The translations under genes were made by a program, and so were the position numbers. This document shows positions 1 to 64,000 of a stretch of DNA of 64,000 nt, piece after piece; position 1 is the first letter of the stretch; every line of letters starts with the position of its first letter. Source of the DNA: Mesorhizobium amorphae CCNWGS0123 (GTDB taxonomy: Bacteria > Pseudomonadota > Alphaproteobacteria > Rhizobiales > Rhizobiaceae); the NCBI RefSeq assembly GCF_001686985.1, contig NZ_CP015318.1:556001-620000 (forward strand). Direction: 5' to 3'. The notes beneath the pieces are model-generated. The model did no database searches. It saw only the letters and a list, made by a program, of their open reading frames with translations, and was not told the origin of the DNA.

Positions 1-851
1 CTGACGGTCCTGTCGACGCCATGATGGGGCGGATTGAACAGATTGCGCTCCTGCTCATAGGTCCAGACCTTGAACAGCGAGAGCCGGTGCGGGCCGAAAC
101 TGTGCAGCAGCGGCACGTCCGTGGCGTCGCGGCCGCGCGCGATGACGACACGACCGATTCGAGGGCGATTGTGGCGCGGATCGAACGTGTACCACTTGCC
201 GTCGAGGAAGACTTCCATCCATGCCGAGAAATCCATCGGCGCCGGATCGACCGGCACGCCGATATCGCCGAGATAACCGTTCACGTAACGGGCCGGAATG
301 TTCATGCAGCGGCAGAGCGTGATCGCCAGATGGGCAAAGTCGCGGCAGACACCGACGCGCTCCTCATGCGCCTGCGCCGCCGTGCGGGTCGAGCGCGCAT
401 AGCCGTAGCCGAACGACAGGCGGTTGTGGACATAGTCGACGATCGCCTGCACCCGCGCCCAGCCGGGCGGAAGCTGGCCGAAGCGCTGCCAGGCGAGGCT
501 GCCGAGATGGTCGGTCTCGCAATAGCGGCTGCCAAGCAGATAGACGAGCACCTCATCGGGCAACTGCGCCACCGGCGTTTCCCCGGCCAGCGTGTTGACG
601 TCGTCGGTCTCGCCGCTGTCCTCGATGACCGCGTCGTAGAGGATGCGGAACCCGCCGGCGGGTGCGGTGAAACGGCGGCAGCTGTTGCCGTGGCGGTCGT
701 GATAGACCCGGGTCGGGACCGAAGGCGAGGTCAGCACGCGGGTCTGCCGCTTGATGTCGGCCTGGCGCTCCCGGTGGATGTCGAGCAGCGAAATGATCGG
801 CGTTGCTGCATCACTCTCAATAGCGATTTCGTAGCCGAGCCTGATCAGCAT
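1..851 (-). CDS. Transglutaminase-like family protein, C-terminus cut by window edge
   Basis: The reverse strand is open from an ATG at 849-851 to the left edge, giving 283 residues without a stop. The middle carries a transglutaminase-like core: a GVCRDFAHLA stretch puts a candidate nucleophile Cys at about residue 169, and a later AWMEVFLDGKWYTFDPRHN stretch matches the strand after the usual catalytic His. At that His position this protein has Ser (FSAW instead of HAW, about residue 209), so classical Cys-His-Asp chemistry is doubtful. A conserved N-terminal beta-rich part precedes the core, as in bacterial COG1305-type proteins. Substrate and role are unknown. It diverges from the HAD gene to its right. 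Confidence 0.8.
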   Translation of the reverse strand, partial: MLIRLGYEIAIESDAATPIISLLDIHRERQADIKRQTRVLTSPSVPTRVYHDRHGNSCRRFTAPAGGFRILYDAVIEDSGETDDVNTLAGETPVAQLPDEVLVYLLGSRYCETDHLGSLAWQRFGQLPPGWARVQAIVDYVHNRLSFGYGYARSTRTAAQAHEERVGVCRDFAHLAITLCRCMNIPARYVNGYLGDIGVPVDPAPMDFSAWMEVFLDGKWYTFDPRHNRPRIGRVVIARGRDATDVPLLHSFGPHRLSLFKVWTYEQERNLFNPPHHGVDRTV

Positions 852-1022
852 CGCGGTTCCCCCTTTTTATCATTCTGGAAATCAGCTTTTTCAACGCGGC
901 GGCGGCACCATAGTTCCCTCCGGCGGTCGAAAAGATGGCTCCGCGCCTTCCTAAGAAGAGACCATCGCGCTAGGGTTGAGGGAGATGCTTCGACCCTCCC
1001 GAAACGACCCCCAGGATCTTTG

Positions 1023-1688
1023 ATGTTTGCAGGCAGAAAATTCGCGGCCTTTCTGTTCGACATGGACGGCACGGTGATCAACTCCATCGCCGCCGCCGAA
1101 AGGGTGTGGACGCAGTGGGCGCAGCGCCAGGGCCTCGACGTCGGGAAATTCCTGCCGACGATCCACGGGGTGCGGGCGATCGAGACCATCGGCCGGCTCA
1201 ATCTTCCCGGTGTCGACCCCGTGCGTGAGGCCGATGCGCTGTTGCAGGCCGAAGCGGCCGACCTCGATGGCATCCTGCCGATCGCCGGCGCGGTCGCCTT
1301 TCTGAAGTCGCTGCAGCCCGAACGCTGGGCCATCGCCACGTCGGCGCCGCGCGAGCTGGCGCTGCTGCGCATGAAGGCAGCCGGCATACCGGTTCCCGCC
1401 GTCATAGTCGCCGCCGAGGATGTCACGCGCGGCAAGCCGGCGCCCGACTGTTTCCGGCTGGCGGCCGAACGGCTCGGCGTCGACGCGCGCGATTGCCTGG
1501 TCTTCGAGGACGCCCCGGCCGGCATTGCCGCGGCCGAGGCGGCCGAAGCCACGGTCATGGTGATCAGCGCCACGCACGGCCACCCTCTGCAGACGCCACA
1601 CATGGCGATCGCCTCTTACGACGGGCTCGGCATCGCCATCGACGATCGCGGCTGGATCGCTCCCTCACCGGAACTGGCCGCCGCTTAA
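1023..1688 (+). CDS. HAD-superfamily sugar-phosphatase-like hydrolase
   Basis: The 221-residue product starts at ATG 1023. It has the HAD motif I DMDGTV near residue 13 (nucleophile Asp13, acid/base Asp15), a helical cap, the motif III lysine in RGKPAPD, and motif IV in VFEDAPAGIAAA. This layout fits small-molecule phosphatases of the beta-phosphoglucomutase/2-deoxyglucose-6-phosphatase group that dephosphorylate sugar phosphates in the cytoplasm. The true substrate cannot be read from sequence. A much longer open frame begins at 21, but its first 1000 bases are antisense to the transglutaminase-like gene, so the shorter start is preferred. Confidence 0.85.
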   Translation: MFAGRKFAAFLFDMDGTVINSIAAAERVWTQWAQRQGLDVGKFLPTIHGVRAIETIGRLNLPGVDPVREADALLQAEAADLDGILPIAGAVAFLKSLQPERWAIATSAPRELALLRMKAAGIPVPAVIVAAEDVTRGKPAPDCFRLAAERLGVDARDCLVFEDAPAGIAAAEAAEATVMVISATHGHPLQTPHMAIASYDGLGIAIDDRGWIAPSPELAAA

Positions 1689-1700
1689 GGCCCCTAGCTT

Positions 1701-1765
1701 CGTCATCCCAGGGCGAAGCAGGAGCGAAGCGACGTCGCGGAGACCCTGGTATCCATGCCGTGACG
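1701..1765. repeat. Imperfect inverted repeat in intergenic space
   Basis: The ends CGTCA and TGACG are complementary. Just inside, CCAGGG (1708-1713) pairs with CCCTGG (1744-1749). The segment follows the HAD gene and may end its transcript. It resembles an intergenic repeat I remember from Mesorhizobium genomes, but only one copy is seen here. Confidence 0.45.
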
Positions 1766-1843
1766 CCTGCCTAGGAATGCGGCGGATCAGGATGGGAGGG
1801 GCGTTTCCGCAAATCTCCGAAGTGCGTGATCGGCAACACAAGC

Positions 1844-1887
1844 ACCGGAAGCGCAGGAAGCCGCCATTTGCAGGCCGGCTGAATATC
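1844..1887 (-). repeat. 3'-flanking dispersed repeat, copy 1
   Basis: This shares most of its bases with 15879-15933 (common core GCCATTTGCAGGCCGG plus a flanking GGAAGCGCAG and GAATATC). Both copies begin eight or nine bases past the stop codon of a minus-strand gene (here the SDHAF4-like gene, there lysE) and have the same orientation relative to it. That placement suggests a transcript-end element. Confidence 0.5.
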
Positions 1888-1895
1888 CGCCCAGC

Positions 1896-2117
1896 CTAAA
1901 AATCGCTGGTCAGGCCTTTCACTTCCCAGTCGCCATAGCGGCCGGGCTCCTTGCCGCCGCGGCCGCCGATTTCCTTCGGCAGCGCGGCTTCCTTTTCGCG
2001 ATATTCTTCACGGCGCGCCTTGGCCTCTGCCAGCGCACGGCTGGCCGCCGGCGTCAGTGGCTTTTGCGACAGGTCGCGATCCGGGCCGGTGTCGGCTTTG
2101 CTGGTCTGGTCGGTCAT
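1896..2117 (-). CDS. DUF1674 / SDHAF4-like succinate dehydrogenase assembly factor
   Basis: This 73-residue protein ends in the hallmark of the DUF1674 family: a GGRGGKEPGRYGDWEVKG stretch followed by the terminal SDF. In mitochondria the family member SDHAF4 binds the flavinylated SDH subunit during complex II assembly, and the bacterial proteins are thought to act similarly in the cytoplasm. The N-terminal half is charged, helical and low in complexity, as is usual for the family. It is a lone gene between the HAD gene and htpX. The assignment is firm at family level; the function is by homology. Confidence 0.85.
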   Translation of the reverse strand: MTDQTSKADTGPDRDLSQKPLTPAASRALAEAKARREEYREKEAALPKEIGGRGGKEPGRYGDWEVKGLTSDF

Positions 2118-2219
2118 GCGATAGTCCCGGCGGATTGAAACAGGGGCAGGCGTTTCCCATCATATAGCGATGAGCCCGCTTGGATCGACCCCTTTTCGCC
2201 CCCACGGACGGAGCAGCCG

Positions 2220-3239
2220 ATGAACACCCTTCGCACCGCCATGCTTCTCGCCGCGATGACGGCGCTGTTCATGGGCGTCGGCTTTCTGATCGGCGGAACA
2301 GGTGGCATGATGATCGCCTTGCTGATCGCCGCCGGTACCAACCTGTTCAGCTACTGGAACGCCGACAAGATGGTGCTGTCGATGAACCACGCCGTCGAGG
2401 TCGACGAGAAGAACGCGCCCGAATACTACGCCATCGTCCAGGCGCTCGCCCAGCGGGCCGGGCTGCCGATGCCGAAAACCTATCTGATCGACAACCCGCA
2501 GCCCAATGCCTTCGCCACCGGCCGCAACCCCGAGAATGCCGCGGTGGCCGCTTCGACCGGGCTGTTGCAGAGGCTGTCGCATGAGGAGGTCGCGGCGGTT
2601 ATGGCGCACGAGCTTGCCCATGTGCAGCACCGCGACACGCTGACCATGACCGTCGTCGCCACGCTTGCCGGCGCCATCTCGATGCTCGGCAATTTCGCCT
2701 TCTTCTTCGGCGGCAGCCGCGACAACAACAACCCGTTCGGCTTCGTCGGCGTGCTGGTGGCCATGCTGGTGGCGCCCTTCGCCGCCATGATCGTGCAGAT
2801 GGCGGTGAGCCGCACCCGCGAATACGAGGCCGACCGGCGCGGTGCCGAGATCGTCGGAAACCCGCTTTGGCTGGCTTCGGCCCTTGACAAGATCGCCCGC
2901 AGCGCCGAACGCATCCCCAACCTGGATGCCGAGCGCAACCCGGCCATGGCCCATCTCTTCATCATCAACCCGCTTTCCGGCGCGCGCATGGACAATCTGT
3001 TCTCCACCCATCCAAACACCGACAACCGCATCGCCGCCCTGCAGGCGATGGCGCGGGAGATAGGTGGTGCGTCGCAGGCAGCGCCGCGCCAGGCACCGAC
3101 GCCACGCCAGGCGGACGAGCAGCCATCGCCGGGACCGTGGGGCAAGGCAGACGAGCCGCAGCCGACGGTTGAGCCCACGCGGCCGAAGTCCAACCCGTGG
3201 GGCCGCAACCCGACCGGTCCCAAAGGTCCGTGGTCGTGA
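2220..3239 (+). CDS. htpX: Zinc metalloprotease HtpX
   Basis: This is a 339-residue membrane protease of the M48 family that degrades damaged inner-membrane proteins together with FtsH. It has two N-terminal membrane segments (residues about 7-45), the HELAH zinc motif at 130-134, two further hydrophobic segments (about 143-165 and 174-196) and the downstream EYEAD motif at 201-205 that supplies the third zinc ligand. The tail after about residue 285 is Pro/Gln-rich and low in complexity, longer than in E. coli HtpX. The stop overlaps the GTG start of the rRNA methyltransferase gene (GTGA), so the two are probably translationally coupled. Confidence 0.95.
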
Positions 3240-4618
3240 GCGGCGCCAAACGCCGGCAGCGGACATCAGGCGATCGTGAAGACAGCGCAGGCAGCGAGAC
3301 GGTAGCCGGCCTTGCCGCGCGCAAGGCGGCGGCGCGCCTGCTCGCCGCCGTCATCGATGCGCGCACGCCGCTCGACGGACTGACCGATCACGAGAACGGC
3401 CACCCGCAATACAAGGCGCTCGACCTGCGCGACCGCGCGCTGGTGCGCGCCATACTGGTCACCGCGCTGCGCTATCGCATGACGATTGCGGGCCTGCTGG
3501 CGCGGCGCCTGGAAAAGCCGCTGCCGGCCAATGCCACCGTGCTGTCGCACATACTGCATGTGGCAGCGGCGCAAATCCTGTTCCTCGACGTTCCCGACAG
3601 CGCCGCCGTCGACCTTGCCGTCACCCACGCCAAGTCCGACCCGCGCACCCTGCGCTTTTCCGGCCTGGTCAACGGCGTGCTGCGCACGCTCGCGCGCTCG
3701 AAAGAGGCCGAATTGGCCGCCGCCCTTGCCGCCACCGACGAAGCGCCAAAATGGTTTTCCGACCGGTTGAAGGCGGCCTATGGCGCCGACAGGACTGGGC
3801 AGATCCTGGCCGCCCATCGCCATGAGGCACCGGTCGATTTCACCGTCAAGTCCGATCCGGCACTTTGGGCCGAACGGTTCGGCGGCATCGTGCTGCCGAC
3901 CGGCACGGTGCGCGTGGAAAAGCTCAGTGCCTCCGTCCCCGACCTGCCCGGCTTCGCCGACGGCGCCTGGTGGGTGCAGGACGCTGCCGCCAGCCTGCCG
4001 GCCCGGCTGTTCGGCGATGTCGGACGGCTTCGTGTCGCCGATCTCTGCGCCGCCCCCGGCGGCAAGACCGCGCAGCTCATTCTTGCCGGCGCCAAGGTCA
4101 CCGCGGTCGACACATCGAAGAACCGGCTGGCGCGGCTGACGCAGAATCTCGAACGGCTCGGTCTCTCCGCCGAGATCGTCCAGGCCGACCTGCTCGACTA
4201 TCAACCGCAGGAATTGTTCGACGCAATTCTCCTCGACGCGCCCTGCTCCTCGACCGGCACGGTGCGGCGGCATCCCGACGTGCCATGGACCAAGACCATG
4301 GCCGATGTCGAAAAGCTCGCCGGGCTGCAGGCAAGGCTGCTCGCCCGCGCCGTCAGCCTGGTCAAACCGGGCGGGCGGATCGTCTTTTCCAACTGTTCGC
4401 TCGACCCGATCGAAGGCGAGGACCTTTACCGCGCCTTCCTTGCTGGCACAGCTGATGTCGTCGACGATCCCGTTCGGCCTGGCGAGTTTGCCGGCATCGA
4501 TGCGTTCCTGACGCCGCAAGGGACGCTGCGCACCACGCCCGCCGATCTGATGCTTGAAACGCCTGGGATTTCCGGTCTCGACGGCTTCTTCGCCGCCCGC
4601 ATGCGCCGAGCCGGCTAG
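3236..4618 (+). CDS. RsmB/NOP-family rRNA (cytosine-C5) methyltransferase
   Basis: I take GTG 3236 as start because it forms a GTGA overlap with the htpX stop; a longer in-frame ATG lies at 3197 inside htpX. The 460-residue product begins with a NusB-like RNA-binding domain (about 20-150), followed by a SAM-dependent methyltransferase. The SAM loop reads [10 protein letters not shown], motif IV is [15 protein letters not shown] with its Pro-Cys, and motif VI is [12 protein letters not shown] carrying the second Cys of the m5C mechanism. This is the RsmB arrangement, which methylates C967 of 16S rRNA in E. coli; the exact target here is inferred. Confidence 0.9.
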
Positions 4619-4811
4619 AGCGCCGCGCGGGCGCGCAAAGGACGCTCTACCTCCTGGAGACCAAGAATCGTTTTTCACTAAAATTTGCTGACTTTTCTAA
4701 GGAGAATCAGGCCGCAGCAGCGTGAACTCCTTCACGATGGCGAAATCCACCTTCGCATAAGTTCTTGAATCATATAAGCTTGTCCTTGGGTATGGACGAC
4801 CAGGAGGGGAT

Positions 4812-6536
4812 TTGGCACTTGCTGCCGGCAGCACGACGCGTCTTTGGACGCTTGTCGCGAGGGAGTTCTGGCGCAAGACGCGCCGGCGCCTGCGTGCCGG
4901 GCCGATCTATCGCTGGCGCTATTCCGGCCGCACGCCCGAACGCGTCCTGATCGCGCCACCGGACCTGCGGCTCGCCGATCCGCAGATCGCGCTCGAGATC
5001 TATTACGGCCGCTATCCGCTGTCGGGCCATATGGTCGAGACCGGCGGCAAGTCGCCGTTCCAGATCGCCGTGCCCAATCGCGGCTGGCAAAAGACGCTGC
5101 ACGGTTTTCGCTGGCTGCGCCACATGCGCGCCGCCGGCACCGAGCTTGCCGCCGCCAACGCCCGCGCCCTGGTTTCCGACTGGATCGCCATACACGGCAA
5201 CCAGATTTCGGGCATCGCCTGGGAACCCGGCACGACGGCCAAGCGGGTCATTGCCTGGCTGCAGCATTCGTCAGTGGTGCTGCAAGGTGCGGAATTTCCC
5301 TTCTATCGCGCCTTCCTGAAATCACTTGCCATGCAGATACGCTACCTCCGGTCGATGGCGCGCGAAATGCCTGATGGCAAGGACAGGCTGCGCGCCCGTA
5401 TCGCGCTCGCCTTCGCCGCTTTATCCCTGCCGGCGCCGGCATCGGCGCTGCGCAGCGCCACCCGCAACCTGGCGGAGGAGCTCGAGCGCCAGATCCTCCC
5501 GGATGGCGGCCATATTTCTCGCAACCCGATGACGGTGCTCGAACTTCTCGCCGACCTCCTTCCGCTGCGCCAGACCTACGCCAACCAGGCCGAGACGCCG
5601 CCGGCGGCGCTGATGGGCGCCATCGATCGCATGCTGCCGGCGCTGCGTTTCTTTCGCCACCAGGACGGCAGCCTCGCCCGCTTCAACGGCATGGGCGCCA
5701 CCATCCACGACCGTATCGCCACCATCCTGCGCCACGACGACACTGTCGGCGCGCCGCTGCTGCATGCGCCGCATTCGGGTTATGAGCGCCTGTCGATGGG
5801 CGGCGTGACCGTCATCGCCGACACCGGCCTGCCGCCGCCCATCGATGTTTCCAACGCCGCGCATGCCGGCTGCCTCGCCTTCGAACTCTCCTCCGGCCGC
5901 CAGCACTATGTCGTCAATGCCGGCATCGACACCTACGGCGCCGCCGAATTCCGGCCACTGGCCCGCGCCACGGCCGCGCACTCGACCGCCACCATCAACG
6001 ACACCTCGTCGGCGCGTTTCAGCCATTCGCTGCGTGTCAACGATCTCCTGGGCTCGCCGCTGATCGGCGGTCCGCAGCATGCGCCCTGCAAACGCACCGA
6101 CCAGAAAGGCAGCCAGGGCTTCATCGCCCGCCACGACGGCTATGCCGCGCGCTTCGGCTTCCTGCACGAGCGCGAGCTGACGCTGGTGAACACCGGCAAT
6201 GTACTGACCGGCAGGGACCGCTTCCTGCGCCCCGGCGGCGCTGCGATCCGCAACAACGGCCGCGACTTTGTCACGGTGCGCTTCCACATCCATCCCGATG
6301 TGGATCTGCTGCAGGACGAGCATGACCGGCTGGTGCTGACCGGCGATCAGACCGACACCTGGGTCTTCACCTGCAAGGAGGTCGTGCCGGAGGTCGAGGA
6401 ATCGATCTATTTCGCCGGCCTCGGCGGCCCACGCCGCAGCCGCCAGATCGTGCTGGCCTTCAAGGCCTCCGAGATATCGGAGGTTCACTGGCAGCTGACA
6501 CGGACCAGCATCGCCGGCTATCCCGAAAACAACTAA
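4812..6536 (+). CDS. Heparinase II/III family protein
   Basis: The 574-residue product most plausibly starts at TTG 4812, directly after a strong AGGAGGGGA at 4802-4810; no ATG or GTG lies in frame upstream. The N-terminal half is an alpha-helical toroid typical of polysaccharide lyases. The C-terminal half, from about residue 330, is the heparinase II/III-like beta-sandwich (the region around GGVTVIADTG, HSTATINDTSSARF and ARHDGYAARFGFLHERELTL). The gene sits between the rRNA methyltransferase and purH, an order I recall from other Hyphomicrobiales. No signal peptide is evident. The natural substrate is unknown; in this clade it may act on cell-surface polysaccharide. Confidence 0.85.
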   Translation: MALAAGSTTRLWTLVAREFWRKTRRRLRAGPIYRWRYSGRTPERVLIAPPDLRLADPQIALEIYYGRYPLSGHMVETGGKSPFQIAVPNRGWQKTLHGFRWLRHMRAAGTELAAANARALVSDWIAIHGNQISGIAWEPGTTAKRVIAWLQHSSVVLQGAEFPFYRAFLKSLAMQIRYLRSMAREMPDGKDRLRARIALAFAALSLPAPASALRSATRNLAEELERQILPDGGHISRNPMTVLELLADLLPLRQTYANQAETPPAALMGAIDRMLPALRFFRHQDGSLARFNGMGATIHDRIATILRHDDTVGAPLLHAPHSGYERLSMGGVTVIADTGLPPPIDVSNAAHAGCLAFELSSGRQHYVVNAGIDTYGAAEFRPLARATAAHSTATINDTSSARFSHSLRVNDLLGSPLIGGPQHAPCKRTDQKGSQGFIARHDGYAARFGFLHERELTLVNTGNVLTGRDRFLRPGGAAIRNNGRDFVTVRFHIHPDVDLLQDEHDRLVLTGDQTDTWVFTCKEVVPEVEESIYFAGLGGPRRSRQIVLAFKASEISEVHWQLTRTSIAGYPENN

Positions 6537-6645
6537 TGCGTGTCGCGCAAAAAGTGCGCAGCGGTTTTGCGATAACGACATGCAAAGAAACAAGGGCTTA
6601 ACGCGCGGCGTATGACTCCGTTTGGATGCGACGCGCTTTAAGCGC
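6537..6645. repeat. Rhizobial-type intergenic repeat with terminal hairpin
   Basis: The whole heparinase-purH gap begins with a segment of the type GTCGCGCAAAAAGTGCGCAG then GCGGTTTTGCGATAACGACA, and ends in an imperfect hairpin (CGCGCGGCGT and GATGCGACGCG). I recognise this as a common dispersed intergenic sequence in Mesorhizobium and relatives, from memory only. It may also end the heparinase transcript. Confidence 0.5.
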
Positions 6646-6737
6646 CTGCCGTGACGAAGCGCCCGGCTTGATTTCCGGGCCTCATATGCTACGGCCCGGT
6701 CACGCTTCCCAATCCAGCCGTGAAAGGCCGCCAGCCC

Positions 6738-8354
6738 ATGGCCGTCGCCAGCAAAAACATTCCAGCTCCCGACCTCGTCCCGATCCGCCGCGCGCTGCTG
6801 TCCGTCTTCGACAAGACCGGCCTCGTCGATTTCGCCAAGGCGCTCGCCGCGGCCGGAGTCGAGCTGGTCTCCACCGGCGGCACCGCGAAGGCGATCGCCG
6901 AAGCCGGCATGGCCGTGCGCGACGTCTCCGAGCTGACCGGCTTTCCCGAGATCATGGACGGCCGCGTCAAGACGCTGCACCCGTCTGTGCATGGCGCCCT
7001 GCTCGGCATACGCGACGACGCCGAGCATGCCAGCGCGATGCGGACCCACGGCATCGAGCCGATCGACCTCGTCGTCTCCAACCTCTATCCGTTCGAGGAG
7101 GTCCGCCGCTCCGGCGCCGGCTATGCTTCGATCGTCGAGAACATCGACATTGGCGGCCCGGCGATGATCCGCGCCTCGGCCAAGAACCACGCCTATGTCG
7201 CCATCGTCACCGACCCCGGCGACTATGCCTCGGTGCTCAACGCGCTGGAGATGAATATCGGCTCGCTGTCGCTGGATTTCCGCAAGAAGCTGGCGGCCAA
7301 GGCCTTCGCCCGTACCGCCAGCTACGATGCGGCGATTTCCGGCTGGTTCGCCGAGGCGCTGGAGATCGAACATCCGACATGGCGCGCCTTCGGCGGCCGG
7401 CTGGTCGAGGTGATGCGCTATGGCGAGAACCCGCACCAGGGCGCCGGCTTCTACGTCAACGGCGACAAGCGGCCGGGCGTCGCCACCGCCCGCCAGTTGC
7501 AGGGCAAGCAGCTCTCCTACAACAACATCAACGACACCGACGCCGCCTACGAACTGGCCGGCGAGTTCGATCCGGCCCGCTCGGCCGCGATCGCCATCAT
7601 CAAGCACGCCAACCCGTGCGGCGTCGCCGAGGGGACTTCGCTGAAGGCGGCCTATGCCAAGGCGCTGGCCTGCGACCCGGTCTCTGCCTATGGCGGCATC
7701 GTCGCCATGAACCGCATACTCGACGCCGAAGCGGCCGAAGAGATCGTGAAGACTTTCACCGAGGTGATCATCGCGCCCGACGCCTCCGAGGAAGCGGTTC
7801 GCATCGTCGCCGCCAAGAAGAATTTGCGCCTGCTGGTCGCGGGCGGCCTGCCCGATCCTCGCGCCGCCGGCACGACGGTCAAATCCGTCGCCGGCGGACT
7901 GCTCGTCCAGGGCCGCGACAATGCGGTGATCGACGACCTTGAGCTGAAGGTGGTGACTAGGCGCGCGCCGACGCCGGCCGAGATGGCCGATCTCAAATTC
8001 GCCTTCCGCGTCGCCAAGCATGTCAAGTCGAACGCCATCGTCTACGCCAGGGACGGCGCCACCGTCGGCATCGGCGCCGGCCAGATGAGTCGCGTCGATT
8101 CCTCGCGCATTGCCGCCCGCAAGGCGCTCGACGCCGCCGAGGCGGCCGGGCTGGCGGAACCGCTGACCAAGGGCTCGGTCGTCGCCTCCGATGCCTTCTT
8201 CCCCTTCGCCGACGGGCTGTTATCGGCGATCGAAGCCGGCGCCACCGCCGTCATCCAGCCGGGCGGCTCGATGCGCGACGACGACGTCATCGCCGCCGCC
8301 GACGAACATGGCATCGCCATGGTGTTTACGGGGGTTAGGCACTTCCGGCATTGA
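6738..8354 (+). CDS. purH: Bifunctional AICAR transformylase / IMP cyclohydrolase
   Basis: PurH performs the last two steps of de novo IMP synthesis: formylation of AICAR with 10-formyl-THF, then ring closure. The ATG at 6738 gives 538 residues, the usual length; an in-frame GTG at 6720 would add six residues. The N-terminal MGS-like cyclohydrolase domain shows STGGTAKAI and the [15 protein letters not shown] motif. The transformylase domain shows the KHANPCGVA motif with the essential Lys-His pair, and ends with [12 protein letters not shown]. The gene appears monocistronic, followed by a hairpin shared with the opposing gene. Confidence 0.97.
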
Positions 8355-8360
8355 GGCGCG

Positions 8361-8395
8361 CTCTTCCCTCCTCCCCTTGCGGGAGAAGGGAAGAG
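8361..8395. terminator. Bidirectional hairpin terminator between purH and MFS gene
   Basis: The arms CTCTTCCCT and AGGGAAGAG, extended by CTCCC/GGGAG, enclose a short loop. It lies between two convergent stop codons (8354 and 8399). There is no clean U-run, so rho-independence is uncertain. Confidence 0.6.
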
Positions 8396-8398
8396 GGC

Positions 8399-9775
8399 TC
8401 ACTGCACTGGCTGGTCGGCCGGATATGGGGTCCTGATCAGTATCGCCATGCCAGCGCCCAGGAACAGCACGATGGCCGCCATGCCGAGCCGCGATGAGCC
8501 GCTGGCCAAGGTGATGGTTGCCACCATGAAGGGTGCGGCGAAACTGGTCGCTCGACCAGCCAGCGCATAGATGCCGAAATAGCGGCCCGATTCGGCGGCA
8601 GTGACGCTACGCGCCATATAGGAGCGCGATGAGGCCTGCACCGGACCGAAGGCAAGCCCGATCAGCAGGCCGTAGAAGATATAGGCCTTTTCAGCCGGCG
8701 TGCCGAACAATCCGCCGCTATCGGTTTCGGGCATCATCCAGGCGCCGAACAGCGTATAGCCCGGGCCGGTCGAGACGATGCCGATGGTGGCGATGCTGAG
8801 CAGGACGAGCGAGATGAGCACGATGGTCTTGGAGCCAAGCGCCGTATCGAGACGGGCGGCAACCAGGCAACCGACGATGGCGACGACATTGAGGATGATG
8901 CCGAACATGCCGATCTCGGTGATCGACCAATGGAACATTGCCGCCGCAAACGTGCCGCCCAGTGCCAGCAGCGCGTTGACGCCGTCCTGATAGATCATGC
9001 GGGCAATGAGGAACCGGAAGATGCCGCTGCGCTGGCGCACTTCGGCGAGCGTCGACTTCAGTTCCGACAGCCCCTCGCGCACTGCCGGCCCGATCGCAAT
9101 GCCCCTGATGGCGTCCCGCGTGAAGAAGAACATCGGCAGGATGAACAGAAAGTACCAGCCGGCCGAGAGCGGCCCCGTGGCCCTTGCATCCTCGCCGAGC
9201 TTCGGATCGAGCCCGAAGAGCGGGTCGATGCCGATGATCGTCTTACCGGTCTCCGGCGAGCCCGCCAGACAGGTGACGACGAAGATCAGCGCGATCATGC
9301 CGCCGAGATAGCCAAGGCCCCAGGCCATGTTCGAGATGCGGCCGATCTCGCTCTTCGGCACCAGGCGCGGCATCATGGAATCGTTGAACACCGTCGAGAA
9401 CTCAGCCGCGACGGAGGCGATCGAGAACAGCGCCACGATCAGGAAAAGGTTCGAACCGGGCGCGGCGAACCAAAGCAGGGTCAGACTGGTGATCTTGATC
9501 GCAGCGAAGAACGCGATCCACGGCTTGCGCGGTCCGGTCTGGTCGGCGATCGAGCCGAGGATCGGCGACAGCACGGCGATAGCCAGGCCCGCCGCTGCTA
9601 TGCCGTAACCCCAGGCCGCCTGGCCCGTCTCCGGATCGCTGGCCATGCGCGAGACGAAGTAGGGCCCGAAGATGAAGGTGGTGACAACCGTGAAGAACGG
9701 CTGCGCCGCCCAGTCGAACAGCATCCATCCCCAGATGCCGCGTCCCGATGCCCGCTGCACTGCCACCTCAGTCAT
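8399..9775 (-). CDS. MFS transporter of the UMF1/Atg22-like family
   Basis: This is a 458-residue polytopic protein with about 12 hydrophobic segments. The N-terminal [19 protein letters not shown] signature is typical of the UMF1 family of bacterial MFS permeases related to the yeast vacuolar effluxer Atg22. The cytosolic loop after segment 2 contains [10 protein letters not shown], the MFS loop motif. Direction and substrate of transport are unknown. It is convergent with purH and stands alone. Confidence 0.85.
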
Positions 9776-9860
9776 GTCCCCTCCCGCAGAACGGCGCCCG
9801 AAGCAGGGCGCCGTGTAGCTCTATAGCGTAGTTCCTGCCGGCAATCTCGCCCGATCTGGC

Positions 9861-12800
9861 TCACATCCCCGTCAGATCGCTCATCAGCCCTGACGCCACT
9901 GACAGCCGCGACACGGTGATGTCGCCGCCCTCGGTCAGCGCCTGCAGCCGCTCGCGGATGCGCCCGACCCGCTCGCCACCGGCCTCCAGCCAGGCCGCCA
10001 CCGGGTCGGCCGCCTTGGCATGGCCGGTGAGCGCCGCCACCGCTATGCCGCGCCTGGCCGCGCCGATCGTGTCGGTCGCGCGCGACAGAGCGAGCTGGTC
10101 GTAGTAGTCGGAGGGCGTGATCGAGCGCGCCGCATCCTCGACGCGCGGAATGCGGAAGGCGTCGCTGACCGCGAAGAAGGCCTTGGCGGCGGCGACGATA
10201 TCGGCATTGGCCGTGCGCGCCGTCAGCGCGATGTCGGGGATCAGTTCCGCCACATCGGTCAGCGCCAGCTGCGCGGCGAGCTTCTCCGGCGCGCCGGCCT
10301 TGAACAACCCATGCCGCCGCTCCTCGATCCGCTCGCGCGAGAAGGCGGGCAGCAGCGAGGCGAGTTTCGGCTCAAGTGCCTTGCGCGCCTCCTGCAGCTC
10401 GGCAATCCGCTGGCCGAGCGCCGCCGTGCCGGCATCGTTCTTCAGATACCAGCCGCTTGTCATGAAGATAAGCCGGCTAATCGCTTGATAGAGGTCGAGC
10501 TGCACCTGGCCGTCGATCTGGTTGTCGAGCGCGTCGATCTCGCGATAGAGCGCCGGCAAGGCAAAGCCGTCCCGCACCACGGCGAAGGTGCGCACCACGT
10601 CGGCGGCGGTTCGGCCGGTGGCTTCCTGCAGCCGGTTGACGAAGGAAGGCCCGCCGCGATTGACCAGGTCGTTGGCCAGGACGCGGGTGATGATCTCGCG
10701 GCGCAACCGGTGGCCGCGGATCTCGGCGGCGTATTTCTTCGCCATCCGGTCCGGGAAATAGCCCATCAGGTCGCGGTCGAAATGCGCATCGTCCGGCACG
10801 TCGCTGGCGACGATGTCGGAGAACAGCACGATCTTGGCATAGGCGAGCAGCACGCCGAGCTCGGCTCGGGTCAGCGGCTCGCCGCGCGCCTCGCGCTCGG
10901 CAAGCGCCGCCGGCGACGGCAGCGTCTCGACGGCGCGATCGAGCAGGCCGCGTGCTTCGAGTGCCGACATGAACCGGCTCTGATGCGCGATATCGGCGAG
11001 CCCGCGCTTGCGCGCCATCGAAAGCGCCAGCGTCTGCTGGTAGTTGTTGGACAGCACCAGTGAGCCCACCTCATCGGTCATCTCGGCCAGCAATTTGTTG
11101 CGCGCCGGCCGGGTCAGCGATCCCTTGCGCATGGCCGAAGCCAGCGCGATCTTGATGTTGACTTCGACGTCGGAGCAGTTGACGCCCGCCGAATTGTCGA
11201 TGGCGTCGGAATTGCAGCGGCCGCCGGCAAGCCCGAACTCGATGCGCGCCCGCTGCGTCACGCCAAGATTGGCGCCCTCGCCGATGACCTTGGCACGCAC
11301 ATCGAGCGCGGTGATGCGGATGGCGTCATTGGCGCGGTCGCCGACATCGGCATTGGTTTCGGTGGAGGCCCTGAGATAGGTGCCGATGCCGCCGAACCAC
11401 AAAAGATCGACCGGCGCCTTGAGAATGGCGTTCATGATCTCGACCGGCGTCGCTGTGGTCTTGCCAAGGCCGATGGCCGCGGCAGCCGCCGCCGGCAGCG
11501 TGATCGACTTCTGGCTGCGCGAGACGATGACGCCGCCTTCCGACAGCTTGGTCTTGTCGTAGTCCTGCCAGCTCGAGCGCGGCAAAGCGAACATGCGCTG
11601 GCGTTCCGCCATCGAGGCTGCCATGTCCGGGTCGGGATCGATGAAGATGTCGCGATGGTCGAAGGCAGCGATCAGCCGCGTCTGCGGCGACAGCAGCATG
11701 CCGTTGCCGAACACGTCGCCCGACATGTCGCCGACACCGACGACGGTAAAGGGCGAGGTCTGGATGTCGCGGTTCATCTCGCGGAAATGCCGCTTGACCG
11801 CTTCCCAACCGCCCTTGGCGGTGATGCCCATCTTCTTGTGGTCGTAGCCGGCCGAACCACCGCTGGCGAAGGCATCGTCGAGCCAGAAGCCGTGCTTCTC
11901 CGAGATGGCATTGGCGGTGTCGGAGAAGGTCGCCGTGCCCTTGTCGGCGGCGACGACGAAATAGGGATCGTCCTGGTCGCGCCGGATCACCCCGGCCGGC
12001 GGAATGACCTCGTCGATGCCGATATTGTCGGTGATCGACAGCAGGCTGGAGACGTAGTTCTTGTAGGCTGAGGTTCCGGCCTCGAAGATGGCGTCGCGGC
12101 CGGCGCTCATCGGCAGCTTCTTCGGATAGAAGCCGCCCTTGGCGCCGACCGGCACGATGACGGCATTCTTGACCTGCTGCGCCTTGACCAGGCCGAGCAC
12201 CTCGGTGCGGTAGTCCTGGGCGCGGTCCGACCAGCGCAGGCCGCCGCGCGCGACAGGGCCGAAGCGCAGATGCACGCCTTCGACCTCCGAGCCATAGACG
12301 AAGATCTCCCGCCACGGCCGTGGCGCCGGCAGCCCGTCGACCGCCTGCGAGTCGAGCTTGATCGCCAGCGACTGGCCCTTGGCTTTCGTATCGGCAACGA
12401 AATGATTGGTGCGCAGCGAAGCTTCGATCAGGTTGAGGTAGCGGCGGATGATGGTGTCGTCATCGATGTTGGGCACCTCTTCCAGCGCATCCCTGATCTT
12501 GGCCTTGAGGTGCTTGGCCGCCACCACGCCTTCCGTTTCGGCCGTTGGCCCGAGGCGGGCGACGAACAGCGCATGCAGGCCGCGCGCGATATCCGGATAG
12601 CGGTTGAGCGCTGCGGCGATGAAATCCTGGCTCTGCGGGATGCCGGCCTGCTGCAGATAGCGACCATAGGCGCGCAGGATGGTGACCTCGCCCGACCACA
12701 GGCCAGCGGTCTGCGCAAGGCCGTTATAGCCGTCATTGTCGATGTCGCCGCGCCAGACTGACAGAAATGCGTCCTCGAACAGCCCGCCGCCGTCGCCAAG

Positions 12801-14660
12801 GTCGATCGGCTTGCCGTAGCTGTTCTCCAGCTCCATGTCGTGGATGAAGACCTTGTCGGCGGCGTCCTCGCCGACCTCGAAGGTGCGCTCGCTGATGACG
12901 CGGAAGCCGATGTTTTCCAGCACCGGCACCCGCCGCGACAGCGCCACCGGGCTGCCGTGGTGATAGATCTTCAGCGCCGCCTGGTTCGGCTTCTGCTCGG
13001 CATGCCGGTAATAGTCGATGGCAATCGGATTGGCTGCGCTGATTTTGGCGATGCGCCCGGCATCGGCCAGCGCCACCGTCGGCGGGAAACTATCGCGATA
13101 GCTTTCCGAAAAGCGCGAGGCGATCGCGGTGAGCGCCGCTTCCGTGCCGGTCTCGGCCGCGGTTTCACGCAGCGCGTCGTCCCAGGTGCGCACGATGTCG
13201 CGGATCGCTGCTTCGATCGCCGCCTGCTCGACCTTCGGCGTCTTGCCGCCGGATCGGCCGATGATGAAATGCACGCGCGCCAGCCCGCCTTCCGGGAAGG
13301 CCGGGTAATAGGCCGACAGCCGGCCTTCAAACGCCGTCTTGAGGTACGCACCGACCTTCTCGCGCACGACGCTGTCATAGCGATCGCGCGGCACGAAGAC
13401 GAGGATCGAGACGAAACGGTCGAACTGGTCGGCGCGCACCAGCGCCCTGACGCGCGGCCGCTCGATCAGTCCGAGGATCGCCTCGGCGTGCTTCCTGAGG
13501 ATCGGAATCGGCACCTGGAACAGCTCGTCGCGCGGATAGCTTTCCAGCACGTTGATCAGCGCCTTGCCGGAGTGATCGCCGGGATTGAAGCCGGATTTGG
13601 TGATGACGGTCTCGGCCTTCGACCTGAGATAGGGGATTTTCATCACCGAGCGCGTGTAGGCGGTCGACGTGAACAGGCCGACGATGCGCAGTTCGCCCGA
13701 AAGCGTGCCCTTGGCTGTGTAGGTCTTGACGCCGATGTAATCGAGATAGATGCGCCGATGCACGGACGACTTGGCGTTGGCCTTGGTGACGATCAGCGGT
13801 TCCGGCCCATGCAGGAAGGCGCGGATCTCGGGCGTCGTCGTCACCGCTTCGGTGCCGCGCCTCAAAACCAGCACGTCCGGATCGGACAGGATGCCGAGGC
13901 CGGGCTTCTCGGCGCGCTCCAGCGTGCCGCTCTTCTCGCCGCCGGTATATTTGAACTCGCGCATGCCGAGGAAGGTGAAATTGTCGTCGCGCAGCCATTC
14001 GAGGAAGGCGATCGCCTCGGTGACATGCGCCTTGTCGAGCGGCACCGGCGCGTAGCGGAACTCCGAGATCGCCTGGTCGAGGCGGGCCAGCATCGGCTTC
14101 CAGTCGGTGACCGCGGCGCGCACCTGGCCCAGCAGCTTCCTCAGCCGTCCGGCCAAAGCCTCGGCCTGGTCAGCGGACATGCGACCGATATGGACATGGA
14201 CGACGCTCAGCCGGTCATGGCTGAGATCGCCCTTGGCAAAACCGCCATCGCCGAGGATTTCTTCGACGCCGCTCTTACCGTGCCTGACGACGACGACCGG
14301 ATGGGTGACCAGCAGCGGCTCGCCGGCGCCCTCGGTGATCTCGCCGAGGATCGAATCGAACAGGAACGGCATGTTGTCGTTGACGACGGTGATGACCGTC
14401 AGCGGCCGGCCCTGGCGCACAACCCCGGACTCGACGTCAATGGCAACGACGCAGTCGCCCTTCCTGTGTCTGGCGACGGCGCGGCCGGCCAGATCGGCGG
14501 CACGTTCGAGGTCGGCGGCATCATAGGCGGCGACGTCTTCGGCCGGTGCCCGGGCAAGCAGGTAATCGGCAAGCTTGCCGGCTTTTTCGCCCCCTCTTGC
14601 CGCGTCCTTCTTGGCCGGACTCGCCTTTTTCGACTGGCTTGCTGTTTTGAGGCTGGCCAT
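9861..14660 (-). CDS. NAD-specific glutamate dehydrogenase, large 180-kDa class
   Basis: The single 1599-residue protein matches the length of the large bacterial NAD-GDH class, which oxidises glutamate to 2-oxoglutarate and ammonia. The long N-terminal region (about 1-700) carries ACT-like regulatory modules. The central catalytic domain contains WSDRAQDYRTEVLGLVKAQ, VGAKGGFYPKK with the substrate lysine, and a Rossmann part around VVGVGDMSGDVFGNGML. The C-terminal third is helical and family-specific. The N-terminus is Lys/Ala-rich. It is divergent from the AhpD-like gene and apparently monocistronic. Confidence 0.95.
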   Translation of the reverse strand: MASLKTASQSKKASPAKKDAARGGEKAGKLADYLLARAPAEDVAAYDAADLERAADLAGRAVARHRKGDCVVAIDVESGVVRQGRPLTVITVVNDNMPFLFDSILGEITEGAGEPLLVTHPVVVVRHGKSGVEEILGDGGFAKGDLSHDRLSVVHVHIGRMSADQAEALAGRLRKLLGQVRAAVTDWKPMLARLDQAISEFRYAPVPLDKAHVTEAIAFLEWLRDDNFTFLGMREFKYTGGEKSGTLERAEKPGLGILSDPDVLVLRRGTEAVTTTPEIRAFLHGPEPLIVTKANAKSSVHRRIYLDYIGVKTYTAKGTLSGELRIVGLFTSTAYTRSVMKIPYLRSKAETVITKSGFNPGDHSGKALINVLESYPRDELFQVPIPILRKHAEAILGLIERPRVRALVRADQFDRFVSILVFVPRDRYDSVVREKVGAYLKTAFEGRLSAYYPAFPEGGLARVHFIIGRSGGKTPKVEQAAIEAAIRDIVRTWDDALRETAAETGTEAALTAIASRFSESYRDSFPPTVALADAGRIAKISAANPIAIDYYRHAEQKPNQAALKIYHHGSPVALSRRVPVLENIGFRVISERTFEVGEDAADKVFIHDMELENSYGKPIDLGDGGGLFEDAFLSVWRGDIDNDGYNGLAQTAGLWSGEVTILRAYGRYLQQAGIPQSQDFIAAALNRYPDIARGLHALFVARLGPTAETEGVVAAKHLKAKIRDALEEVPNIDDDTIIRRYLNLIEASLRTNHFVADTKAKGQSLAIKLDSQAVDGLPAPRPWREIFVYGSEVEGVHLRFGPVARGGLRWSDRAQDYRTEVLGLVKAQQVKNAVIVPVGAKGGFYPKKLPMSAGRDAIFEAGTSAYKNYVSSLLSITDNIGIDEVIPPAGVIRRDQDDPYFVVAADKGTATFSDTANAISEKHGFWLDDAFASGGSAGYDHKKMGITAKGGWEAVKRHFREMNRDIQTSPFTVVGVGDMSGDVFGNGMLLSPQTRLIAAFDHRDIFIDPDPDMAASMAERQRMFALPRSSWQDYDKTKLSEGGVIVSRSQKSITLPAAAAAAIGLGKTTATPVEIMNAILKAPVDLLWFGGIGTYLRASTETNADVGDRANDAIRITALDVRAKVIGEGANLGVTQRARIEFGLAGGRCNSDAIDNSAGVNCSDVEVNIKIALASAMRKGSLTRPARNKLLAEMTDEVGSLVLSNNYQQTLALSMARKRGLADIAHQSRFMSALEARGLLDRAVETLPSPAALAEREARGEPLTRAELGVLLAYAKIVLFSDIVASDVPDDAHFDRDLMGYFPDRMAKKYAAEIRGHRLRREIITRVLANDLVNRGGPSFVNRLQEATGRTAADVVRTFAVVRDGFALPALYREIDALDNQIDGQVQLDLYQAISRLIFMTSGWYLKNDAGTAALGQRIAELQEARKALEPKLASLLPAFSRERIEERRHGLFKAGAPEKLAAQLALTDVAELIPDIALTARTANADIVAAAKAFFAVSDAFRIPRVEDAARSITPSDYYDQLALSRATDTIGAARRGIAVAALTGHAKAADPVAAWLEAGGERVGRIRERLQALTEGGDITVSRLSVASGLMSDLTGM

Positions 14661-14797
14661 GGTGTCAAATCCCTCCCGTCATATGCTTTTGCGACTATGG
14701 TAGCAGATGACCGGTATTTGGCGACAAAGGTTTGACGGCTTGCGAAGAAATATCGCAGCGCCGAAACTGACCGTCGAATGCATGAGGAGGAATGCCG

Positions 14798-15361
14798 ATG
14801 ACCGGCAAGATTATGGCGCTTGACCTTGCGCAGGCGGAGCTGAGCGAGACGACAAAAGCCTACTTCGCCAAATGCGAGGAGAAGCTCGGCCTCGTTCCCA
14901 ATGTGCTCTTGTCCTATGCCTTCGACGAGAAGAAGCTGCGCGCCTTCACCGATACGTACAATGATCTGATGCTGGGCGACTCCGGCCTGTCGAAGCTGGA
15001 CCGCGAGATGATCGCGGTCGTCGTCTCCTCCATCAACCATTGCTACTATTGTCTGACCGCGCATGGCGCGGCCGTGCGCCAGCTTTCCGGCGACCCGAAG
15101 CTCGGCGAGATGATGGTGATGAACTTCCGCGCCGCCGACCTGTCGGACCGGCAGCGCGCCATGCTCGAATTCGCGGTCAAGCTGACCGAAGAGCCGGCAA
15201 AGATCGTCGAGGCCGACCGGGCAGCGTTGCGCAAGGCCGGTTTCTCCGACCGCGACATCTGGGATATCGCTTCGACCGCCGCCTTCTTCAACATGTCGAA
15301 CCGGGTGGCGGCGGCCATCGACATGCGGCCCAACGACGAATACCACGCCATGGCGCGGTAA
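14798..15361 (+). CDS. Peroxidase-related protein, AhpD/carboxymuconolactone decarboxylase fold
   Basis: The ATG at 14798 is chosen because AGGAGG (14785-14790) lies seven bases upstream; an in-frame ATG at 14792 is too close. The 187-residue product has the AhpD-type active site HCYYCLTAH (a CxxC redox pair followed by His), preceded by KLDREMIAVVVSS. The family reduces peroxides through this disulfide or acts as a stress-related thiol oxidoreductase. Its partner is not obvious here. It is transcribed away from the NAD-GDH gene. Confidence 0.88.
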   Translation: MTGKIMALDLAQAELSETTKAYFAKCEEKLGLVPNVLLSYAFDEKKLRAFTDTYNDLMLGDSGLSKLDREMIAVVVSSINHCYYCLTAHGAAVRQLSGDPKLGEMMVMNFRAADLSDRQRAMLEFAVKLTEEPAKIVEADRAALRKAGFSDRDIWDIASTAAFFNMSNRVAAAIDMRPNDEYHAMAR

Positions 15362-15509
15362 CGATCTCGCACCCGCACATTAGAAGTTACGCATTCTCGT
15401 TGCGTGTTCGCCGGTTTGGTCCGATGATCAAAGATTGCGGCATGGCCGCATATCAGGAGGCGGCATGGACCGCATGCCGGTTCGATGCCGCCGATCAAGG
15501 GAGGAGAAC

Positions 15510-15833
15510 ATGGCGAAGTTTCTCTATGTCTATCATGGCTCGGGCAAGATGCCGACCGACGAGGCCGAGCGGAAGGCCGCAACCGACGCCTGGACCGGCT
15601 GGTACGGCAAGCTCGGCTCGGCCGTGGTCGACGGCGGCAATCCGGTCGGCATGTCGAAGATGGTGCTGCCCGGCGGCAAGGTCGAGAACAATGGCGGCAG
15701 CAATCCGACTGCCGGTTACACGATCGTCGAAGCCAAGGACATCGACGATGCCGTCGCCAAGGCCAAGGATTGCCCGATCCTGATGGACCCGGCCTTCAGC
15801 GTCGAGATCGCACCGATCATCGAAATGATGTGA
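15510..15833 (+). CDS. YCII-related domain protein
   Basis: A GGAGAA just upstream of ATG 15510 supports this start. The 107-residue product has the ferredoxin-like fold pattern of YCII proteins: an N-terminal strand KFLYVYHG, a central GGK turn, and GYTIVEAKDIDDAVAKAKDCP near the end. Such proteins are often found with ECF sigma factors or as small stand-alone enzymes of unknown activity. No sigma factor is next to it here. Confidence 0.8.
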   Translation: MAKFLYVYHGSGKMPTDEAERKAATDAWTGWYGKLGSAVVDGGNPVGMSKMVLPGGKVENNGGSNPTAGYTIVEAKDIDDAVAKAKDCPILMDPAFSVEIAPIIEMM

Positions 15834-15878
15834 CGCAAGGTTCAGGTCAGGCCGAGCCGAAAGTGGTGGTTTTCGAGA

Positions 15879-15933
15879 ACCGGAGCGGAAGCGCAGAAAA
15901 CTGCCATTTGCAGGCCGGCCTCACCTGAATATC
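15879..15933 (-). repeat. 3'-flanking dispersed repeat, copy 2
   Basis: Second copy of the element at 1844-1887, with the same core GCCATTTGCAGGCCGG and a short insertion (CTCACC) before GAATATC. It lies just past the lysE stop codon in the same relative orientation as copy 1. Confidence 0.5.
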
Positions 15934-15941
15934 AATACACC

Positions 15942-16556
15942 TCAGGAGCGCGCCGCGATCGCCGCGGCGGCGCCGGCCATGGTGCCGGCGCTGACGCGGT
16001 TGGCGATCTTCATCGCCCGCCTGCTCTTAAGCAGCTTGCGCGCCTGCGCCGCTGCCAGCACCCAGGCGAGGTCGATGGCGACCAAGACCACGGCCATGGT
16101 CGCCGTCAGCTCGACCCAGCCGACGACGCTGACCGAGGCAAGGTCGATGATGGTCGGCAACAGCGCCAGGTAGAACATCATGATCTTGGGGTTGCCCAAT
16201 GTCACCGCCATACCGGCGAGGAAGAGCTTTGCCGGTGAATCCTCTCGCGGCATCTCGCCTTCCTTCGCCTCGACCGGTGCGGTCCACATCTTCCAGGCCA
16301 GATAGACGAGATAGGCGACGCCGATCCATTTCACGATGACGAAAGCGAAATGGAAGGTCTGCGCCACCACCGCCAGCCCGAACACCGCCAGCGACAGCCA
16401 GATGCCTTCGCCGATCCACATGGCGAGCAGAAACGGGAACACATCGCGAAACCCCTTGGCGATCACCCGCGCCACAAGGGCGGCGATCGACGGTCCGGGC
16501 GAGCCGGCAGCGACGAATAGAGCGGCGGCAAAGATCAGGAGCGACGTGAGCTGCAT
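15942..16556 (-). CDS. LysE/RhtB-family amino-acid exporter
   Basis: The ATG at 16554-16556 gives 204 residues with about six membrane segments. The signature GSPGPSIAALVARVIAKGF near residues 18-36 and the later GNPKIMMFYLALLP are characteristic of LysE/RhtB translocators, which export amino acids or derivatives. A longer open frame extends upstream to 17030, but it runs through a palindromic repeat and is not coding. The substrate is unknown. Confidence 0.88.
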   Translation of the reverse strand: MQLTSLLIFAAALFVAAGSPGPSIAALVARVIAKGFRDVFPFLLAMWIGEGIWLSLAVFGLAVVAQTFHFAFVIVKWIGVAYLVYLAWKMWTAPVEAKEGEMPREDSPAKLFLAGMAVTLGNPKIMMFYLALLPTIIDLASVSVVGWVELTATMAVVLVAIDLAWVLAAAQARKLLKSRRAMKIANRVSAGTMAGAAAAIAARS

Positions 16557-16666
16557 GGCGGGATCTCTGTTCCGAGGTTTGACTGTTACACTAACCAGCA
16601 CAGCAGCATTGGCAAAGACAAGAAAAACGCATTGGTCAGCGCTGCCCCTCATTGCCCTGCCGGGCA

Positions 16667-16788
16667 TTTCTCCCCGTATAGTGACGGGGAGAAAAAGCGC
16701 CGTCACGAATGGTTTCGCCAATCTCGAGCGTTGCAGATCAGGCGCGGCGTTGCGGCCAGCCCTCTTCTCCCCGTCACTATACGCGGAG
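16667..16788. repeat. Composite palindromic repeat flanked by inverted hairpins
   Basis: The left hairpin TTTCTCCCCGT-ATAGTG-ACGGGGAGAAA (16667-16694) is mirrored by CTCCCCGT-CACTAT-ACGCGGAG (16767-16788). The right one is almost the reverse complement of the left. The unit looks like a small mobile palindrome (BIME or MITE type). Confidence 0.65.
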
Positions 16789-16794
16789 GTAAGA

Positions 16795-16850
16795 AGTGGT
16801 CCGCGCAGCGGACGAAAAGCCAATTGCTTGGCTTTTCGAACGACGAACGC
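16795..16850. repeat. 56-bp structured repeat, copy 1
   Basis: It contains two hairpins, GTCCGC-GCA-GCGGAC and GAAAAGCCAA-TTGC-TTGGCTTTTC. It matches 39065-39120 over 56 bases with four differences, two of which fall on opposite sides of one stem. Confidence 0.75.
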
Positions 16851-17237
16851 CGGCAGGCGGACGAGGGGCGGCACCGACGTCCGCGACTCGAGCCCGATGC
16901 GCCCTGCCGGCCGAGCAGGCCCCTTGCCGGCCCGGCGCAGCGCGGCTAGAAATGCCGCCCCGACACGATTTTCGAGTTTCACTTTGCCTACGTAACCGCC
17001 GGTCTCGTCAACTCCCCCGACACAGTGCATGGCACCGCATTCGCGGCGCCTGTTTTCATTTCATGTGTTCCTCAGGGTGGCGGTTCGAGACCGGTTTGGC
17101 ACTGCTGAACCGCTGTCGCGCGCAAGCCGCCCGTGACGCCTGTTTTCCAATCGCCGCAGCCTCTCGCCACGCCGTGCCCGCATGGGCTCTCGACATCGCC
17201 GGTCTGACGAACTTCCCGACGGGAAGGGCTTATCGGC

Positions 17238-17864
17238 ATGTCCGGACTATTGCGTATCCGCTGGGCGATCGCGCCCAAATTCGCGCCTCGACCTCTCATC
17301 AACTGCAACCGCTGCGGCGGCACCAGGCCGTATCAATGCAGCGGCAAATTCCGCGTCAACGCCAACGGCAAACGCATCGACGCCTGGCTGATCTATCGCT
17401 GCATCGATTGCGACAATTCCTGGAATTTCGGCATTCTGGAGCGCTGCAATCGCCGCGACATCGAACCGGCCGTGCTGCAGGGTTTCGAAAGCAACGATCC
17501 GGCACTGGCGCACCGCCATGCCTTCGATATCGTGGCGCTGCGCAGCCGAACTGGGCATGTCGAGGAGTTTGCCGAGGTCGCCGTCGACAAGCGGAGGCTC
17601 GGCGACGCGCCCGAAACGCCATCTGCTCTCGAGCTTCGGCTCGCGCTCGAAACGCCAACGTCGTTGCGGCTTGACCGCCTGCTCGCCGGCGAGCTCGGCA
17701 TCTCCAGGTCGCGCCTTCAGGCGCTGGAGGAGCGGCGCTCGCTGAGCGTCGACCCGGGCGGCGCAAAGGCTCTGCGCAAGCCGGTCCGAACCGGAACGGT
17801 TGTCCGTATCGATCTGTCCAGCGAACCCGACCGGCAAGCCATCATGACAGCCGCAGGCGGATGA
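17238..17864 (+). CDS. DUF1062 domain protein with zinc-ribbon-like cysteines
   Basis: The 208-residue product has two CxxC pairs, NCNRCGG (about 23-29) and RCIDCDNSW (about 54-62), spaced like a zinc ribbon, with an RPYQCSGKFRVNANGKR stretch between them. This is the DUF1062 pattern. The C-terminal third (LRLDRLLAGELGISRSRLQ) resembles an S4-like RNA-binding alpha-L motif. The function is unknown; the combination hints at RNA or ribosome binding. It stands alone on the plus strand. Confidence 0.75.
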   Translation: MSGLLRIRWAIAPKFAPRPLINCNRCGGTRPYQCSGKFRVNANGKRIDAWLIYRCIDCDNSWNFGILERCNRRDIEPAVLQGFESNDPALAHRHAFDIVALRSRTGHVEEFAEVAVDKRRLGDAPETPSALELRLALETPTSLRLDRLLAGELGISRSRLQALEERRSLSVDPGGAKALRKPVRTGTVVRIDLSSEPDRQAIMTAAGG

Positions 17865-17908
17865 GCCGGCAAGCACACGGGAGTACGCGGCCGCATCGCC
17901 CGGCAGGG

Positions 17909-18244
17909 TCATCCCGCCGGCGCGTATTCGTTCATCTCGAAGACATGGTGGTGAACGCGGCCGGTGAACATCTTCAGCAGCTCGCCGGTCACTTCGCGGC
18001 TCTCGAACCGAACCGGGGATTGAAGCGCCTGTTCGCACGTGGCCATGTCGGGATAGCGGATCGCGAGCACCATTGCGTAAACCGGCGCGCCTTCGTCGCG
18101 GGCCATGCCGTCGAGGACGCGGATTTCCTGCGCGCCGGGAAACTGCGTCCACAGCGGCACCAACCTCTCCTTCACGAAGCGACGAAACGCGGCCTCGCTG
18201 CCCGGATGAATCTCGCCCTCGAACAGGGCATAGCGGACGATCAT
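17909..18244 (-). CDS. Small ferredoxin-fold protein of unknown function
   Basis: The 111-residue product starts at ATG 18242-18244. Its alternating pattern (MIVRYALFEGEIHPG, then a helix, then VYAMVLAIRYPD, then HHHVFEMNEYAPAG) fits a dimeric alpha/beta-barrel (Dabb/EthD/ABM-like) fold. It is the last gene after the sugar importer on the same strand, separated by a strong hairpin, so it may be expressed weakly with it. A role in sugar-acid degradation is possible but not shown. Confidence 0.6.
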   Translation of the reverse strand: MIVRYALFEGEIHPGSEAAFRRFVKERLVPLWTQFPGAQEIRVLDGMARDEGAPVYAMVLAIRYPDMATCEQALQSPVRFESREVTGELLKMFTGRVHHHVFEMNEYAPAG

Positions 18245-18272
18245 GGTCTCTCCTTGCACGACAGAATTCCGC

Positions 18273-18299
18273 GGCCGTACGGCGAACAACCGTACGGCC
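18273..18299 (-). terminator. Perfect 10-bp hairpin after the substrate-binding-protein gene
   Basis: The arms GGCCGTACGG and CCGTACGGCC are perfectly complementary around a seven-base loop, 65 bases past the stop of the binding-protein gene. No U-run follows. It probably stabilises or partly terminates the importer mRNA. Confidence 0.55.
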
Positions 18300-18363
18300 T
18301 GCAGGACCGGTTGGATTTGGGCAGGGACGCGGGCACCTGTGATGCGCCCGCTTCGGTGGAAGC

Positions 18364-19479
18364 CTACTTGCCCCAGATCTTCTTGTACTGGTCGCGATAG
18401 CCGTTGTCGGGGTCGAAGGCGTTCTTCGGTCCGCCGTCGAATTCGACATTGTCGGCCGTCACGACATGCAGCGGCGACAGATAGCCGGACCATTTTTCCC
18501 CGGCGATAGCGCGGTTCAGCTCGTCGACCAATTGCCAGCCCTGCAGGTTGAGCGGTTCGGCGACCGTGACCTTCTGGAACTGGCCGGCGCGGATGCGCTG
18601 ATAGGCCGATTCCGAACCGTCGCCGGCGGCGACATTGATCGGCGCGTCGGTGCCGGCTTTGCCCGCCGCGGCGAGCGAGGGTCCCATGAAGTCGAAATAG
18701 AGGTCGTTGATCGCCAGCGAATGCGTCCAGGCATCGCCGTATTTCTGCAGCAGCGAGGTGGTGAGCTGTGGCATGCGCTGCGAGGTCTCGGCGATCGGCG
18801 TGTCGACATATTCGAGCACCTTGCCGCCCAGCCGCTCGATCTCGGCCTTCATCTTGTCGGCCTTGGCGATGGCGATGGCATAGGTGGAATCGGTGAAGAT
18901 GATCACGCCCGGCTTGCCCTTGGCATCGGCATAGGCCCAGTCGGCCGCGGCCGTGGAAACCTGCATCGCGTCGGTCGAGACGTTGGCGAACACGCCGTTC
19001 TTGTCGTCGGGCCCGATCACCGGCCCGGCATGCCAGGAAACCAGCGGAATGCCGGCCGCCTTCGCCTGTTCCAGCGCCGGCGCCTGCTCGACCGCGTCGA
19101 AGCCGTTGATGACGATGCCGCTCGGCTTCAGTGCCATCGCCTGGCCGAAGGCCGCGGTGCGGCCGCCGATCGAGCCGGCACCGTCGATGACCTTGACCTC
19201 CCAGCCGATCGCCTTTGCGGCCTCCTCCACGCCGGTGGTGACGCCGAGAATGCCGCCATTCTTGAGATCGCCGGCGAGCACGACGATGGTCTTGCCTTCC
19301 TGCGCCTTCGGACCGGTGGTCGGACCGTCCCACGACGTGACCTTCTGGGCGTATTTCTGCACCACCGCCATGGCGTCTGCCATCGCGTCTGCCCGTGCCT
19401 GGCCGGCGAACAGGGCCGGTGCGGCGATGGCCACCGCCATCAGGGCGGCGGACGATTTCAGGAATGTTCTGCGCTGCAT
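18364..19479 (-). CDS. Sugar ABC transporter substrate-binding protein (ribose-type)
   Basis: The 371-residue periplasmic protein begins with QRRTFLKSSAAL, a twin-arginine signal, cleaved near AGQARADA. The mature part is a type I periplasmic binding fold (KTIVVLAGDLKNGG, then GIVINGFDAVEQAPALEQAK and GIPLVSWHAG) like RbsB-group proteins. It is followed upstream in the operon by a permease and a two-domain ATPase, so the three make one importer. Its place next to gluconate/idonate enzymes suggests a sugar acid or its lactone as ligand. Confidence 0.88.
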   Translation of the reverse strand: MQRRTFLKSSAALMAVAIAAPALFAGQARADAMADAMAVVQKYAQKVTSWDGPTTGPKAQEGKTIVVLAGDLKNGGILGVTTGVEEAAKAIGWEVKVIDGAGSIGGRTAAFGQAMALKPSGIVINGFDAVEQAPALEQAKAAGIPLVSWHAGPVIGPDDKNGVFANVSTDAMQVSTAAADWAYADAKGKPGVIIFTDSTYAIAIAKADKMKAEIERLGGKVLEYVDTPIAETSQRMPQLTTSLLQKYGDAWTHSLAINDLYFDFMGPSLAAAGKAGTDAPINVAAGDGSESAYQRIRAGQFQKVTVAEPLNLQGWQLVDELNRAIAGEKWSGYLSPLHVVTADNVEFDGGPKNAFDPDNGYRDQYKKIWGK

Positions 19480-19525
19480 GTTGGGTTCCTCCCTTGGTTT
19501 TTGAAACAGATTGACCGTCCGGTAT

Positions 19526-20575
19526 TCAGCCTCCGGACGGATCTGGTTTGCGGACAATTCTGGCCGCGCCGCGCTTGCGCTGGGCGTAGCCGGCGATGCC
19601 GATGGCAACCAGCAGCGTCACGCCGTTGAACAGCGGCTCGACGAAGAATGAGCCGCCGAATTGCTGGATGCCGGAAATGCCAACGGCCAGGATGATGACG
19701 CCGGTCATCGTGCCCCAGACGTTGACGCGCCCGGGCTTGATGGTGGTCGAACCGAGAAAGGCGCCGACCAGTGCCGGCAATAGATATTCCAGCCCGACGC
19801 TGGCCTGGCCGATGCGCAACTTGGAGGCCAGCAGCACGCCTGTCAGCGCCGTCAGGAAGCCGGACGAGACGAAAGCTCCTATGACGAAGCGGCGCACCGG
19901 AATGCCGTTCAGCGCAGCCGCCTTCGGATTGGCGCCGATGGCATAGACGTAGCGGCCGATCGGCAGATATTCGAGGATGACCCACAGCGCGACGGCGATT
20001 GCCAGCACATAAAGGCCGGTGACCGGCAGCCCGAACACCATCGTGCCGTTGAGCGCATAAAAACCTTCCGGCAGCACGCCGACGACCTGCCGGCCACCCG
20101 TGTGCCAAAGCGCCAGCGCATAGAGCACGGTGCCAGTACCCAGCGTGGCGATGAAGGAGTCGATACGGGCGACTTCGACCAACAGGCCGTTAAGGAAGCC
20201 GGTGGCGGCCCCGAGCGTGAGCACGATCAGCACCGCCAGCGGCCACGGAATGCCGAACATGGTCTGCAGGCTGATTGCCAGGATGTGCCACAGCACGATG
20301 CCGTAGCCGACGGTCAGATCAATGCGACCTGAGGCCATCGGGATCATGGCGGCCAGCGACAGCAGCGCGATGATCGCCTTGTCGGAGATGATCGAGCGCA
20401 AATTGAGCAGCGTCGGAAATGTATTCGGCAGCAGGATGGAGAACAGCAGGATCAGCAGGACGGTCAGGATCACGAGGCCGTAGACCGGCAGCAGCCGGGT
20501 GATCTTCTGTCGTGCCGGCAGGCTGGCCATTTCACCGCGGGTCGGCTCGAGTGCGCTGGATTCGATCGATGGCAT
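19526..20575 (-). CDS. Sugar ABC transporter permease (RbsC family)
   Basis: This is a 349-residue membrane protein with about ten hydrophobic segments. The family signature is recognisable in ASGRIDLTVGYG, in ARIDSFIATLGTGTVLYALAL and in GANPKAAALNGIPVRR (the usual GGN-x-x-AA-x-x-x-GI motif, which contacts the ATPase). It lies between the ATPase gene and the binding-protein gene on the same strand with short gaps (18 and 46 bases). Confidence 0.9.
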   Translation of the reverse strand: MPSIESSALEPTRGEMASLPARQKITRLLPVYGLVILTVLLILLFSILLPNTFPTLLNLRSIISDKAIIALLSLAAMIPMASGRIDLTVGYGIVLWHILAISLQTMFGIPWPLAVLIVLTLGAATGFLNGLLVEVARIDSFIATLGTGTVLYALALWHTGGRQVVGVLPEGFYALNGTMVFGLPVTGLYVLAIAVALWVILEYLPIGRYVYAIGANPKAAALNGIPVRRFVIGAFVSSGFLTALTGVLLASKLRIGQASVGLEYLLPALVGAFLGSTTIKPGRVNVWGTMTGVIILAVGISGIQQFGGSFFVEPLFNGVTLLVAIGIAGYAQRKRGAARIVRKPDPSGG

Positions 20576-20593
20576 GGAAATCCTCCGGGACGG

Positions 20594-22090
20594 TCAGGCG
20601 GCTTCGGAAGCCGATGCCGCGGTGATCACCGCGGACGTGGTCAGTTCGGGTCCGGCGAGTTCACGCACGATCCGGCCGCGCGAAAACACCAAAGCGCGAT
20701 GGCAGATATGGGCGATCTCCTCGAAGTCGGTCGAAACGACGACGACGGCGAGGCCGGCTTCAAGGGCGCGGCCGATCAGCCGGTAGATCTCGGCCTTGGC
20801 GCCGACATCGACGCCGGCGGTCGGGTCTTCGGCGATCAGCAGCTTGCGGCCGGTATGCAGCCAGCGTCCGACCACCACCTTCTGCTGGTTGCCGCCCGAC
20901 AGCGCCTCGATCGGAAGGCCCGGATCATTGGGACGCAGCCCGACCGATCCGCCGATCTCGCGCGCCAGCGCGGCCTCCTTGTAGGGCGCCAGGAACGAGA
21001 ACAGGCCGCGCTTGCCGGCGCCGGGATTGAGAAAGCTGTTCTCGCGGATCGACAGCGAGGCCGCGATCGATTCCTCGGTCCGGTCGCGGGCTATCAGGCC
21101 GACGCCCGAGCCCATGGCGGCGATCGGGCTCGACAAATCCGGCACGACGCCGTTGATCGTCACCGAGCCGGAAAAGCCCTGACAGCCGAACAGCGCCCGG
21201 CCGACCAGTTCCTGCCCGGCGCCGCGCAGTCCGACCAGGCCGAGCAGTTCGCCCTTGCGCACGTCGAACGACACCGGCCCGGCCCCGGCACAGACCAGGT
21301 CGCGGACAGCACACACCGTCTCGCCGGCCTGCGTCTCTGCCTTGGTGAAGACCTGGCTGACCGGGCGGCCGACGATCATCTCGACCAGCTGGTCCGGCCT
21401 GGTGTCGGCGACCTGCTTCTGGCCGACCAGCCGGCCGTCGCGCAGCACGGCAACGCGATCGGCGATGCGAAAAATCTCGTCGAGGCGATGCGAGACATAG
21501 ATCATGCCGACGCCGCGCTGCTTGAGCGGGCGGATGGCGTCGAACAGGCGATCGACCTCGTCGGCCGGCAGGCTGGCAGTCGGCTCGTCGAGCACCAGCA
21601 CATCGGCTTCGGTGGCCAAGGCGCGCGCGATGGCGACCAGCGATTTCTCGGTGCGGGTCAGGTCCTGGACCCGCGTCGTCGGATCAAAATCGCAGCCGAC
21701 CAGCTTCAGCGCCTCGCGGGCCCGCCCTTCGGTTGAGCGCCAGTCGATCAGGCCGGAGCGCAGCGAAAATCCCTGGGCGAGGCCGACATTCTCGCCGACG
21801 GTCATCCATTCGATCAGGCCGAGATCCTGGTGAATGAAGGCGACGGGCTGGCGCTCGTTCGGCTGCGGCGGGCGATGGTGATAGGGCTCGCCGCGAAACA
21901 GGATGCTGCCGCCATCCGGCCGGTAGATGCCGGCAAGCGTCTTGATCAGCGTCGACTTGCCGGCGCCGTTCTCGCCGAGCAGGGCAAGGATCTCGCCTTT
22001 GCACAGATCGAGCGTTACGTCGGAGAGCGCGCGGGTGCCGCCGAACTCCTTGGTAATCGCCTTGAACTCGATCAGTTTCTCTTCGGTCAA
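20594..22090 (-). CDS. Sugar ABC transporter ATPase with two ABC domains (RbsA family)
   Basis: I place the start at TTG 22088-22090, preceded by GGAGG with normal spacing; the longer frame to 22147 would read through the operator. The 498-residue protein has two ATPase domains. The first has Walker A GENGAGKS and Walker B VLVLDEPTAS, with a weak signature. The second has a degenerate Walker A (GLRGAGQE), a good LSGGNQQKV signature and LIAEDPTAGVDVGA. This is the normal RbsA/MglA pattern, with ATP hydrolysis mainly in one site. It is the first gene of the importer operon, right behind an operator. Confidence 0.9.
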   Translation of the reverse strand: MTEEKLIEFKAITKEFGGTRALSDVTLDLCKGEILALLGENGAGKSTLIKTLAGIYRPDGGSILFRGEPYHHRPPQPNERQPVAFIHQDLGLIEWMTVGENVGLAQGFSLRSGLIDWRSTEGRAREALKLVGCDFDPTTRVQDLTRTEKSLVAIARALATEADVLVLDEPTASLPADEVDRLFDAIRPLKQRGVGMIYVSHRLDEIFRIADRVAVLRDGRLVGQKQVADTRPDQLVEMIVGRPVSQVFTKAETQAGETVCAVRDLVCAGAGPVSFDVRKGELLGLVGLRGAGQELVGRALFGCQGFSGSVTINGVVPDLSSPIAAMGSGVGLIARDRTEESIAASLSIRENSFLNPGAGKRGLFSFLAPYKEAALAREIGGSVGLRPNDPGLPIEALSGGNQQKVVVGRWLHTGRKLLIAEDPTAGVDVGAKAEIYRLIGRALEAGLAVVVVSTDFEEIAHICHRALVFSRGRIVRELAGPELTTSAVITAASASEAA

Positions 22091-22118
22091 GATGCGTTCC
22101 TCCCGAGATCGCCAAATG

Positions 22119-22134
22119 ATGTTATCGATAACAT
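22119..22134. promoter_or_regulatory. LacI-type operator palindrome, site 1
   Basis: ATGTTATCGATAACAT is a perfect 16-base palindrome 29 bases upstream of the importer ATPase start. The identical sequence recurs at 24447 and a near copy at 27669. Central CG with flanking half-sites is typical of LacI/GntR-family operators, and a LacI-family gene lies in the same cluster. Confidence 0.85.
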
Positions 22135-22170
22135 TTCTGAGCGTCAAGCAACAAAATCAGGGGCGGCCAA

Positions 22171-23058
22171 TCAGCCGATCTTGCCGTCGAGCAGGCGCAT
22201 CATTTCGGCCGAATCCTTCGGCCCCAGGCCAGCCGCGCAAAGCAGGCGATGGATCTCGACCAACTGGCCGGTCATCGGCAACGGCGTCTTGGTCTTCAGC
22301 GCAAAGGACTGCAAAGAATCCAGGTCCTTCAGCATGTTGTCGATGCGGCCGGTCGGCGAGAAGTCGCGGGCGGCGAACTTCGCCATGAACTCCTGCATGA
22401 TGCTGGAATCGGCACGCCCGCCCTTGAGGGCCGCGGGGATCGCCTTGGGATCGACGCCGCCGGCTTCGGCGAGCTTCACCGCTTCGGCAACCGCCTGGAA
22501 CTGAACCGCGCAAAAAAGCTGGTTGATCAGCTTGGTCGTCTGCCCGGCGCCGCTTGGCCCCATCAGCGTGTAGTTGGCGCAAAGGTGCTGCATCACCGTG
22601 CGGGCGCGCTCGAAGTCTGCCGTTTCGCCGCCGGCCATGACCGTCAAGCGGCCGGCGAGCGCACCGGGAACGCCGCCAGAAAGCGGGCAGTCGACCCATT
22701 TCATGCCGGTCTCGGCCGCTAGTTTCTTGGCCATCTGTGCGGTGTCGGCTGGGTCGATCGACGACATGTCGATCAAGAGCTTCTCCGGCGAAGCAGCAAT
22801 CGCGACACCGCCGTCGCCGAACACCACCGAACGCACGATATCGGCATGGTTGAGGCTGAGGATGACGAAATCGTTCGCCCGCACTGCTTCGGTGACCGAC
22901 GCGGCAGCGGCAGCGCCTTTCGCGGCCAGCGCAGCAACCTTGGCCTTGTCGAGGTCGAACACCGTAACCGCTTGGCTTGTCTCGATCAGCCGGGTGGCGA
23001 TTGCCGATCCCATGATACCGGCGCCGACAAGGGCGACCTTTGCTGGTGCTTCACTCAT
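22171..23058 (-). CDS. Beta-hydroxyacid dehydrogenase (HIBADH/6-phosphogluconate DH-like)
   Basis: The 295-residue NAD(P)-dependent enzyme has the Rossmann motif GAGIMG near residue 12, the substrate-binding DCPLSGGVPGA near residue 115 and the catalytic lysine in TTKLINQLF. This family includes 3-hydroxyisobutyrate, tartronate-semialdehyde and short 6-phosphogluconate dehydrogenases. It is translationally linked to gluconokinase (stop and start one base apart), so oxidation of a phosphorylated or short sugar acid is plausible; the exact substrate is open. Confidence 0.85.
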   Translation of the reverse strand: MSEAPAKVALVGAGIMGSAIATRLIETSQAVTVFDLDKAKVAALAAKGAAAAASVTEAVRANDFVILSLNHADIVRSVVFGDGGVAIAASPEKLLIDMSSIDPADTAQMAKKLAAETGMKWVDCPLSGGVPGALAGRLTVMAGGETADFERARTVMQHLCANYTLMGPSGAGQTTKLINQLFCAVQFQAVAEAVKLAEAGGVDPKAIPAALKGGRADSSIMQEFMAKFAARDFSPTGRIDNMLKDLDSLQSFALKTKTPLPMTGQLVEIHRLLCAAGLGPKDSAEMMRLLDGKIG

Positions 23059-23059
23059 C

Positions 23060-23635
23060 TCAACGAGCCTCTTTCCTGGTTCTGGCAGCGGATGCGGCGC
23101 CGAGGTCGCCAAGCCCGTTCAGCGCCCGATCGACGATCCTGTCGACTGGAGCGTCGATGTCGACAGTGACCACCAATTCCTCGCCGGTCGGATTTTCGAG
23201 CGCCGCCAGCTGACTGTCGAGCAAGGCCGGCGGAAAGAAGTGCCCGCGACGATCGGCCATCCTGGACCGCAGGACACTGCGCGATCCCTCGAGGAACACG
23301 AAGAACACCGGCCCGCCCGCCGCATGGCGAAGCCGATCCCGATAGGATTTCTTCAGCGCCGAGCAGCTCACGACGAGCCCGCTTCTCTCCTCATGCGCCT
23401 GGCGCAAGGCGGCGCCCACCAGATCGAGCCAGGGCCATCGGTCGTCGTCGGTCAGCGGGATGCCCAGCGACATCTTCTCGACATTGCCGCGCGGGTGCAG
23501 CGTGTCGCCTTCGACGAAGGCAAAGCCAAGCCGTGCGGCGATATCGATGCCGACGCTGGTCTTGCCGCAGCCGCTGACGCCCATCACGACGATGAGCGAA
23601 GCCTCAAAGGCAGGTTGTGATGCCGCCATCGACAT
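23060..23635 (-). CDS. gntK: Gluconokinase
   Basis: This 191-residue P-loop kinase has GVSGCGKTSVG (Walker A, about 19-29), FVEGDTLHPRGNVEKM (the gluconate-binding segment, usually DGDxLHP) and CSALKKSYRDRLR. It phosphorylates D-gluconate to 6-phosphogluconate for the Entner-Doudoroff or pentose-phosphate route. The start overlaps the 3' end of the SDR gene by about 30 bases; an alternative ATG at 23629 is possible. It sits between gluconate 5-dehydrogenase and the beta-hydroxyacid dehydrogenase in one tight operon. Confidence 0.92.
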   Translation of the reverse strand: MSMAASQPAFEASLIVVMGVSGCGKTSVGIDIAARLGFAFVEGDTLHPRGNVEKMSLGIPLTDDDRWPWLDLVGAALRQAHEERSGLVVSCSALKKSYRDRLRHAAGGPVFFVFLEGSRSVLRSRMADRRGHFFPPALLDSQLAALENPTGEELVVTVDIDAPVDRIVDRALNGLGDLGAASAARTRKEAR

Positions 23636-24371
23636 AGAGCGTGTGTCCGTTCACAAAGGATGAGGCCGGGCCGGCCAGGAACACCGCCGCGCCGACCAGT
23701 TCGCCGACATCGCCCCAGCGCCCGGCCGGCGTGCGGTTGGTCAGCCAGGCCGAGAACTCGGGATTGTCGACCAACGCCTGGTTGAGCGGCGTCTTGAAAT
23801 AGCCCGGTGCGATGGCGTTGACCTGCAGCCCGTGCTTGGCCCAGTCCGCGCACATGCCGCGCGTCAGGTTGCGCACGGCGCCCTTGGTTGCCGTGTAGGG
23901 CGCAATGTTCGTACGCGCCAGTTCGCTTTGCACCGAAGCGATGTTGATGATCTTGCCGCGCTTGCGCGGGATCATATGCCGCGCCACCGCCTGGCCGACG
24001 AAGAACACGCTCGAAATGTTGGTGCGCAGCAATTCGTCCCATTTGTCGGCGGGAAAATCCTCGAGCGGCGTGCGGAATTGCATGCCGGCATTGTTGATGA
24101 GGATATCGATGGCACCGATGGTGGTTTCGATCTCCTCTACACCTTTGGCCACCGCCGCGTGATCGGTCACGTCGAAGACCGCGCTGTGCGCCTTGTGCCC
24201 CTTGGCGACCAGCGCTTCGGCTGCGGCCGCGACCTTTTCAGCGCTGCGGCCGTTGAGCACGATCTCGGCGCCGTGCTGCGCCAGCCCTTCCGCCAGAGCC
24301 AGGCCGATGCCTTGCCCCGAGCCGGTAACCAAAGCCCGCATGCCGGACAAATCGAACAAAGAACCGCTCAC
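23604..24371 (-). CDS. SDR oxidoreductase, probable gluconate 5-dehydrogenase
   Basis: GTG 24369-24371 follows a GGAGGAGCAG and gives 255 residues; the longer ATG start at 24425 is unsupported. The protein has the classical SDR pattern: TGSGQGIG cofactor loop, NNAG, catalytic Ser in NIASVQS, and the YTATK Tyr/Lys pair. The segment GMQFRTPLEDFPADKWDELL is typical of gluconate 5-dehydrogenases (IdnO/Gno), which interconvert 5-ketogluconate and gluconate. It is the first gene of a three-gene minus-strand operon that diverges from the 2-ketoacid reductase gene at an operator. Confidence 0.88.
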   Translation of the reverse strand: MSGSLFDLSGMRALVTGSGQGIGLALAEGLAQHGAEIVLNGRSAEKVAAAAEALVAKGHKAHSAVFDVTDHAAVAKGVEEIETTIGAIDILINNAGMQFRTPLEDFPADKWDELLRTNISSVFFVGQAVARHMIPRKRGKIINIASVQSELARTNIAPYTATKGAVRNLTRGMCADWAKHGLQVNAIAPGYFKTPLNQALVDNPEFSAWLTNRTPAGRWGDVGELVGAAVFLAGPASSFVNGHTLYVDGGITTCL

Positions 24372-24446
24372 CTGCTCCTCCTGAGGACATGTCGCCCGAA
24401 GCGGATACGATTTCCGCCGCGCCACCGCCAGTGCCTATTGACATGA

Positions 24447-24462
24447 ATGTTATCGATAACAT
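24447..24462. promoter_or_regulatory. LacI-type operator palindrome, site 2
   Basis: An exact second copy of ATGTTATCGATAACAT in the 131-base divergent gap between the gluconate 5-dehydrogenase gene and the 2-ketoacid reductase gene. One site here could control both directions. Confidence 0.85.
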
Positions 24463-24502
24463 AGTCAATGGAAAAATTGCCGCTGCTGGAGGAGACGACG
24501 CC

Positions 24503-25438
24503 GTGACCGAGATCTTGATGACCGGCCCCTACCCGGATTGGGACATGGCGGACCTGGAAGCGAGGTATCGCGTCCACAAACTGTGGCAGGTCGAGGACAA
24601 GGATGCGCTGATCGCAAGCCACGCCGATGAAATTCGCGCCATCGCGACACGCGGCGAGCTCGGCGCGAGTGCCGCGCTGATGGCAAAGCTGCCGAAGCTG
24701 GAGATCGTCTCCTGCTATGGCGTCGGCACCGATGCCATCGACCTTGCCTATGCCAGGGAAAACAGCATCCGCGTCACCAACACGCCCGACGTGCTGACCG
24801 AGGACGTGGCCGATATCGGCATCGGGCTGCTGCTCGCCGTGGCGCGCAAGATCCCGCAGGCCGACGCCCATGTGCGCAATGGCAGCTGGCGCAAGGGCAA
24901 CATGCCGCTGGTCACACGCGTCTGCGGAAAAAAGCTTGGCATTGTCGGCATGGGCCGAGTCGGCGCCGCGGTGGCCAGGCGCGCGGCTGCGTTCGATTGC
25001 ACTGTCGCCTATTTCGACCGGCAGGAGCGCGACGACCTGCCCTATGCCTTCGTCGGCGATCTGGCCGAGCTGGCGCGGCAGAACGAGTTCCTGATCGTGA
25101 CGCTCGCCGGAGGCGACAGCACCAGGCACATAATCGACGCGGCGGTTCTGGCCGCGCTCGGAGCGGACGGCATCCTGATCAACATTTCGCGCGGCAGCAC
25201 AGTCGACGAGACTGCTTTGCTCGCCGCCCTGGAAACCGGCGCCATCAAGGGCGCCGGGCTCGACGTGTTCTGGAACGAGCCGACCATCGACGAGCGCTTC
25301 CTGCAGCTTGCCAATGTCGTGCTACAACCGCACCACGCCAGCGGCACGGTGGAGACCCGCAAGGCGATGGGCCAGCTCGTGCGCGACAACCTTGCCGCCC
25401 ATTTCAGCGGCCAGTCCTTGCTGACGCCGGTGGTTTGA
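24503..25438 (+). CDS. D-2-hydroxyacid dehydrogenase, probable 2-ketogluconate reductase
   Basis: GTG 24503, preceded by GGAGGAG, gives 311 residues; the open frame continues upstream through the operator. The NAD-binding motif is GIVGMGRVGAAVARRAAAF. The catalytic Arg lies in INISRGSTVDE, the Glu in DVFWNEP, and the His in QPHHASGT. This is the D-isomer-specific 2-hydroxyacid dehydrogenase family, with glyoxylate, hydroxypyruvate and 2-ketogluconate reductases. The neighbours favour 2-ketogluconate. It probably forms an operon with idnD, 15 bases downstream. Confidence 0.87.
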   Translation: MTEILMTGPYPDWDMADLEARYRVHKLWQVEDKDALIASHADEIRAIATRGELGASAALMAKLPKLEIVSCYGVGTDAIDLAYARENSIRVTNTPDVLTEDVADIGIGLLLAVARKIPQADAHVRNGSWRKGNMPLVTRVCGKKLGIVGMGRVGAAVARRAAAFDCTVAYFDRQERDDLPYAFVGDLAELARQNEFLIVTLAGGDSTRHIIDAAVLAALGADGILINISRGSTVDETALLAALETGAIKGAGLDVFWNEPTIDERFLQLANVVLQPHHASGTVETRKAMGQLVRDNLAAHFSGQSLLTPVV

Positions 25439-25453
25439 GAAAGGATCGCGGCC

Positions 25454-26485
25454 ATGAAGTCGATCGTCATCCACGCGGCAAAGGATCTGCGGATCGAAGA
25501 GACCGACCCGGGCATCGTTGACGCCGGACAGGTCGAGATATCAGTCGAGGCCGGAGGCATCTGCGGCTCGGACCTGCATTACTACAACCATGGCGGCTTC
25601 GGCGTGGTCCGCTTGCGCGAGCCGATGATCCTCGGCCACGAGGTCGCCGGCACGGTGAAGGCGCTTGGCGCCGGCGTCTCGAGCCTCGCCGTCGGCGACC
25701 GAGTCGCCATCTCGCCCAGCCGGCCTTGCAACGCCTGCCGCTACTGCCTGCAAGGCATGCAGAACCAATGCCTCAACATGCGCTTCTACGGCAGCGCCAT
25801 GCCGATGCCACATATCCAGGGCGCGTTCCGCCAGCGTCTGGTCGCCGAGGCTTGGCAATGCCACAGAATCGCCGACCATGTTTCCATCAACGAGGCCGCC
25901 TTCGCCGAGCCTTTCGCGGTCACGCTGCATGCGGTGAACCGCGCCGGTTCGCTGCTTGGCAGACGGGTCCTGGTCACCGGCTGCGGCCCGATCGGCGCGC
26001 TGTGCATCCTCGCCGCACGCGCCCATGGCGCGCGCGAGATCGTCGCCACCGATGTCATGGACGGCGTGCTGGCCAAGGCTAGTGAGATCGGCGCCGACCG
26101 CACCATCAATGTCGCCACCGAGGCTGACAAGCTCGCCGCCTACAATGCCGACAAGGGTAGTTTCGACGTGATGTTCGAGGCCTCCGGCAACGAGCGCGCC
26201 GTGCGGGCGGGGCTCGATGTCCTGAAGCCGCGCGGCGTGCTCATGCAGCTCGGCCTTGGCGGCGATGTGTCGCTGCCGCAGAACCAGATCGTCGCCAAGG
26301 AAATCGAGATGCGCGGCAGCTTCCGCTTCCACGACGAATTCGCCCTTGCCGTCGACCTGATCAATCGCCGTCGCGTGGACGTCAAGGCGCTGCTGACCGG
26401 CATCTATCCGATGGACGAGGCGGTCGCGGCGTTCGAGATCGCCGGCGACCGCAACAAATCGATGAAAGTCCAGATCGCGTTCTGA
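25454..26485 (+). CDS. idnD: L-idonate 5-dehydrogenase
   Basis: This is a 343-residue zinc alcohol dehydrogenase. The catalytic-zinc region shows GGICGSDLHYYNHGG and LGHEVAGTV. The structural-zinc cysteines are in CNACRYCLQGMQNQCLNM, and the cofactor loop is GCGPIGALC. The HYYNHGGFG element is the IdnD hallmark. It oxidises L-idonate to 5-ketogluconate, which the SDR in this cluster would reduce to gluconate. It lies in an operon behind the 2-ketoacid reductase. Confidence 0.9.
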   Translation: MKSIVIHAAKDLRIEETDPGIVDAGQVEISVEAGGICGSDLHYYNHGGFGVVRLREPMILGHEVAGTVKALGAGVSSLAVGDRVAISPSRPCNACRYCLQGMQNQCLNMRFYGSAMPMPHIQGAFRQRLVAEAWQCHRIADHVSINEAAFAEPFAVTLHAVNRAGSLLGRRVLVTGCGPIGALCILAARAHGAREIVATDVMDGVLAKASEIGADRTINVATEADKLAAYNADKGSFDVMFEASGNERAVRAGLDVLKPRGVLMQLGLGGDVSLPQNQIVAKEIEMRGSFRFHDEFALAVDLINRRRVDVKALLTGIYPMDEAVAAFEIAGDRNKSMKVQIAF

Positions 26486-26503
26486 AAGAGCATGATCCCG
26501 AAA

Positions 26504-27544
26504 TCAGGTGCTCTCGCGCTCGACGATGCGATAACTGGTCAGGACGATCTCCTGCCCGCGCTGCTTCTCGCCGCCGCGGATAAGCTGGATGAGACGGCGC
26601 GCCGCTTCGCGGCCGATCCCATAACAATCCACATTCACGGTGGTGATGCCGGGATGGCAGAAGGCGGCAACCTCATAGTCGCCGAAGCCGGCAATGGCGA
26701 TGTCTTGCGGCACCCGCATGCCCCGGCGCTTGCATTCCATCAGCGCGCCGAAGGCCGAAAGATCCGATACGCACAGCACCGCCTCGGTGTCGGGCCAGCG
26801 CTCGAGCATGGACACGACGGCCTGGCCGCCCTGCTCGATGGAGATGGGCGGCACGCCGAAGGAAACCAGCCGGCCCGGCGGCAGTCCAAGCTCCTCGATG
26901 GCCCTGACAAAACCCTCGCGCCGCTGGCTGCCGCGCGTATCGCGCGACGTCGTGCCGCCGATATAGCCGAACTTGCGGTAGCCCTTCCTGGCCAGCGTCT
27001 TGACCAGCAGCCCCATCGCTTCCTCGTTGGAGAACCCGACCACCTGGTCGATGGGCTTGGCCGGCAATTCCCAGGTTTCGACCACCGGGATGCCGGCGCT
27101 CTCCAGCAGCCGGCGGGCGCGGTCGGTATGGGCGCCACCGGTCAGGATGATGCCTTCCGGCCGCCGCCGCAGCATCGCCTCGATCAGTCTCTCTTCCTTC
27201 TCGACCGTATAGTCGGTGTAACCGAGCAGCAGTTGCAAACCGGTACTTTCCAACTCGTCCGTAATGCCACGCGCCGTATCGGCGAAGTTCGAATTGTTGA
27301 TCGAGGGAACGATCGCGGCGACAAATCCGGTCTTGCGCGACGACAGGCTGCCGGCCGACTGGTCGAGCACGTAACCGAGCTCGTTGACGGCGGCCATGAT
27401 CTTTTCGCGTGTCGCCTTGGACACCCGGCTGCCTTCCTTCAGCGCCCGTGAGACCGTCATGGCGGAAACACCCGCCCGCTCGGCCACATCGGCCATCGTC
27501 GGCGCCTGGTTCTCTCCTGGTCTCGGCGATGCTGCCCTGCCCAT
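26504..27544 (-). CDS. LacI-family repressor of the sugar-acid cluster (GntR-like)
   Basis: ATG 27542-27544 gives 346 residues; the frame stays open to 27772 but that part covers the operator. The N-terminal helix-turn-helix reads TMADVAERAGVSAMTVSRAL (about 15-34), followed by the hinge and a type I periplasmic-binding-like effector domain (GFVAAIVPSINNSNFAD and onward). Sequence style and context match GntR/IdnR regulators that respond to gluconate or a phosphorylated sugar acid. It is convergent with idnD and divergent from the lactonase gene, with operator site 3 in the shared gap, so it probably controls itself too. Confidence 0.9.
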   Translation of the reverse strand: MGRAASPRPGENQAPTMADVAERAGVSAMTVSRALKEGSRVSKATREKIMAAVNELGYVLDQSAGSLSSRKTGFVAAIVPSINNSNFADTARGITDELESTGLQLLLGYTDYTVEKEERLIEAMLRRRPEGIILTGGAHTDRARRLLESAGIPVVETWELPAKPIDQVVGFSNEEAMGLLVKTLARKGYRKFGYIGGTTSRDTRGSQRREGFVRAIEELGLPPGRLVSFGVPPISIEQGGQAVVSMLERWPDTEAVLCVSDLSAFGALMECKRRGMRVPQDIAIAGFGDYEVAAFCHPGITTVNVDCYGIGREAARRLIQLIRGGEKQRGQEIVLTSYRIVEREST

Positions 27545-27668
27545 CAGTGTTCCTCGCAACCTGCCGGCGTCGCCCTGGTCCAGACGGACGCCACGCCACT
27601 GGACGGCAGTTGCATCGGGCGCCCGGCGTCGTTCATGCATCCCCCTTGGAAATCGAATTGTGTTAGAT

Positions 27669-27684
27669 ATGTTATCGATATCAC
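27669..27684. promoter_or_regulatory. LacI-type operator, site 3 (imperfect)
   Basis: ATGTTATCGATATCAC keeps the left half and centre of sites 1 and 2 and differs at three right-hand positions. It lies between the divergent repressor and lactonase genes. The weaker match fits an autoregulatory site. Confidence 0.75.
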
Positions 27685-27777
27685 ATCGATCTGACAACAA
27701 CCACGCCGCGAAGTTCGATCCCGGATTAGCAAAGCGCTCGGCGCCGGGAAGTGAAACGCGGCAGAGAGGCAATCGGA

Positions 27778-28704
27778 ATGTTCGGAGAAATCGAGGGGAC
27801 GGGATTCGAGGTGCTGGATCCGCGCTTCAGCAGCTGCTTCGTCGGCCATGCACGGGTCGAGCGGCTGTGGACGGGCGGACGCTGGCACGAAGGGCCGGCA
27901 TGGTTCGCGCCCGGCCGCTATCTGATCTGGTCCGACATTCCCAACAACCGCATGCTGCGCTGGGACGAAACCTCCAGCGCCGTTTCCGTGTTTCGCCAGC
28001 CCGCCAACAACTCGAACGGTAACACCGTCGACCGGCAAGGGCGGCTCGTCTCTTGCGAGCACCTGACACGGCGGGTGACACGCACCGAATTCGACGGTTC
28101 GGTGACCATTGTCGCCGACCGCTTCGAAGGCAGGCGTTTCAACTCGCCCAACGATGTCGTGGTCGCGAGCGACGGCGCTATCTGGTTCACCGATCCGTCC
28201 TACGGCATCATGCACGACTATGAGGGCGAGTATGGTGAGGAGGAGATCGGCGGCTGTTACGTCTACCGGGCCGATCCGGCGAGCGGCGAGGTGGCGCGTG
28301 TGGCAGATGATTTCGCCAAGCCGAACGGCCTCGCCTTTTCACCCGACGAAACGCTTCTCTATGTCGCCGACACCGGCGCCTCGCATCTGCCGGACGGGCC
28401 GCGCCACATCCGCCGCTTCAAGGTCGGCGATGACCGCAGGCTGAGCGGCGGCGAGGTTTTTGCCCAATGCACGAACGGGTTGTTCGATGGGTTCCGCGTC
28501 GACACCAAGGGGCGCCTCTGGTGCAGCGCAGGCGACGGCGTCCATTGCTACGAACCGGACGGAACGCTGATCGGCAAAGTCCACATCCCCGAAGCAGTCT
28601 CCAACCTGACCTTCGGCGGTGCCCGCCGAAACCGGCTCTTCATCACCGCAACGACATCGCTGTATGCGGTCTACGTCACCGCAAACGGTTCAACGCTGGG
28701 GTAA
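27778..28704 (+). CDS. SMP-30/gluconolactonase family protein
   Basis: ATG 27778 with GAGAGG nine to ten bases upstream gives 308 residues; an in-frame GTG at 27751 is less likely. The six-bladed propeller shows the family marks: RWHEGPAWF with its metal Glu, NNSNGNTVDRQGRLVSCEH, FNSPNDVVV and LYVADTGAS with metal-site Asn and Asp residues. It should hydrolyse sugar lactones such as gluconolactone to the acid, feeding the kinase and dehydrogenases next door. No signal peptide is present. Confidence 0.9.
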   Translation: MFGEIEGTGFEVLDPRFSSCFVGHARVERLWTGGRWHEGPAWFAPGRYLIWSDIPNNRMLRWDETSSAVSVFRQPANNSNGNTVDRQGRLVSCEHLTRRVTRTEFDGSVTIVADRFEGRRFNSPNDVVVASDGAIWFTDPSYGIMHDYEGEYGEEEIGGCYVYRADPASGEVARVADDFAKPNGLAFSPDETLLYVADTGASHLPDGPRHIRRFKVGDDRRLSGGEVFAQCTNGLFDGFRVDTKGRLWCSAGDGVHCYEPDGTLIGKVHIPEAVSNLTFGGARRNRLFITATTSLYAVYVTANGSTLG

Positions 28705-28718
28705 CGGCAGACAAAACA

Positions 28719-28748
28719 AAGGCGGGAGCACGCGCGTGCTCCCGCCTT
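28719..28748. terminator. Bidirectional terminator, perfect 15-bp palindrome
   Basis: AAGGCGGGAGCACGC and its exact complement meet without a loop, flanked by AAAACA on the left and TTGAAAA on the right. It lies between the convergent lactonase and typA genes and works for both. Confidence 0.85.
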
Positions 28749-28770
28749 GAAAATGCTTCGACGAAAAGAC

Positions 28771-30600
28771 TTACGCCGCGCCGACCACCTTGGCCGATTT
28801 CTCGAAACGCTTGCGTTCGTTCGGGTCGAGATAGAGCTTGCGCAGGCGGATGGTCTTCGGCGTCACCTCGACCAGCTCGTCGTCCTGGATCCAGGCCAGC
28901 GCGCGCTCGAGCGTCATGCGGATCGGCGGCGTCAGCTTGACCGCCTCGTCCTTGCCGGCGGCGCGGATGTTGGTCAGCTTCTTGCCCTTCAGCACGTTCA
29001 CTTCAAGGTCGTTGTCGCGGCTATGGATGCCGATGATCATGCCCTGATAGACCTTGACGCCCGGGTCGATGACCATCGGGCCGCGGTCTTCCAGGTTCCA
29101 CATCGCATAGGCGACCGATTCGCCCTGCTCATTGGAGATCAGCACGCCGTTGGTGCGGCCAGCCAATTCGCCCTTGTAGGCCTCGTAGGCATGAAACAGC
29201 CGGTTCATGACGGCGGTGCCGCGCGTGTCGGTCAGCAGTTCCGACTGGTAGCCGATCAGGCCGCGCGTCGGCGCGTGGAACACCAAGCGCTGGCGGTTGC
29301 CGCCGGACGGGCGGAGTTCGACCATCTCGGCCTTGCGCTCCGACATCTTCTGCACGACGACGCCGGCATGCTCCTCGTCAACGTCGATGACGACTTCCTC
29401 GATCGGCTCCAGCAATTCGCCGTTGTCGCCCTTCTGCATGACGACACGCGGCCGCGACACGGCGATCTCGAACCCTTCGCGGCGCATCGTCTCGATCAGC
29501 ACGGCAAGCTGCAATTCGCCGCGCCCGGAAACGAAAAACGAATCCTTGTCCGGCGATTCCTCGATCTTCAGCGCGACATTGCCTTCGGCTTCGCGCAGCA
29601 GGCGGTCGCGGATGACGCGGCTGGTCACCTTGTCACCTTCGGTGCCGGCCAGCGGGCTGTCATTGACCAGGAAAGACATCGTCACCGTCGGCGGATCGAT
29701 CGGCTGCGCATGCAGCGGTTCGGTCACCGCCGGGTCGCAGAACGTGTCGGCGACGGTGCCCTTCGACAGGCCGGCGATCGCGACGATGTCGCCCGCCTGG
29801 GCCTCGTCGATCGGCTGGCGCTCGAGACCGCGGAAAGCGAGGATCTTCGAGACGCGGCCGGTTTCGATCTGGGTGCCGTCATGGTGCAGCACCTTGACCG
29901 CCTGGTTGGATTTCAGCGTGCCACTCTCGATACGGCCGGTGATGATGCGGCCGAGGAACGGGTTGGCCTCCAGGATGGTGCCGATCATGCGGAACGGTCC
30001 GGGATGAACCGTCGGTTCCGGCACATGCTTGATGACGAGATCGAACAGCGGTGCAAGCTGCTGATCCTTGGGACCTTCCGGATTTTCCGAAACCCAGCCG
30101 TCGCGGCCCGAACCGTAGAGGATCGGGAAATCGAGCTGCTCGTCGGTGGCGTCGAGCGCGGCAAACAGGTCGAACACCTCATTGACCACCTCGACATGGC
30201 GGGCATCCGGGCGGTCGATCTTGTTGATGACGACGATCGGCTTCAATCCGACCTTGAGCGCCTTGCCGACGACGAACTTGGTTTGCGGCATCGGCCCTTC
30301 GGCGGCGTCGACCAGCACGATGGCCGAATCCACCATCGACAGGATGCGCTCGACCTCGCCGCCAAAGTCGGCGTGGCCGGGGGTGTCGACAATGTTGATG
30401 CGGGTGTCCTTCCAGTCGACCGAGGTCGCCTTGGCCAGGATGGTGATGCCGCGTTCCTTTTCGAGGTCGTTGGAATCCATGGCGCGTTCGGCGACGCGCT
30501 GGTTGTCGCGGAACGAGCCGGACTGCTTCAGCAACTGGTCGACGAGGGTGGTTTTTCCATGGTCGACGTGCGCGATGATCGCGATATTACGAATTTTCAT
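28771..30600 (-). CDS. typA: Ribosome-binding GTPase TypA/BipA
   Basis: The 609-residue translational GTPase has G1 AHVDHGKTT at residues 10-18, the switch II DTPGHADFGGEVER, and NKIDRP. EF-G-like domains III and V follow, then the C-terminal BipA domain (RGTAVMNRLFHAYEAYKGE and VKLTPPIRMTLERALAWIQDDE), which binds the ribosome. It supports 50S assembly and growth under cold or other stress. Length is normal. It is monocistronic, with a 196-base upstream gap. Confidence 0.97.
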   Translation of the reverse strand: MKIRNIAIIAHVDHGKTTLVDQLLKQSGSFRDNQRVAERAMDSNDLEKERGITILAKATSVDWKDTRINIVDTPGHADFGGEVERILSMVDSAIVLVDAAEGPMPQTKFVVGKALKVGLKPIVVINKIDRPDARHVEVVNEVFDLFAALDATDEQLDFPILYGSGRDGWVSENPEGPKDQQLAPLFDLVIKHVPEPTVHPGPFRMIGTILEANPFLGRIITGRIESGTLKSNQAVKVLHHDGTQIETGRVSKILAFRGLERQPIDEAQAGDIVAIAGLSKGTVADTFCDPAVTEPLHAQPIDPPTVTMSFLVNDSPLAGTEGDKVTSRVIRDRLLREAEGNVALKIEESPDKDSFFVSGRGELQLAVLIETMRREGFEIAVSRPRVVMQKGDNGELLEPIEEVVIDVDEEHAGVVVQKMSERKAEMVELRPSGGNRQRLVFHAPTRGLIGYQSELLTDTRGTAVMNRLFHAYEAYKGELAGRTNGVLISNEQGESVAYAMWNLEDRGPMVIDPGVKVYQGMIIGIHSRDNDLEVNVLKGKKLTNIRAAGKDEAVKLTPPIRMTLERALAWIQDDELVEVTPKTIRLRKLYLDPNERKRFEKSAKVVGAA

Positions 30601-30796
30601 TTTACGGTCTCGGGAGCGTTACAGGCAGCAGGCCCAAAGGCGCAGCCTCTTTCGGTTGCGCGGCTCATACAGGGTTTTTCGCATTTGCGAAAGAGGAGGC
30701 TCGTCACCAAATACTCATCAAATCTTAAACATCCGCGTGTGAAATGATTTTGTTAACCAAGGCGGAACCTTTCGGGTCCCGGGCAGTTCGAACGTC

Positions 30797-31075
30797 ATGA
30801 CCGATCAAGTCAGCAAATTCCGACCGATTCTCGCTTGGGCGGCGCTCGCCGTCGTCCTTGCGGCAGGTGGCGCGCAGTCCGCCGCGACCCTCAAGGGAAA
30901 TCCTGCCTTGCCGCCGGAAACCGAGACGGCCGAGCAGCTCTACGCCGACGCCCCCGATGGCGTCGATCCGATCGTGACCGGCCCGGTCAGCGCCGCCTTC
31001 AAGCAGCAGCAGAAGGCCGCCGGCTGCGACACGGCGGTGTGGCCGAAGATTCCCGTCGCCTGCTATCCGGATTGA
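30797..31075 (+). CDS. Small exported protein of unknown function
   Basis: The 92-residue product has a hydrophobic signal-like segment (ILAWAALAVVLAAGGAQSA, about 11-29) with a likely cleavage after AQSA. The mature part is acidic and contains two cysteines (GCDTAVWPKIPVACYPD) that could form a disulfide in the periplasm. I recognise no family with certainty. It is oriented away from typA and toward the phosphatase gene. Confidence 0.6.
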   Translation: MTDQVSKFRPILAWAALAVVLAAGGAQSAATLKGNPALPPETETAEQLYADAPDGVDPIVTGPVSAAFKQQQKAAGCDTAVWPKIPVACYPD

Positions 31076-31099
31076 CGACCGCCACCTGCGGCCGGTCCC

Positions 31100-32668
31100 T
31101 TATGCCGACCGCACCGGATCGAGCGTCACCTTGTAGAGCTCGTTGTCGTCACGATCCATCAGCCGCACCGTCATCTGTTCGCTGGCGCCATTGATGTCGA
31201 CGAGGCCGAAGAACTGCAGGCCGGCCGACGGCGGCAGGTTCTGGCCTTGCTCGGCGGTCGGCGCCTTGATGAACTTCAGCTCCGGCCCGAAGGTCATGTC
31301 GAAATCATTGGGGCCGAACGTGCCGGCGTGGATCGGCCCGGAAACGAATTCCCAGAACGGGTTGAAATCCTGGAATTGTGCCTTGTCCGGGTTGTAGTAA
31401 TGCGCCGCCGTGTAGTGCACGTCGGCGGTCAGCCACACCGTGTTGCTGATGCGGGCATTCTTGATATAGCGCAGCAGGTCGGCGATCTCGAGCTCACGAC
31501 CCTTTGGCGCACCATTGTCGCCATTGCTGATCGCTTCGGCGCCGGCCTTCTTGGCAGCATCGTCCCAGACGACGAGGCCGAGCGGCATGTCGGCGGCGAT
31601 GATCTTCCAGGTCGCGTTGGAGTTGGCCAGTTCGCGCTTCAGCCACTTGGTCTGCTGTTCGCCAAGCATGCGCGACTGCGGCGTCATCGTGTCCTGCATG
31701 TCCGGGCCGTTCGGGCCGCGATAGGAGCGCATGTCGAGGAAGAACACGTCGAGCAGCGGTCCGTAGGCGATCTTGCGATAGACGCGGCCGGGCTCAGACG
31801 GCTCGTAGCGGATTGTCGTCATCTCATGGAAAGCGCGCGCCGCGCGCGCCGCCAGCACATGGATGGACTTTTCCGAGTAGCGGTTGTCGGCGCTCAAATC
31901 CTTCGAATCCGACCAGTTGTTCAGCACCTCGTGGTCGTCCCACTGGTAGAAGGTCGGGCAGATGGCGCTGAGGCCGAGCACGTGTCTGTCCATCATGTTG
32001 TATTTCCACTGGTCCCGGTATTCGTCGAGCGTCTCGGCCACCTTGCGCTTGCCGTCGATGAGCACGACGTTCTTCCACTTGCCGCCGCCGGGCAGGTCGA
32101 CCTCGTCCTTCATCGGGCCGTCGGCATAGATGGTATCGCCGGAATGCAGGAAGAAGTCGGGTGTGTGCTTGCCGATCGTGGCGTAGGTCTTCATGCCGGT
32201 CTCGTCGATACCCCAGCCCTGGCCGGCGGTATCGCCCGACCAGGCGAACTTGATATCGCGCTTGGAGGCAGGTGCGGTGCGGAAGCGGCCGGTAATCGGC
32301 TCGGAAACGGCGTTGATGTCGGCGAGATCGGCGGCCGTCATGCGGTAGAAGATGTCCTGGTCGGAGGCCAGCTCGGCGAGCAGCCGCTTCACCGTGTAGT
32401 CGCTGGCCGGCGACGTATCGAGTGGCGCAAGCCGCGTCGTATTGGCGAAACTTTCCGTCGTCGAGACTTCGAACATGACGCGCGCCGGACGGTCGGTGCG
32501 CGTCCACACCATGCCGCTGGTGGCGTCGACGTCGCCCGACTGGACGCCATGGGTGAAGCCCGGCCGCTGGTTGGCGCGCGAATAATAAGGCATCGCGAGA
32601 CCCGAGGCGCCGACCAGGCCGAGGGCGCTGGCGGAGGTGACGAAAGCGCGGCGGGAAATCGTGTTCAT
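31100..32668 (-). CDS. Alkaline phosphatase D (PhoD) family protein, Tat-exported
   Basis: The ATG at 32666-32668 follows CAGGAGACAGCC and gives 522 residues. The N-terminus SRRAFVTSASALGLVG is a twin-arginine signal. The PhoD pattern is present: HGVQSGDVDATSGMVWTR, SGDTAGQ, HSGDTIYADGP, WDDHEVLNNW and TADVHYTAAHYY, with metal-binding Asp and His residues. These Ca/Fe-dependent phosphodiesterases and monoesterases act in the periplasm. No Pho box was identified upstream, so phosphate control is not shown. Confidence 0.92.
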   Translation of the reverse strand: MNTISRRAFVTSASALGLVGASGLAMPYYSRANQRPGFTHGVQSGDVDATSGMVWTRTDRPARVMFEVSTTESFANTTRLAPLDTSPASDYTVKRLLAELASDQDIFYRMTAADLADINAVSEPITGRFRTAPASKRDIKFAWSGDTAGQGWGIDETGMKTYATIGKHTPDFFLHSGDTIYADGPMKDEVDLPGGGKWKNVVLIDGKRKVAETLDEYRDQWKYNMMDRHVLGLSAICPTFYQWDDHEVLNNWSDSKDLSADNRYSEKSIHVLAARAARAFHEMTTIRYEPSEPGRVYRKIAYGPLLDVFFLDMRSYRGPNGPDMQDTMTPQSRMLGEQQTKWLKRELANSNATWKIIAADMPLGLVVWDDAAKKAGAEAISNGDNGAPKGRELEIADLLRYIKNARISNTVWLTADVHYTAAHYYNPDKAQFQDFNPFWEFVSGPIHAGTFGPNDFDMTFGPELKFIKAPTAEQGQNLPPSAGLQFFGLVDINGASEQMTVRLMDRDDNELYKVTLDPVRSA

Positions 32669-32774
32669 GGCTGTCTCCTGGATGGCTGCGAACGGTGCCA
32701 CCAAAGTCCAGCCTCAATGTTTCAGGCGCATCTCGGAACCATGAAGGTTTCGTAACAACTGACAAGCCTCTCCC

Positions 32775-32798
32775 CCTTCTCCCCCCTGGGGGAGAAGG
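32775..32798 (-). terminator. Hairpin terminator downstream of the MFS gene
   Basis: CCTTCTCCCCC-CT-GGGGGAGAAGG is an 11-bp perfect stem just past the MFS stop codon. The same stem family (CCTTCTCCC/GGGAGAAGG) occurs at 8361 and 45461. Confidence 0.65.
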
Positions 32799-32808
32799 AA
32801 GAGCCGCC

Positions 32809-34092
32809 TTAGGCCGCCTGCGGCTCCGGCTCGAATGCCGGCTTGCTGGTGTTGATCAAGAGCGAAATACAGGCCGCGGCGATCGCGGTCATGCCGGCGA
32901 TCATGAAGGCCAGTTCGTAATTGCCTTGCAGTTCGCGCATCGTACCGCCGAAGAAGGCGGCACTTGCCGCACCCACCTGGTGGCCGGCGACGATCCAGCC
33001 GAACACAATCGGGCCGCTGCGATCGCCGAACGCCTCGTTGGCGAGCCTGAGCGTCGGCGGCACGGTGGCGATCCAGTCCAGACCATAGAGCACGGCGAAG
33101 ATGATCAGGCTGGTCGCCGAGAAGCCGGAATAGGGCAGGTAGATCAGCGACAGGCCGCGGATGGCATAGTAGACGCCGAGCAGCTTGCGCGGATCGAAGC
33201 GGTCGGTGAGCCAGCCCGACAACGTCGTGCCGATCAGGTCGAAGATGCCCATCATCGACAACAGGCCGGCAGCCTGGATCTCGCCGATGCCCATGTCGCC
33301 GCAGAAGGCGATCAGATGCGTGCCGACCAGTCCGTTGGTGGTGAAGCCGCAGACGAAGAAGGTGGCGAACAGGTACCAGAACACGCGGGTGCCAGCGGCA
33401 CGCCGCAGCGTGCCCAGCGTGTGCGCGAGGAAATTGCCCTGCGATGCCGGCGATGTCGGCGGCACGTCGTCGGCCTCCGCGCCAAAGCGCACCATGCCGA
33501 TCGAGGCCGGACGCTCGGGCACCAGCAGCCAGACCAGCGGCACCAGAGCGGCGGTTGCGATCGCGATGGCGATGGCGACCGGCTTCCAGCCGCCCGACTG
33601 GGCGAGCGCGGCGAGCAGCGGCAGGAACACCAGCAGGCCGGTGGCGCTGGAGGCCGACATCAGCCCCATCACCAGGCCGCGATTGGTCTTGAACCAGCGG
33701 TTGACGATGGTGGCGCCGAGTACGGTGGCGACCGCACCCGAGCCGACGCCGGAAAACACGCCCCAGGTGAGCAGCAGATGCCACGGCTTGGTCATCAGCA
33801 GGCTGAGCGCCGTCGAGCCCGACATGATCAGCAGCGCGGCGAGCAGCGTGCGGCGCAGGCCGATGCGCTCCATCAGAGCCGCGGCAAACGGCCCGGTCAG
33901 GCCGTAGAGGAAGATGCCTATGGCAGCGGCCAGCGAGACGACATCGCGCCGCCAGCCAAAGCTCTCTTCCAGCGGCAGCATCATGACGGAGGGCGCCGAG
34001 CGCAGACCGGCCGCGATCAGCAGGCAGAGGAAGATGACGCCGACCACGACGAAAGCGTAGCGCTGGCCAAACGGACGGGATTGAGCTAGCAT
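32809..34092 (-). CDS. MFS transporter under TetR control
   Basis: The ATG at 34090-34092 gives 427 residues with about 12 membrane segments. The loop 2-3 motif is MERIGLRRTLL and the mid loop has TDRFDPRKLLGVYY. The general style (GLRSAPSVMMLPLEESFGWRRD at the N-terminus) is that of the oxalate/formate-antiporter-like MFS group, often monocarboxylate or drug carriers. Its start codon lies inside the left arm of a 19-bp inverted repeat that also serves the divergent TetR gene, so the regulator probably represses it. The substrate is unknown. Confidence 0.87.
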   Translation of the reverse strand: MLAQSRPFGQRYAFVVVGVIFLCLLIAAGLRSAPSVMMLPLEESFGWRRDVVSLAAAIGIFLYGLTGPFAAALMERIGLRRTLLAALLIMSGSTALSLLMTKPWHLLLTWGVFSGVGSGAVATVLGATIVNRWFKTNRGLVMGLMSASSATGLLVFLPLLAALAQSGGWKPVAIAIAIATAALVPLVWLLVPERPASIGMVRFGAEADDVPPTSPASQGNFLAHTLGTLRRAAGTRVFWYLFATFFVCGFTTNGLVGTHLIAFCGDMGIGEIQAAGLLSMMGIFDLIGTTLSGWLTDRFDPRKLLGVYYAIRGLSLIYLPYSGFSATSLIIFAVLYGLDWIATVPPTLRLANEAFGDRSGPIVFGWIVAGHQVGAASAAFFGGTMRELQGNYELAFMIAGMTAIAAACISLLINTSKPAFEPEPQAA

Positions 34093-34151
34093 GTTACTGA
34101 CCGGTACGTTGCAATTGGATGGCAATACCCATACGTACCGGTCAGTAACAT
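34091..34151. promoter_or_regulatory. TetR operator: 19-bp arms of a long inverted repeat
   Basis: ATGTTACTGACCGGTACGT (34091-34109) and its exact reverse complement (34133-34151) are separated by 23 bases. Each arm contains a TGACCGGTA-type half palindrome, a common TetR target form. The repeat fills the MFS/TetR divergent gap and overlaps the MFS start codon. Confidence 0.85.
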
Positions 34152-34170
34152 TGTCAAGCGAGTCTTTTGC

Positions 34171-34788
34171 ATGCCATCGGACAATAAAATTGAACCGTCA
34201 ATCAAGGACCCTCACGCGTCGGTCCTGCCGAGAGCCGCCGAGAAGATCCTCGACGTGGCCCGCGACCTGTTCTACCGGCAAGGCATCAGGGCGATCGGCG
34301 TCGACGAGATCGTCAAGCGCGCCGGCGTCACCAAGCCAAGCCTCTACCGCAGCTTTCCGTCCAAGGACGAATTGGCCGCATCCTACCTGCGACAATACGA
34401 CCTTGAGTTCTGGGAGCGCTTCGACGAGGCGGTGGCCGCCCATCCCGGCGACCCGCGCGCGCAGATCAATGCTTTCCTCACCCGCGTCGGCAAGCGCACA
34501 CAAAGACCCGACTATCGCGGCTGCGGCATGACCAATGCGGCGATCGAATATCCCGAGCACGGCCACCCGGCCCGCGTGGTGAGCGAGGCCAACAAGCAGG
34601 AACTACGCCGCCGCCTGCGCACCATGGCGACGGCCATGGGCGCCACTGATGCCGACACGCTCGGCGACGGACTGCTGCTCCTGATCGAGGGCGCCTATAT
34701 CAGCGGCCAGTTGTTCGGCCATGGCGGACCGGCGGCGTCGGTGGCCCGCAACGCCGACCTGCTGATCGAAGCCAGCTTGAAGAAATAG
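34171..34788 (+). CDS. TetR/AcrR-family regulator
   Basis: The 205-residue protein has a TetR helix-turn-helix at about 23-65 (AEKILDVARDLFYRQGI, then IVKRAGVTKPSLYRSFPSKDE). The C-terminal ligand domain contains CGMTNAAIEYPEHGHPA, close to the AcrR-type group that senses small organic compounds. It diverges from the MFS gene, and the 19-bp inverted repeat lies between, so it likely represses both. Confidence 0.9.
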   Translation: MPSDNKIEPSIKDPHASVLPRAAEKILDVARDLFYRQGIRAIGVDEIVKRAGVTKPSLYRSFPSKDELAASYLRQYDLEFWERFDEAVAAHPGDPRAQINAFLTRVGKRTQRPDYRGCGMTNAAIEYPEHGHPARVVSEANKQELRRRLRTMATAMGATDADTLGDGLLLLIEGAYISGQLFGHGGPAASVARNADLLIEASLKK

Positions 34789-34831
34789 CGTTTGACGATA
34801 CGCTGCGGCAGCTCGAAACGGAGTTGTCCGC

Positions 34832-35422
34832 ATGCGCTTTCTTCTGATCCCGCTTGCTCTCGCCGGCCTCTGCCAGGCGGCGCATGCCGACGGCATATCC
34901 AGCGCCTACACCGATCTCGACTGGAAGAAAGATTGCGTCACCTATGCAAAGGCCGAGGAAGGCGAAGGCGACTGGGCCAATCTCGCCTGCTCGGGCTATC
35001 GCGGCTATCCGGTGCTGGTCGCCTATGACGACGCCCGCGAGTCGCTTTACTACGGCTTTCCGTCCGACGACATGACCGCGGTCTGGGAGAGCTTTTCCGG
35101 CTTCAACTCGGCCGGTCCCAAGATCGAATGGCGCATCGAGACCAAGGGCGACATCGCCATCCCCTTCGCCGCCATCCACCGCCGTTCGATCGGCAATCCC
35201 GAGGACGAGAACAAGCCGACCGAGGTGCTCGTCGTCGCCAAGGTCGCGCAACCGGAGGCTCATGACGGCTGCACCGTCGGGCTGGTGCTGGCCACCGGCA
35301 ATCCACAGGCCAACGATCAGGCGCGCAAGCTGGCCGACGACAAGGCAAGGAGCTTTGCCTGCGGCAAGGACAAGCGCGTTGTGATCGGCGACGCGCCCGA
35401 TTTCGGTCGCGTCGATAACTGA
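34832..35422 (+). CDS. Hypothetical periplasmic protein
   Basis: The 196-residue product starts MRFLLIPLALAGLCQAAHAD, a clean signal peptide with cleavage after AHA. The mature domain has aromatic and acidic residues (WKKDCVTYAKAEEGEGDW, YYGFPSDDMTAVWESFSGF) and four cysteines that could form two disulfides. I recognise a conserved alphaproteobacterial exported family in style, but no named function. It is 43 bases after the TetR gene and convergent with ppa. Confidence 0.7.
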   Translation: MRFLLIPLALAGLCQAAHADGISSAYTDLDWKKDCVTYAKAEEGEGDWANLACSGYRGYPVLVAYDDARESLYYGFPSDDMTAVWESFSGFNSAGPKIEWRIETKGDIAIPFAAIHRRSIGNPEDENKPTEVLVVAKVAQPEAHDGCTVGLVLATGNPQANDQARKLADDKARSFACGKDKRVVIGDAPDFGRVDN

Positions 35423-35428
35423 CCCGGC

Positions 35429-35962
35429 TTACTTGCTCGCCTTCGCCCGCGCGATCGCGTCGACGATCATCTTCTTGGCGTACTTCGAATCGTGCCAGCC
35501 TTCGATCTTGACCCATTTGCCGGGTTCGAGATCCTTGTAGTGCTCGAAGAAGTGCTGCACCTGCTGGCGCGTGATGTCGGGCAGCTGCGTGTATTCGGTG
35601 ACGTTCTCGTAGCGCAGCGTCAGCTTGGGTGACGGCACGGCGATGATCTTCTCGTCCTGGCCGGCATTGTCTTCCATGATCAGCACGCCGATTGGCCGCA
35701 CATTGATGACGCAGCCCGGCACCAGCGCGCGCGTGTTGCAGACCAGCACGTCGATCGGGTCGCCGTCGCCCGACAGCGTGTGCGGCACGAAGCCGTAATT
35801 GCCGGGATAGCGCATCGAGGTGTGCAGGAAGCGGTCGACGAACAGCGTGCCGGCCTCCTTGTCCATCTCGTACTTGATCGGTTCGCCGCCGATCGGCACC
35901 TCGATGATGACGTTGAGGTCTTCCGGCGGGTTCTTTCCGGTGGCTATCGCTTCGATACGCAT
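35429..35962 (-). CDS. ppa: Inorganic pyrophosphatase (family I)
   Basis: The ATG at 35960-35962 follows GAGAGGGAAAACC and gives 177 residues, the usual length for soluble bacterial PPases. The active-site signature DGDPIDVLV carries the metal-binding aspartates, and [18 protein letters not shown] supplies the substrate-binding Lys and Glu. The enzyme hydrolyses pyrophosphate in the cytosol and drives biosynthetic reactions. A longer start at 36010 is not supported. Confidence 0.96.
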
Positions 35963-36061
35963 GGTTTTCCCTCTCTCGATTTCCGAGATCGATAGCGGGC
36001 GACGCGGCATGGTGCAATGCGGCGAATGGTGCTCAGGACCTGGCGGCAGGCTTTCAGGCCG

Positions 36062-36568
36062 TCATTCCCAGACGAAAGCGACCTTCTTCAGCGCCTTTTG
36101 TTCGAAAATCTCGACGCCTTCGGCGACATCGCGGCCGCCGGCGCCGGCATAGAAGGAGAGCGCGTTCTGGTTGTCCTCCAGCGCCCACACCACCATGCCT
36201 TTCAGGCCGTGGTCGGCGAGGCGCGCGCGTGCCGCCTTGAACAGCCGGCTGCCGAGCCCGATGCCCTGGTATTCCGGACGCAGGTAAAGCTCGTAGATCT
36301 CGCCCTGCTGCCTGAGTTCGCGGGCGCGGTTCTTGCCGATCGTGGCATAGCCGGCGATCTTGCCGCCGATTTCGACCACCAGCACGGTGGCGGCGCGGCG
36401 GATGGCGTTCGCCCACCAGTCGGCGCCGCGGCGGTTGATCATCGACGTCAGCGTGCGGTGCGGGATGATGCCGGAATAGGCGCCGCGCCAAGCCTCCTGG
36501 TGGACGTCGGCGATGGCGCCGGCGTCGCGCGGCTCAGCTTTCCTGATGTCGATGGTCAGCGTGTTCAT
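36062..36568 (-). CDS. GNAT-family N-acetyltransferase
   Basis: The 168-residue product has the acetyl-CoA pyrophosphate loop in PEYQGIGLGSRLFKAA (GNAT motif A), a preceding strand EIYELYLRPEY, and a C-terminal NALSFYAGAGGRDVAEG (motif B: NxxxxxFYxxxGF-like). The substrate is unknown. It is separate from ppa and points toward it. Confidence 0.87.
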   Translation of the reverse strand: MNTLTIDIRKAEPRDAGAIADVHQEAWRGAYSGIIPHRTLTSMINRRGADWWANAIRRAATVLVVEIGGKIAGYATIGKNRARELRQQGEIYELYLRPEYQGIGLGSRLFKAARARLADHGLKGMVVWALEDNQNALSFYAGAGGRDVAEGVEIFEQKALKKVAFVWE

Positions 36569-36682
36569 AATTGCTTAACCATAAACCCGCATCGCCCGAT
36601 TGCAAAGAGTCCGGTCGCCGGCTGCAACGCTTTCGCACAGACGATCGGCAGGCAAAAAGCCGCGGTTGAGCGGACTGAAGCG

Positions 36683-37321
36683 TTAGATTTCGACCAGATG
36701 ATCGTCCAACTCGTTGCCGTCGCCGGCCGTGACCGGAAAATGCTCGGCCAGCACGGCGCCAACTGATTCGATCGCCTTTACGAAACCATCGGCGAGCCGG
36801 TCGTCGCTGGCGTGCGCGGTAAGGTCGCGCACCACGCCGTCCCAGACATGCTGGCCGACCTTGGCGTCGATGCCGCTGTCGGCGACCACTTCGGCATAGC
36901 GCTCGGCGATCGAGACGAAGACAAGCACGCCGGTGCGCGCCGTGGTGCGGTGGACGTTGCGGGCGAGGAACTGCTTGATCGCGTTGGCATGCGCCGCCTG
37001 GTAGCGCAGTCGCCGCGGCACGAGATGGATGCGCAAGCCGGGCAGCGCCCACAGCAGGACAAGCACCGAGGCCAGCGCCAGCAACTGGTCGAAGACGAAA
37101 TGCGGCAGGCGGATCGACAGCCACCAGGCCTCCAGCCCGTAGGCGACGGCGAGGCTGACGATCAGCATGGCCAGCGTCGCCATGAAGGCGGCGGGAAAGA
37201 AATAGCCGTCGCTGGCCCGAGCCACGACGCAATAGATCTCGCCATCGGTCTTCGTCTCGGCGGCGCGGATCGCCTCGGCGATACGGTCATGGTCCTGCGG
37301 GCTGATCGGTCGTGTTGCCAT
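36683..37321 (-). CDS. TPM-domain membrane protein
   Basis: The 212-residue protein starts with a soluble stretch DRIAEAIRAAETKTDGEIY typical of the TPM (TLP18.3/Psb32/MOLO-1) domain. Two membrane helices follow (about 43-65 and 77-95), and the TPM domain resumes in TGVLVFVSIAERYAEVVADSGID. TPM proteins have been linked to photosystem repair in plants and to membrane assembly or phosphatase activity; the bacterial role is unclear. It is the last gene of a lemA-TPM-TPM-TPM operon. Confidence 0.82.
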   Translation of the reverse strand: MATRPISPQDHDRIAEAIRAAETKTDGEIYCVVARASDGYFFPAAFMATLAMLIVSLAVAYGLEAWWLSIRLPHFVFDQLLALASVLVLLWALPGLRIHLVPRRLRYQAAHANAIKQFLARNVHRTTARTGVLVFVSIAERYAEVVADSGIDAKVGQHVWDGVVRDLTAHASDDRLADGFVKAIESVGAVLAEHFPVTAGDGNELDDHLVEI

Positions 37322-37327
37322 CTCGTC

Positions 37328-38209
37328 TCACCAGCTCCCTGAAGACCCGCCGCCGCCGGACGAGCCGCCGCCACCTGAAAACCCGCCACCGCCGCTGCTC
37401 GAGCCGGAAGACCAGCCGCCGCCGGAACTGCCCGACGACCAGCCGCTGCCGGATGAGGATCCCGTCACCCAGCCACTGCCGGAAGACGAAGAACCATAGC
37501 GGAAGGTCATGCCGAGCCATTTATACACGCCCGGCGACAGCTTCGTGCCGAAGATCGGCGGCAGGAAGGCCATCGCCAGGCCGCCGAAGAACATCGTCGC
37601 CCACAGGATGAGGAACAGCGCCACGATGGGGTCGACGGGCGAGCTGTCGTCGGCCGGATTGCGCTTGCCGCGCGCCTCGAGCTCCTCCGGATTGCCTTCC
37701 AGCACCATGATCATGTCGTCGACGGCTTTGGAGATGCCGCCGGAGAAATTGCCGGCGCGGAAGGCCGGCACCATGTCGTTTTCGATGATCAGCTTTGTGT
37801 GCAGGTCGGTCAGCGTACCTTCCAGCCCATAGCCGACTTCGATGCGCATCTTGCGGTCGTTCTTGGCCACCAGCAGCAGCACGCCGTTGTTCTCGCCGCC
37901 CTGACCGAGCTTCCAGAAGCGGAACAGGCGGTTGGCGTAGGGCTCGATCTCCTCGCCGCCGAGGCTGGGAATCGTCGCGACGACGATCTGGTCCGAACCT
38001 TTCTTCTCGAAATCCGCGAGCTTCTGCGTCAACGGCGCCTTGGTCGCGGCATCGATCATGCCGGCATTGTCGACGACCCGCCCGGTTAGTGCCGGCAGCT
38101 CCGCGGCGAAAGCCGTGAAGCCGAGGAACAACAGCAGCGCCAGGGCCAGCAGGGCGGCATCGATCCGCGTGACGACAGAGCCGGATGTTGCGAGGGCGCG
38201 TCCCGTCAT
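37328..38209 (-). CDS. TPM-domain protein with Gly/Ser-rich tail, paralog A
   Basis: The 293-residue product has an N-terminal signal/anchor, a TPM domain (LTGRVVDNAGMIDAATK through VDDMIMVLEGNPEELEARG), a membrane pair around residues 195-220, and a Gly/Ser-rich tail ending in SSGSW. Such YgcG-like proteins have this tail as a rule. The start lies four bases past the stop of paralog B. The coding DNA of the TPM core is almost identical to that of paralog B, so the pair arose by recent tandem duplication or conversion. Confidence 0.88.
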   Translation of the reverse strand: MTGRALATSGSVVTRIDAALLALALLLFLGFTAFAAELPALTGRVVDNAGMIDAATKAPLTQKLADFEKKGSDQIVVATIPSLGGEEIEPYANRLFRFWKLGQGGENNGVLLLVAKNDRKMRIEVGYGLEGTLTDLHTKLIIENDMVPAFRAGNFSGGISKAVDDMIMVLEGNPEELEARGKRNPADDSSPVDPIVALFLILWATMFFGGLAMAFLPPIFGTKLSPGVYKWLGMTFRYGSSSSGSGWVTGSSSGSGWSSGSSGGGWSSGSSSGGGGFSGGGGSSGGGGSSGSW

Positions 38210-38213
38210 GCCG

Positions 38214-39020
38214 TCACCAGCTTCCCGAGGAGCCGCCGCCGCCGGACGAGCCGCCGCCACCGGAGAAACCGCCGCCGCTTGACCCCGACGACCAGCCGCC
38301 GCCGGAACTTCTCGAGCCGCTGGACGAGCGCCGGCTGGGTTCGAAGGTCATGCCCAGCCAGCGATAGCGGCCGGGTCCGATCCTCTGGCCGAAGATCGGC
38401 GGCAGGATCGAGGCGGCCAGGCTGCCGACCAGGATGGTGATCCAGATGGCGATGAAAATTGTGAAGAACAGGTCGTCGGAATTGAACGGCGCCTGCTGGT
38501 TGCGCTCGCCGCGGGCTTCCAGTTCCTCCGGATTGCCTTCCAGCACCATGATCATGTCGTCGACGGCTTTGGAGATGCCGCCGGAGAAATCGCCGGCGCG
38601 AAAGGCCGGCACCATGTCGTTTTCGATGATCAGCTTGGTGTGCAGGTCGGTCAGCGTGCCTTCCAGCCCATAGCCGACCTCGATACGCATCTTGCGATCG
38701 TTCGGCGCCACCAGCAGCAGGACGCCGTTGTTCTCCTTGGCCTGGCCGAGCTTCCAGAAGCGGAACAGGCGATTGGCGTAGGGCTCGATCTCCTCGCCGT
38801 CGAGGTTGGGAATTGTGGCGACGACAATCTGGTCGGAGCCCTTTTTCTCGAAGTCAGCGAGTTTTTGCGTCAGCACCGCCTTGGTCGCTGCATCGATGAT
38901 GCCGGCATTGTCGACGACGCGGCCGGTGAGGGCGGGGAGATTGGCGGCGAAGGCGGCGAGGGGGAGGAAAAGGAAGCTTAGAATGACCGTCAGAAGCGTC
39001 AGAGTTGCGTTCCGTCCCAC
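38214..39020 (-). CDS. TPM-domain protein with Gly/Ser-rich tail, paralog B
   Basis: I place the start at GTG 39018-39020, which yields the signal peptide GRNATLTLLTVILSFLFLP followed by LAAFAA and 268 residues in all. The frame stays open to 39167, but that part is a palindromic repeat, and no ATG precedes the signal peptide. Domains are as in paralog A: TPM core, two membrane helices, Gly/Ser tail ending SSGSW. The start codon lies within the terminal arm of the repeat, so the repeat may have replaced the original 5' end. Confidence 0.82.
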   Translation of the reverse strand: MGRNATLTLLTVILSFLFLPLAAFAANLPALTGRVVDNAGIIDAATKAVLTQKLADFEKKGSDQIVVATIPNLDGEEIEPYANRLFRFWKLGQAKENNGVLLLVAPNDRKMRIEVGYGLEGTLTDLHTKLIIENDMVPAFRAGDFSGGISKAVDDMIMVLEGNPEELEARGERNQQAPFNSDDLFFTIFIAIWITILVGSLAASILPPIFGQRIGPGRYRWLGMTFEPSRRSSSGSRSSGGGWSSGSSGGGFSGGGGSSGGGGSSGSW

Positions 39021-39160
39021 CCCCCTCTGGCCTGCCGGCCATCTCCCCCTTGAGGGGGGTGAGGAGTGGTCCGCGCAGCGGACGGGAAGCCAATTGCTTT
39101 GCTTTCCGAACGACGAACGCCCGGAGCGGAGGGCTGGGTCCGGCAGGACAGAGGGGGGTG
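39018..39160. repeat. 143-bp structured repeat (MITE-like) with 12-bp terminal arms
   Basis: CACCCCCCTCTG (39018-39029) pairs with CAGAGGGGGGTG (39149-39160), and just inside CCTGCCGG (39031-39038) pairs with CCGGCAGG (39140-39147). The centre (39065-39120) is a 56-bp copy of 16795-16850. It separates lemA from the TPM genes and overlaps the proposed start of paralog B. Confidence 0.75.
39065..39120. repeat. 56-bp structured repeat, copy 2
   Basis: Matches 16795-16850 with four differences and is nested in the larger 39018-39160 element. The hairpin GTCCGC-GCA-GCGGAC is conserved exactly. The second stem carries an A-to-G change paired with a T-to-C change, so that base pair is kept. Confidence 0.75.
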
Positions 39161-39215
39161 TGGACACGCCTGCGGTCCGTCTCGTCGCAAGTATTGGATT
39201 TGCCGGCTTTGCCGA

Positions 39216-39854
39216 TCACCCGCCCTGTTTCGTTCCGAAATCGACCTTGGGCGTCTGCAGCTTGTCTTCCTCGATGGTGAAGTTCGCGAACGGCTCGTTG
39301 CTGCGGAACCAGAAGGTTGCCCACAACACCGACGGGAAGGTCCTCAGCGTCAAATTGTAGTCCCTGACCGCCTGGATATAGTCGCGCCGCGCCACCGCGA
39401 TGCGGTTCTCGGTGCCTTCGAGCTGCGCCTGCAGCGCCAGGAAATTCTGGTTGGCCTTGAGGTCGGGATAGTTCTCCACCACCGCCAAAAGCCGCGACAG
39501 CGCGCTGGTCAGGCCGGACTGGCTATCCTGGAATTTCTTGAAGGCTTCCGGGTCCTTCAATGTTTCCGGCGTCACCGTCACCTGCGTCGCCTTGGCGCGC
39601 GCTTCGACCACGGCGTCGAGCGTATCCTTCTCATGCGCCGCATAGCCCTTGACCGTCTCGACCAGGTTGGGGATCAGGTCGGCGCGGCGCTGATACTGGT
39701 TCAGCACCTCGCTCCAGGCCGCCTTGGCATTTTCCTCCGCCGTCGGAATGGTGTTGTAGCCGCAGCCGGCAAGCAGCGGCAGCACGATCGCCATCATCAG
39801 GAAGGCCGGCAGCTTGCGGGCAATGGAGGGTGAAGAGAGGCGCTGGGCAAACAT
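39216..39854 (-). CDS. LemA-family lipoprotein-like membrane protein
   Basis: The 212-residue protein has an N-terminal hydrophobic segment ending in LLAGC, a lipobox with acceptor Cys near residue 31. The LemA core follows: VLNQYQRRADLIPNLVETVKG, then a long coiled helix to the C-terminal VLWATFWFRSNEPFANF. LemA proteins are commonly encoded with TPM/YgcG proteins, as here. Their function is not settled; they form helical bundles at the membrane. Confidence 0.92.
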   Translation of the reverse strand: MFAQRLSSPSIARKLPAFLMMAIVLPLLAGCGYNTIPTAEENAKAAWSEVLNQYQRRADLIPNLVETVKGYAAHEKDTLDAVVEARAKATQVTVTPETLKDPEAFKKFQDSQSGLTSALSRLLAVVENYPDLKANQNFLALQAQLEGTENRIAVARRDYIQAVRDYNLTLRTFPSVLWATFWFRSNEPFANFTIEEDKLQTPKVDFGTKQGG

Positions 39855-40018
39855 GATTCGGATCCCTCGTCGAAAGTTGCACGCGAAGCATTACCACAAT
39901 CTGCGCGCAAGAAAATGACCTCGGCCCGGACGCCTCCGCTGGCATCTCCGCGTCCGGCACGAGGCCCTGTGAATGGCCTCGCGAACAGGCTAAGCTCCCG
40001 GCGAAACAGGATTTTGCC

Positions 40019-40264
40019 ATGGCGAAACGCCAGGACAGCGACACCGAATCGCGCCGCATTCTCGAGCGTGTGGAGCATGAGACCGCGCCGGACAGCACCT
40101 CGTTCGTCGCGCGGACCGCGAAGAGCGCGAGCGACCACGTCACGGCCGCGGACGCCGACCGCGCGGACCCTATCGAAGTTTGGGGCACCCGCATCGGCAG
40201 GGGGCTGGGGCTTATCATTGCAATCGGCCTGTTGGCATGGCTCGTGTATTTCGCCACCCGTTAG
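40019..40264 (+). CDS. Small single-pass membrane protein, unknown function
   Basis: The 81-residue protein has a charged N-terminal half (DTESRRILERVEHETAPD) and one C-terminal membrane helix (LGLIIAIGLLAWLVYFA, about 63-79). This tail-anchored layout is common for small conserved rhizobial proteins. It lies 12 bases before the pyridoxal kinase gene on the same strand, so the two may be co-transcribed. Confidence 0.7.
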   Translation: MAKRQDSDTESRRILERVEHETAPDSTSFVARTAKSASDHVTAADADRADPIEVWGTRIGRGLGLIIAIGLLAWLVYFATR

Positions 40265-40276
40265 GAATCAGGATCA

Positions 40277-41158
40277 ATGAACGAAAAAGCCGACGCGCCG
40301 CGTGCGGTCATCGTCATTTCCAGCCATGTCGCCCGCGGCTCGGTCGGCAACCGCGCCGCCGTCTTCGCGCTGGAGACACTCGGCTTTCCGGTATGGGCGG
40401 TGCCGACCATCGTGCTGCCCTGGCACCCCGGCCATGGCCGCGCCACCCGCATCGTGCCGCCGCTCGACCAGTTCAAGGCGTTGATGGCCGATCTCGAGCG
40501 CGCGCCCTGGCTGGGTGAGGTCGGCGCGGTGCTGTCGGGCTATCTCGGCGAGGCCGGCCAGGCCGAAGCCGTCGCCTCGCTGGTCGCCGCGGTCAAGGAC
40601 AGGACGCCGGATGCCGTCTATGTCTGCGATCCGGTAATGGGCGATTCGGGCGGGCTCTATGTGCCTGAAGCGACGGCGATCGCCTTGCGCGACCAGCTGA
40701 TGCCGATCGCCGACATCGCCACCCCCAATCGCTACGAGCTGGAATGGATGGCCGGCGCGCCGTTGCCCGACCTCAAATCGGTGATCGCGGCGGCCCTTCA
40801 TGCGGGGCCCGGGACCATGCTGGTCACCTCGGCGCCGTCGATGATGGCTGGCGGCACCGGAAATCTGCTGCTCGACGCCAGACAGGCGCTGCTCGCCGAG
40901 CACCGCCTCATCGACAAACCGCCCAACGGGCTGGGCGACCTGACAGCGGCTGTCTATCTGGCGCGCATCCTCTCCGGCCAGCCGGCGATCAAGGCGCTGC
41001 AGTCGACCACGGCGGCGGTCTACGAGATTCTGGCGCGCACGGCCAAGCGCGGCGGCGACGAGTTGCAGCTCGAGACCGACGCCCAGAGCCTGTCGCACCC
41101 GATGGCAATGGTGCAGCTTCGCCACCTCCTGCATCCGGGGCGGGACAAAAGGGCGTGA
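40277..41158 (+). CDS. pdxY: Pyridoxal kinase (PdxY-type)
   Basis: This 293-residue ribokinase-fold kinase phosphorylates pyridoxal to PLP in the salvage pathway. Recognisable parts are ISSHVARGSVGNRAAVFALE at the N-terminus (substrate pocket), VYVCDPVMGDSGGLYVP, TPNRYELEWM, and NGLGDLTAAVYLA, which carries the catalytic Asp of the GxGD motif. The stop overlaps the GTG of the next gene (GTGA). Confidence 0.93.
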   Translation: MNEKADAPRAVIVISSHVARGSVGNRAAVFALETLGFPVWAVPTIVLPWHPGHGRATRIVPPLDQFKALMADLERAPWLGEVGAVLSGYLGEAGQAEAVASLVAAVKDRTPDAVYVCDPVMGDSGGLYVPEATAIALRDQLMPIADIATPNRYELEWMAGAPLPDLKSVIAAALHAGPGTMLVTSAPSMMAGGTGNLLLDARQALLAEHRLIDKPPNGLGDLTAAVYLARILSGQPAIKALQSTTAAVYEILARTAKRGGDELQLETDAQSLSHPMAMVQLRHLLHPGRDKRA

Positions 41159-41910
41159 CTCTTGTCGGCGTCGACGGCTGCAAGGCCGGCTGGATCGCTG
41201 TCCACCGCGATCCGGGCGCTTCGCCGTCGGTCTCGGTCTTTCCAACCTTCGCGATGCTGGTCGACGCCTTGCCTGCCGATGCCGTGGTCGCCGTCGACAT
41301 GCCGATCGGCCTGCCGGATCATTCGCAAAGAGGCGGACGCGGGCCGGAATCGCTGGTGCGGCCTCTGCTCGGGCAGCGCCAATCCAGCGTCTTCGCCATT
41401 CCCTCGCGCGCCGCCCTTTACGCAGACACGGATGACTTCACCACGGTCGAAGCCTGGTATGTCGCGCATCGCCGCGCCAGCGAAGTGGCCAAGACGACCT
41501 CCGATCCGCCACGCGGCGTCTCGATCCAGGCTTTTGGCATCTTCGTTAAAATCCGCGAGATTGACGCCCTTCTGATCTCCCGGCCGGAGCTGCGCGGTCG
41601 AATCTTCGAATCACATCCGGAAGTCGCCTTCTGCAGGCTGAACGCCGGTCAGGCCATGTCGCTGCCGAAGAAGATCAAGGGCGCCGTTAATCCGGCCGGC
41701 ATGGAGGAGCGCAAGGCGCTGCTTTGCCGGCATGGCTATGAAAAGAGCTTTCTCGACCGGACGCCGCCGAAAGGTGCTGCCGCCGACGATTTCCTCGACG
41801 CAGCAGTGATGATGCTGATCGCCGGCCGCATCGCCAGCGGCGAGGCACGGCCGTTTCCGGACCCGCCGCTGACCGACCGTTTCGGCATTCCCGTCGCCAT
41901 CTGGGCGTGA
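41155..41910 (+). CDS. DUF429 domain protein
   Basis: GTG 41155 overlaps the pdxY stop in a GTGA junction and gives 251 residues. The start VGVDGCKAGWIAV and the next acidic block VAVDMPIGLPD match DUF429, an RNase H-like fold predicted nuclease family. FESHPEVAFCRL and the late ADDFLDAAVMMLIA supply further acidic residues of the possible active site. The cellular role is unknown. Tight coupling with pdxY suggests shared expression rather than a shared pathway. Confidence 0.85.
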   Translation: MTLVGVDGCKAGWIAVHRDPGASPSVSVFPTFAMLVDALPADAVVAVDMPIGLPDHSQRGGRGPESLVRPLLGQRQSSVFAIPSRAALYADTDDFTTVEAWYVAHRRASEVAKTTSDPPRGVSIQAFGIFVKIREIDALLISRPELRGRIFESHPEVAFCRLNAGQAMSLPKKIKGAVNPAGMEERKALLCRHGYEKSFLDRTPPKGAAADDFLDAAVMMLIAGRIASGEARPFPDPPLTDRFGIPVAIWA

Positions 41911-42059
41911 AGCGACGCCTGAGCTATGCGCGCCGCATCGCGTTTTGCGACGAAACCATCCGCAATTCGGCATTGCTCGCGACGGGCTTTTGCCGTTAGA
42001 GCCATTCCAGACTGAAACGTGCCGCCGCATCCAACCCGGAAAGGGTCCCGACGCCGCCC

Positions 42060-42704
42060 ATGCCTCACCTCCCAGAACACTTGCTCGCCGGCTATCGCAA
42101 TTTCATGAGCGGTCGCTATCTCGCCGAAAGCGGACGCTACCGCTCGCTCGCTCGCGAGGGCCAGGCGCCGGAAACCATGATCGTCGCCTGTTGCGACTCG
42201 CGCTCGGCGCCGGAGGCGATCTTCGATGCCGGACCGGGCGAGCTGTTCGTGCTGCGCAATGTCGGCAATCTGGTGCCGCCCTATGCTCCGGACGGCCAGT
42301 TCCATTCGACCTCGGCAGCGCTCGAGTTCGCCGTGCAGAGCCTCAAGGTGAAAAACATCGTGGTGATGGGGCACGGCCGCTGCGGCGGCATCCGCGCCGC
42401 GCTCGACCCCAATTCCGCGCCACTGTCGCCTGGCGACTTCATCGGCAAATGGATGAGCCTGATCGCGCCGGCCGCCGAAACCGTTTCGTCCAGCACCTTC
42501 ATGACGGCAACGGAGCGCCAGACTGCGCTGGAGCGCATATCGATCCGCTATTCGATCGCCAATCTCAGGACCTTTCCTTGCGTCTCGATCCTTGAAGGCA
42601 AGGGCCGGCTGTCGCTGCACGGCGCCTGGTTCGACATCTCGACCGGCGAGCTTTGGGTGATGAACAAGGAGACCGGCGACTTCGAGAAGCCGGAGATGGG
42701 ATAG
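42060..42704 (+). CDS. Beta-carbonic anhydrase
   Basis: The 214-residue enzyme interconverts CO2 and bicarbonate. Zinc ligands are Cys45 and the Asp/Arg dyad in CCDSR (44-48), with His105 and Cys108 in GHGRCGG. The segment ELFVLRNVGNLVPPY is also diagnostic. Length is normal for the cytoplasmic bacterial class. It stands alone between the DUF429 gene and a repeat. Confidence 0.95.
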   Translation: MPHLPEHLLAGYRNFMSGRYLAESGRYRSLAREGQAPETMIVACCDSRSAPEAIFDAGPGELFVLRNVGNLVPPYAPDGQFHSTSAALEFAVQSLKVKNIVVMGHGRCGGIRAALDPNSAPLSPGDFIGKWMSLIAPAAETVSSSTFMTATERQTALERISIRYSIANLRTFPCVSILEGKGRLSLHGAWFDISTGELWVMNKETGDFEKPEMG

Positions 42705-42705
42705 A

Positions 42706-42776
42706 CCATGATCCCGGATCCGAAGGTCCGCGTCAGCGAAAAGCGGGACCCGGTTTTCGGATAGGATCATGGTCAA
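42706..42776. repeat. GATCATG-flanked intergenic hairpin repeat
   Basis: The stretch begins CATGATCCCGGATCCG and ends GGATAGGATCATGG, with an inner GCGGGACCCGGTTTTCGG. The outer ATGATCC/GGATCAT pair closes a stem. The start of the same motif (GAGCATGATCCCGAAATCAGG) also appears at 26489. It is a familiar rhizobial intergenic motif, from memory. Confidence 0.5.
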
Positions 42777-42790
42777 ACATGGAGGTGGCA

Positions 42791-43204
42791 ATGCGGAATT
42801 GGCGTGCGATCACTTTCGTCGTGGCGGCACTGATGCCGACGCTCACCGCTGCACGTGCCGATGACGGTGCGATCATCGACCGCTGGTATTCGGCGTTGCT
42901 CGTCGCCGACCGCACCGAATTGTCGGACCTGCTAGCCGACGACGTGCGCATCAAGCTCGAAGACCTCGGCGTCGAGCAGAACAAGCAGGAGTTCATCGCC
43001 TCGATCGATAACTGGCAAGGTGCTGTCGCCGGTGCGGCGATCCGGCATCGCATCGCCAAGAGCGAGGGCGGTGTTACCACGGTGATCGCCTGCTACGACT
43101 TCCCCAACAACGACATGCTGATGCAGGAGACGTTCTCCGTCACCGACAACCGCATCACCGCCAGTTCGCAGGCCGCGATCGCGGAAAGCTGCGACGGTTA
43201 CTAG
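42791..43204 (+). CDS. Exported SnoaL/NTF2-like protein of unknown function
   Basis: GGAGGTGGCA directly before ATG 42791 supports this start. The 137-residue product has a signal peptide (ITFVVAALMPTLTAARAD, cleavage near ARA). A small alpha+beta domain follows (DGAIIDRWYSALLVADRTELSDLLADDVRI), the opening of NTF2-like folds with a conserved WYxAL and the LLADDV turn. No catalytic residues are evident. It could bind a small molecule in the periplasm. Confidence 0.72.
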   Translation: MRNWRAITFVVAALMPTLTAARADDGAIIDRWYSALLVADRTELSDLLADDVRIKLEDLGVEQNKQEFIASIDNWQGAVAGAAIRHRIAKSEGGVTTVIACYDFPNNDMLMQETFSVTDNRITASSQAAIAESCDGY

Positions 43205-43242
43205 AGCGACGTGCGTCCAATTGGATGCACAAAGTACGCTCT
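43203..43242. repeat. Palindromic intergenic repeat
   Basis: The outer AGAGCG and CGCTCT enclose GTGCGTCCAATTGGATGCAC, which is palindromic apart from one G-T wobble pair. It overlaps the stop codon of the preceding gene and may act as its terminator. Similar sequences are frequent in Mesorhizobium, from memory. Confidence 0.5.
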
Positions 43243-43398
43243 AGCATTTTGAATCTTCGCATCGTGCTTTTCCGAGAATCCGATTTTCGGGCAGATGCGA
43301 GCGAAAACCTGACGGGCCGCGATGTTGCGCGCGACAGGCCCGCGCCCTACATCGGTGGCGACCCACCCTGCTTGCCGTCAACAGCCGAAAGATCATCC

Positions 43399-45453
43399 AT
43401 GCCATCCACGAAGACCGTCGACCTCGCCGCTCATCCGCTGACTTCATGGCAAGGGCCGCTTGGCCTGCCCGACTTCTCCCGCATCGGCGACGGTGACTTT
43501 TCCGGAGTGTTCGACGCGGCGCTGAAGGCGCATGAAGCCGAGATCGAGGCGATATCAGGCAACGCAGAGGCGCCGACGGTTCACAACACGCTGGCCGCGC
43601 TCGAACTTGCCGGCGAGCCGCTCGACCATGTCTCGTCGATCTTCTGGTGCCGGGCCGGCGCCCACACCAACGAGGCGATCCAGGCGCTGGAGCGCGACAT
43701 TTCACCGAAGATGTCGAGGCATTTCTCGGCGATCTCGATGAACGAGAAATTGTTTGCCCGCATCGACGACCTCTACCAGCGCCGCGAGACGCTCAAGCTC
43801 GACGCCGAGACGCTGCGCGTGCTGGAAAAGACCTGGAAGGGCTTCGTTCGTTCCGGTGCGAAACTCGACGCCGATGGCAAGAAGCGGCTGGCCACGATCA
43901 ACGAGGAATTGTCTTCGCTCGGCACCAGTTTCGGCCAGAATGTATTAGCCGACGAGCGCGACTGGGCGCTGTTCCTCGACGAGGCCGACCTTGCCGGCCT
44001 GCCGGATTTTCTCAAGAGCGCGATGGCCGAGGCCGCCGAGATGCGCGGCCAGAAGGGCCGCTATGCCGTCACGCTGTCGCGGTCGATCTACGAGCCGTTC
44101 ACCACCTTCTCCGAACGCCGCGACCTGCGCGAGACCGCCTTCCGCGCCTTCATCATGCGCGGCCAGAATGGCGGCGCCACCGACAACACGTCCGTGGTGC
44201 GCGACATGCTGAAGCTGCGCGCCGAGAAGGCAAAGCTGCTCGGCTACGGCTCGTTCGCCGCGCTGAAGCTCGATGACACGATGGCCAAGACGCCGAAGGC
44301 GGTGCACGCGCTGCTCGATCCGGTGTGGGAAAAGGCGCTGGAAAAGGCGGCGAGCGACCAGACTGAACTGCAGCGCCTGGCGACCGCGGCCGGCAGCAAC
44401 GAACAATTCGCCGCCTGGGACTGGCGCTTCTACCAGGAGAAATTGCGCGCCGAGAAATTCGCCTTCGACGAGGCCGAGCTGAAACCATATCTGCAGCTCG
44501 AGCGCATTATCGACGCCTGCTTCGACGTGGCGACAAAATTGTTCGGCATCACCTTCGAGGAGAAGAAAGGCATCGTGGCCTGGCATCCCGATGCCCGCGC
44601 TTTCGTGGTGAAGAACGCCGACGGCAGCGAGCGCGGCCTCTTCCTCGCCGACTATTTCGCGCGGCCTTCGAAGCGCTCCGGCGCCTGGATGAGTGCGCTG
44701 AAATCCGGCTACAAGCTCGGCCACGGTTCGAAGCCGGTGATCTACAACATCATGAACTTCGCCAAGCCGCCGGCCGGCGAGGCAGCCCTTTTGTCGGTCG
44801 ACGAGGCAAAGACGCTGTTCCACGAATTCGGCCATGCGCTGCACGGCATGCTGACCGACGTCACCTGGCCGTCGGTGTCGGGCACTTCGGTGAGCCGCGA
44901 TTTCGTCGAACTGCCTTCGCAGCTCTACGAGCATTGGCTGACGGTGCCGGCGGTGCTAGAAAAGCACGCGCTGCACGTCAAGACCGGCAAACCGATGCCG
45001 AAGGCGCTGCTCGACAAGATGCTGGCGGCGCGCACCTTTGGCGCCGGCTTCGCTACCGTCGAATTCACCGCCTCGGCGCTCATCGACATGGCCTATCACG
45101 CACGGCCGGACGCTCCGGAACAACCGCTTCGTTTCGAGACCGAAACGCTCGACAAGCTCGACATGCCAGACACGATCGCCATGCGCCACCGCACCCCGCA
45201 TTTCGGCCACGTCTTTTCCGGTGACGGCTACTCGGCCGGCTACTATTCCTACATGTGGTCGGAAGTGCTCGATGCCGATGCCTTCGCTGCCTTCGAGGAG
45301 ACCGGCGACCCGTTCAATCCGGCGCTCGCCGAGCGGCTGAGGAAGAACATCTACGCCGCCGGCGGCTCGAAGGACCCGGAAGAGCTCTACACCGCCTTCC
45401 GTGGCAAGATGCCGTCACCGGACGCTATGATGGTCAAGCGCGGGCTGGTGTAG
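43399..45453 (+). CDS. M3-family peptidyl-dipeptidase (Dcp-like)
   Basis: ATG 43399 gives 684 residues, close to E. coli Dcp (about 680); the frame upstream to 43225 runs through a repeat and is not expected to be coding. The zinc motif HEFGH is at residues 475-479, and the later FVELPSQLYEHW supplies the third ligand Glu. The region from FGHVFSGDGYSAGYYSYMW is the M3 substrate-binding loop. The enzyme trims dipeptides from the C-terminus of peptides in the cytoplasm. No signal peptide is present. Confidence 0.93.
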   Translation: MPSTKTVDLAAHPLTSWQGPLGLPDFSRIGDGDFSGVFDAALKAHEAEIEAISGNAEAPTVHNTLAALELAGEPLDHVSSIFWCRAGAHTNEAIQALERDISPKMSRHFSAISMNEKLFARIDDLYQRRETLKLDAETLRVLEKTWKGFVRSGAKLDADGKKRLATINEELSSLGTSFGQNVLADERDWALFLDEADLAGLPDFLKSAMAEAAEMRGQKGRYAVTLSRSIYEPFTTFSERRDLRETAFRAFIMRGQNGGATDNTSVVRDMLKLRAEKAKLLGYGSFAALKLDDTMAKTPKAVHALLDPVWEKALEKAASDQTELQRLATAAGSNEQFAAWDWRFYQEKLRAEKFAFDEAELKPYLQLERIIDACFDVATKLFGITFEEKKGIVAWHPDARAFVVKNADGSERGLFLADYFARPSKRSGAWMSALKSGYKLGHGSKPVIYNIMNFAKPPAGEAALLSVDEAKTLFHEFGHALHGMLTDVTWPSVSGTSVSRDFVELPSQLYEHWLTVPAVLEKHALHVKTGKPMPKALLDKMLAARTFGAGFATVEFTASALIDMAYHARPDAPEQPLRFETETLDKLDMPDTIAMRHRTPHFGHVFSGDGYSAGYYSYMWSEVLDADAFAAFEETGDPFNPALAERLRKNIYAAGGSKDPEELYTAFRGKMPSPDAMMVKRGLV

Positions 45454-45460
45454 CGCCCTT

Positions 45461-45485
45461 CCCTTCTCCCCCTGTGGGAGAAGGG
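45461..45485. terminator. Bidirectional hairpin between the M3 and M81 peptidase genes
   Basis: CCCTTCTCCC-CCTGT-GGGAGAAGGG is a perfect 10-bp stem lying between two convergent stop codons only 38 bases apart. Confidence 0.7.
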
Positions 45486-45491
45486 ATAACC

Positions 45492-46967
45492 CTACGCCTT
45501 CCACGGATCAGCCACCCGCGGCCACACCGGCCGCGTCAGCTTGGTGTAGTTGGTTACCACCGGATTGCTGGGATACGAACTCGGCGCCGAGACATAGATG
45601 ATCTCGGCGGCGATCGGGGCGAAGCCGGCGTAGAAATGGTTGGTCGATTTCACCAACAACAGGTCCTTGCTGAGTGGATTGACGCCGAGATTGGCGAAAA
45701 TATCGGGTTCGAAGGTCTGTGTGCGGTTGGTATTGAGGATGATATCGACTTCGGATCCTTCGATGCGGACCAGCGCTGTCGGTCCGAGCGTCACCCGGCT
45801 CGGCCCAAAACTCTGCCACCCTTCCGTGACCGCTCTCAGCACCCGCACCCGCGCGTCGATCGGCTCGCCCGCCAGCGGACCGGCCTTGCCACCAAAACGC
45901 AGATCAATGACGGCGCCCTCGCCCGCGGCTTGACAGAACGTCACCGCGATCGGATCCCAGATCGTCGCCACGCCGACATTGCTGACGCCTCGCTCCAGCA
46001 TGGCGCGCAGCACGACGGTGCCGTCGCCGGCGACACCGCCGCCCGGATTGTCCCAGATGTCGGCGATCACCACCGGTTTGTCCTGTCTTTCAGCGCGCAC
46101 GGCCAGCGCCCGCTCGATGCCGTCGCTGGCGTTCAGCATCGTCATCGCCGTCTCTTCGCGCATGGCATAGAGCTCGCGTCCCAGGCTTTCCGCCAGCGCA
46201 TCGCCCTTCGCCTTGTCGTTGTCGGTGACGACCAGGATGCGCGTGCCCATTTCCGGCACGTCGGCGGCCATGAAGCCGTGGATGACGGAGACCGACAGCA
46301 CGCCGTCCTTGCCGTGCATCGCCTTGATGCGGTCGACGAAGGAGCGCATCGGCTCGCGGCTGGTTGGCAGCACCTGGATCATCCGGCAGTCGAAGGTCGA
46401 GATCACAGGCTTGATCTCGCCGCGCGCCGCGGCCAGCCCGAGTTCGACGACATGTTCGCCGCGCTCGTAGAAGTCGGTGTGCGGGAACTCGAGAAAGTAG
46501 GCCATGATGTCCGACGCCGCCACGCGCTTCGGCGTCAGATGGCTATGCGGGTCGAACTCCGAGGCGATCACCACCTGCGGACCGACGATCGCGCGCACGC
46601 GTTCGAGCAGGTCGCCTTCGCAGTCGTCATAGCCTTGCGCCACCATCGCGCCATGCAGGCCGAGGATCACCGCATCGACCGGCAGCGCCGCCTTCAGCTG
46701 ATCGAGGATCTCGTCGCGCAGCGCCTCGAAAGTCTGCCGCTGCACCAGCCCGCCAGGCTCCGCCCAGGTGGCGGTGCCTTCGATCACCGTCAGCCCTTCC
46801 TTCACGGCCCGCCGGCGCAAGGCGACGATCGGCGACGAGCACAAAGTCGGCGTTTCCGGGTGCTTGCCCGGCCCGGCATAGAAGGCCATCTCGAACGAGG
46901 TCCGGTCGGTCGGCACCGGCGAGAAAGTGTTGGTTTCCGTCGCCAGCGAGGCGGTGAAGATGCGCAT
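45492..46967 (-). CDS. M81-family metallopeptidase (MlrC-like)
   Basis: The ATG at 46965-46967 gives 491 residues. The start RIFTASLATETNTFSPVPTD is the hallmark of the M81/DUF1485 family, which includes microcystinase C. GLHGAMVAQGYDDCEGDLL and EFDPHSHLT contain likely metal ligands, and DIWDNPGGGVAGDGT marks the C-terminal MlrC domain. In many genomes such genes sit beside ABC importers and are thought to open cyclic or modified peptides or amides; here the importer is of the carbohydrate type. It is the last gene of its operon. Confidence 0.88.
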   Translation of the reverse strand: MRIFTASLATETNTFSPVPTDRTSFEMAFYAGPGKHPETPTLCSSPIVALRRRAVKEGLTVIEGTATWAEPGGLVQRQTFEALRDEILDQLKAALPVDAVILGLHGAMVAQGYDDCEGDLLERVRAIVGPQVVIASEFDPHSHLTPKRVAASDIMAYFLEFPHTDFYERGEHVVELGLAAARGEIKPVISTFDCRMIQVLPTSREPMRSFVDRIKAMHGKDGVLSVSVIHGFMAADVPEMGTRILVVTDNDKAKGDALAESLGRELYAMREETAMTMLNASDGIERALAVRAERQDKPVVIADIWDNPGGGVAGDGTVVLRAMLERGVSNVGVATIWDPIAVTFCQAAGEGAVIDLRFGGKAGPLAGEPIDARVRVLRAVTEGWQSFGPSRVTLGPTALVRIEGSEVDIILNTNRTQTFEPDIFANLGVNPLSKDLLLVKSTNHFYAGFAPIAAEIIYVSAPSSYPSNPVVTNYTKLTRPVWPRVADPWKA

Positions 46968-46990
46968 GAAAGCTCCGTGGAAAGTGAAGG

Positions 46991-47818
46991 CTATTTGACC
47001 GCCCCGAGCGCCAGCCCCCGGACGAGGTAGCGCTGCAGCCAGATGAACAGGATCGCCACCGGCAGGGTGGCAAGCAGCGTCGCCGCCATGACGTGGTGCC
47101 ATTCGATCGTGTAGCGGCCTGCGACCAGCGAAAACACCTGGATCGGCAGCGTGTAGCTTTCCTGGCTGCGCAGCATGGTGAGCGCGACGACGAATTCGTT
47201 CCAGGCATTGATGAAGGTGAAGATGGCCGTCACCGCGATCGCCGGCAGGCAGAGCGGCAGGAACACCTTGCGCAGGGTCAGCCAGCGGCCGGCGCCCTCC
47301 ATCCATGCGGCCTCCTCGAGATCGCGCGGGATGGTGTCGAAATAGCTCTGCAGCATCCACACGGTGAAGGCGACGTTGAAGGCCATGTAGATGAAGCCGA
47401 GCGCCGTCGTTGATTCGACCAGCCCCCAGGCCGCCATCAGCCGGAACAGGCCAAGCACCAGCACGATCGGCGAGATCATCTGCGACACCAGCAGGAACTG
47501 GCGGAAGGCACTGTAGCCGGCAAAGCGAAAGCGCGACATCGCATAGGCCGCCGGCACCGAGATCAGGATGGCACCTACGGTGGCGATGACCGAGACATAG
47601 AGCGAATTGGCCAGCGCCCGGCCGAAACCGGTCGCCACCCACATGTCGGCAAAATTCGACCAGCGGAATTCGCTCGGCCACCAGGTCGGCGACAGCACTT
47701 CCGAACGCGGCTTGACCGCGGTCAAAAACATCACCGCGAAGGGAAAGATCGTCACCACGATCAGCGGCGAAAGCAGCAGCCAGGCGATGATTGAACGCTT
47801 CAGCTTGCCATTCCTCAT
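46991..47818 (-). CDS. Carbohydrate ABC transporter permease (MalG-type)
   Basis: The 275-residue protein has six membrane segments. The EAA loop reads [26 protein letters not shown], the contact site for the ATPase. It overlaps the MalF-type gene by four bases (ATGA), so the two are coupled. The ATPase that energises them is probably the MalK-like protein encoded on the opposite arm at 50949. Confidence 0.92.
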
Positions 47819-48684
47819 GCGCGTTGCTCCCGCATCGCCAGCCGCACATAGATCATGGTGAAGACCAGCAATATGGCGAACATCACCAGCGACACGGCTG
47901 ACGCCTCGCCGAGTTTGCCGATGCGGAAGGCGAGCTTGTAGAGGTGGGTGACCAATATGTCGGTGGAATTCGCCGGCCCGCCCTGCGTCATCACCCAGAT
48001 GATCGGAAAGGAATTGAAGACGTAGATGGTGTTGAGCACGATGGCGATGTTGATGAACGGTTTTAAGAGCGGAAAGGTGATCTCGCGGAACTGCTGCAGC
48101 GGCGTCGCACCTTCCAGTGCTGCCGCCTCGTAGAGGTCGTCCGGGATCGACGACAGCCCGCCGAGGAAGATCGTCGTCGTGAACGGCACCGTCACCAATA
48201 TGCCGATCAGCACCTGCATCGGAAACGCGGTCTCGGCGCTCGCCAGCCATTGGATGTTCTGGTCGATCAGGCCGAGCCCGAGGAGCGCCGAGTTGAGCAT
48301 ACCGCTTTCGCCGTTGAGCGCCCAGCGCCAGACCACCGCCGTCATGGTCAGCGACACCGCCCAGGGCAGCATGATGATGACGCGGGCAATGCCGCGGCCA
48401 TAGAAGTCGGTGTTGAGGATGATCGCCACCGGAATGGACAACAGCAGCGCGCCGCCGACGACCAGCACCGTCCACAGGCCGGTGCGCCAAAGTGCTGCGG
48501 TGAAATCGGGATCGGCGGTGAGCGCCCAGAAATTGGTCAGGCCGCTGAAGTCGCGCAGCTGGCCGAAGCGGCTGACATCGTGGGTCGAGATCTGAATCAG
48601 GTCCCAGACCGGCCAGAAGATGACGACAGCCGCCAGAAACAGGCTGGGCAAGGTCAGGAGATAGGGCAAGAATCGATTTTGCAT
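47815..48684 (-). CDS. Carbohydrate ABC transporter permease (MalF-type)
   Basis: The 289-residue protein has six membrane segments. Its EAA loop is [26 protein letters not shown]. The fold and length match the UgpA/MalF group of CUT1 importers. It lies 76 bases after the binding-protein gene in the same operon. Confidence 0.92.
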
Positions 48685-48760
48685 CGGCTGACCTGAGGGC
48701 GTCGGGGGGTGGCGCGCCCCGACGGGTGGGGCGCGCCACGGGGCGTCGGGAGTGAACGCC

Positions 48761-49996
48761 CTATTTCTTCAGCACCGCATTGGCCTTGTCCGCCGCCTCC
48801 TTCAGGGCGGCCTCCGGCTCGGCGCTGCCGAGATAGATCTTCTGCATGGCATCCGAAGTGATCTGCGCGATCTCCTCCCAGCCCGGGATGACCGGCGCGA
48901 AACGGGCGTCGGGCAGCAGCGCCGTGAACGCCGCCAGGTCGGCATTGTTGACGTAGTAGTCCATCTTCGCCTCTTCCTTGTTCACCGGCAGGAAGCCTTC
49001 GCCTTGCGTGAACTTGGCGCGCTGCTCCGTGGTGAACAGGAAGTCGAGCAGCTTCCAGGCCTCATCCTTGTTCTTGGAGTTCTTGAACATGATGATGGAA
49101 TCGGTGACGCCATAGGTGCCGCGCGCGCCGGTCGGCCCTGCCGGAATCGCCGCCACGCCATATTTCAGGTTCGGCGCCTCATCCTTGATCTGGTTGGACA
49201 GGAAGGGGGCGGTGATCATCATGCCGACCTTGCCCTGCTTGAACAGGTTCTGCACGTCCTCGCGGTTGTTCGAGGTGACGCCAGGCTCGGTCAGGCCTTC
49301 GTCGATCATCGACTTGTAGAGCTTGGCCGCTTCGAGCGCGCCTGGTGTGCTCAGGCCCGACGTGCCGTCCTTGTTGAGGATCTCCGTGCCCTGGGACCAC
49401 ATCGCATAGTAGTAATAGACGTCGGTCTCGATCTCCTTGCCCTGCAGGCCGAAGCCGAACGTGCCGGATCCCAGCGCCTTGATCTTGCGGGCGTCCTCCT
49501 GCAGGTCGGTCCAGGTCGCCGGCGGCTGGGCGATGCCGGCCTTCTCGAACAATTCCTTGTTGTAGTACAGGGCGCGCGCCGAAGCCGCGATCGGCAGGCC
49601 GTAGGTCTTGCCCTCCATGATCGACGGCGACAGGAACGTGTCGATGAAGCGGCCCTTGAAGTCGGGCGTGATGTAGCTGTCGAGCGGCTCGGCGACATCC
49701 TGCTGGACGAAATCGATCAGCCAGCGCGTACCGATGATCGACAGGTCGGCATTGGTGCCGGCGGTGATGTCGGTGGTCAGCTTCTGCAGGAGAACGTCCC
49801 ACGGCACGATCTCGAACTTGACGGTGATGCCCGGGTTGGCCGCCTCGAAATCCTTCTTGACGCTTTCGAAATAGGGGCCTGTCTTGGCGCTGTATTCGGC
49901 GACGGTGACGCGCACCTCGCCGGCATTTGCCTGCGCTGTGAGCGTCAGCATGCTCATTCCGGCCATCAGGCCGACAGTCCATGTCCTCAGACTCAT
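48761..49996 (-). CDS. Extracellular sugar-binding protein (family 1, CUT1)
   Basis: The ATG at 49994-49996 is preceded by a GGGAGAG and gives 411 residues; the frame extends to 50083 without support. A signal peptide ([22 protein letters not shown]) is followed by the mature MalE/UgpB-like domain: [44 protein letters not shown] and a C-terminal [17 protein letters not shown]. The ligand is unknown; an amino sugar or sugar derivative is possible given the RpiR regulator. It is the first gene of the minus-strand operon. Confidence 0.9.
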
Positions 49997-50175
49997 CTGC
50001 TCTCTCCCTTTGATGTGCGCTTGCGCGCATCCCATGCTGTGAGGCAGCATAGGTTTATGTGACTTTCCTACATTATCCATCATTTTCCGCTTCGCAAGCA
50101 GATTAATCTGTTGCTAAATTACATTTCGGCGAATAGCCTCACAGCCCCGACCGGGATCAGGGAGGAACGCGCGCG

Positions 50176-50946
50176 GTGGTTTCGAGAGCCGAGTTCGAAG
50201 GCAAGACGGTCGTGGTGACGGGCGCCGGCGGCGGCCTCGGCTCGGCTATCGTGGCGTTGCTCAACGAGCGCGGCGCGCGGGTCGTCGGCTGCGACCAGTC
50301 GAACGAGGCCTTGGCCAGCCCGCACCTCGCCTCGCACCACGTCTTCAACCTTCTCGACCGGGCCTCTGTGCAAACCGCGATCGCTGCGATCCTCGACAAG
50401 GACGGCGTTCCCGACATCCTCATCAACAATGCCGGCTGGACGCGCGCCGAGACGATTGCAGCGCTGACCCCGGACAAGATCGAGCATGAGCTCGACCTCA
50501 ACCTGACCGGCGTGATGATGTTCGCCGACCCGCTGGTCAAGGCGATGGCCCGGCGCGGCTCGGGCAACGTCGTCTTCATCTCCTCGGTCAATGCCATCGC
50601 GCATTTCGGCAATCCGGCCTATGCTGCGGCCAAGGCAGGCATCAACGCCTATGCAAAATCGATCGCGGTCGAACTCGGTCGCAGCGGTCTGCGCGCCAAT
50701 GTCGTCTGCCCGGGATCGATCCGCACCGCGGCCTGGGATCATCGCCTCGCCAAGGACCCGGAAATCCTCGGCAGGCTGCAGCGGCTCTATCCGCTCGGCC
50801 GCATCGTCAACGCCTCTGAAGTGGCTGAAGCCGTGGCCTTCCTTGCGTCCGATCGCGCATCGGGCGTAACAGGCGTGGTGATGCCGGTGGACGCCGGGCT
50901 GACCGCCGGCTGCCTGCCCTTCATCGACGACATTTTGGGAGCGTGA
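50176..50946 (+). CDS. SDR-family oxidoreductase
   Basis: GTG 50176, after AGGGAGGAA, gives 256 residues. The cofactor loop is VTGAGGGLGSA. NNAG is present, and the active site has SS in VFISSVNA and Y-x3-K in AYAAAKAGINAYAK. It should oxidise or reduce a hydroxylated substrate with NAD(P). It is the first gene of the plus-strand arm of the importer island, followed after two bases by the ATPase gene, so it probably acts on the imported compound. Confidence 0.88.
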   Translation: MVSRAEFEGKTVVVTGAGGGLGSAIVALLNERGARVVGCDQSNEALASPHLASHHVFNLLDRASVQTAIAAILDKDGVPDILINNAGWTRAETIAALTPDKIEHELDLNLTGVMMFADPLVKAMARRGSGNVVFISSVNAIAHFGNPAYAAAKAGINAYAKSIAVELGRSGLRANVVCPGSIRTAAWDHRLAKDPEILGRLQRLYPLGRIVNASEVAEAVAFLASDRASGVTGVVMPVDAGLTAGCLPFIDDILGA

Positions 50947-50948
50947 CC

Positions 50949-52031
50949 ATGACCGATGTCCAGTTTCGCGACCTGTCGAAATCGTTCGGGCACCACAAGA
51001 TCCTCGAGGACATCAACCTCGAGATCAACAGCGGCGAGTTCGTCGTGCTGGTCGGCCCTTCCGGCTGCGGCAAGTCGACCTTGCTGCGCATGCTGGCCGG
51101 GCTGGAGCCGATCACGTCCGGCGATCTCATCATCGGCGGCCTGCGCGCCAACGACTTGCCGCCGCAGCAGCGCAACATCGCCATGGTCTTCCAGTCCTAT
51201 GCGCTGTTCCCGCATCTGAAGGCGTCGGACAATATCGGCTTTGGTCCGAAAATTCGCGGCGAGACCCGCGCGGCGATCGACGACAAGGTCAAGAAGGCGT
51301 CCGGCATCCTCAACCTGTTCTCCTATCTTGATCGTTACCCCCGGGAATTGTCGGGCGGCCAGCGCCAGCGCGTCGCCATGGGCCGCGCTATCGTGCGCGA
51401 ACCGTCGGTGTTCCTGTTCGACGAGCCCCTGTCCAACCTCGACGCGCAACTGCGCGTGCAGATGCGTACCGAGATCAAGGCGCTGCACCAGCGGCTGAAA
51501 TCGACGATCGTCTATGTCACCCACGACCAGATCGAGGCCATGACCATGGCCGACCGTATCGTGGTGATGAACCTCGGCCGGATCCAGCAGGTCGGGGCGC
51601 CGCTGGAACTTTACGACCGACCGGCCAACAAATTCGTCGCCAGCTTCATCGGTTCGCCCTCGATGAGCTTTGTTTCCGGCGCCCTCAAGGGGTCTGCGAC
51701 AAAGGCCTGGTTCGAGACATCAGGTGGCGGCCGCCTGGCGCTGGTCGGCAAGGCCGTGCCGGCGGCCAATACATTGGAGACTGGCACTGTGGAAGCCGGC
51801 ATCCGCCCCGAACATTTCGTCGTCGGCGGCGCCGACGATGCGATGGCCATCGATGTCGACGTGGTTGAGCCGACCGGCGCCGAAACCCATGTCTACGGCG
51901 CGATAGGTCCCGACACGGTGCGCGCTGTGTTCCGCGACCGGCTGCAGATTCGGCCGGGCGACCGCCTGCCGGTCAGTGTCGATCCCGCCAACATCCATCT
52001 GTTCGACAAGACGACGGGCCTGCCCCTGTGA
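50949..52031 (+). CDS. ABC transporter ATPase of the MalK/UgpC family
   Basis: ATG 50949 is taken as start; GTG 50943 overlapping the SDR stop is an alternative two residues longer. The protein of about 360 residues has Walker A GPSGCGKST, the signature LSGGQRQRVAMG, Walker B VFLFDEPLSNLDA and a C-terminal TOBE/MOP regulatory domain from about residue 240 (GTVEAGIRPEHF). It should energise the MalFG-type permeases encoded at 46991-48684. Confidence 0.92.
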   Translation: MTDVQFRDLSKSFGHHKILEDINLEINSGEFVVLVGPSGCGKSTLLRMLAGLEPITSGDLIIGGLRANDLPPQQRNIAMVFQSYALFPHLKASDNIGFGPKIRGETRAAIDDKVKKASGILNLFSYLDRYPRELSGGQRQRVAMGRAIVREPSVFLFDEPLSNLDAQLRVQMRTEIKALHQRLKSTIVYVTHDQIEAMTMADRIVVMNLGRIQQVGAPLELYDRPANKFVASFIGSPSMSFVSGALKGSATKAWFETSGGGRLALVGKAVPAANTLETGTVEAGIRPEHFVVGGADDAMAIDVDVVEPTGAETHVYGAIGPDTVRAVFRDRLQIRPGDRLPVSVDPANIHLFDKTTGLPL

Positions 52032-52041
52032 GGACACCGGT

Positions 52042-52923
52042 ATGAAGACGCCGGCCGACATCATCACGCGGCTGCAGCTTATGTCGCAGGACGGCACCAA
52101 GTCGGACCGCAGGCTGGCCGGCCTTGTGCTCTCCGATCTCGACTTCGCCTCCAAGGCGGCGATCTCGGAGATCGCCGCGCGCGTCGGCGTCAGCGAGCCG
52201 ACCGTCACCCGCTTCTGCCGCAATCTCGGCTGCGAAGGCTTGCGCGACTTCAAATTCTATCTGGCGCAGGCTATCGCCATCGGCGCTCAGTACCTGTCGC
52301 CGGAACCGCTCAACCGCGACGTCCGCGAACAGCGCATCGCTTCGGCCATCACCGAGGCGGCAATATCGGCCATGCAGCGCGCCAGCGAGAACCTCGACAT
52401 GAAGGTGCTGGTCGGCGTCGCAGCGCGCATCGCCGGTTCGGGCAACGTGCTGTGCATCGGTTCCGGCGGCATTTCCTCGATGATGGCGACCGAGATGCAG
52501 AACCGGCTGTTTCGGCTCGGCCTGTCGGCGCTGGCGCAGGTCGACGGCCAGCTGCAGCGCATGTATGCCGCCGTCGCCACGCCCGAGACGACTGTGGTTG
52601 CCTTCTCGGTGTCGGGCTACGCGCGTTCGGTCATCGAGGCCGTACAGGTGGCGCAGCAATATGGCGCCGCCACGGTCGCCATCACCGCGCCGGACTCGGC
52701 GCTGTCCAAGGCAGCCGACACGGTGATCCATTTCCAGCCGCTCGAGGACGGCAACATCTACAAGCCGACATCCTCGCGCTACGCGCTGATGGCGATCGTC
52801 GACATGATCGCCACGTCGGTTGCCGAAACGCGCGGACCGAAAGTCCTGGAAAACCTGCGCCGCATCAAGCAGAGCGTGAACACGCTGAAGGTCGACGACC
52901 CGCGTTTGCCCCTGGGGGATTGA
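52042..52923 (+). CDS. RpiR/MurR-family regulator with SIS domain
   Basis: ATG 52042 gives 293 residues. The N-terminal HTH_6 domain contains AAISEIAARVGVSEPTVTRFCRNLGCEG (about 37-64). The C-terminal SIS domain (NVLCIGSGGISSMMATEMQNRL and VAFSVSGYARSVIEAVQVA) binds phosphosugars. It is the last gene of the SDR-ATPase-regulator operon and likely controls both divergent operons from the gap at 49997-50175. Confidence 0.92.
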   Translation: MKTPADIITRLQLMSQDGTKSDRRLAGLVLSDLDFASKAAISEIAARVGVSEPTVTRFCRNLGCEGLRDFKFYLAQAIAIGAQYLSPEPLNRDVREQRIASAITEAAISAMQRASENLDMKVLVGVAARIAGSGNVLCIGSGGISSMMATEMQNRLFRLGLSALAQVDGQLQRMYAAVATPETTVVAFSVSGYARSVIEAVQVAQQYGAATVAITAPDSALSKAADTVIHFQPLEDGNIYKPTSSRYALMAIVDMIATSVAETRGPKVLENLRRIKQSVNTLKVDDPRLPLGD

Positions 52924-53044
52924 GAGCCGGGCGGGCTGCCATACGGTGCAAAAAGCCCCCTCACCCGGAAATCACCAGCGCCGGCGCCAACCTCTTCTCC
53001 CCGCCGCGAAGCGGTCGGATGAGGGGCGCGCAGGGGAACTCGGG

Positions 53045-53356
53045 CTAACGGGCGAGTGCCTCGATACTCTTCGCCAGAGCCCCCGGGTCACCCGCAATAC
53101 GCAGCGTCTTCAGCCGCGCCGTGCCGCCGGCAACCACCGACACAGCCGACACCGGCACGCCCAGTGCCTTGGCAACCAGCTTCTCAAGCGCCGCATTGGC
53201 GGCGCCATTCTCCGGCACGGCGCGCACGCGCGCCTTCAAATGGCTGCGCCCGTCGGCCGCCGTCTCGACGCCTTCGAGCCTGCTCAGCGCCGCCTTTGGC
53301 GTCAGCCGGACGAACAGGTCTACGCCATCGTCACGCAGGCGAAACGGCGTAGCCAT
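53045..53356 (-). CDS. YggU/DUF167 family protein
   Basis: The 103-residue protein shows the DUF167 pattern VRLTPKAALSRLEGV, LKARVRAVPENGAANAALEKLVAKALGVP and the SAVSVVAGGTARLKTLRI strand-turn. The family has a conserved small alpha/beta fold of unknown function. In many proteobacteria it is encoded next to yggT, as here (12 bases apart), which supports the call. Confidence 0.92.
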   Translation of the reverse strand: MATPFRLRDDGVDLFVRLTPKAALSRLEGVETAADGRSHLKARVRAVPENGAANAALEKLVAKALGVPVSAVSVVAGGTARLKTLRIAGDPGALAKSIEALAR

Positions 53357-53368
53357 CGAATGGCTGGC

Positions 53369-53659
53369 TCAGACGACCAACGACAGTACGGTGGTGAGCA
53401 GGAACTGGCGGAGGAAGAAGATGAGCAACAGCAGAATGATCGGCGAGATGTCGATGCCGCCGAGATCCGGGATGAACCGGCGGATCGGCCGCAGCGCCGG
53501 CTCGGTCAGCCGATAGAGCGTGTTGCCGATGGTGCCGACGAACTGGTTGCGCGAGTTGACGACGTTGAAGGCGTAGAGCCAGGAAAAGATCGCCGAGGCG
53601 ATGATGATCCACCAGTAGATGTCAAGCGCCATGACGATGGTTTGAATAAGGGCGATCAT
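53369..53659 (-). CDS. YggT family membrane protein
   Basis: The ATG at 53657-53659 gives 96 residues with two membrane helices (about 4-30 and 70-92). The conserved amphipathic segment [27 protein letters not shown] lies between them. YggT proteins are thought to help membrane or osmotic homeostasis. A longer frame to 53758 lacks support. It is the first gene of the yggT-yggU pair. Confidence 0.92.
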
Positions 53660-53820
53660 GCCGGTCTCCAATTGTTGCCGACATGTAACCATTGCACGCC
53701 GAACCGGCAAGGGCCGGCTTCCGCCACATGCCGGACCCAAGGCCTGAAACGAGGTCATTTGCGCAAAACGCCGCCTTGACAGGAAACCGCTGCCTTCGAT
53801 AAATGCGCCATCCGTTGGAC

Positions 53821-53896
<76 letters not shown>

Positions 53897-54155
53897 TCGG
53901 ATCAATCACCGAAATGAACCCACGACCATCGATCGGGTCGAATTTCAGATGGCGGCAAGATGTCTGCCGCCGAAATCCCTGAGCACCAGTCTCGCTGTCG
54001 CATCGGTACGGTTCGATCAAGTGCATGGTCCGTGCGCGCCAATCTCGCGCCCATCGCTGCAGAACGTCTGAACGCCGTGTGAGGTATGTCATAGTTTATT
54101 GCTGCGCGAAGGTATTATTGGCACGGTCACATGTTTCGCCATGTGGGAGAAAGCG

Positions 54156-54506
54156 ATGCCTTATTCACAAAGCGATGTGCGTGCTTATCTGGATAGCTAT
54201 GGCGGTCTTTTGGGAACCCGCGTTGAGATGGTTGAGACGGACAGCCAATGCTTTGTGCGGGTAATCGAGGACGAAGAGGAACGCACCTACTCATTCGAGC
54301 CGGGATCCTTCGCCCTGGCCTTCGCTGAACGCCAGCGAGTGCGCCTTAAGCTGCCCGCAATCGAGCGCCCTTTGACACAGCCCAGATTTCGTGGCCCTGG
54401 CCGCGTCAATGCAAAATCCGGCGTATCGGACCAGGCCTCCTCAGGCCACCCGGACAAAGCTCGTCATTCCCGATTTCTGGTGCTCGATGATGTGGCAGTG
54501 CAGTAG
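54156..54506 (+). CDS. Hypothetical protein overlapping the oxidase gene tail
   Basis: ATG 54156 has GGGAG seven bases upstream and gives 116 residues. The first 70 residues (AYLDSYGGLLGTRVEMVETD, then RVIEDEEERTYSFEPGSF) look like a small folded domain with good alternation. The last 22 codons overlap the 3' end of the multicopper oxidase gene on the other strand. I recognise no family. It is either a real small gene that has run past its old stop or a chance frame. Confidence 0.4.
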   Translation: MPYSQSDVRAYLDSYGGLLGTRVEMVETDSQCFVRVIEDEEERTYSFEPGSFALAFAERQRVRLKLPAIERPLTQPRFRGPGRVNAKSGVSDQASSGHPDKARHSRFLVLDDVAVQ

Positions 54507-55835
54507 CCAGTCGCCCTGGTTATCGGCGACGAAGCCGAGCTGAACCTTCTCGTTGGGCTGGATGAGATAGGTGTCGGAGATCGTCGGCTGCACCGGACGC
54601 GTCGAGGACGACAGCACCTTGAAGCTCATGCCGTGCAGATGGATCGGATGCGATTGCGGCGTCAGGTTTTCCATGTCGATGACATAGCTTTTGCCGAGCT
54701 TCAGTTCGGCCAACGGCGCGGTCGGATCGGACGTATCGCCTGGCCACGGCACCTTGTTGATCGCCCAGAAACTGTAGCCGAGCGAGCCGCAGATGCCGTC
54801 GCTCGGCACGTTTTCCGCCGTAGCACTGAGCGACAATGAAATGTGCTCGGCAGCGGCGAGATCGACTTGCTGGACCGGATTGATCTCCAGCGGTGCAAGG
54901 TCGCGAAGGTCGCGTTTGAGAGAAGTTCCAACGGCACGCAGCGTCGCCAGGATTTTGGGCTTGGTGCCCCTGACGTCTCCCAGGCTGACGACTGCCCCTT
55001 CATCGTCGGGCATGCGAATGGCGAGCTCCAGCCGCTGTCCGGGTCCGAGCTGCAAGGCATCGGGCGCAAAGCGCTGCGACACCGGATTGCCGTCAAGCGC
55101 GATCACCGTCGCTTCGGCGCCCTCGACGCGAAAAGCATAGACGCGCGTAACGTCGGTGATGGCGACTCTGAGCCGCACCAACCCTCCGGCCGGCGCGTCA
55201 AATTGCGGCTGGTCGAGCCAGTTGGCGGTGCGCACCGTGCCGTAAGTGCCGGATCTTGCGGCATCGCGCGGCCGGAACTGATCGATGAACTGCCCATCGT
55301 CGCCGAGCCGCCAGTCGCGCAGATTGATGACCACCTCGGCATCGAAATGCGGATCGTTCGGGTTCTCCACGACGATCACGCCGGTCAGTCCGTGGCCCAT
55401 CTGCTCAAGCGTGTTGCAGTGCGGATGATACCAGAAGGTGCCGGCATCGGGCGGCGCGAAGGCGTAGTCGAAATGATCGCCGGTATAGACATAGGGCTGC
55501 ACCAGGAACGGCACGCCGTCCATCTTGTTGGGAACGCGAATGCCGTGCCAGTGGATCGTTGTCGGATCGTCGATGCCATTGACCAGCCGGGCGGCGAAGG
55601 GCTCGCCCTTCTTCATCCTGAGCACCGGCGGCATGCCGGCGTCGCCATAGGTCAACACATTTTTGGTCTGGCCGACATCCATCAGCTTCGCCTGGATCCG
55701 GGTCGTCTTCAGCAGCACCGGCTCGGGCATGGCCGCGGCCCAGCTGCCCACTTTGCCCATGGCGGAGAGCCCGATCCCACCTGCGCCGGCAATCGCGGCA
55801 GTTCTCAAGAGTTTGCGACGTGTGAGGACCGTCAT
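54441..55835 (-). CDS. Multicopper oxidase, Tat-exported
   Basis: The ATG at 55833-55835 gives 464 residues. LTRRKLLRTAAIAGAGG is a twin-arginine signal. All four copper-ligand motifs are present: HWHG (type 2/3), WYHPHC, HPIHLHG and HCHIIEHQKSGM with the type 1 Cys and axial Met. The three-cupredoxin length and lack of a Met-rich insert favour a laccase-like or CueO/SufI-related enzyme oxidising metal ions or phenols in the periplasm. No copper regulator is next to it. Confidence 0.92.
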   Translation of the reverse strand: MTVLTRRKLLRTAAIAGAGGIGLSAMGKVGSWAAAMPEPVLLKTTRIQAKLMDVGQTKNVLTYGDAGMPPVLRMKKGEPFAARLVNGIDDPTTIHWHGIRVPNKMDGVPFLVQPYVYTGDHFDYAFAPPDAGTFWYHPHCNTLEQMGHGLTGVIVVENPNDPHFDAEVVINLRDWRLGDDGQFIDQFRPRDAARSGTYGTVRTANWLDQPQFDAPAGGLVRLRVAITDVTRVYAFRVEGAEATVIALDGNPVSQRFAPDALQLGPGQRLELAIRMPDDEGAVVSLGDVRGTKPKILATLRAVGTSLKRDLRDLAPLEINPVQQVDLAAAEHISLSLSATAENVPSDGICGSLGYSFWAINKVPWPGDTSDPTAPLAELKLGKSYVIDMENLTPQSHPIHLHGMSFKVLSSSTRPVQPTISDTYLIQPNEKVQLGFVADNQGDWLLHCHIIEHQKSGMTSFVRVA

Positions 55836-56213
55836 ATTCGCTCCAGCTGAGAGGCCTCGGGGGGCCCGGCACCCACATGGCACAAGCGACGAACCGGCGC
55901 CATCGCGGCGCAGCGGATCGCTGTGATCCCCGATTGACCCAAACTCGGGAAGTCAATCAAGTCACATTCGCCTGACCGAAAGAGCCGCTCTTGGATACCG
56001 GCTCGTCGTCCAGAGGTTGAGCCTGCGGCAACGAGATGCCCGTTGCCGGCACCCGTCAGTGGCAATCGCGGCGGAGCCTCGCCGACCCTTCGCGTCGAGT
56101 TCGGGATTTCCCAGTCGCTAATCGCGCAGGCTGAAAACGAAAGGCGCCGTGCGGGTGACGCGCGCGCCGAGCTTGACGTTTGGCAAACAGATGTCGCATG
56201 CGGGCGATCTCGA
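55836..56213. other. Gene-free gap with a TonB-tail-like remnant
   Basis: No full gene is seen between the oxidase and rtcR. On the minus strand, 56118-56200 reads GARVTRTAPFVFSLRD and then a stop. This resembles the last residues of the TonB-type protein at 62166 (VRLPLAFSLRN). It may be the end of a decayed gene, or chance. The rest is spacer carrying the oxidase promoter. Confidence 0.4.
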
Positions 56214-57809
56214 TCATCTTTGGACAACGTCCTCGAAGCTGAGGTCGAAACGCAGGAGATATTTGCGCAGCCGGTCGGCGTCGTTGCCACTGGTTTTCTG
56301 CAACCGCGAAACCGCGAATAGTCTTCGCCCGGCCGCGCTGATGGAATTGCTGTCACGGCAAACCTCGAGCACGGCAGCGAGCTGCGCCCGGTCGAACATA
56401 TCGATCTGGCCTTGGCGGTCGGCGCCAAGAATTTCCTGTAGAATGCCGCCCCGGTCGCCAGTATCGCCGGCACGCCATAGCGCCGTCAGCCGGTCGATCT
56501 CGTCGCTTACGGTCTCCTCATTGATGCGGCCCAACGGTGCCAGCGTCGCCATGCGGGTCACCGAAGCCGAGAGATCGCGGAAATTGGCTCGCCACATCGC
56601 CTCCGGCGCGATGGCAAATTTCAAATAGAGGTCGCGCGCTTCCTTGTTGAAGGTGACGTTCTGCCCTTCGCGTTCGCCGAAGCGGCGCAGCTCGAAGTCC
56701 AGGTTCGGCTCTATGTCTTCCTTGCGGTCGCGCAGCGCCGGAAGCTGGAAGGTCCACAGATTCAGCCGCGCAAAAAGATCCTCGCGGAACTTACCCTCCT
56801 TCACGCCGATAGACAGATCGCGATTGGTGCCGGCGAGAAGCTGGAAATCCGACATCACGTCCTGATCGGCGCCGACCGGTAGGAAGCGCTTTTCCTCGAT
56901 GGCGCGCAGGCACATGGCCTGCTCGTCCGGGCCGAGCTCGCCGATCTCGTCGAGAAACAGCACACCCTTGTTGGCCGATTTCATCAACCCGGCGCGCTCG
57001 TTCTGGGCGCCGGTGAAAGCACCCTTGACGTGGCCGAATAGCGTCGACATCGCCTGATCGCCGCGCAGCGTCGCGCAATTGACCTCGATGAAAGCGCCGG
57101 AAACCTGCCGCTGCGCCTTCTTGAGTTCGTAGATACGCCTGGCCAACTGCGACTTGCCAGCACCCGTCGGGCCGGTCAGCAAAACCGGCGCGCGCGAACG
57201 GATCGTCACCTTCTCGATCTGATCGATCATCTGGTTGAAGGCCGGATTGCGGGTGGCGATGCCCGATTTCAGGAACGACGTCGCCTCGTCGCGCTCGGCG
57301 GCAAAGCGCGTGGCGATGGCATCGTAGCGGGACAGATCAAGATCGATGATCGAATGGCTGCCCGATGCGTCGTCACGTCCCTCTTTGCGCGGCGAAAGCT
57401 GCAACAGCCGCGCCGGTATGAAGCGCGCCTCGGTGAGCAGGAACCAGCAGATCTGGGCGACATGGGTGCCGGTGGTGATGTTGACGAGATAATCTTCCCT
57501 CTCGGGATCGAATGTGTAGGCGCGGGCGAAGTCCCGCAGCCCCGTGTAGACCTCGCTGAAATCCCAGGGGTCCTTCATGCCGATGATGTGCGACCTGACC
57601 TCGGTGGCCGGCGAAACCTGTTCTATGTCGGCAATGATCTGCCTGACCAGCCGCTGCGATTGAACGTCATGGATGAGTTCCAGCCGATCGATGAACAATC
57701 CCGGCTGCTGACACAGCGCAACCGTCGGCCGCCACTTCTTCCAACGGTCGTCCCCCCGGCCCGCATCGAGCGTCGTTCCGAGGATACCAATCGCAACGCG
57801 TCTTTTCAT
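56214..57809 (-). CDS. rtcR: RtcR: CARF-domain sigma-54 activator of the RNA repair operon
   Basis: The 531-residue protein has an N-terminal CARF-type sensor domain (about 1-180; KRRVAIGILGTTLDAG and YLVNITTGTHVAQICWFLLTEARFIP), which in known RtcR senses RNA ends or fragments. The AAA+ domain follows, with Walker A GPTGAGKS at 213-220, the sigma-54-contacting GAFTGA at 263-268 and Walker B VLFLDE at 283-288. The C-terminal part should bind DNA. It is divergent from rsr and should activate the sigma-54 promoter at 57969. All key motifs are intact. Confidence 0.95.
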   Translation of the reverse strand: MKRRVAIGILGTTLDAGRGDDRWKKWRPTVALCQQPGLFIDRLELIHDVQSQRLVRQIIADIEQVSPATEVRSHIIGMKDPWDFSEVYTGLRDFARAYTFDPEREDYLVNITTGTHVAQICWFLLTEARFIPARLLQLSPRKEGRDDASGSHSIIDLDLSRYDAIATRFAAERDEATSFLKSGIATRNPAFNQMIDQIEKVTIRSRAPVLLTGPTGAGKSQLARRIYELKKAQRQVSGAFIEVNCATLRGDQAMSTLFGHVKGAFTGAQNERAGLMKSANKGVLFLDEIGELGPDEQAMCLRAIEEKRFLPVGADQDVMSDFQLLAGTNRDLSIGVKEGKFREDLFARLNLWTFQLPALRDRKEDIEPNLDFELRRFGEREGQNVTFNKEARDLYLKFAIAPEAMWRANFRDLSASVTRMATLAPLGRINEETVSDEIDRLTALWRAGDTGDRGGILQEILGADRQGQIDMFDRAQLAAVLEVCRDSNSISAAGRRLFAVSRLQKTSGNDADRLRKYLLRFDLSFEDVVQR

Positions 57810-57915
57810 TTTATCCTATATTATAACTACCGAGATTTTTGGATTACTATACAGGCACCCGTTCGAGAAGCACCAGTGCCAGGAAGCTTCGATGGTGATT
57901 TTTATTTTACAATAA

Positions 57916-57928
57916 AATCAATTATTTA
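57916..57928 (+). promoter_or_regulatory. IHF-like site in the rtcR-rsr gap
   Basis: AATCAATTATTTA fits the IHF consensus WATCAANNNNTTR exactly and lies about 40 bases upstream of the sigma-54 promoter in an unusually AT-rich stretch. DNA bending there would bring an upstream RtcR hexamer to the polymerase. A small palindrome, TTTTATT-TTAC-AATAAAA (57900-57917), overlaps it and could be part of the activator site. Confidence 0.65.
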
Positions 57929-57968
57929 TGGAAAATAACACAAGCCACGGTGCGCTCATCCTTCAAAC

Positions 57969-57984
57969 TGGCACGCCGCCTGCA
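57969..57984 (+). promoter_or_regulatory. Sigma-54 promoter of the rsr-Y RNA-rtcB operon
   Basis: TGGCACGCCGCCTGCA has the invariant GG and GC at the -24/-12 spacing (57970-57971 and 57982-57983) and fits TGGCACG-N4-TTGCW with one mismatch. It lies 34 bases before the rsr start and is divergent from rtcR, the expected activator. Confidence 0.92.
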
Positions 57985-58017
57985 ATAATGCTGGTGTGAA
58001 AATGAAGGATGAGAACA

Positions 58018-59577
58018 ATGGCGAACAAATCCGTGTTTGCGACGATTGCAGGAAAGCTGCTCCCGCCGGCTGACGCCAGGAACCGTGAAGGCGCCCAGGC
58101 TTATCGCCTGTCGCCCCATCAAGCCTTGGCGCAGCTGGCGGCGACGGGCACGTTCAACGCGACTTTCTATGCCGAGCCGCGCGAGCAGCTGGACGACGTG
58201 TTGAAGCTCGCCTGGCAGGTCGAGCCGGGATTCCTGGCGCGCACGGCCGTCCACGCTTTCGAGCAGGGCTACATGAAGGACATGCCGGCATTGCTGCTGG
58301 CCGTTCTCTCCTCAATGCAGGACGACGAGTTCGACCGTGCTTTCGGGCGCATCGTCAGGAACGGCAAGATGCTGCGCAACTTCGTACAGGTCATGCGTTC
58401 GGGCGCCACCGGGCGCAAGTCGCTCGGCACGCGGCCGAAGCGGCTTGTCCAGGCCTGGCTCGAGCAGGCGGCCGATTTCGAGATCATGCGGGCTGCGGTC
58501 GGCAATGATCCGTCGCTGGCCGATGTCATCAAGATGGTTCACCCGAAGCCGAAATCGGCATCGCGTGAGGCGCTTTATGGTTACCTGATCGGCAAGCCGC
58601 ATGACGCTTCGGCACTGCCGGACGTAGTGAAGGCATTCGAGGCGTTCAAGCGCGATCCGTCGCTGCCCGTGCCGGAAGTGCCGTTCCAGATGCTGACCTC
58701 GATGCCGCTGTCGCGCGAGCATTGGGTGCAGATCGCCGAAACGGCCGGGTGGCAGATGCTGCGGCAGAACCTGAACACTTTTGCCCGCAACGGCGTGTTC
58801 GAAGTGGAAGGGTTCGCGGAGAAGCTGGCGGCGCGTCTGCGTGATCCGGAAGAGATCCGGCGCGCCCGGGTATTCCCGTACCAGCTCATGGTGGCGTTCA
58901 CCATGACTGGTGCGGACGTGCCTGGCGTGGTCAAGGATGCGCTGCAGGATGCGATGGAAATCGCGCTCAGCAACGTGCCCCGGATCAAGGGCAATGTGGT
59001 CGTGTGCCCGGATGTTTCGGGTTCGATGGGTTCGCCAGCGACCGGCTACCGCAAGGGCGCGACGTCGGCCGTGCGTTGCATTGATGTGGCTGCCCTGGTG
59101 GCTGCCGCGATGCTGCGACGCAACCCGACGGCGAGGGTCTTGCCGTTCGAGAACGATGTGGTGGATATCCGCCTCAACGCTCGCGACACGGTGATGACCA
59201 ACGCCGCCAAGCTGGCTGCCATCGGTGGCGGCGGAACCAACTGTTCGGCTCCGCTGGCACGGCTCGTCCGCGAGAAGGCAAAGGTCGACCTGGTGGTGTT
59301 CGTATCGGACAACCAGTCCTGGGTGGATGCGTCGGCGCATGCGCATCAGGGCACGGCGACGATGCAGGAATGGCAGAAGCTCAAGGGATTGAACCCTGGG
59401 GCCAAGCTGGTCTGCATCGACATCCAGCCCTACGCGACGACGCAGGCCAAGCCGCAGGTCGACATCCTGAATGTCGGCGGCTTCTCCGACCGCGTTTTCG
59501 ACGTGGTCGGAACTATGCTGACCTCGAGCGGCGACCCCGACCATTGGGTGCGCACGATCGAGGCGATTGACCTCTAG
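58018..59577 (+). CDS. rsr: Rsr, bacterial Ro60 (TROVE-domain) RNA-binding protein
   Basis: ATG 58018 follows AAGGATGAGA and gives 519 residues; an ATG at 58009 is less well placed. The N-terminal TROVE domain (HEAT-like ring, about 20-320) binds Y RNA on its outside and misfolded or single-stranded RNA ends in its hole. The C-terminal von Willebrand A domain has an intact MIDAS motif DVSGSMGS at 332-339. Ro proteins act with Y RNAs and nucleases in RNA quality control. It is the first gene of the operon, directly followed by the Y-like RNA array. Confidence 0.95.
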   Translation: MANKSVFATIAGKLLPPADARNREGAQAYRLSPHQALAQLAATGTFNATFYAEPREQLDDVLKLAWQVEPGFLARTAVHAFEQGYMKDMPALLLAVLSSMQDDEFDRAFGRIVRNGKMLRNFVQVMRSGATGRKSLGTRPKRLVQAWLEQAADFEIMRAAVGNDPSLADVIKMVHPKPKSASREALYGYLIGKPHDASALPDVVKAFEAFKRDPSLPVPEVPFQMLTSMPLSREHWVQIAETAGWQMLRQNLNTFARNGVFEVEGFAEKLAARLRDPEEIRRARVFPYQLMVAFTMTGADVPGVVKDALQDAMEIALSNVPRIKGNVVVCPDVSGSMGSPATGYRKGATSAVRCIDVAALVAAAMLRRNPTARVLPFENDVVDIRLNARDTVMTNAAKLAAIGGGGTNCSAPLARLVREKAKVDLVVFVSDNQSWVDASAHAHQGTATMQEWQKLKGLNPGAKLVCIDIQPYATTQAKPQVDILNVGGFSDRVFDVVGTMLTSSGDPDHWVRTIEAIDL

Positions 59578-59581
59578 ACAA

Positions 59582-59610
59582 TGGTCCCGGCAGTGCGTCT
59601 GCCGGGACCA
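59582..59610 (+). other. Strong hairpin between rsr and the RNA array
   Basis: TGGTCCCGGCAG-TGCGT-CTGCCGGGACCA is a perfect 12-bp stem starting four bases after the rsr stop codon. No U-run follows. It could protect the rsr mRNA end, attenuate, or mark a cleavage point that frees the first Y-like RNA at 59625. Confidence 0.65.
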
Positions 59611-59624
59611 CCGGAACAAATTCA

Positions 59625-59760
59625 GGGCATGACGAATGCCGATGGAACTACAGGCTGTTCACCTCCAGGTCGCGGGTTCGAATCCCGTCGGGTCCGCCAC
59701 TATGGACCCGTAGCTCAGCGGATAGAGCGGGACGTTTCGTCAAACCTTGTCGTCATGCCC
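59625..59760 (+). ncRNA. Y-like RNA 1 with permuted tRNA-like body and encoded CCA
   Basis: The ends form an 11-bp perfect stem (GGGCATGACGA with TCGTCATGCCC). Inside come an inner stem (GATGGAAC with GTTTCGTC, with wobbles), the conserved ACTACAG, T arm GCGGG-TTCGAAT-CCCGT (59672-59688), acceptor 3' strand CGGGTCC, then GCCA CTAT, acceptor 5' strand GGACCCG (59704-59710), UA, and D arm GCTC-AGCGGATA-GAGC (59713-59728). The acceptor pairs perfectly over 7 bp. This is a tRNA permuted so that its break lies at the anticodon, which the Y stem replaces. The GRCGA/UCGYC closing stem is typical of bacterial Y RNAs that bind Rsr. Confidence 0.9.
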
Positions 59761-59811
59761 GACGATTTTTTGCGACTTCGGTCGTACTTGGAAAGGAAAA
59801 GCATTGAAGGC

Positions 59812-59933
59812 GTGACGAATGCCTGTGGAACTACAGCACTTCCAGGTCGCGGGTTCGACCCCCGCCGGAGCAGCAGCTCCGTAGTTCAGCGGACAGTACG
59901 GGAAGATAGGTTTCACAACAGACTTGTCGTCAC
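59812..59933 (+). ncRNA. Y-like RNA 2 with permuted tRNA-like body
   Basis: The closing stem is GTGACGA/TCGTCAC. The body has the ACTACAG block, T arm GCGGG-TTCGACC-CCCGC (59849-59865), acceptor-like hairpin CGGAGC-AGCA-GCTCCG (59866-59881), UA, and a D-arm-like GTTC-AGCGGACA-GTAC with one mismatch. Compared with RNA 1 the acceptor is one pair shorter and the joining loop is four bases. A small UUCG hairpin (59773-59784) lies in the spacer before it. Confidence 0.87.
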
Positions 59934-59948
59934 ATCTCGCAAAAAACA

Positions 59949-60080
59949 GCCGCGGCGAATGCCGGATGGAACTACAGCACCATGAACGGGATGCTCCGTG
60001 AGGTTCGACTCCTCAACCTTGCAGGCGCTCTCTGGCACGAGCGGGACTCCCGGTGTTCCATCATCCCTTGTCGCCGCGGC
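59949..60080 (+). ncRNA. Y-like RNA 3 with permuted tRNA-like body
   Basis: The closing stem GCCGCGGCGA/TCGCCGCGGC is 10 perfect pairs. The body has GGAACTACAG, T arm TGAGG-TTCGACT-CCTCA (59999-60015), only a three-pair acceptor-like hairpin (CCT-TGC-AGG), and a five-pair D arm CGCTC-TCTGGCAC-GAGCG (60026-60043). It keeps the order T, acceptor, D but with the shortest acceptor of the set. The CCCTTGTCG block before the closing strand is shared with RNAs 4 and 7. Confidence 0.85.
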
Positions 60081-60088
60081 AAATCAAA

Positions 60089-60213
60089 TGGCGAATGCTG
60101 GCAGGACTACAGGTAGCGCGCCCGTCGAAAGGCGGGAGGTCGGGTGTTCAAATCACTCTCACGCTCTGCGGAGCGGGGTGGCGCAGTCACCGTCTTGCCA
60201 ACCCTTGTCGCCA
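60089..60213 (+). ncRNA. Y-like RNA 4 with permuted tRNA-like body
   Basis: The closing stem is TGGCGA/TCGCCA and the inner stem TGGCAGGA/TCTTGCCA. After ACTACAGG comes a hairpin CCCGTC-GAAA-GGCGGG with a GNRA loop. Then follow T arm GGGTG-TTCAAAT-CACTC (60142-60158), acceptor-like CGCTC-TGCG-GAGCG (60162-60175) and D arm GGTG-GCGCAGT-CACC (60177-60191). The GGGGTGGCGCAG stretch recalls initiator-type tRNA D arms. Confidence 0.86.
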
Positions 60214-60225
60214 GCCGATTGAACA

Positions 60226-60321
60226 GGGCGAATGCCTGCGGGAATACATCTGCTAGCCAGGTGGTTCGAATCCATCCGTCGATCCTTGGATCGACCGGTT
60301 TCTCGCATCGACTTGTCGCCC
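60226..60321 (+). ncRNA. Y-like RNA 5, shortest copy
   Basis: The closing stem is GGGCGA/TCGCCC. The conserved block is degenerate (GGAATACATC). The T arm GGTGG-TTCGAAT-CCATC (60260-60276) has one wobble. The acceptor-like hairpin GTCGATC-CTTG-GATCGAC (60278-60295) is seven perfect pairs. The D arm is hard to recognise, so this copy may be partly decayed or a minimal form. Confidence 0.78.
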
Positions 60322-60342
60322 GCCAGAGAGAAAGAGAATGAA

Positions 60343-60474
60343 TGGCGAATGCAGGCAGGACTACAGGGATAGAGCGTCCGCGGCGAAAGTCGCGGAAGGT
60401 CGGATGTTCAAGCCATCCCTTCCGTCTCCGGATGGAAAGTAGCTCAGTAATTGTCCTGCCGACTCTTTTCGTCA
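60343..60474 (+). ncRNA. Y-like RNA 6 with permuted tRNA-like body
   Basis: The inner stem GGCAGGAC/GTCCTGCC is perfect. The outer stem TGGCGAA/TTCGTCA has one wobble, and the usual CTTGTCG block is altered to CTTTTCG. After ACTACAGG a GAAA-capped hairpin TCCGCGGC-GAAA-GTCGCGGA precedes T arm GGATG-TTCAAGC-CATCC (60402-60418), then acceptor-like TTCCGTC-TCCG-GATGGAA (60420-60437), UA, and a loose D arm beginning GCTCAGTAA. Confidence 0.82.
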
Positions 60475-60487
60475 GACCGAATGAATA

Positions 60488-60623
60488 GGACGAATGCCTG
60501 TGAGACTACAGGTAGACGCGGCCTGCTTAAGGCAAGCGGGTGCCGAAAGGCGTGAGGGTTCGTGTCCCTCCTTCGCATCTTCGCGAAGTGGCGGAAAAGA
60601 CGTCTCGCATTCCCTTGTCGTCC
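60488..60623 (+). ncRNA. Y-like RNA 7, tRNA-Leu-like body
   Basis: The closing stem is GGACGA/TCGTCC with inner stem TGTGAGAC/GTCTCGCA. The body contains GGTAGACGCGG, a TGCC-GAAA-GGCG hairpin placed like the long variable arm of class II tRNAs, T arm GAGGG-TTCGTGT-CCCTC (60554-60570), acceptor-like CTTCGC-ATCTTC-GCGAAG (60571-60588) and GTGGCGGAAAAGAC, which resembles a tRNA-Leu D arm. It lies 40 bases before rtcB. Confidence 0.85.
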
Positions 60624-60663
60624 GTTCGCAATACGCAGTGCTTCCTACCGAAAGTGAAAGAAC

Positions 60664-62079
60664 ATGACCGAGATTTTGAGTGGACAGGATTTGATCGACG
60701 CCGGCATGCCGCAGGGCAAGTGGTTCGGCAAGGCGCTCGCGGCTGCGAATGCAGTGCTGGAGAGCGGCGGCTCGCCGGGAGACGCGCTGGAAGCGGCGCG
60801 CACTTTCGCGCCGCCACCAGCGCTGAAGCTGCATGCGGCCCATTCCATGCCGCTGCATCTGAACATCGAGGCCGAAACGCCGGACGAGGCCGCCAACGTC
60901 GAAGCGGTTACGCGCAGCATGGCCGAATTGATGCGCACGCCGGTGATCCGTGCCGGCGCCATCATGCCGGATGCCTGCCCGGCCGGTCCGTCGGGCACCA
61001 TTCCGGTTGGCGGCGTCGCGGTGTCCGAAGCGATCCATCCCGGCATGCATTCGGCCGACATCAGCTGCTCGATGGCGATCTCGGTATTTCCAGGCGTGGC
61101 GCCTGCCGCTCTGCTCGATGCCGTGCACGCGGTCACCCATTTCGGGCCGGGCGGACGTCCGCGCGGCCAGCAGATCCGGCCAGCCAAGGAGGTCTTCGAG
61201 CGTTTCGAGGCCAACCCCTTGCTGCGCGACCTGACCAGTGCGGCGATCGAGCATTTCGGCACGCAGGGCGACGGCAACCATTTCGCCTATGTCGGCACGC
61301 TGAAGTCGAGTGGCGAGACGGCGCTGGTCACCCACCATGGCTCGCGCTCGCCAGGCGCGCGGCTCTACAGCAAGGGGATGAAGATCGCCGAGGGCGTCCG
61401 CAAGACGCTGTCGCCGGAGACCTTGCCGCAGAATGCTTGGATTCCAGCCGACACCAGGGAAGGCGATGAGTACTGGGATGCCCTGCAGACGATCCGCGAA
61501 TGGACCAAGGGCAACCATATGCTCATCCACGACCTGACGGCCGAAAAGCTGGCGGCGAAGTTGTCGGACCGGTTCTGGAACGAGCACAACTTCGTCTTCC
61601 GCCGCTCAGACGGGCTGTTCTACCACGGCAAGGGCGCCACGCCGGCCTTCGACAACTGGGCCGATGATGCGACCGATCTGACGCTGATCCCGCTCAACAT
61701 GGCGGAACCGGTGCTGATCGTGCGCGGCAAGAACGCGGCGCACGGACTTGGCTTCTCGCCGCACGGCGCCGGGCGCAACTTCTCGCGCACCCAGCACCGA
61801 CGTATGCAGGCGGGGCGCAGCGACGTCGATATCTTCGCGGAAGAGACGAAGGGCATCGATGCCCGCTTCTTCTCGGGCGTGACGGATATCTCTGAGTTGC
61901 CGAGCGCCTACAAGAACGCTGCGTCGATGCGCCGCCAGATCGAGCATTTCGGCCTGGCGGAGATCGTCGACGAGGTGGTGCCCTATGGCTGCATCATGGC
62001 CGGCGATTGGGAAGTCAATGCGCCGTGGCGCAAGAAGAAGGAAATGCGCGCACAGCAGAGGCAGCAGAGCGAGTCCTGA
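60664..62079 (+). CDS. rtcB: RtcB-family RNA ligase
   Basis: The 471-residue protein keeps the RtcB catalytic set: Asp132 and Cys135 in HSADISCSM (usual DVGCGM), His206 in GDGNHF, His224 in HHGSRS, His321 in HGKGATPAF, and the guanylated His367 in SPHGAGR. These bind Mn and carry GMP when joining 2',3'-cyclic-phosphate ends to 5'-OH ends. The motif around the cysteine and the HHGSRSPGARLYSKG loop differ from the E. coli type, so this may be a subfamily. It is the last gene of the sigma-54 operon; no rtcA follows. Confidence 0.93.
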   Translation: MTEILSGQDLIDAGMPQGKWFGKALAAANAVLESGGSPGDALEAARTFAPPPALKLHAAHSMPLHLNIEAETPDEAANVEAVTRSMAELMRTPVIRAGAIMPDACPAGPSGTIPVGGVAVSEAIHPGMHSADISCSMAISVFPGVAPAALLDAVHAVTHFGPGGRPRGQQIRPAKEVFERFEANPLLRDLTSAAIEHFGTQGDGNHFAYVGTLKSSGETALVTHHGSRSPGARLYSKGMKIAEGVRKTLSPETLPQNAWIPADTREGDEYWDALQTIREWTKGNHMLIHDLTAEKLAAKLSDRFWNEHNFVFRRSDGLFYHGKGATPAFDNWADDATDLTLIPLNMAEPVLIVRGKNAAHGLGFSPHGAGRNFSRTQHRRMQAGRSDVDIFAEETKGIDARFFSGVTDISELPSAYKNAASMRRQIEHFGLAEIVDEVVPYGCIMAGDWEVNAPWRKKKEMRAQQRQQSES

Positions 62080-62165
62080 CAAGAACGTCGCCGGGTGCGG
62101 GCAGTCATTTCCGCATCCGGCGGCTTCTGCGACCGGAACGATCAGCCCGCCGCCCCCGGCCCGGC

Positions 62166-63146
62166 CTAATTGCGCAGGCTGAACGCCAAGGGCAACCTGA
62201 CAAGCCGGTTGGCGCCTTCCGGCGGTGCCGGCAGCTTGGCCCCGCTCAGCATGTCGAGGACGCTGCGGTCGATATCCGAGTCACCGGACGAGCCTGTGAT
62301 GCGAACGGAGATCACCCGGCCGGAGACGTCGACATTGAAGGCGACGTTCACGGTTCCCTCCGCCCGCCGGGCTTTTGCGGCGCTCGGATAGCGCTTGTGC
62401 CGATTGACCCATGCAGTCAGCTGCGATTGCCATTTTTGGGAGTCGCCGGATCGTGAAGCCGATGCCGCCAACTTCGGCGCGGCGGTTTTGGCCGCCGCCT
62501 TGGCGTCGATGCTGGCCGTCGTTACCGTCTTGGGCGGTGCCGCTTTCTCCTTCTTCTTGCGCTGCTTCGGCTTTTCGACAGGCTTCTTTTCCGTCGTCTT
62601 CTTCGCTTCGACCGGCTTGTTCGCCTTGACTTCCGTCTGGATCGGTTTCGGCTGCGGCAGCGGGATGACCACGTCGGGCGCGACTGTCTCGACGATGTCG
62701 GGCACGACCTCTTCGAGTGGTGGCGGCTGCTCGCTCAGCGCCGCAACCGTCGGCTCCGCCGGCTCGGGCGCCGTGGCCTCTTCGGCTTCGACTGGCTGTT
62801 CGGCGACCGGCTCCGCTTCTTCCACGACCGGTTCCTCAACCGGCTCGGTCACCGGATTGACCTCGGCGATGGTCTCCTTGACCGGTTCGGCCTGGTCGGG
62901 CGTCACCACATCCGACATCGGTGTCTCTTCCTGAACGGCGGGTGCGATCACCATCGGCGACATTTCGATCGCCAGTGCCGGTGGCGGCCCGCCATCCGAC
63001 ATCTCGGACAGGCTGAAATTCTGCACGGCATAGGCGACCGCCACATGCGCGACCAGAACCAGGGTTGCCGCGCCTGCCCACAGGCCAGCCGCGCGCAGGC
63101 CGAAGCGCGGCGGATCGATCCTGGGCAGGGCGGCGGCTTCCGTCAT
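62166..63146 (-). CDS. tonB: TonB-type energy transducer
   Basis: The 326-residue protein has one N-terminal membrane helix (about 20-41, AAGLWAGAATLVLVAHVAVAYA), a long Pro/Glu/Val-rich then Lys-rich periplasm-spanning stretch (about 60-215), and a C-terminal TonB domain (WQSQLTAWVNRHKRYP, then AEGTVNVAFNVDVSGRV). It transmits proton-motive force from ExbB/ExbD to outer-membrane receptors for iron chelates or other ligands. It overlaps exbD by four bases. No receptor gene lies in the window. Confidence 0.92.
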   Translation of the reverse strand: MTEAAALPRIDPPRFGLRAAGLWAGAATLVLVAHVAVAYAVQNFSLSEMSDGGPPPALAIEMSPMVIAPAVQEETPMSDVVTPDQAEPVKETIAEVNPVTEPVEEPVVEEAEPVAEQPVEAEEATAPEPAEPTVAALSEQPPPLEEVVPDIVETVAPDVVIPLPQPKPIQTEVKANKPVEAKKTTEKKPVEKPKQRKKKEKAAPPKTVTTASIDAKAAAKTAAPKLAASASRSGDSQKWQSQLTAWVNRHKRYPSAAKARRAEGTVNVAFNVDVSGRVISVRITGSSGDSDIDRSVLDMLSGAKLPAPPEGANRLVRLPLAFSLRN

Positions 63147-63634
63147 TGGATTGGGTCGCTGTTTGGCGCCGGAGCCGCGCCTCCGCTCGTGGCCGGCGCG
63201 GTGGCATCGGCGGCGGGCAATGTCTCCAGCCCGACCAGCGCGATCTTGAGATAGCCGGCGCCGCGCAGGAGGTTCATCACCTCCATCAGCTCGCCATAGC
63301 CGACCGTTTTGTCGGCGCGCAGGAAGATGCGCGTCTGCTTGTCGCCCTTGGTCCTGCCGTCGAGCACGGCGGCGAAGGTGGGGCGCGGCACGCTGTCATT
63401 GCCGATCGCCAGGGTGAGATCGCTTTTCAGCGTCAGGAAGATTGGCGTCTCGGGCCGCGGCGCCGGCGTCGCCGTCGAACCGGGCAGGTCGACATTGACA
63501 TCGACCGTCGCCAGCGGTGCCGCGACCATGAAGATGATCAGCAGCACCAGGATGACGTCGATGAACGGCGTGACGTTGATCTCGTGGCTTTCCTCGAGAT
63601 CGTCGCTTGCCGTTTCGCGAATTCTAGCCGCCAT
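63143..63634 (-). CDS. exbD: ExbD biopolymer transport protein
   Basis: The 163-residue protein has a short cytoplasmic N-terminus, one membrane helix (VTPFIDVILVLLIIFMVAAPL, with the proton-carrying Asp in PFIDV) and a periplasmic domain (IFLRADKTVGYGELMEVMNLL). It forms the stator with ExbB. The C-terminal tail is Ala/Pro-rich. Gene order exbB-exbD-tonB is the usual operon. Confidence 0.94.
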   Translation of the reverse strand: MAARIRETASDDLEESHEINVTPFIDVILVLLIIFMVAAPLATVDVNVDLPGSTATPAPRPETPIFLTLKSDLTLAIGNDSVPRPTFAAVLDGRTKGDKQTRIFLRADKTVGYGELMEVMNLLRGAGYLKIALVGLETLPAADATAPATSGGAAPAPNSDPIQ

Positions 63635-63640
63635 GGCTGC

Positions 63641-64000
<360 letters not shown>

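Follow-up and report, generated by a model that had tools for sequence, protein, structure and literature searches.

Seven predicted Y RNA-like tRNA mimics of at least four designs between rsr and rtcB in Mesorhizobium amorphae

The closest described relatives of the RNAs predicted here are YrlA and YrlB of Salmonella (Rfam RF02553; structure 6CU1). YrlA is placed between rsr and rtcB behind a sigma-54 promoter, and Salmonella Rsr and YrlA bind PNPase (PMC9879122). YrlA has been described as modified by DusA and TruB (PMC8394870), and its tRNA-like part as superposing on tRNA with a circular permutation (PMC11472068). According to a further report, tRNA fragments with a 2′,3′-cyclic phosphate activate RtcR in Salmonella, and YrlA is uncut by an anticodon nuclease, for which it was proposed as a competitive inhibitor, with tRNA decay as a further possibility; it also describes the Rsr-PNPase complex of Deinococcus, in which a Y RNA tethers Rsr to the enzyme (PMC7790460). 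Permuted tRNA mimicry of the YrlA type, the operon, and the occurrence of two units per operon are already published.

We analysed a window of 64,000 nucleotides from M. amorphae CCNWGS0123 (contig NZ_CP015318.1, positions 556,001 to 620,000), in which the interval between rsr and rtcB is filled by seven Y RNA-like units, U1 to U7, at 59629-60624, downstream of a sigma-54-type element (Table 1). The units resemble YrlA and YrlB in their Y stem, their permuted tRNA-like part and their position between rsr and rtcB, and the array adjoins rsr, as expected of YrlA; there are, however, seven units here and two in Salmonella. The Y RNA of Deinococcus radiodurans in the Rsr-PNPase complex is comparable by description, an Rsr relative being present here as well, but the tRNA-like parts of the array come in several designs. 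In the permuted tRNA genes of algae and archaea, as in the array units, the tRNA 3′ half comes before the 5′ half. Those genes yield working tRNAs; most array units, in contrast, have lost or replaced the anticodon loop, and their acceptor ends are joined in a hairpin. The tRNA-like domain of tmRNA is also a partial tRNA mimic without an anticodon, but the tmRNA acceptor end is free and charged, whereas that of the array is a closed hairpin.

Table 1. Features of the rsr-rtcB locus, in window positions
Feature	Position	Strand	Evidence
rtcR, sigma-54 activator with RtcR sensor domain, divergent	56214..57809	-	Pfam RtcR 274.7 bits and Sigma54_activat
Sigma-54-type -24/-12 element TGGCACGCCGCCTGCA, upstream of rsr	57969..57984	+	Motif match
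rsr (Ro60 relative)	58009..59577	+	Pfam vWA_Ro60 65.8 bits, above cut-off; TROVE 20.7 bits, just below cut-off of 23
Hairpin, 12 pairs, no U-run, between rsr stop and U1	59582..59610	+	
U1, predicted Y RNA; T-acceptor-D order on anticodon-type stem, tRNA-Arg-like, internal GCCA	59629..59756	+	RF02553 72.4 bits
U2, predicted Y RNA; T-acceptor-D order	59812..59933	+	RF02553 63 bits, below cut-off
U3, predicted Y RNA; T and D arms, without acceptor arm	59952..60077	+	Ortholog comparison
U4, predicted D-mounted Y RNA	60088..60214	+	Model R1 123.4 bits, training member; RF02553 31.2 bits
U4, D arm 3′ strand	60116-60119		
U4, anticodon-position hairpin with GAAA loop	60121-60136		
U4, T arm	60142-60158		
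U4, acceptor hairpin	60159-60178		
U4, D arm 5′ strand	60181-60184		
U5, shortest predicted Y RNA; T arm and acceptor hairpin only	60225..60322	+	RF02553 38.9 bits
U6, predicted D-mounted Y RNA; anticodon-position hairpin with GAAA loop	60342..60475	+	Model R1 120.0 bits, training member; RF02553 29.6 bits
U7, predicted D-mounted, tRNA-Leu-like Y RNA	60487..60624	+	Model R1 66.6 bits, not training member; RF02553 26.2 bits
U7, anticodon-position hairpin	60521-60537		
U7, long variable arm	60540-60553		
rtcB, RNA ligase	60664..62079	+	Pfam RtcB 116.5 bits

The locus has the divergent rtcR, the promoter element and the rtcB of the described RNA repair operon (rsr-Y RNA-rtcBA with RtcR). A search of the genome gave one match to RtcB and none to rtcA, and the locus is therefore not the full Salmonella operon. 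The ATG at 58018 may be an alternative start of rsr. Among solved structures the best match for the Rsr of the window was Deinococcus Rsr (2nvo); its nearest named relatives, with 92% identity, are from Mesorhizobium. An rsr gene is rare among kin, being found in 8 of the 151 genomes searched in the family, this one included. The first-pass annotation had placed the array inside a sigma-54 operon, and a sigma-54-type element does lie upstream of rsr. Of 79 related loci (L055 being left out of the count), 31 carry the motif upstream of rsr at a distance of at most 250 nt, against an overall density of about 0.012 per 250 nt; as written, it was absent from the other 48.

Several further observations concern the neighbourhood. 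A multicopper oxidase gene lies upstream of rtcR at 54441-55883, and the only tRNA found in the window by ARAGORN is a tRNA-Ala(cgc) at 53821-53896. The RtcB encoded beside this type of rsr is in many cases only distantly related to that in the window, with 25-30% identity (L032, L033, L049, L051, L055, L060 and most loci outside Rhizobiales), so that two kinds of RtcB share one type of neighbour. At the locus titled Mycobacterium sp. KBS0706 (L033), rsr and the Y RNA array closely resemble those of Inquilinus limosus (L032), which could reflect either a wrong title or movement of the locus. A hairpin similar to that between the rsr stop and U1 follows rsr in the relatives compared, with its letters altered and its pairing retained, and could separate the rsr message from the array. 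A terminator-like hairpin with a T-run at 59749-59771 takes up the 3′ strand of the U1 closing stem, and its formation would thus be incompatible with folding of U1. L019-L026 have similar letters downstream of U1, and terminator matches across the region were not above those in shuffles.

Seven tandem Y-like units had been proposed between rsr and rtcB, and this was borne out, the units measuring 98-138 nt, closing stems included, and being separated by 10-55 nt. All seven form a Y stem in two parts, whose 5′ strand carries GAAUG and whose 3′ strand carries UUGUCG (UUUUCG in U6); the closing stem of U6, described earlier as degenerate, is intact and uses a G-U pair. The ACTACAG block said to be shared is present in the other units but reads AATACAT in U5. 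The Rfam model RF02553 reported six of the seven units at E≤1 (Table 1), but only U1 passed the gathering cut-off of 69 bits, and U3 was not reported at E≤1. These matches, together with the covariation described below, uphold the view that the units are Y RNA-like with tRNA-like modules. A stem caller, which misses some units, found 237 units in 58,385 bases of rsr-rtcB intervals. The opposite strand gave 2, shuffled sets gave 3.65 on average, and upstream and coding sequence, 223,391 bases in all, gave 13.

The units had been taken for seven diverged copies of one YrlA design. Instead the array consists of at least four designs, one of them with another circular permutation, and most of these predicted RNAs are without an anticodon loop. 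A T arm is present in all seven units, as had been annotated. In U1 and U2 a T hairpin is followed by an acceptor and then a D hairpin, as in the Rfam YrlA model; the D hairpin of U2 has mismatches in the window. These two units alone have this order, which they share with YrlA and YrlB of Salmonella, and U3 to U7 are accordingly filed as YrlA-like rather than as members of RF02553. In U3 the T and D stems are separated by only 10-11 nt in all of 12 orthologs, which leaves no acceptor arm, so that the acceptor-like hairpin attributed to every unit is missing here. U5 has a T arm and an acceptor hairpin but no D arm; its best hairpin after the T arm varies widely in sequence, and in 4 of 14 orthologs it contains one or two mismatches. 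(The 12 orthologs of U3, the 14 of U5 and the 14 Leu-like units below were chosen by hand.) In U4, U6 and U7 the inner Y stem is followed by ACTACA, the 3′ part of the D arm, a hairpin in the anticodon position, the variable region, the T arm and an acceptor hairpin, and the tRNA-like part ends in the 5′ portion of the D arm. Thus in these three units the Y stem enters through an opened D loop, a different circular permutation from that of YrlA. The D-arm-like hairpin reported for most units therefore exists in U1, U2 and U3, is absent from U5, and in U4, U6 and U7 is a split D arm carrying the Y stem. A limited literature search, whose scope stopped short of the central papers of 2014 and 2018, found no D-mounted, acceptor-less or D-less Y RNA and no array of this size.

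A covariance model, R1, was built from 30 D-mounted units, the Leu-like ones being left out. Among the loci listed it gave 343 matches at E≤0.01 over 81 sources, and 60 matches in 47 of the 81 scored at least 71 bits, a line of our own choosing (the next matches had 68.5, 67.8 and 66.6 bits); half of these 60 had not been used in building the model. We take the sources above this line to belong to Rhizobiales, other Alphaproteobacteria, Burkholderiales and two verrucomicrobial bins (L066, L069). Under strict filters, with few candidates scored in each of 289 genomes of the class, at least 71 bits were reached only in this genome and one other. In the fitted alignment of the 60 units, which is biased towards its own structure, 92.0% of cells pair, and 35 of the 38 pairs changed on both sides; double-change cells numbered 448 against 126 in shuffles, and the signal was lost when partners were slid. 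In a plain MAFFT alignment of the 30 units used to build R1, where four stems aligned without structure, there were 70 double changes against 16 in shuffles. The earlier proposal that the stems are kept by compensatory changes was supported for the D-mounted class. Pairing was poor in two places: in the anticodon-position stem, where two inner pairs form in only 55.2% of cells, and in the inner Y stem, where one pair is broken in 56 of the 60 units.

The letters of the tRNA core, in standard tRNA numbering, were largely kept in the 60 units: T8 in 59, A14 in 60, G15 in 57, GG (18, 19) in 59, A21 in 59, C48 in 54, T54 in 57, T55 in 54, C56 in 58 and A58 in 55. This holds even with the D loop interrupted by the Y stem between positions 15 and 18. 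Folded alone, the anticodon-position hairpin has a 4-nt loop in 44 of the 60 units and a 7-nt loop in only 2; the corresponding loop of U7 in the window is not a tetraloop.

Unit interiors were doubled to undo the circular permutation and compared with tRNAs. ARAGORN, run on the 284 of 315 interiors that were at least 50 nt long, called a tRNA in 40, including U1 and U7 of the window; it called none in 20 shuffled sets and none in the 315 linear units. Of the 315 units called, 279 remained after limits on score and position, and 258 were aligned with the 47 tRNAs of the genome of the window, 21 with interiors below 40 or above 135 nt being left out. The z score was at least 4 in 161 of the 258. 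Of these 161 alignments, 150 spanned the junction; 41 placed it at tRNA position 12-20, 98 at position 24-38 and 11 elsewhere. The first group corresponds to mounting by the D arm and the second to mounting by the anticodon arm, and both mounts occurred in one locus at 27 of the loci listed.

U1 scored 39.0 against tRNA-Arg(ccg), with a shuffle maximum of 17.0, and the next two tRNAs were also Arg. U7 scored 34.5 against tRNA-Leu(tag), with which it shares a long variable arm; the shuffle maximum was 17.5, and the first four tRNAs were all Leu. The margin over the next isotype was 19.5 for U7 and 6.0 for U1. U4 (23.5, shuffle maximum 18.5) was tRNA-like, with Met, Pro or Thr as candidate isotypes, and U2, U3, U5 and U6 lay at most 2.5 from the shuffle maximum. 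Since the best scores of U2 to U6 were close together or near the shuffle maximum, isotype names for them were dropped, and only U1 (Arg) and U7 (Leu) were named. A leave-one-out control gave the correct isotype for 32 of the 47 real tRNAs, so that the method is only fair. The 14 Leu-type units keep the D-arm letters TGGCGGAA and GG.A.ACGC unchanged. The suggestion that U7 displays a Leu UAA anticodon was abandoned because the anticodon tip varies in sequence and length over the 14 loci.

The ARAGORN calls for circularised U1 and U7, and the internal GCCA retained in U1, are what would be expected if the units were tRNA genes in permuted order yielding charged tRNAs. We reject this explanation as having hardly any chance of being correct: 58 of the 60 D-mounted units are without a 7-nt anticodon loop, U3 has no acceptor and U5 no D arm, a dispersed repeat occupies the anticodon tip of U7 in one relative, and the genome has an ordinary set of tRNAs.

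The same loss of the anticodon loop bears on the main rival to the reading we prefer, namely that the units are decoys, uncleavable RNAs that would occupy tRNA-cleaving toxins or nucleases while RtcB mends cut tRNAs, with the different designs answering different attackers. The loss agrees with such a role, as do the resemblance of U1 and U7 to different tRNAs and, as published for Salmonella, the response of RtcR to cut tRNAs and the proposal that the uncut YrlA is a competitive inhibitor (PMC7790460). Anticodon nucleases would, however, have to bind a body without the loop, and U3 and U5 are without whole arms. We regard decoys as unlikely, though well worth weighing.

The identity of the window to six relatives was 95.7, 81.0, 92.9, 94.0, 85.6, 86.9 and 91.0% for U1 to U7 respectively (U7 being missing in two of the six). 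The spacers gave 75.2% and the third codon positions of rsr 73-82%. All units but U2 exceed the spacers by at least 10 points, and U2 is thus weakly kept. At eight close loci (L019-L026) the order of units is as in the window, and each unit is nearest to its positional ortholog. All seven units are present in L020, L021 and L023; a U1-like unit comes second in L022 and L025, and U7 is absent from L019, L024 and L026. In L027, L029, L030 and L096 the best assignment places U6 before U5, so the order is not fixed outside close relatives.

The units could also be interchangeable ligands of Rsr, multiplied to stabilise or saturate it, with tRNA parts that vary without separate roles. The Y stem is indeed the most uniform part, and unit number varies among loci; but the units are nearest to positional orthologs and not to neighbours, for which reason redundant copies of one RNA were set aside, the tRNA-like stems covary, and six of the seven units are kept well above the spacers. 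A pure dosage effect therefore seems to us rather improbable.

Arrays proved to be common beside this type of rsr. The survey sample comprised 80 named rsr loci, out of 563 confirmed; L011-L014, that is the locus itself and three contigs recurring as L027, L044 and L036, were left out. An rtcB was found in 64 of 85 sources, the window included, and among the loci so listed the stem caller found at least two units in 60 of 64, at least four in 36 and seven in two. Model R1 likewise gave seven units in Rhizobium sp. AC27/96 (L037), among the loci listed. The first-pass annotation had held that one or two copies are usual and seven unusual; for this rsr lineage the first does not hold, and seven is the upper end of the range rather than an oddity of one genome.

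Neither model was suited to wider surveys. The Rfam YrlA model was dropped because it misses most units. Used at low scores, R1 has matches at E≤1e-4 in 113 of the 289 class genomes, almost always below 57 bits, and one such match that was checked is a tandem tRNA. Scanning the genome of the window with RF02553 at E≤10 gave 13 matches, of which six belong to the array. Of the seven others, five overlap tRNA genes and two are weak (E 3.97 and 7.05), and the idea of further Y RNAs outside the array was set aside. R1 gave five matches in this genome, four in the array and one on a tandem tRNA pair (L004). At L004 (1480-1625) the junction of the tandem tRNA genes matches the YrlA model and resembles a Y RNA interior, with a T arm, CCA, a short gap and a D arm, which suggests a possible route to permuted tRNA mimics.

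The ends used for charging and decoding appear to tolerate inserts. The acceptor tip of U1 carries inserts in L019, L025 and L026, giving interiors of 175, 193 and 138 nt compared with 85 in the window; a repeat was looked for in these inserts and none was found. In L023 a palindromic repeat lies inside the anticodon tip of U7. Its core, GGAAAASYGNNNARCGGTTTTCC, has 40 copies in the genome of the window, none of them within the window, and 50 in the genome of L023. Inserts at both tips suggest that the body and elbow are used rather than the charging and decoding ends. Those ends are closed, replaced or filled by inserts, whereas the body persists, and it is therefore the likely surface of contact.

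We favour, tentatively and with slightly more doubt than belief, the reading that the seven units are separate tRNA mimics held by Rsr, which would give the RtcR-switched RNA repair system varied tRNA bodies and would probably recruit tRNA-binding enzymes such as PNPase. The array would be transcribed as a single operon from the sigma-54-type promoter, and the transcript would be cut into single RNAs. Each would be bound by Rsr through its Y stem, as published for YrlA elsewhere, and enzymes would be recruited through the T arm and elbow, the sole tRNA part common to all seven. As adaptors on Rsr, the units may thus show different tRNA faces to different tRNA-binding enzymes during RNA damage, different designs having different partners. 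In favour of this adaptor reading we count the covariation of the D-mounted class, the kept core letters, the junction positions, the position-wise conservation and the inserts at the tips. Against it we count the weak conservation of U2, the poorly pairing inner pairs, the 48 loci without the sigma-54 motif, the lack of an rtcA match and the U7 loop of the window.

A more far-reaching proposal, which we consider quite unlikely, is that the arrays are panels of tRNA bodies captured from host tRNAs (Arg in U1, Leu in U7), stripped of the anticodon and free ends and mounted on Rsr by whichever arm frees the wanted face. They would form an RNA-based defence switched on by cut tRNAs, occupying several different attackers or processors of tRNA simultaneously and coupled to repair by RtcB.

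Surveys with the present Rfam model miss most RNAs of this kind. In the array, one Ro60-type handle carries the tRNA fold in two topologies, side by side in an operon-like interval, with the tRNA core kept and the parts for translation dropped. The locus is a natural series of variants, comprising a body without an acceptor, a body without a D arm, a full body, an Arg-like and a Leu-like unit, and the question of what bacterial Y RNAs mimic tRNA for thereby becomes directly testable.
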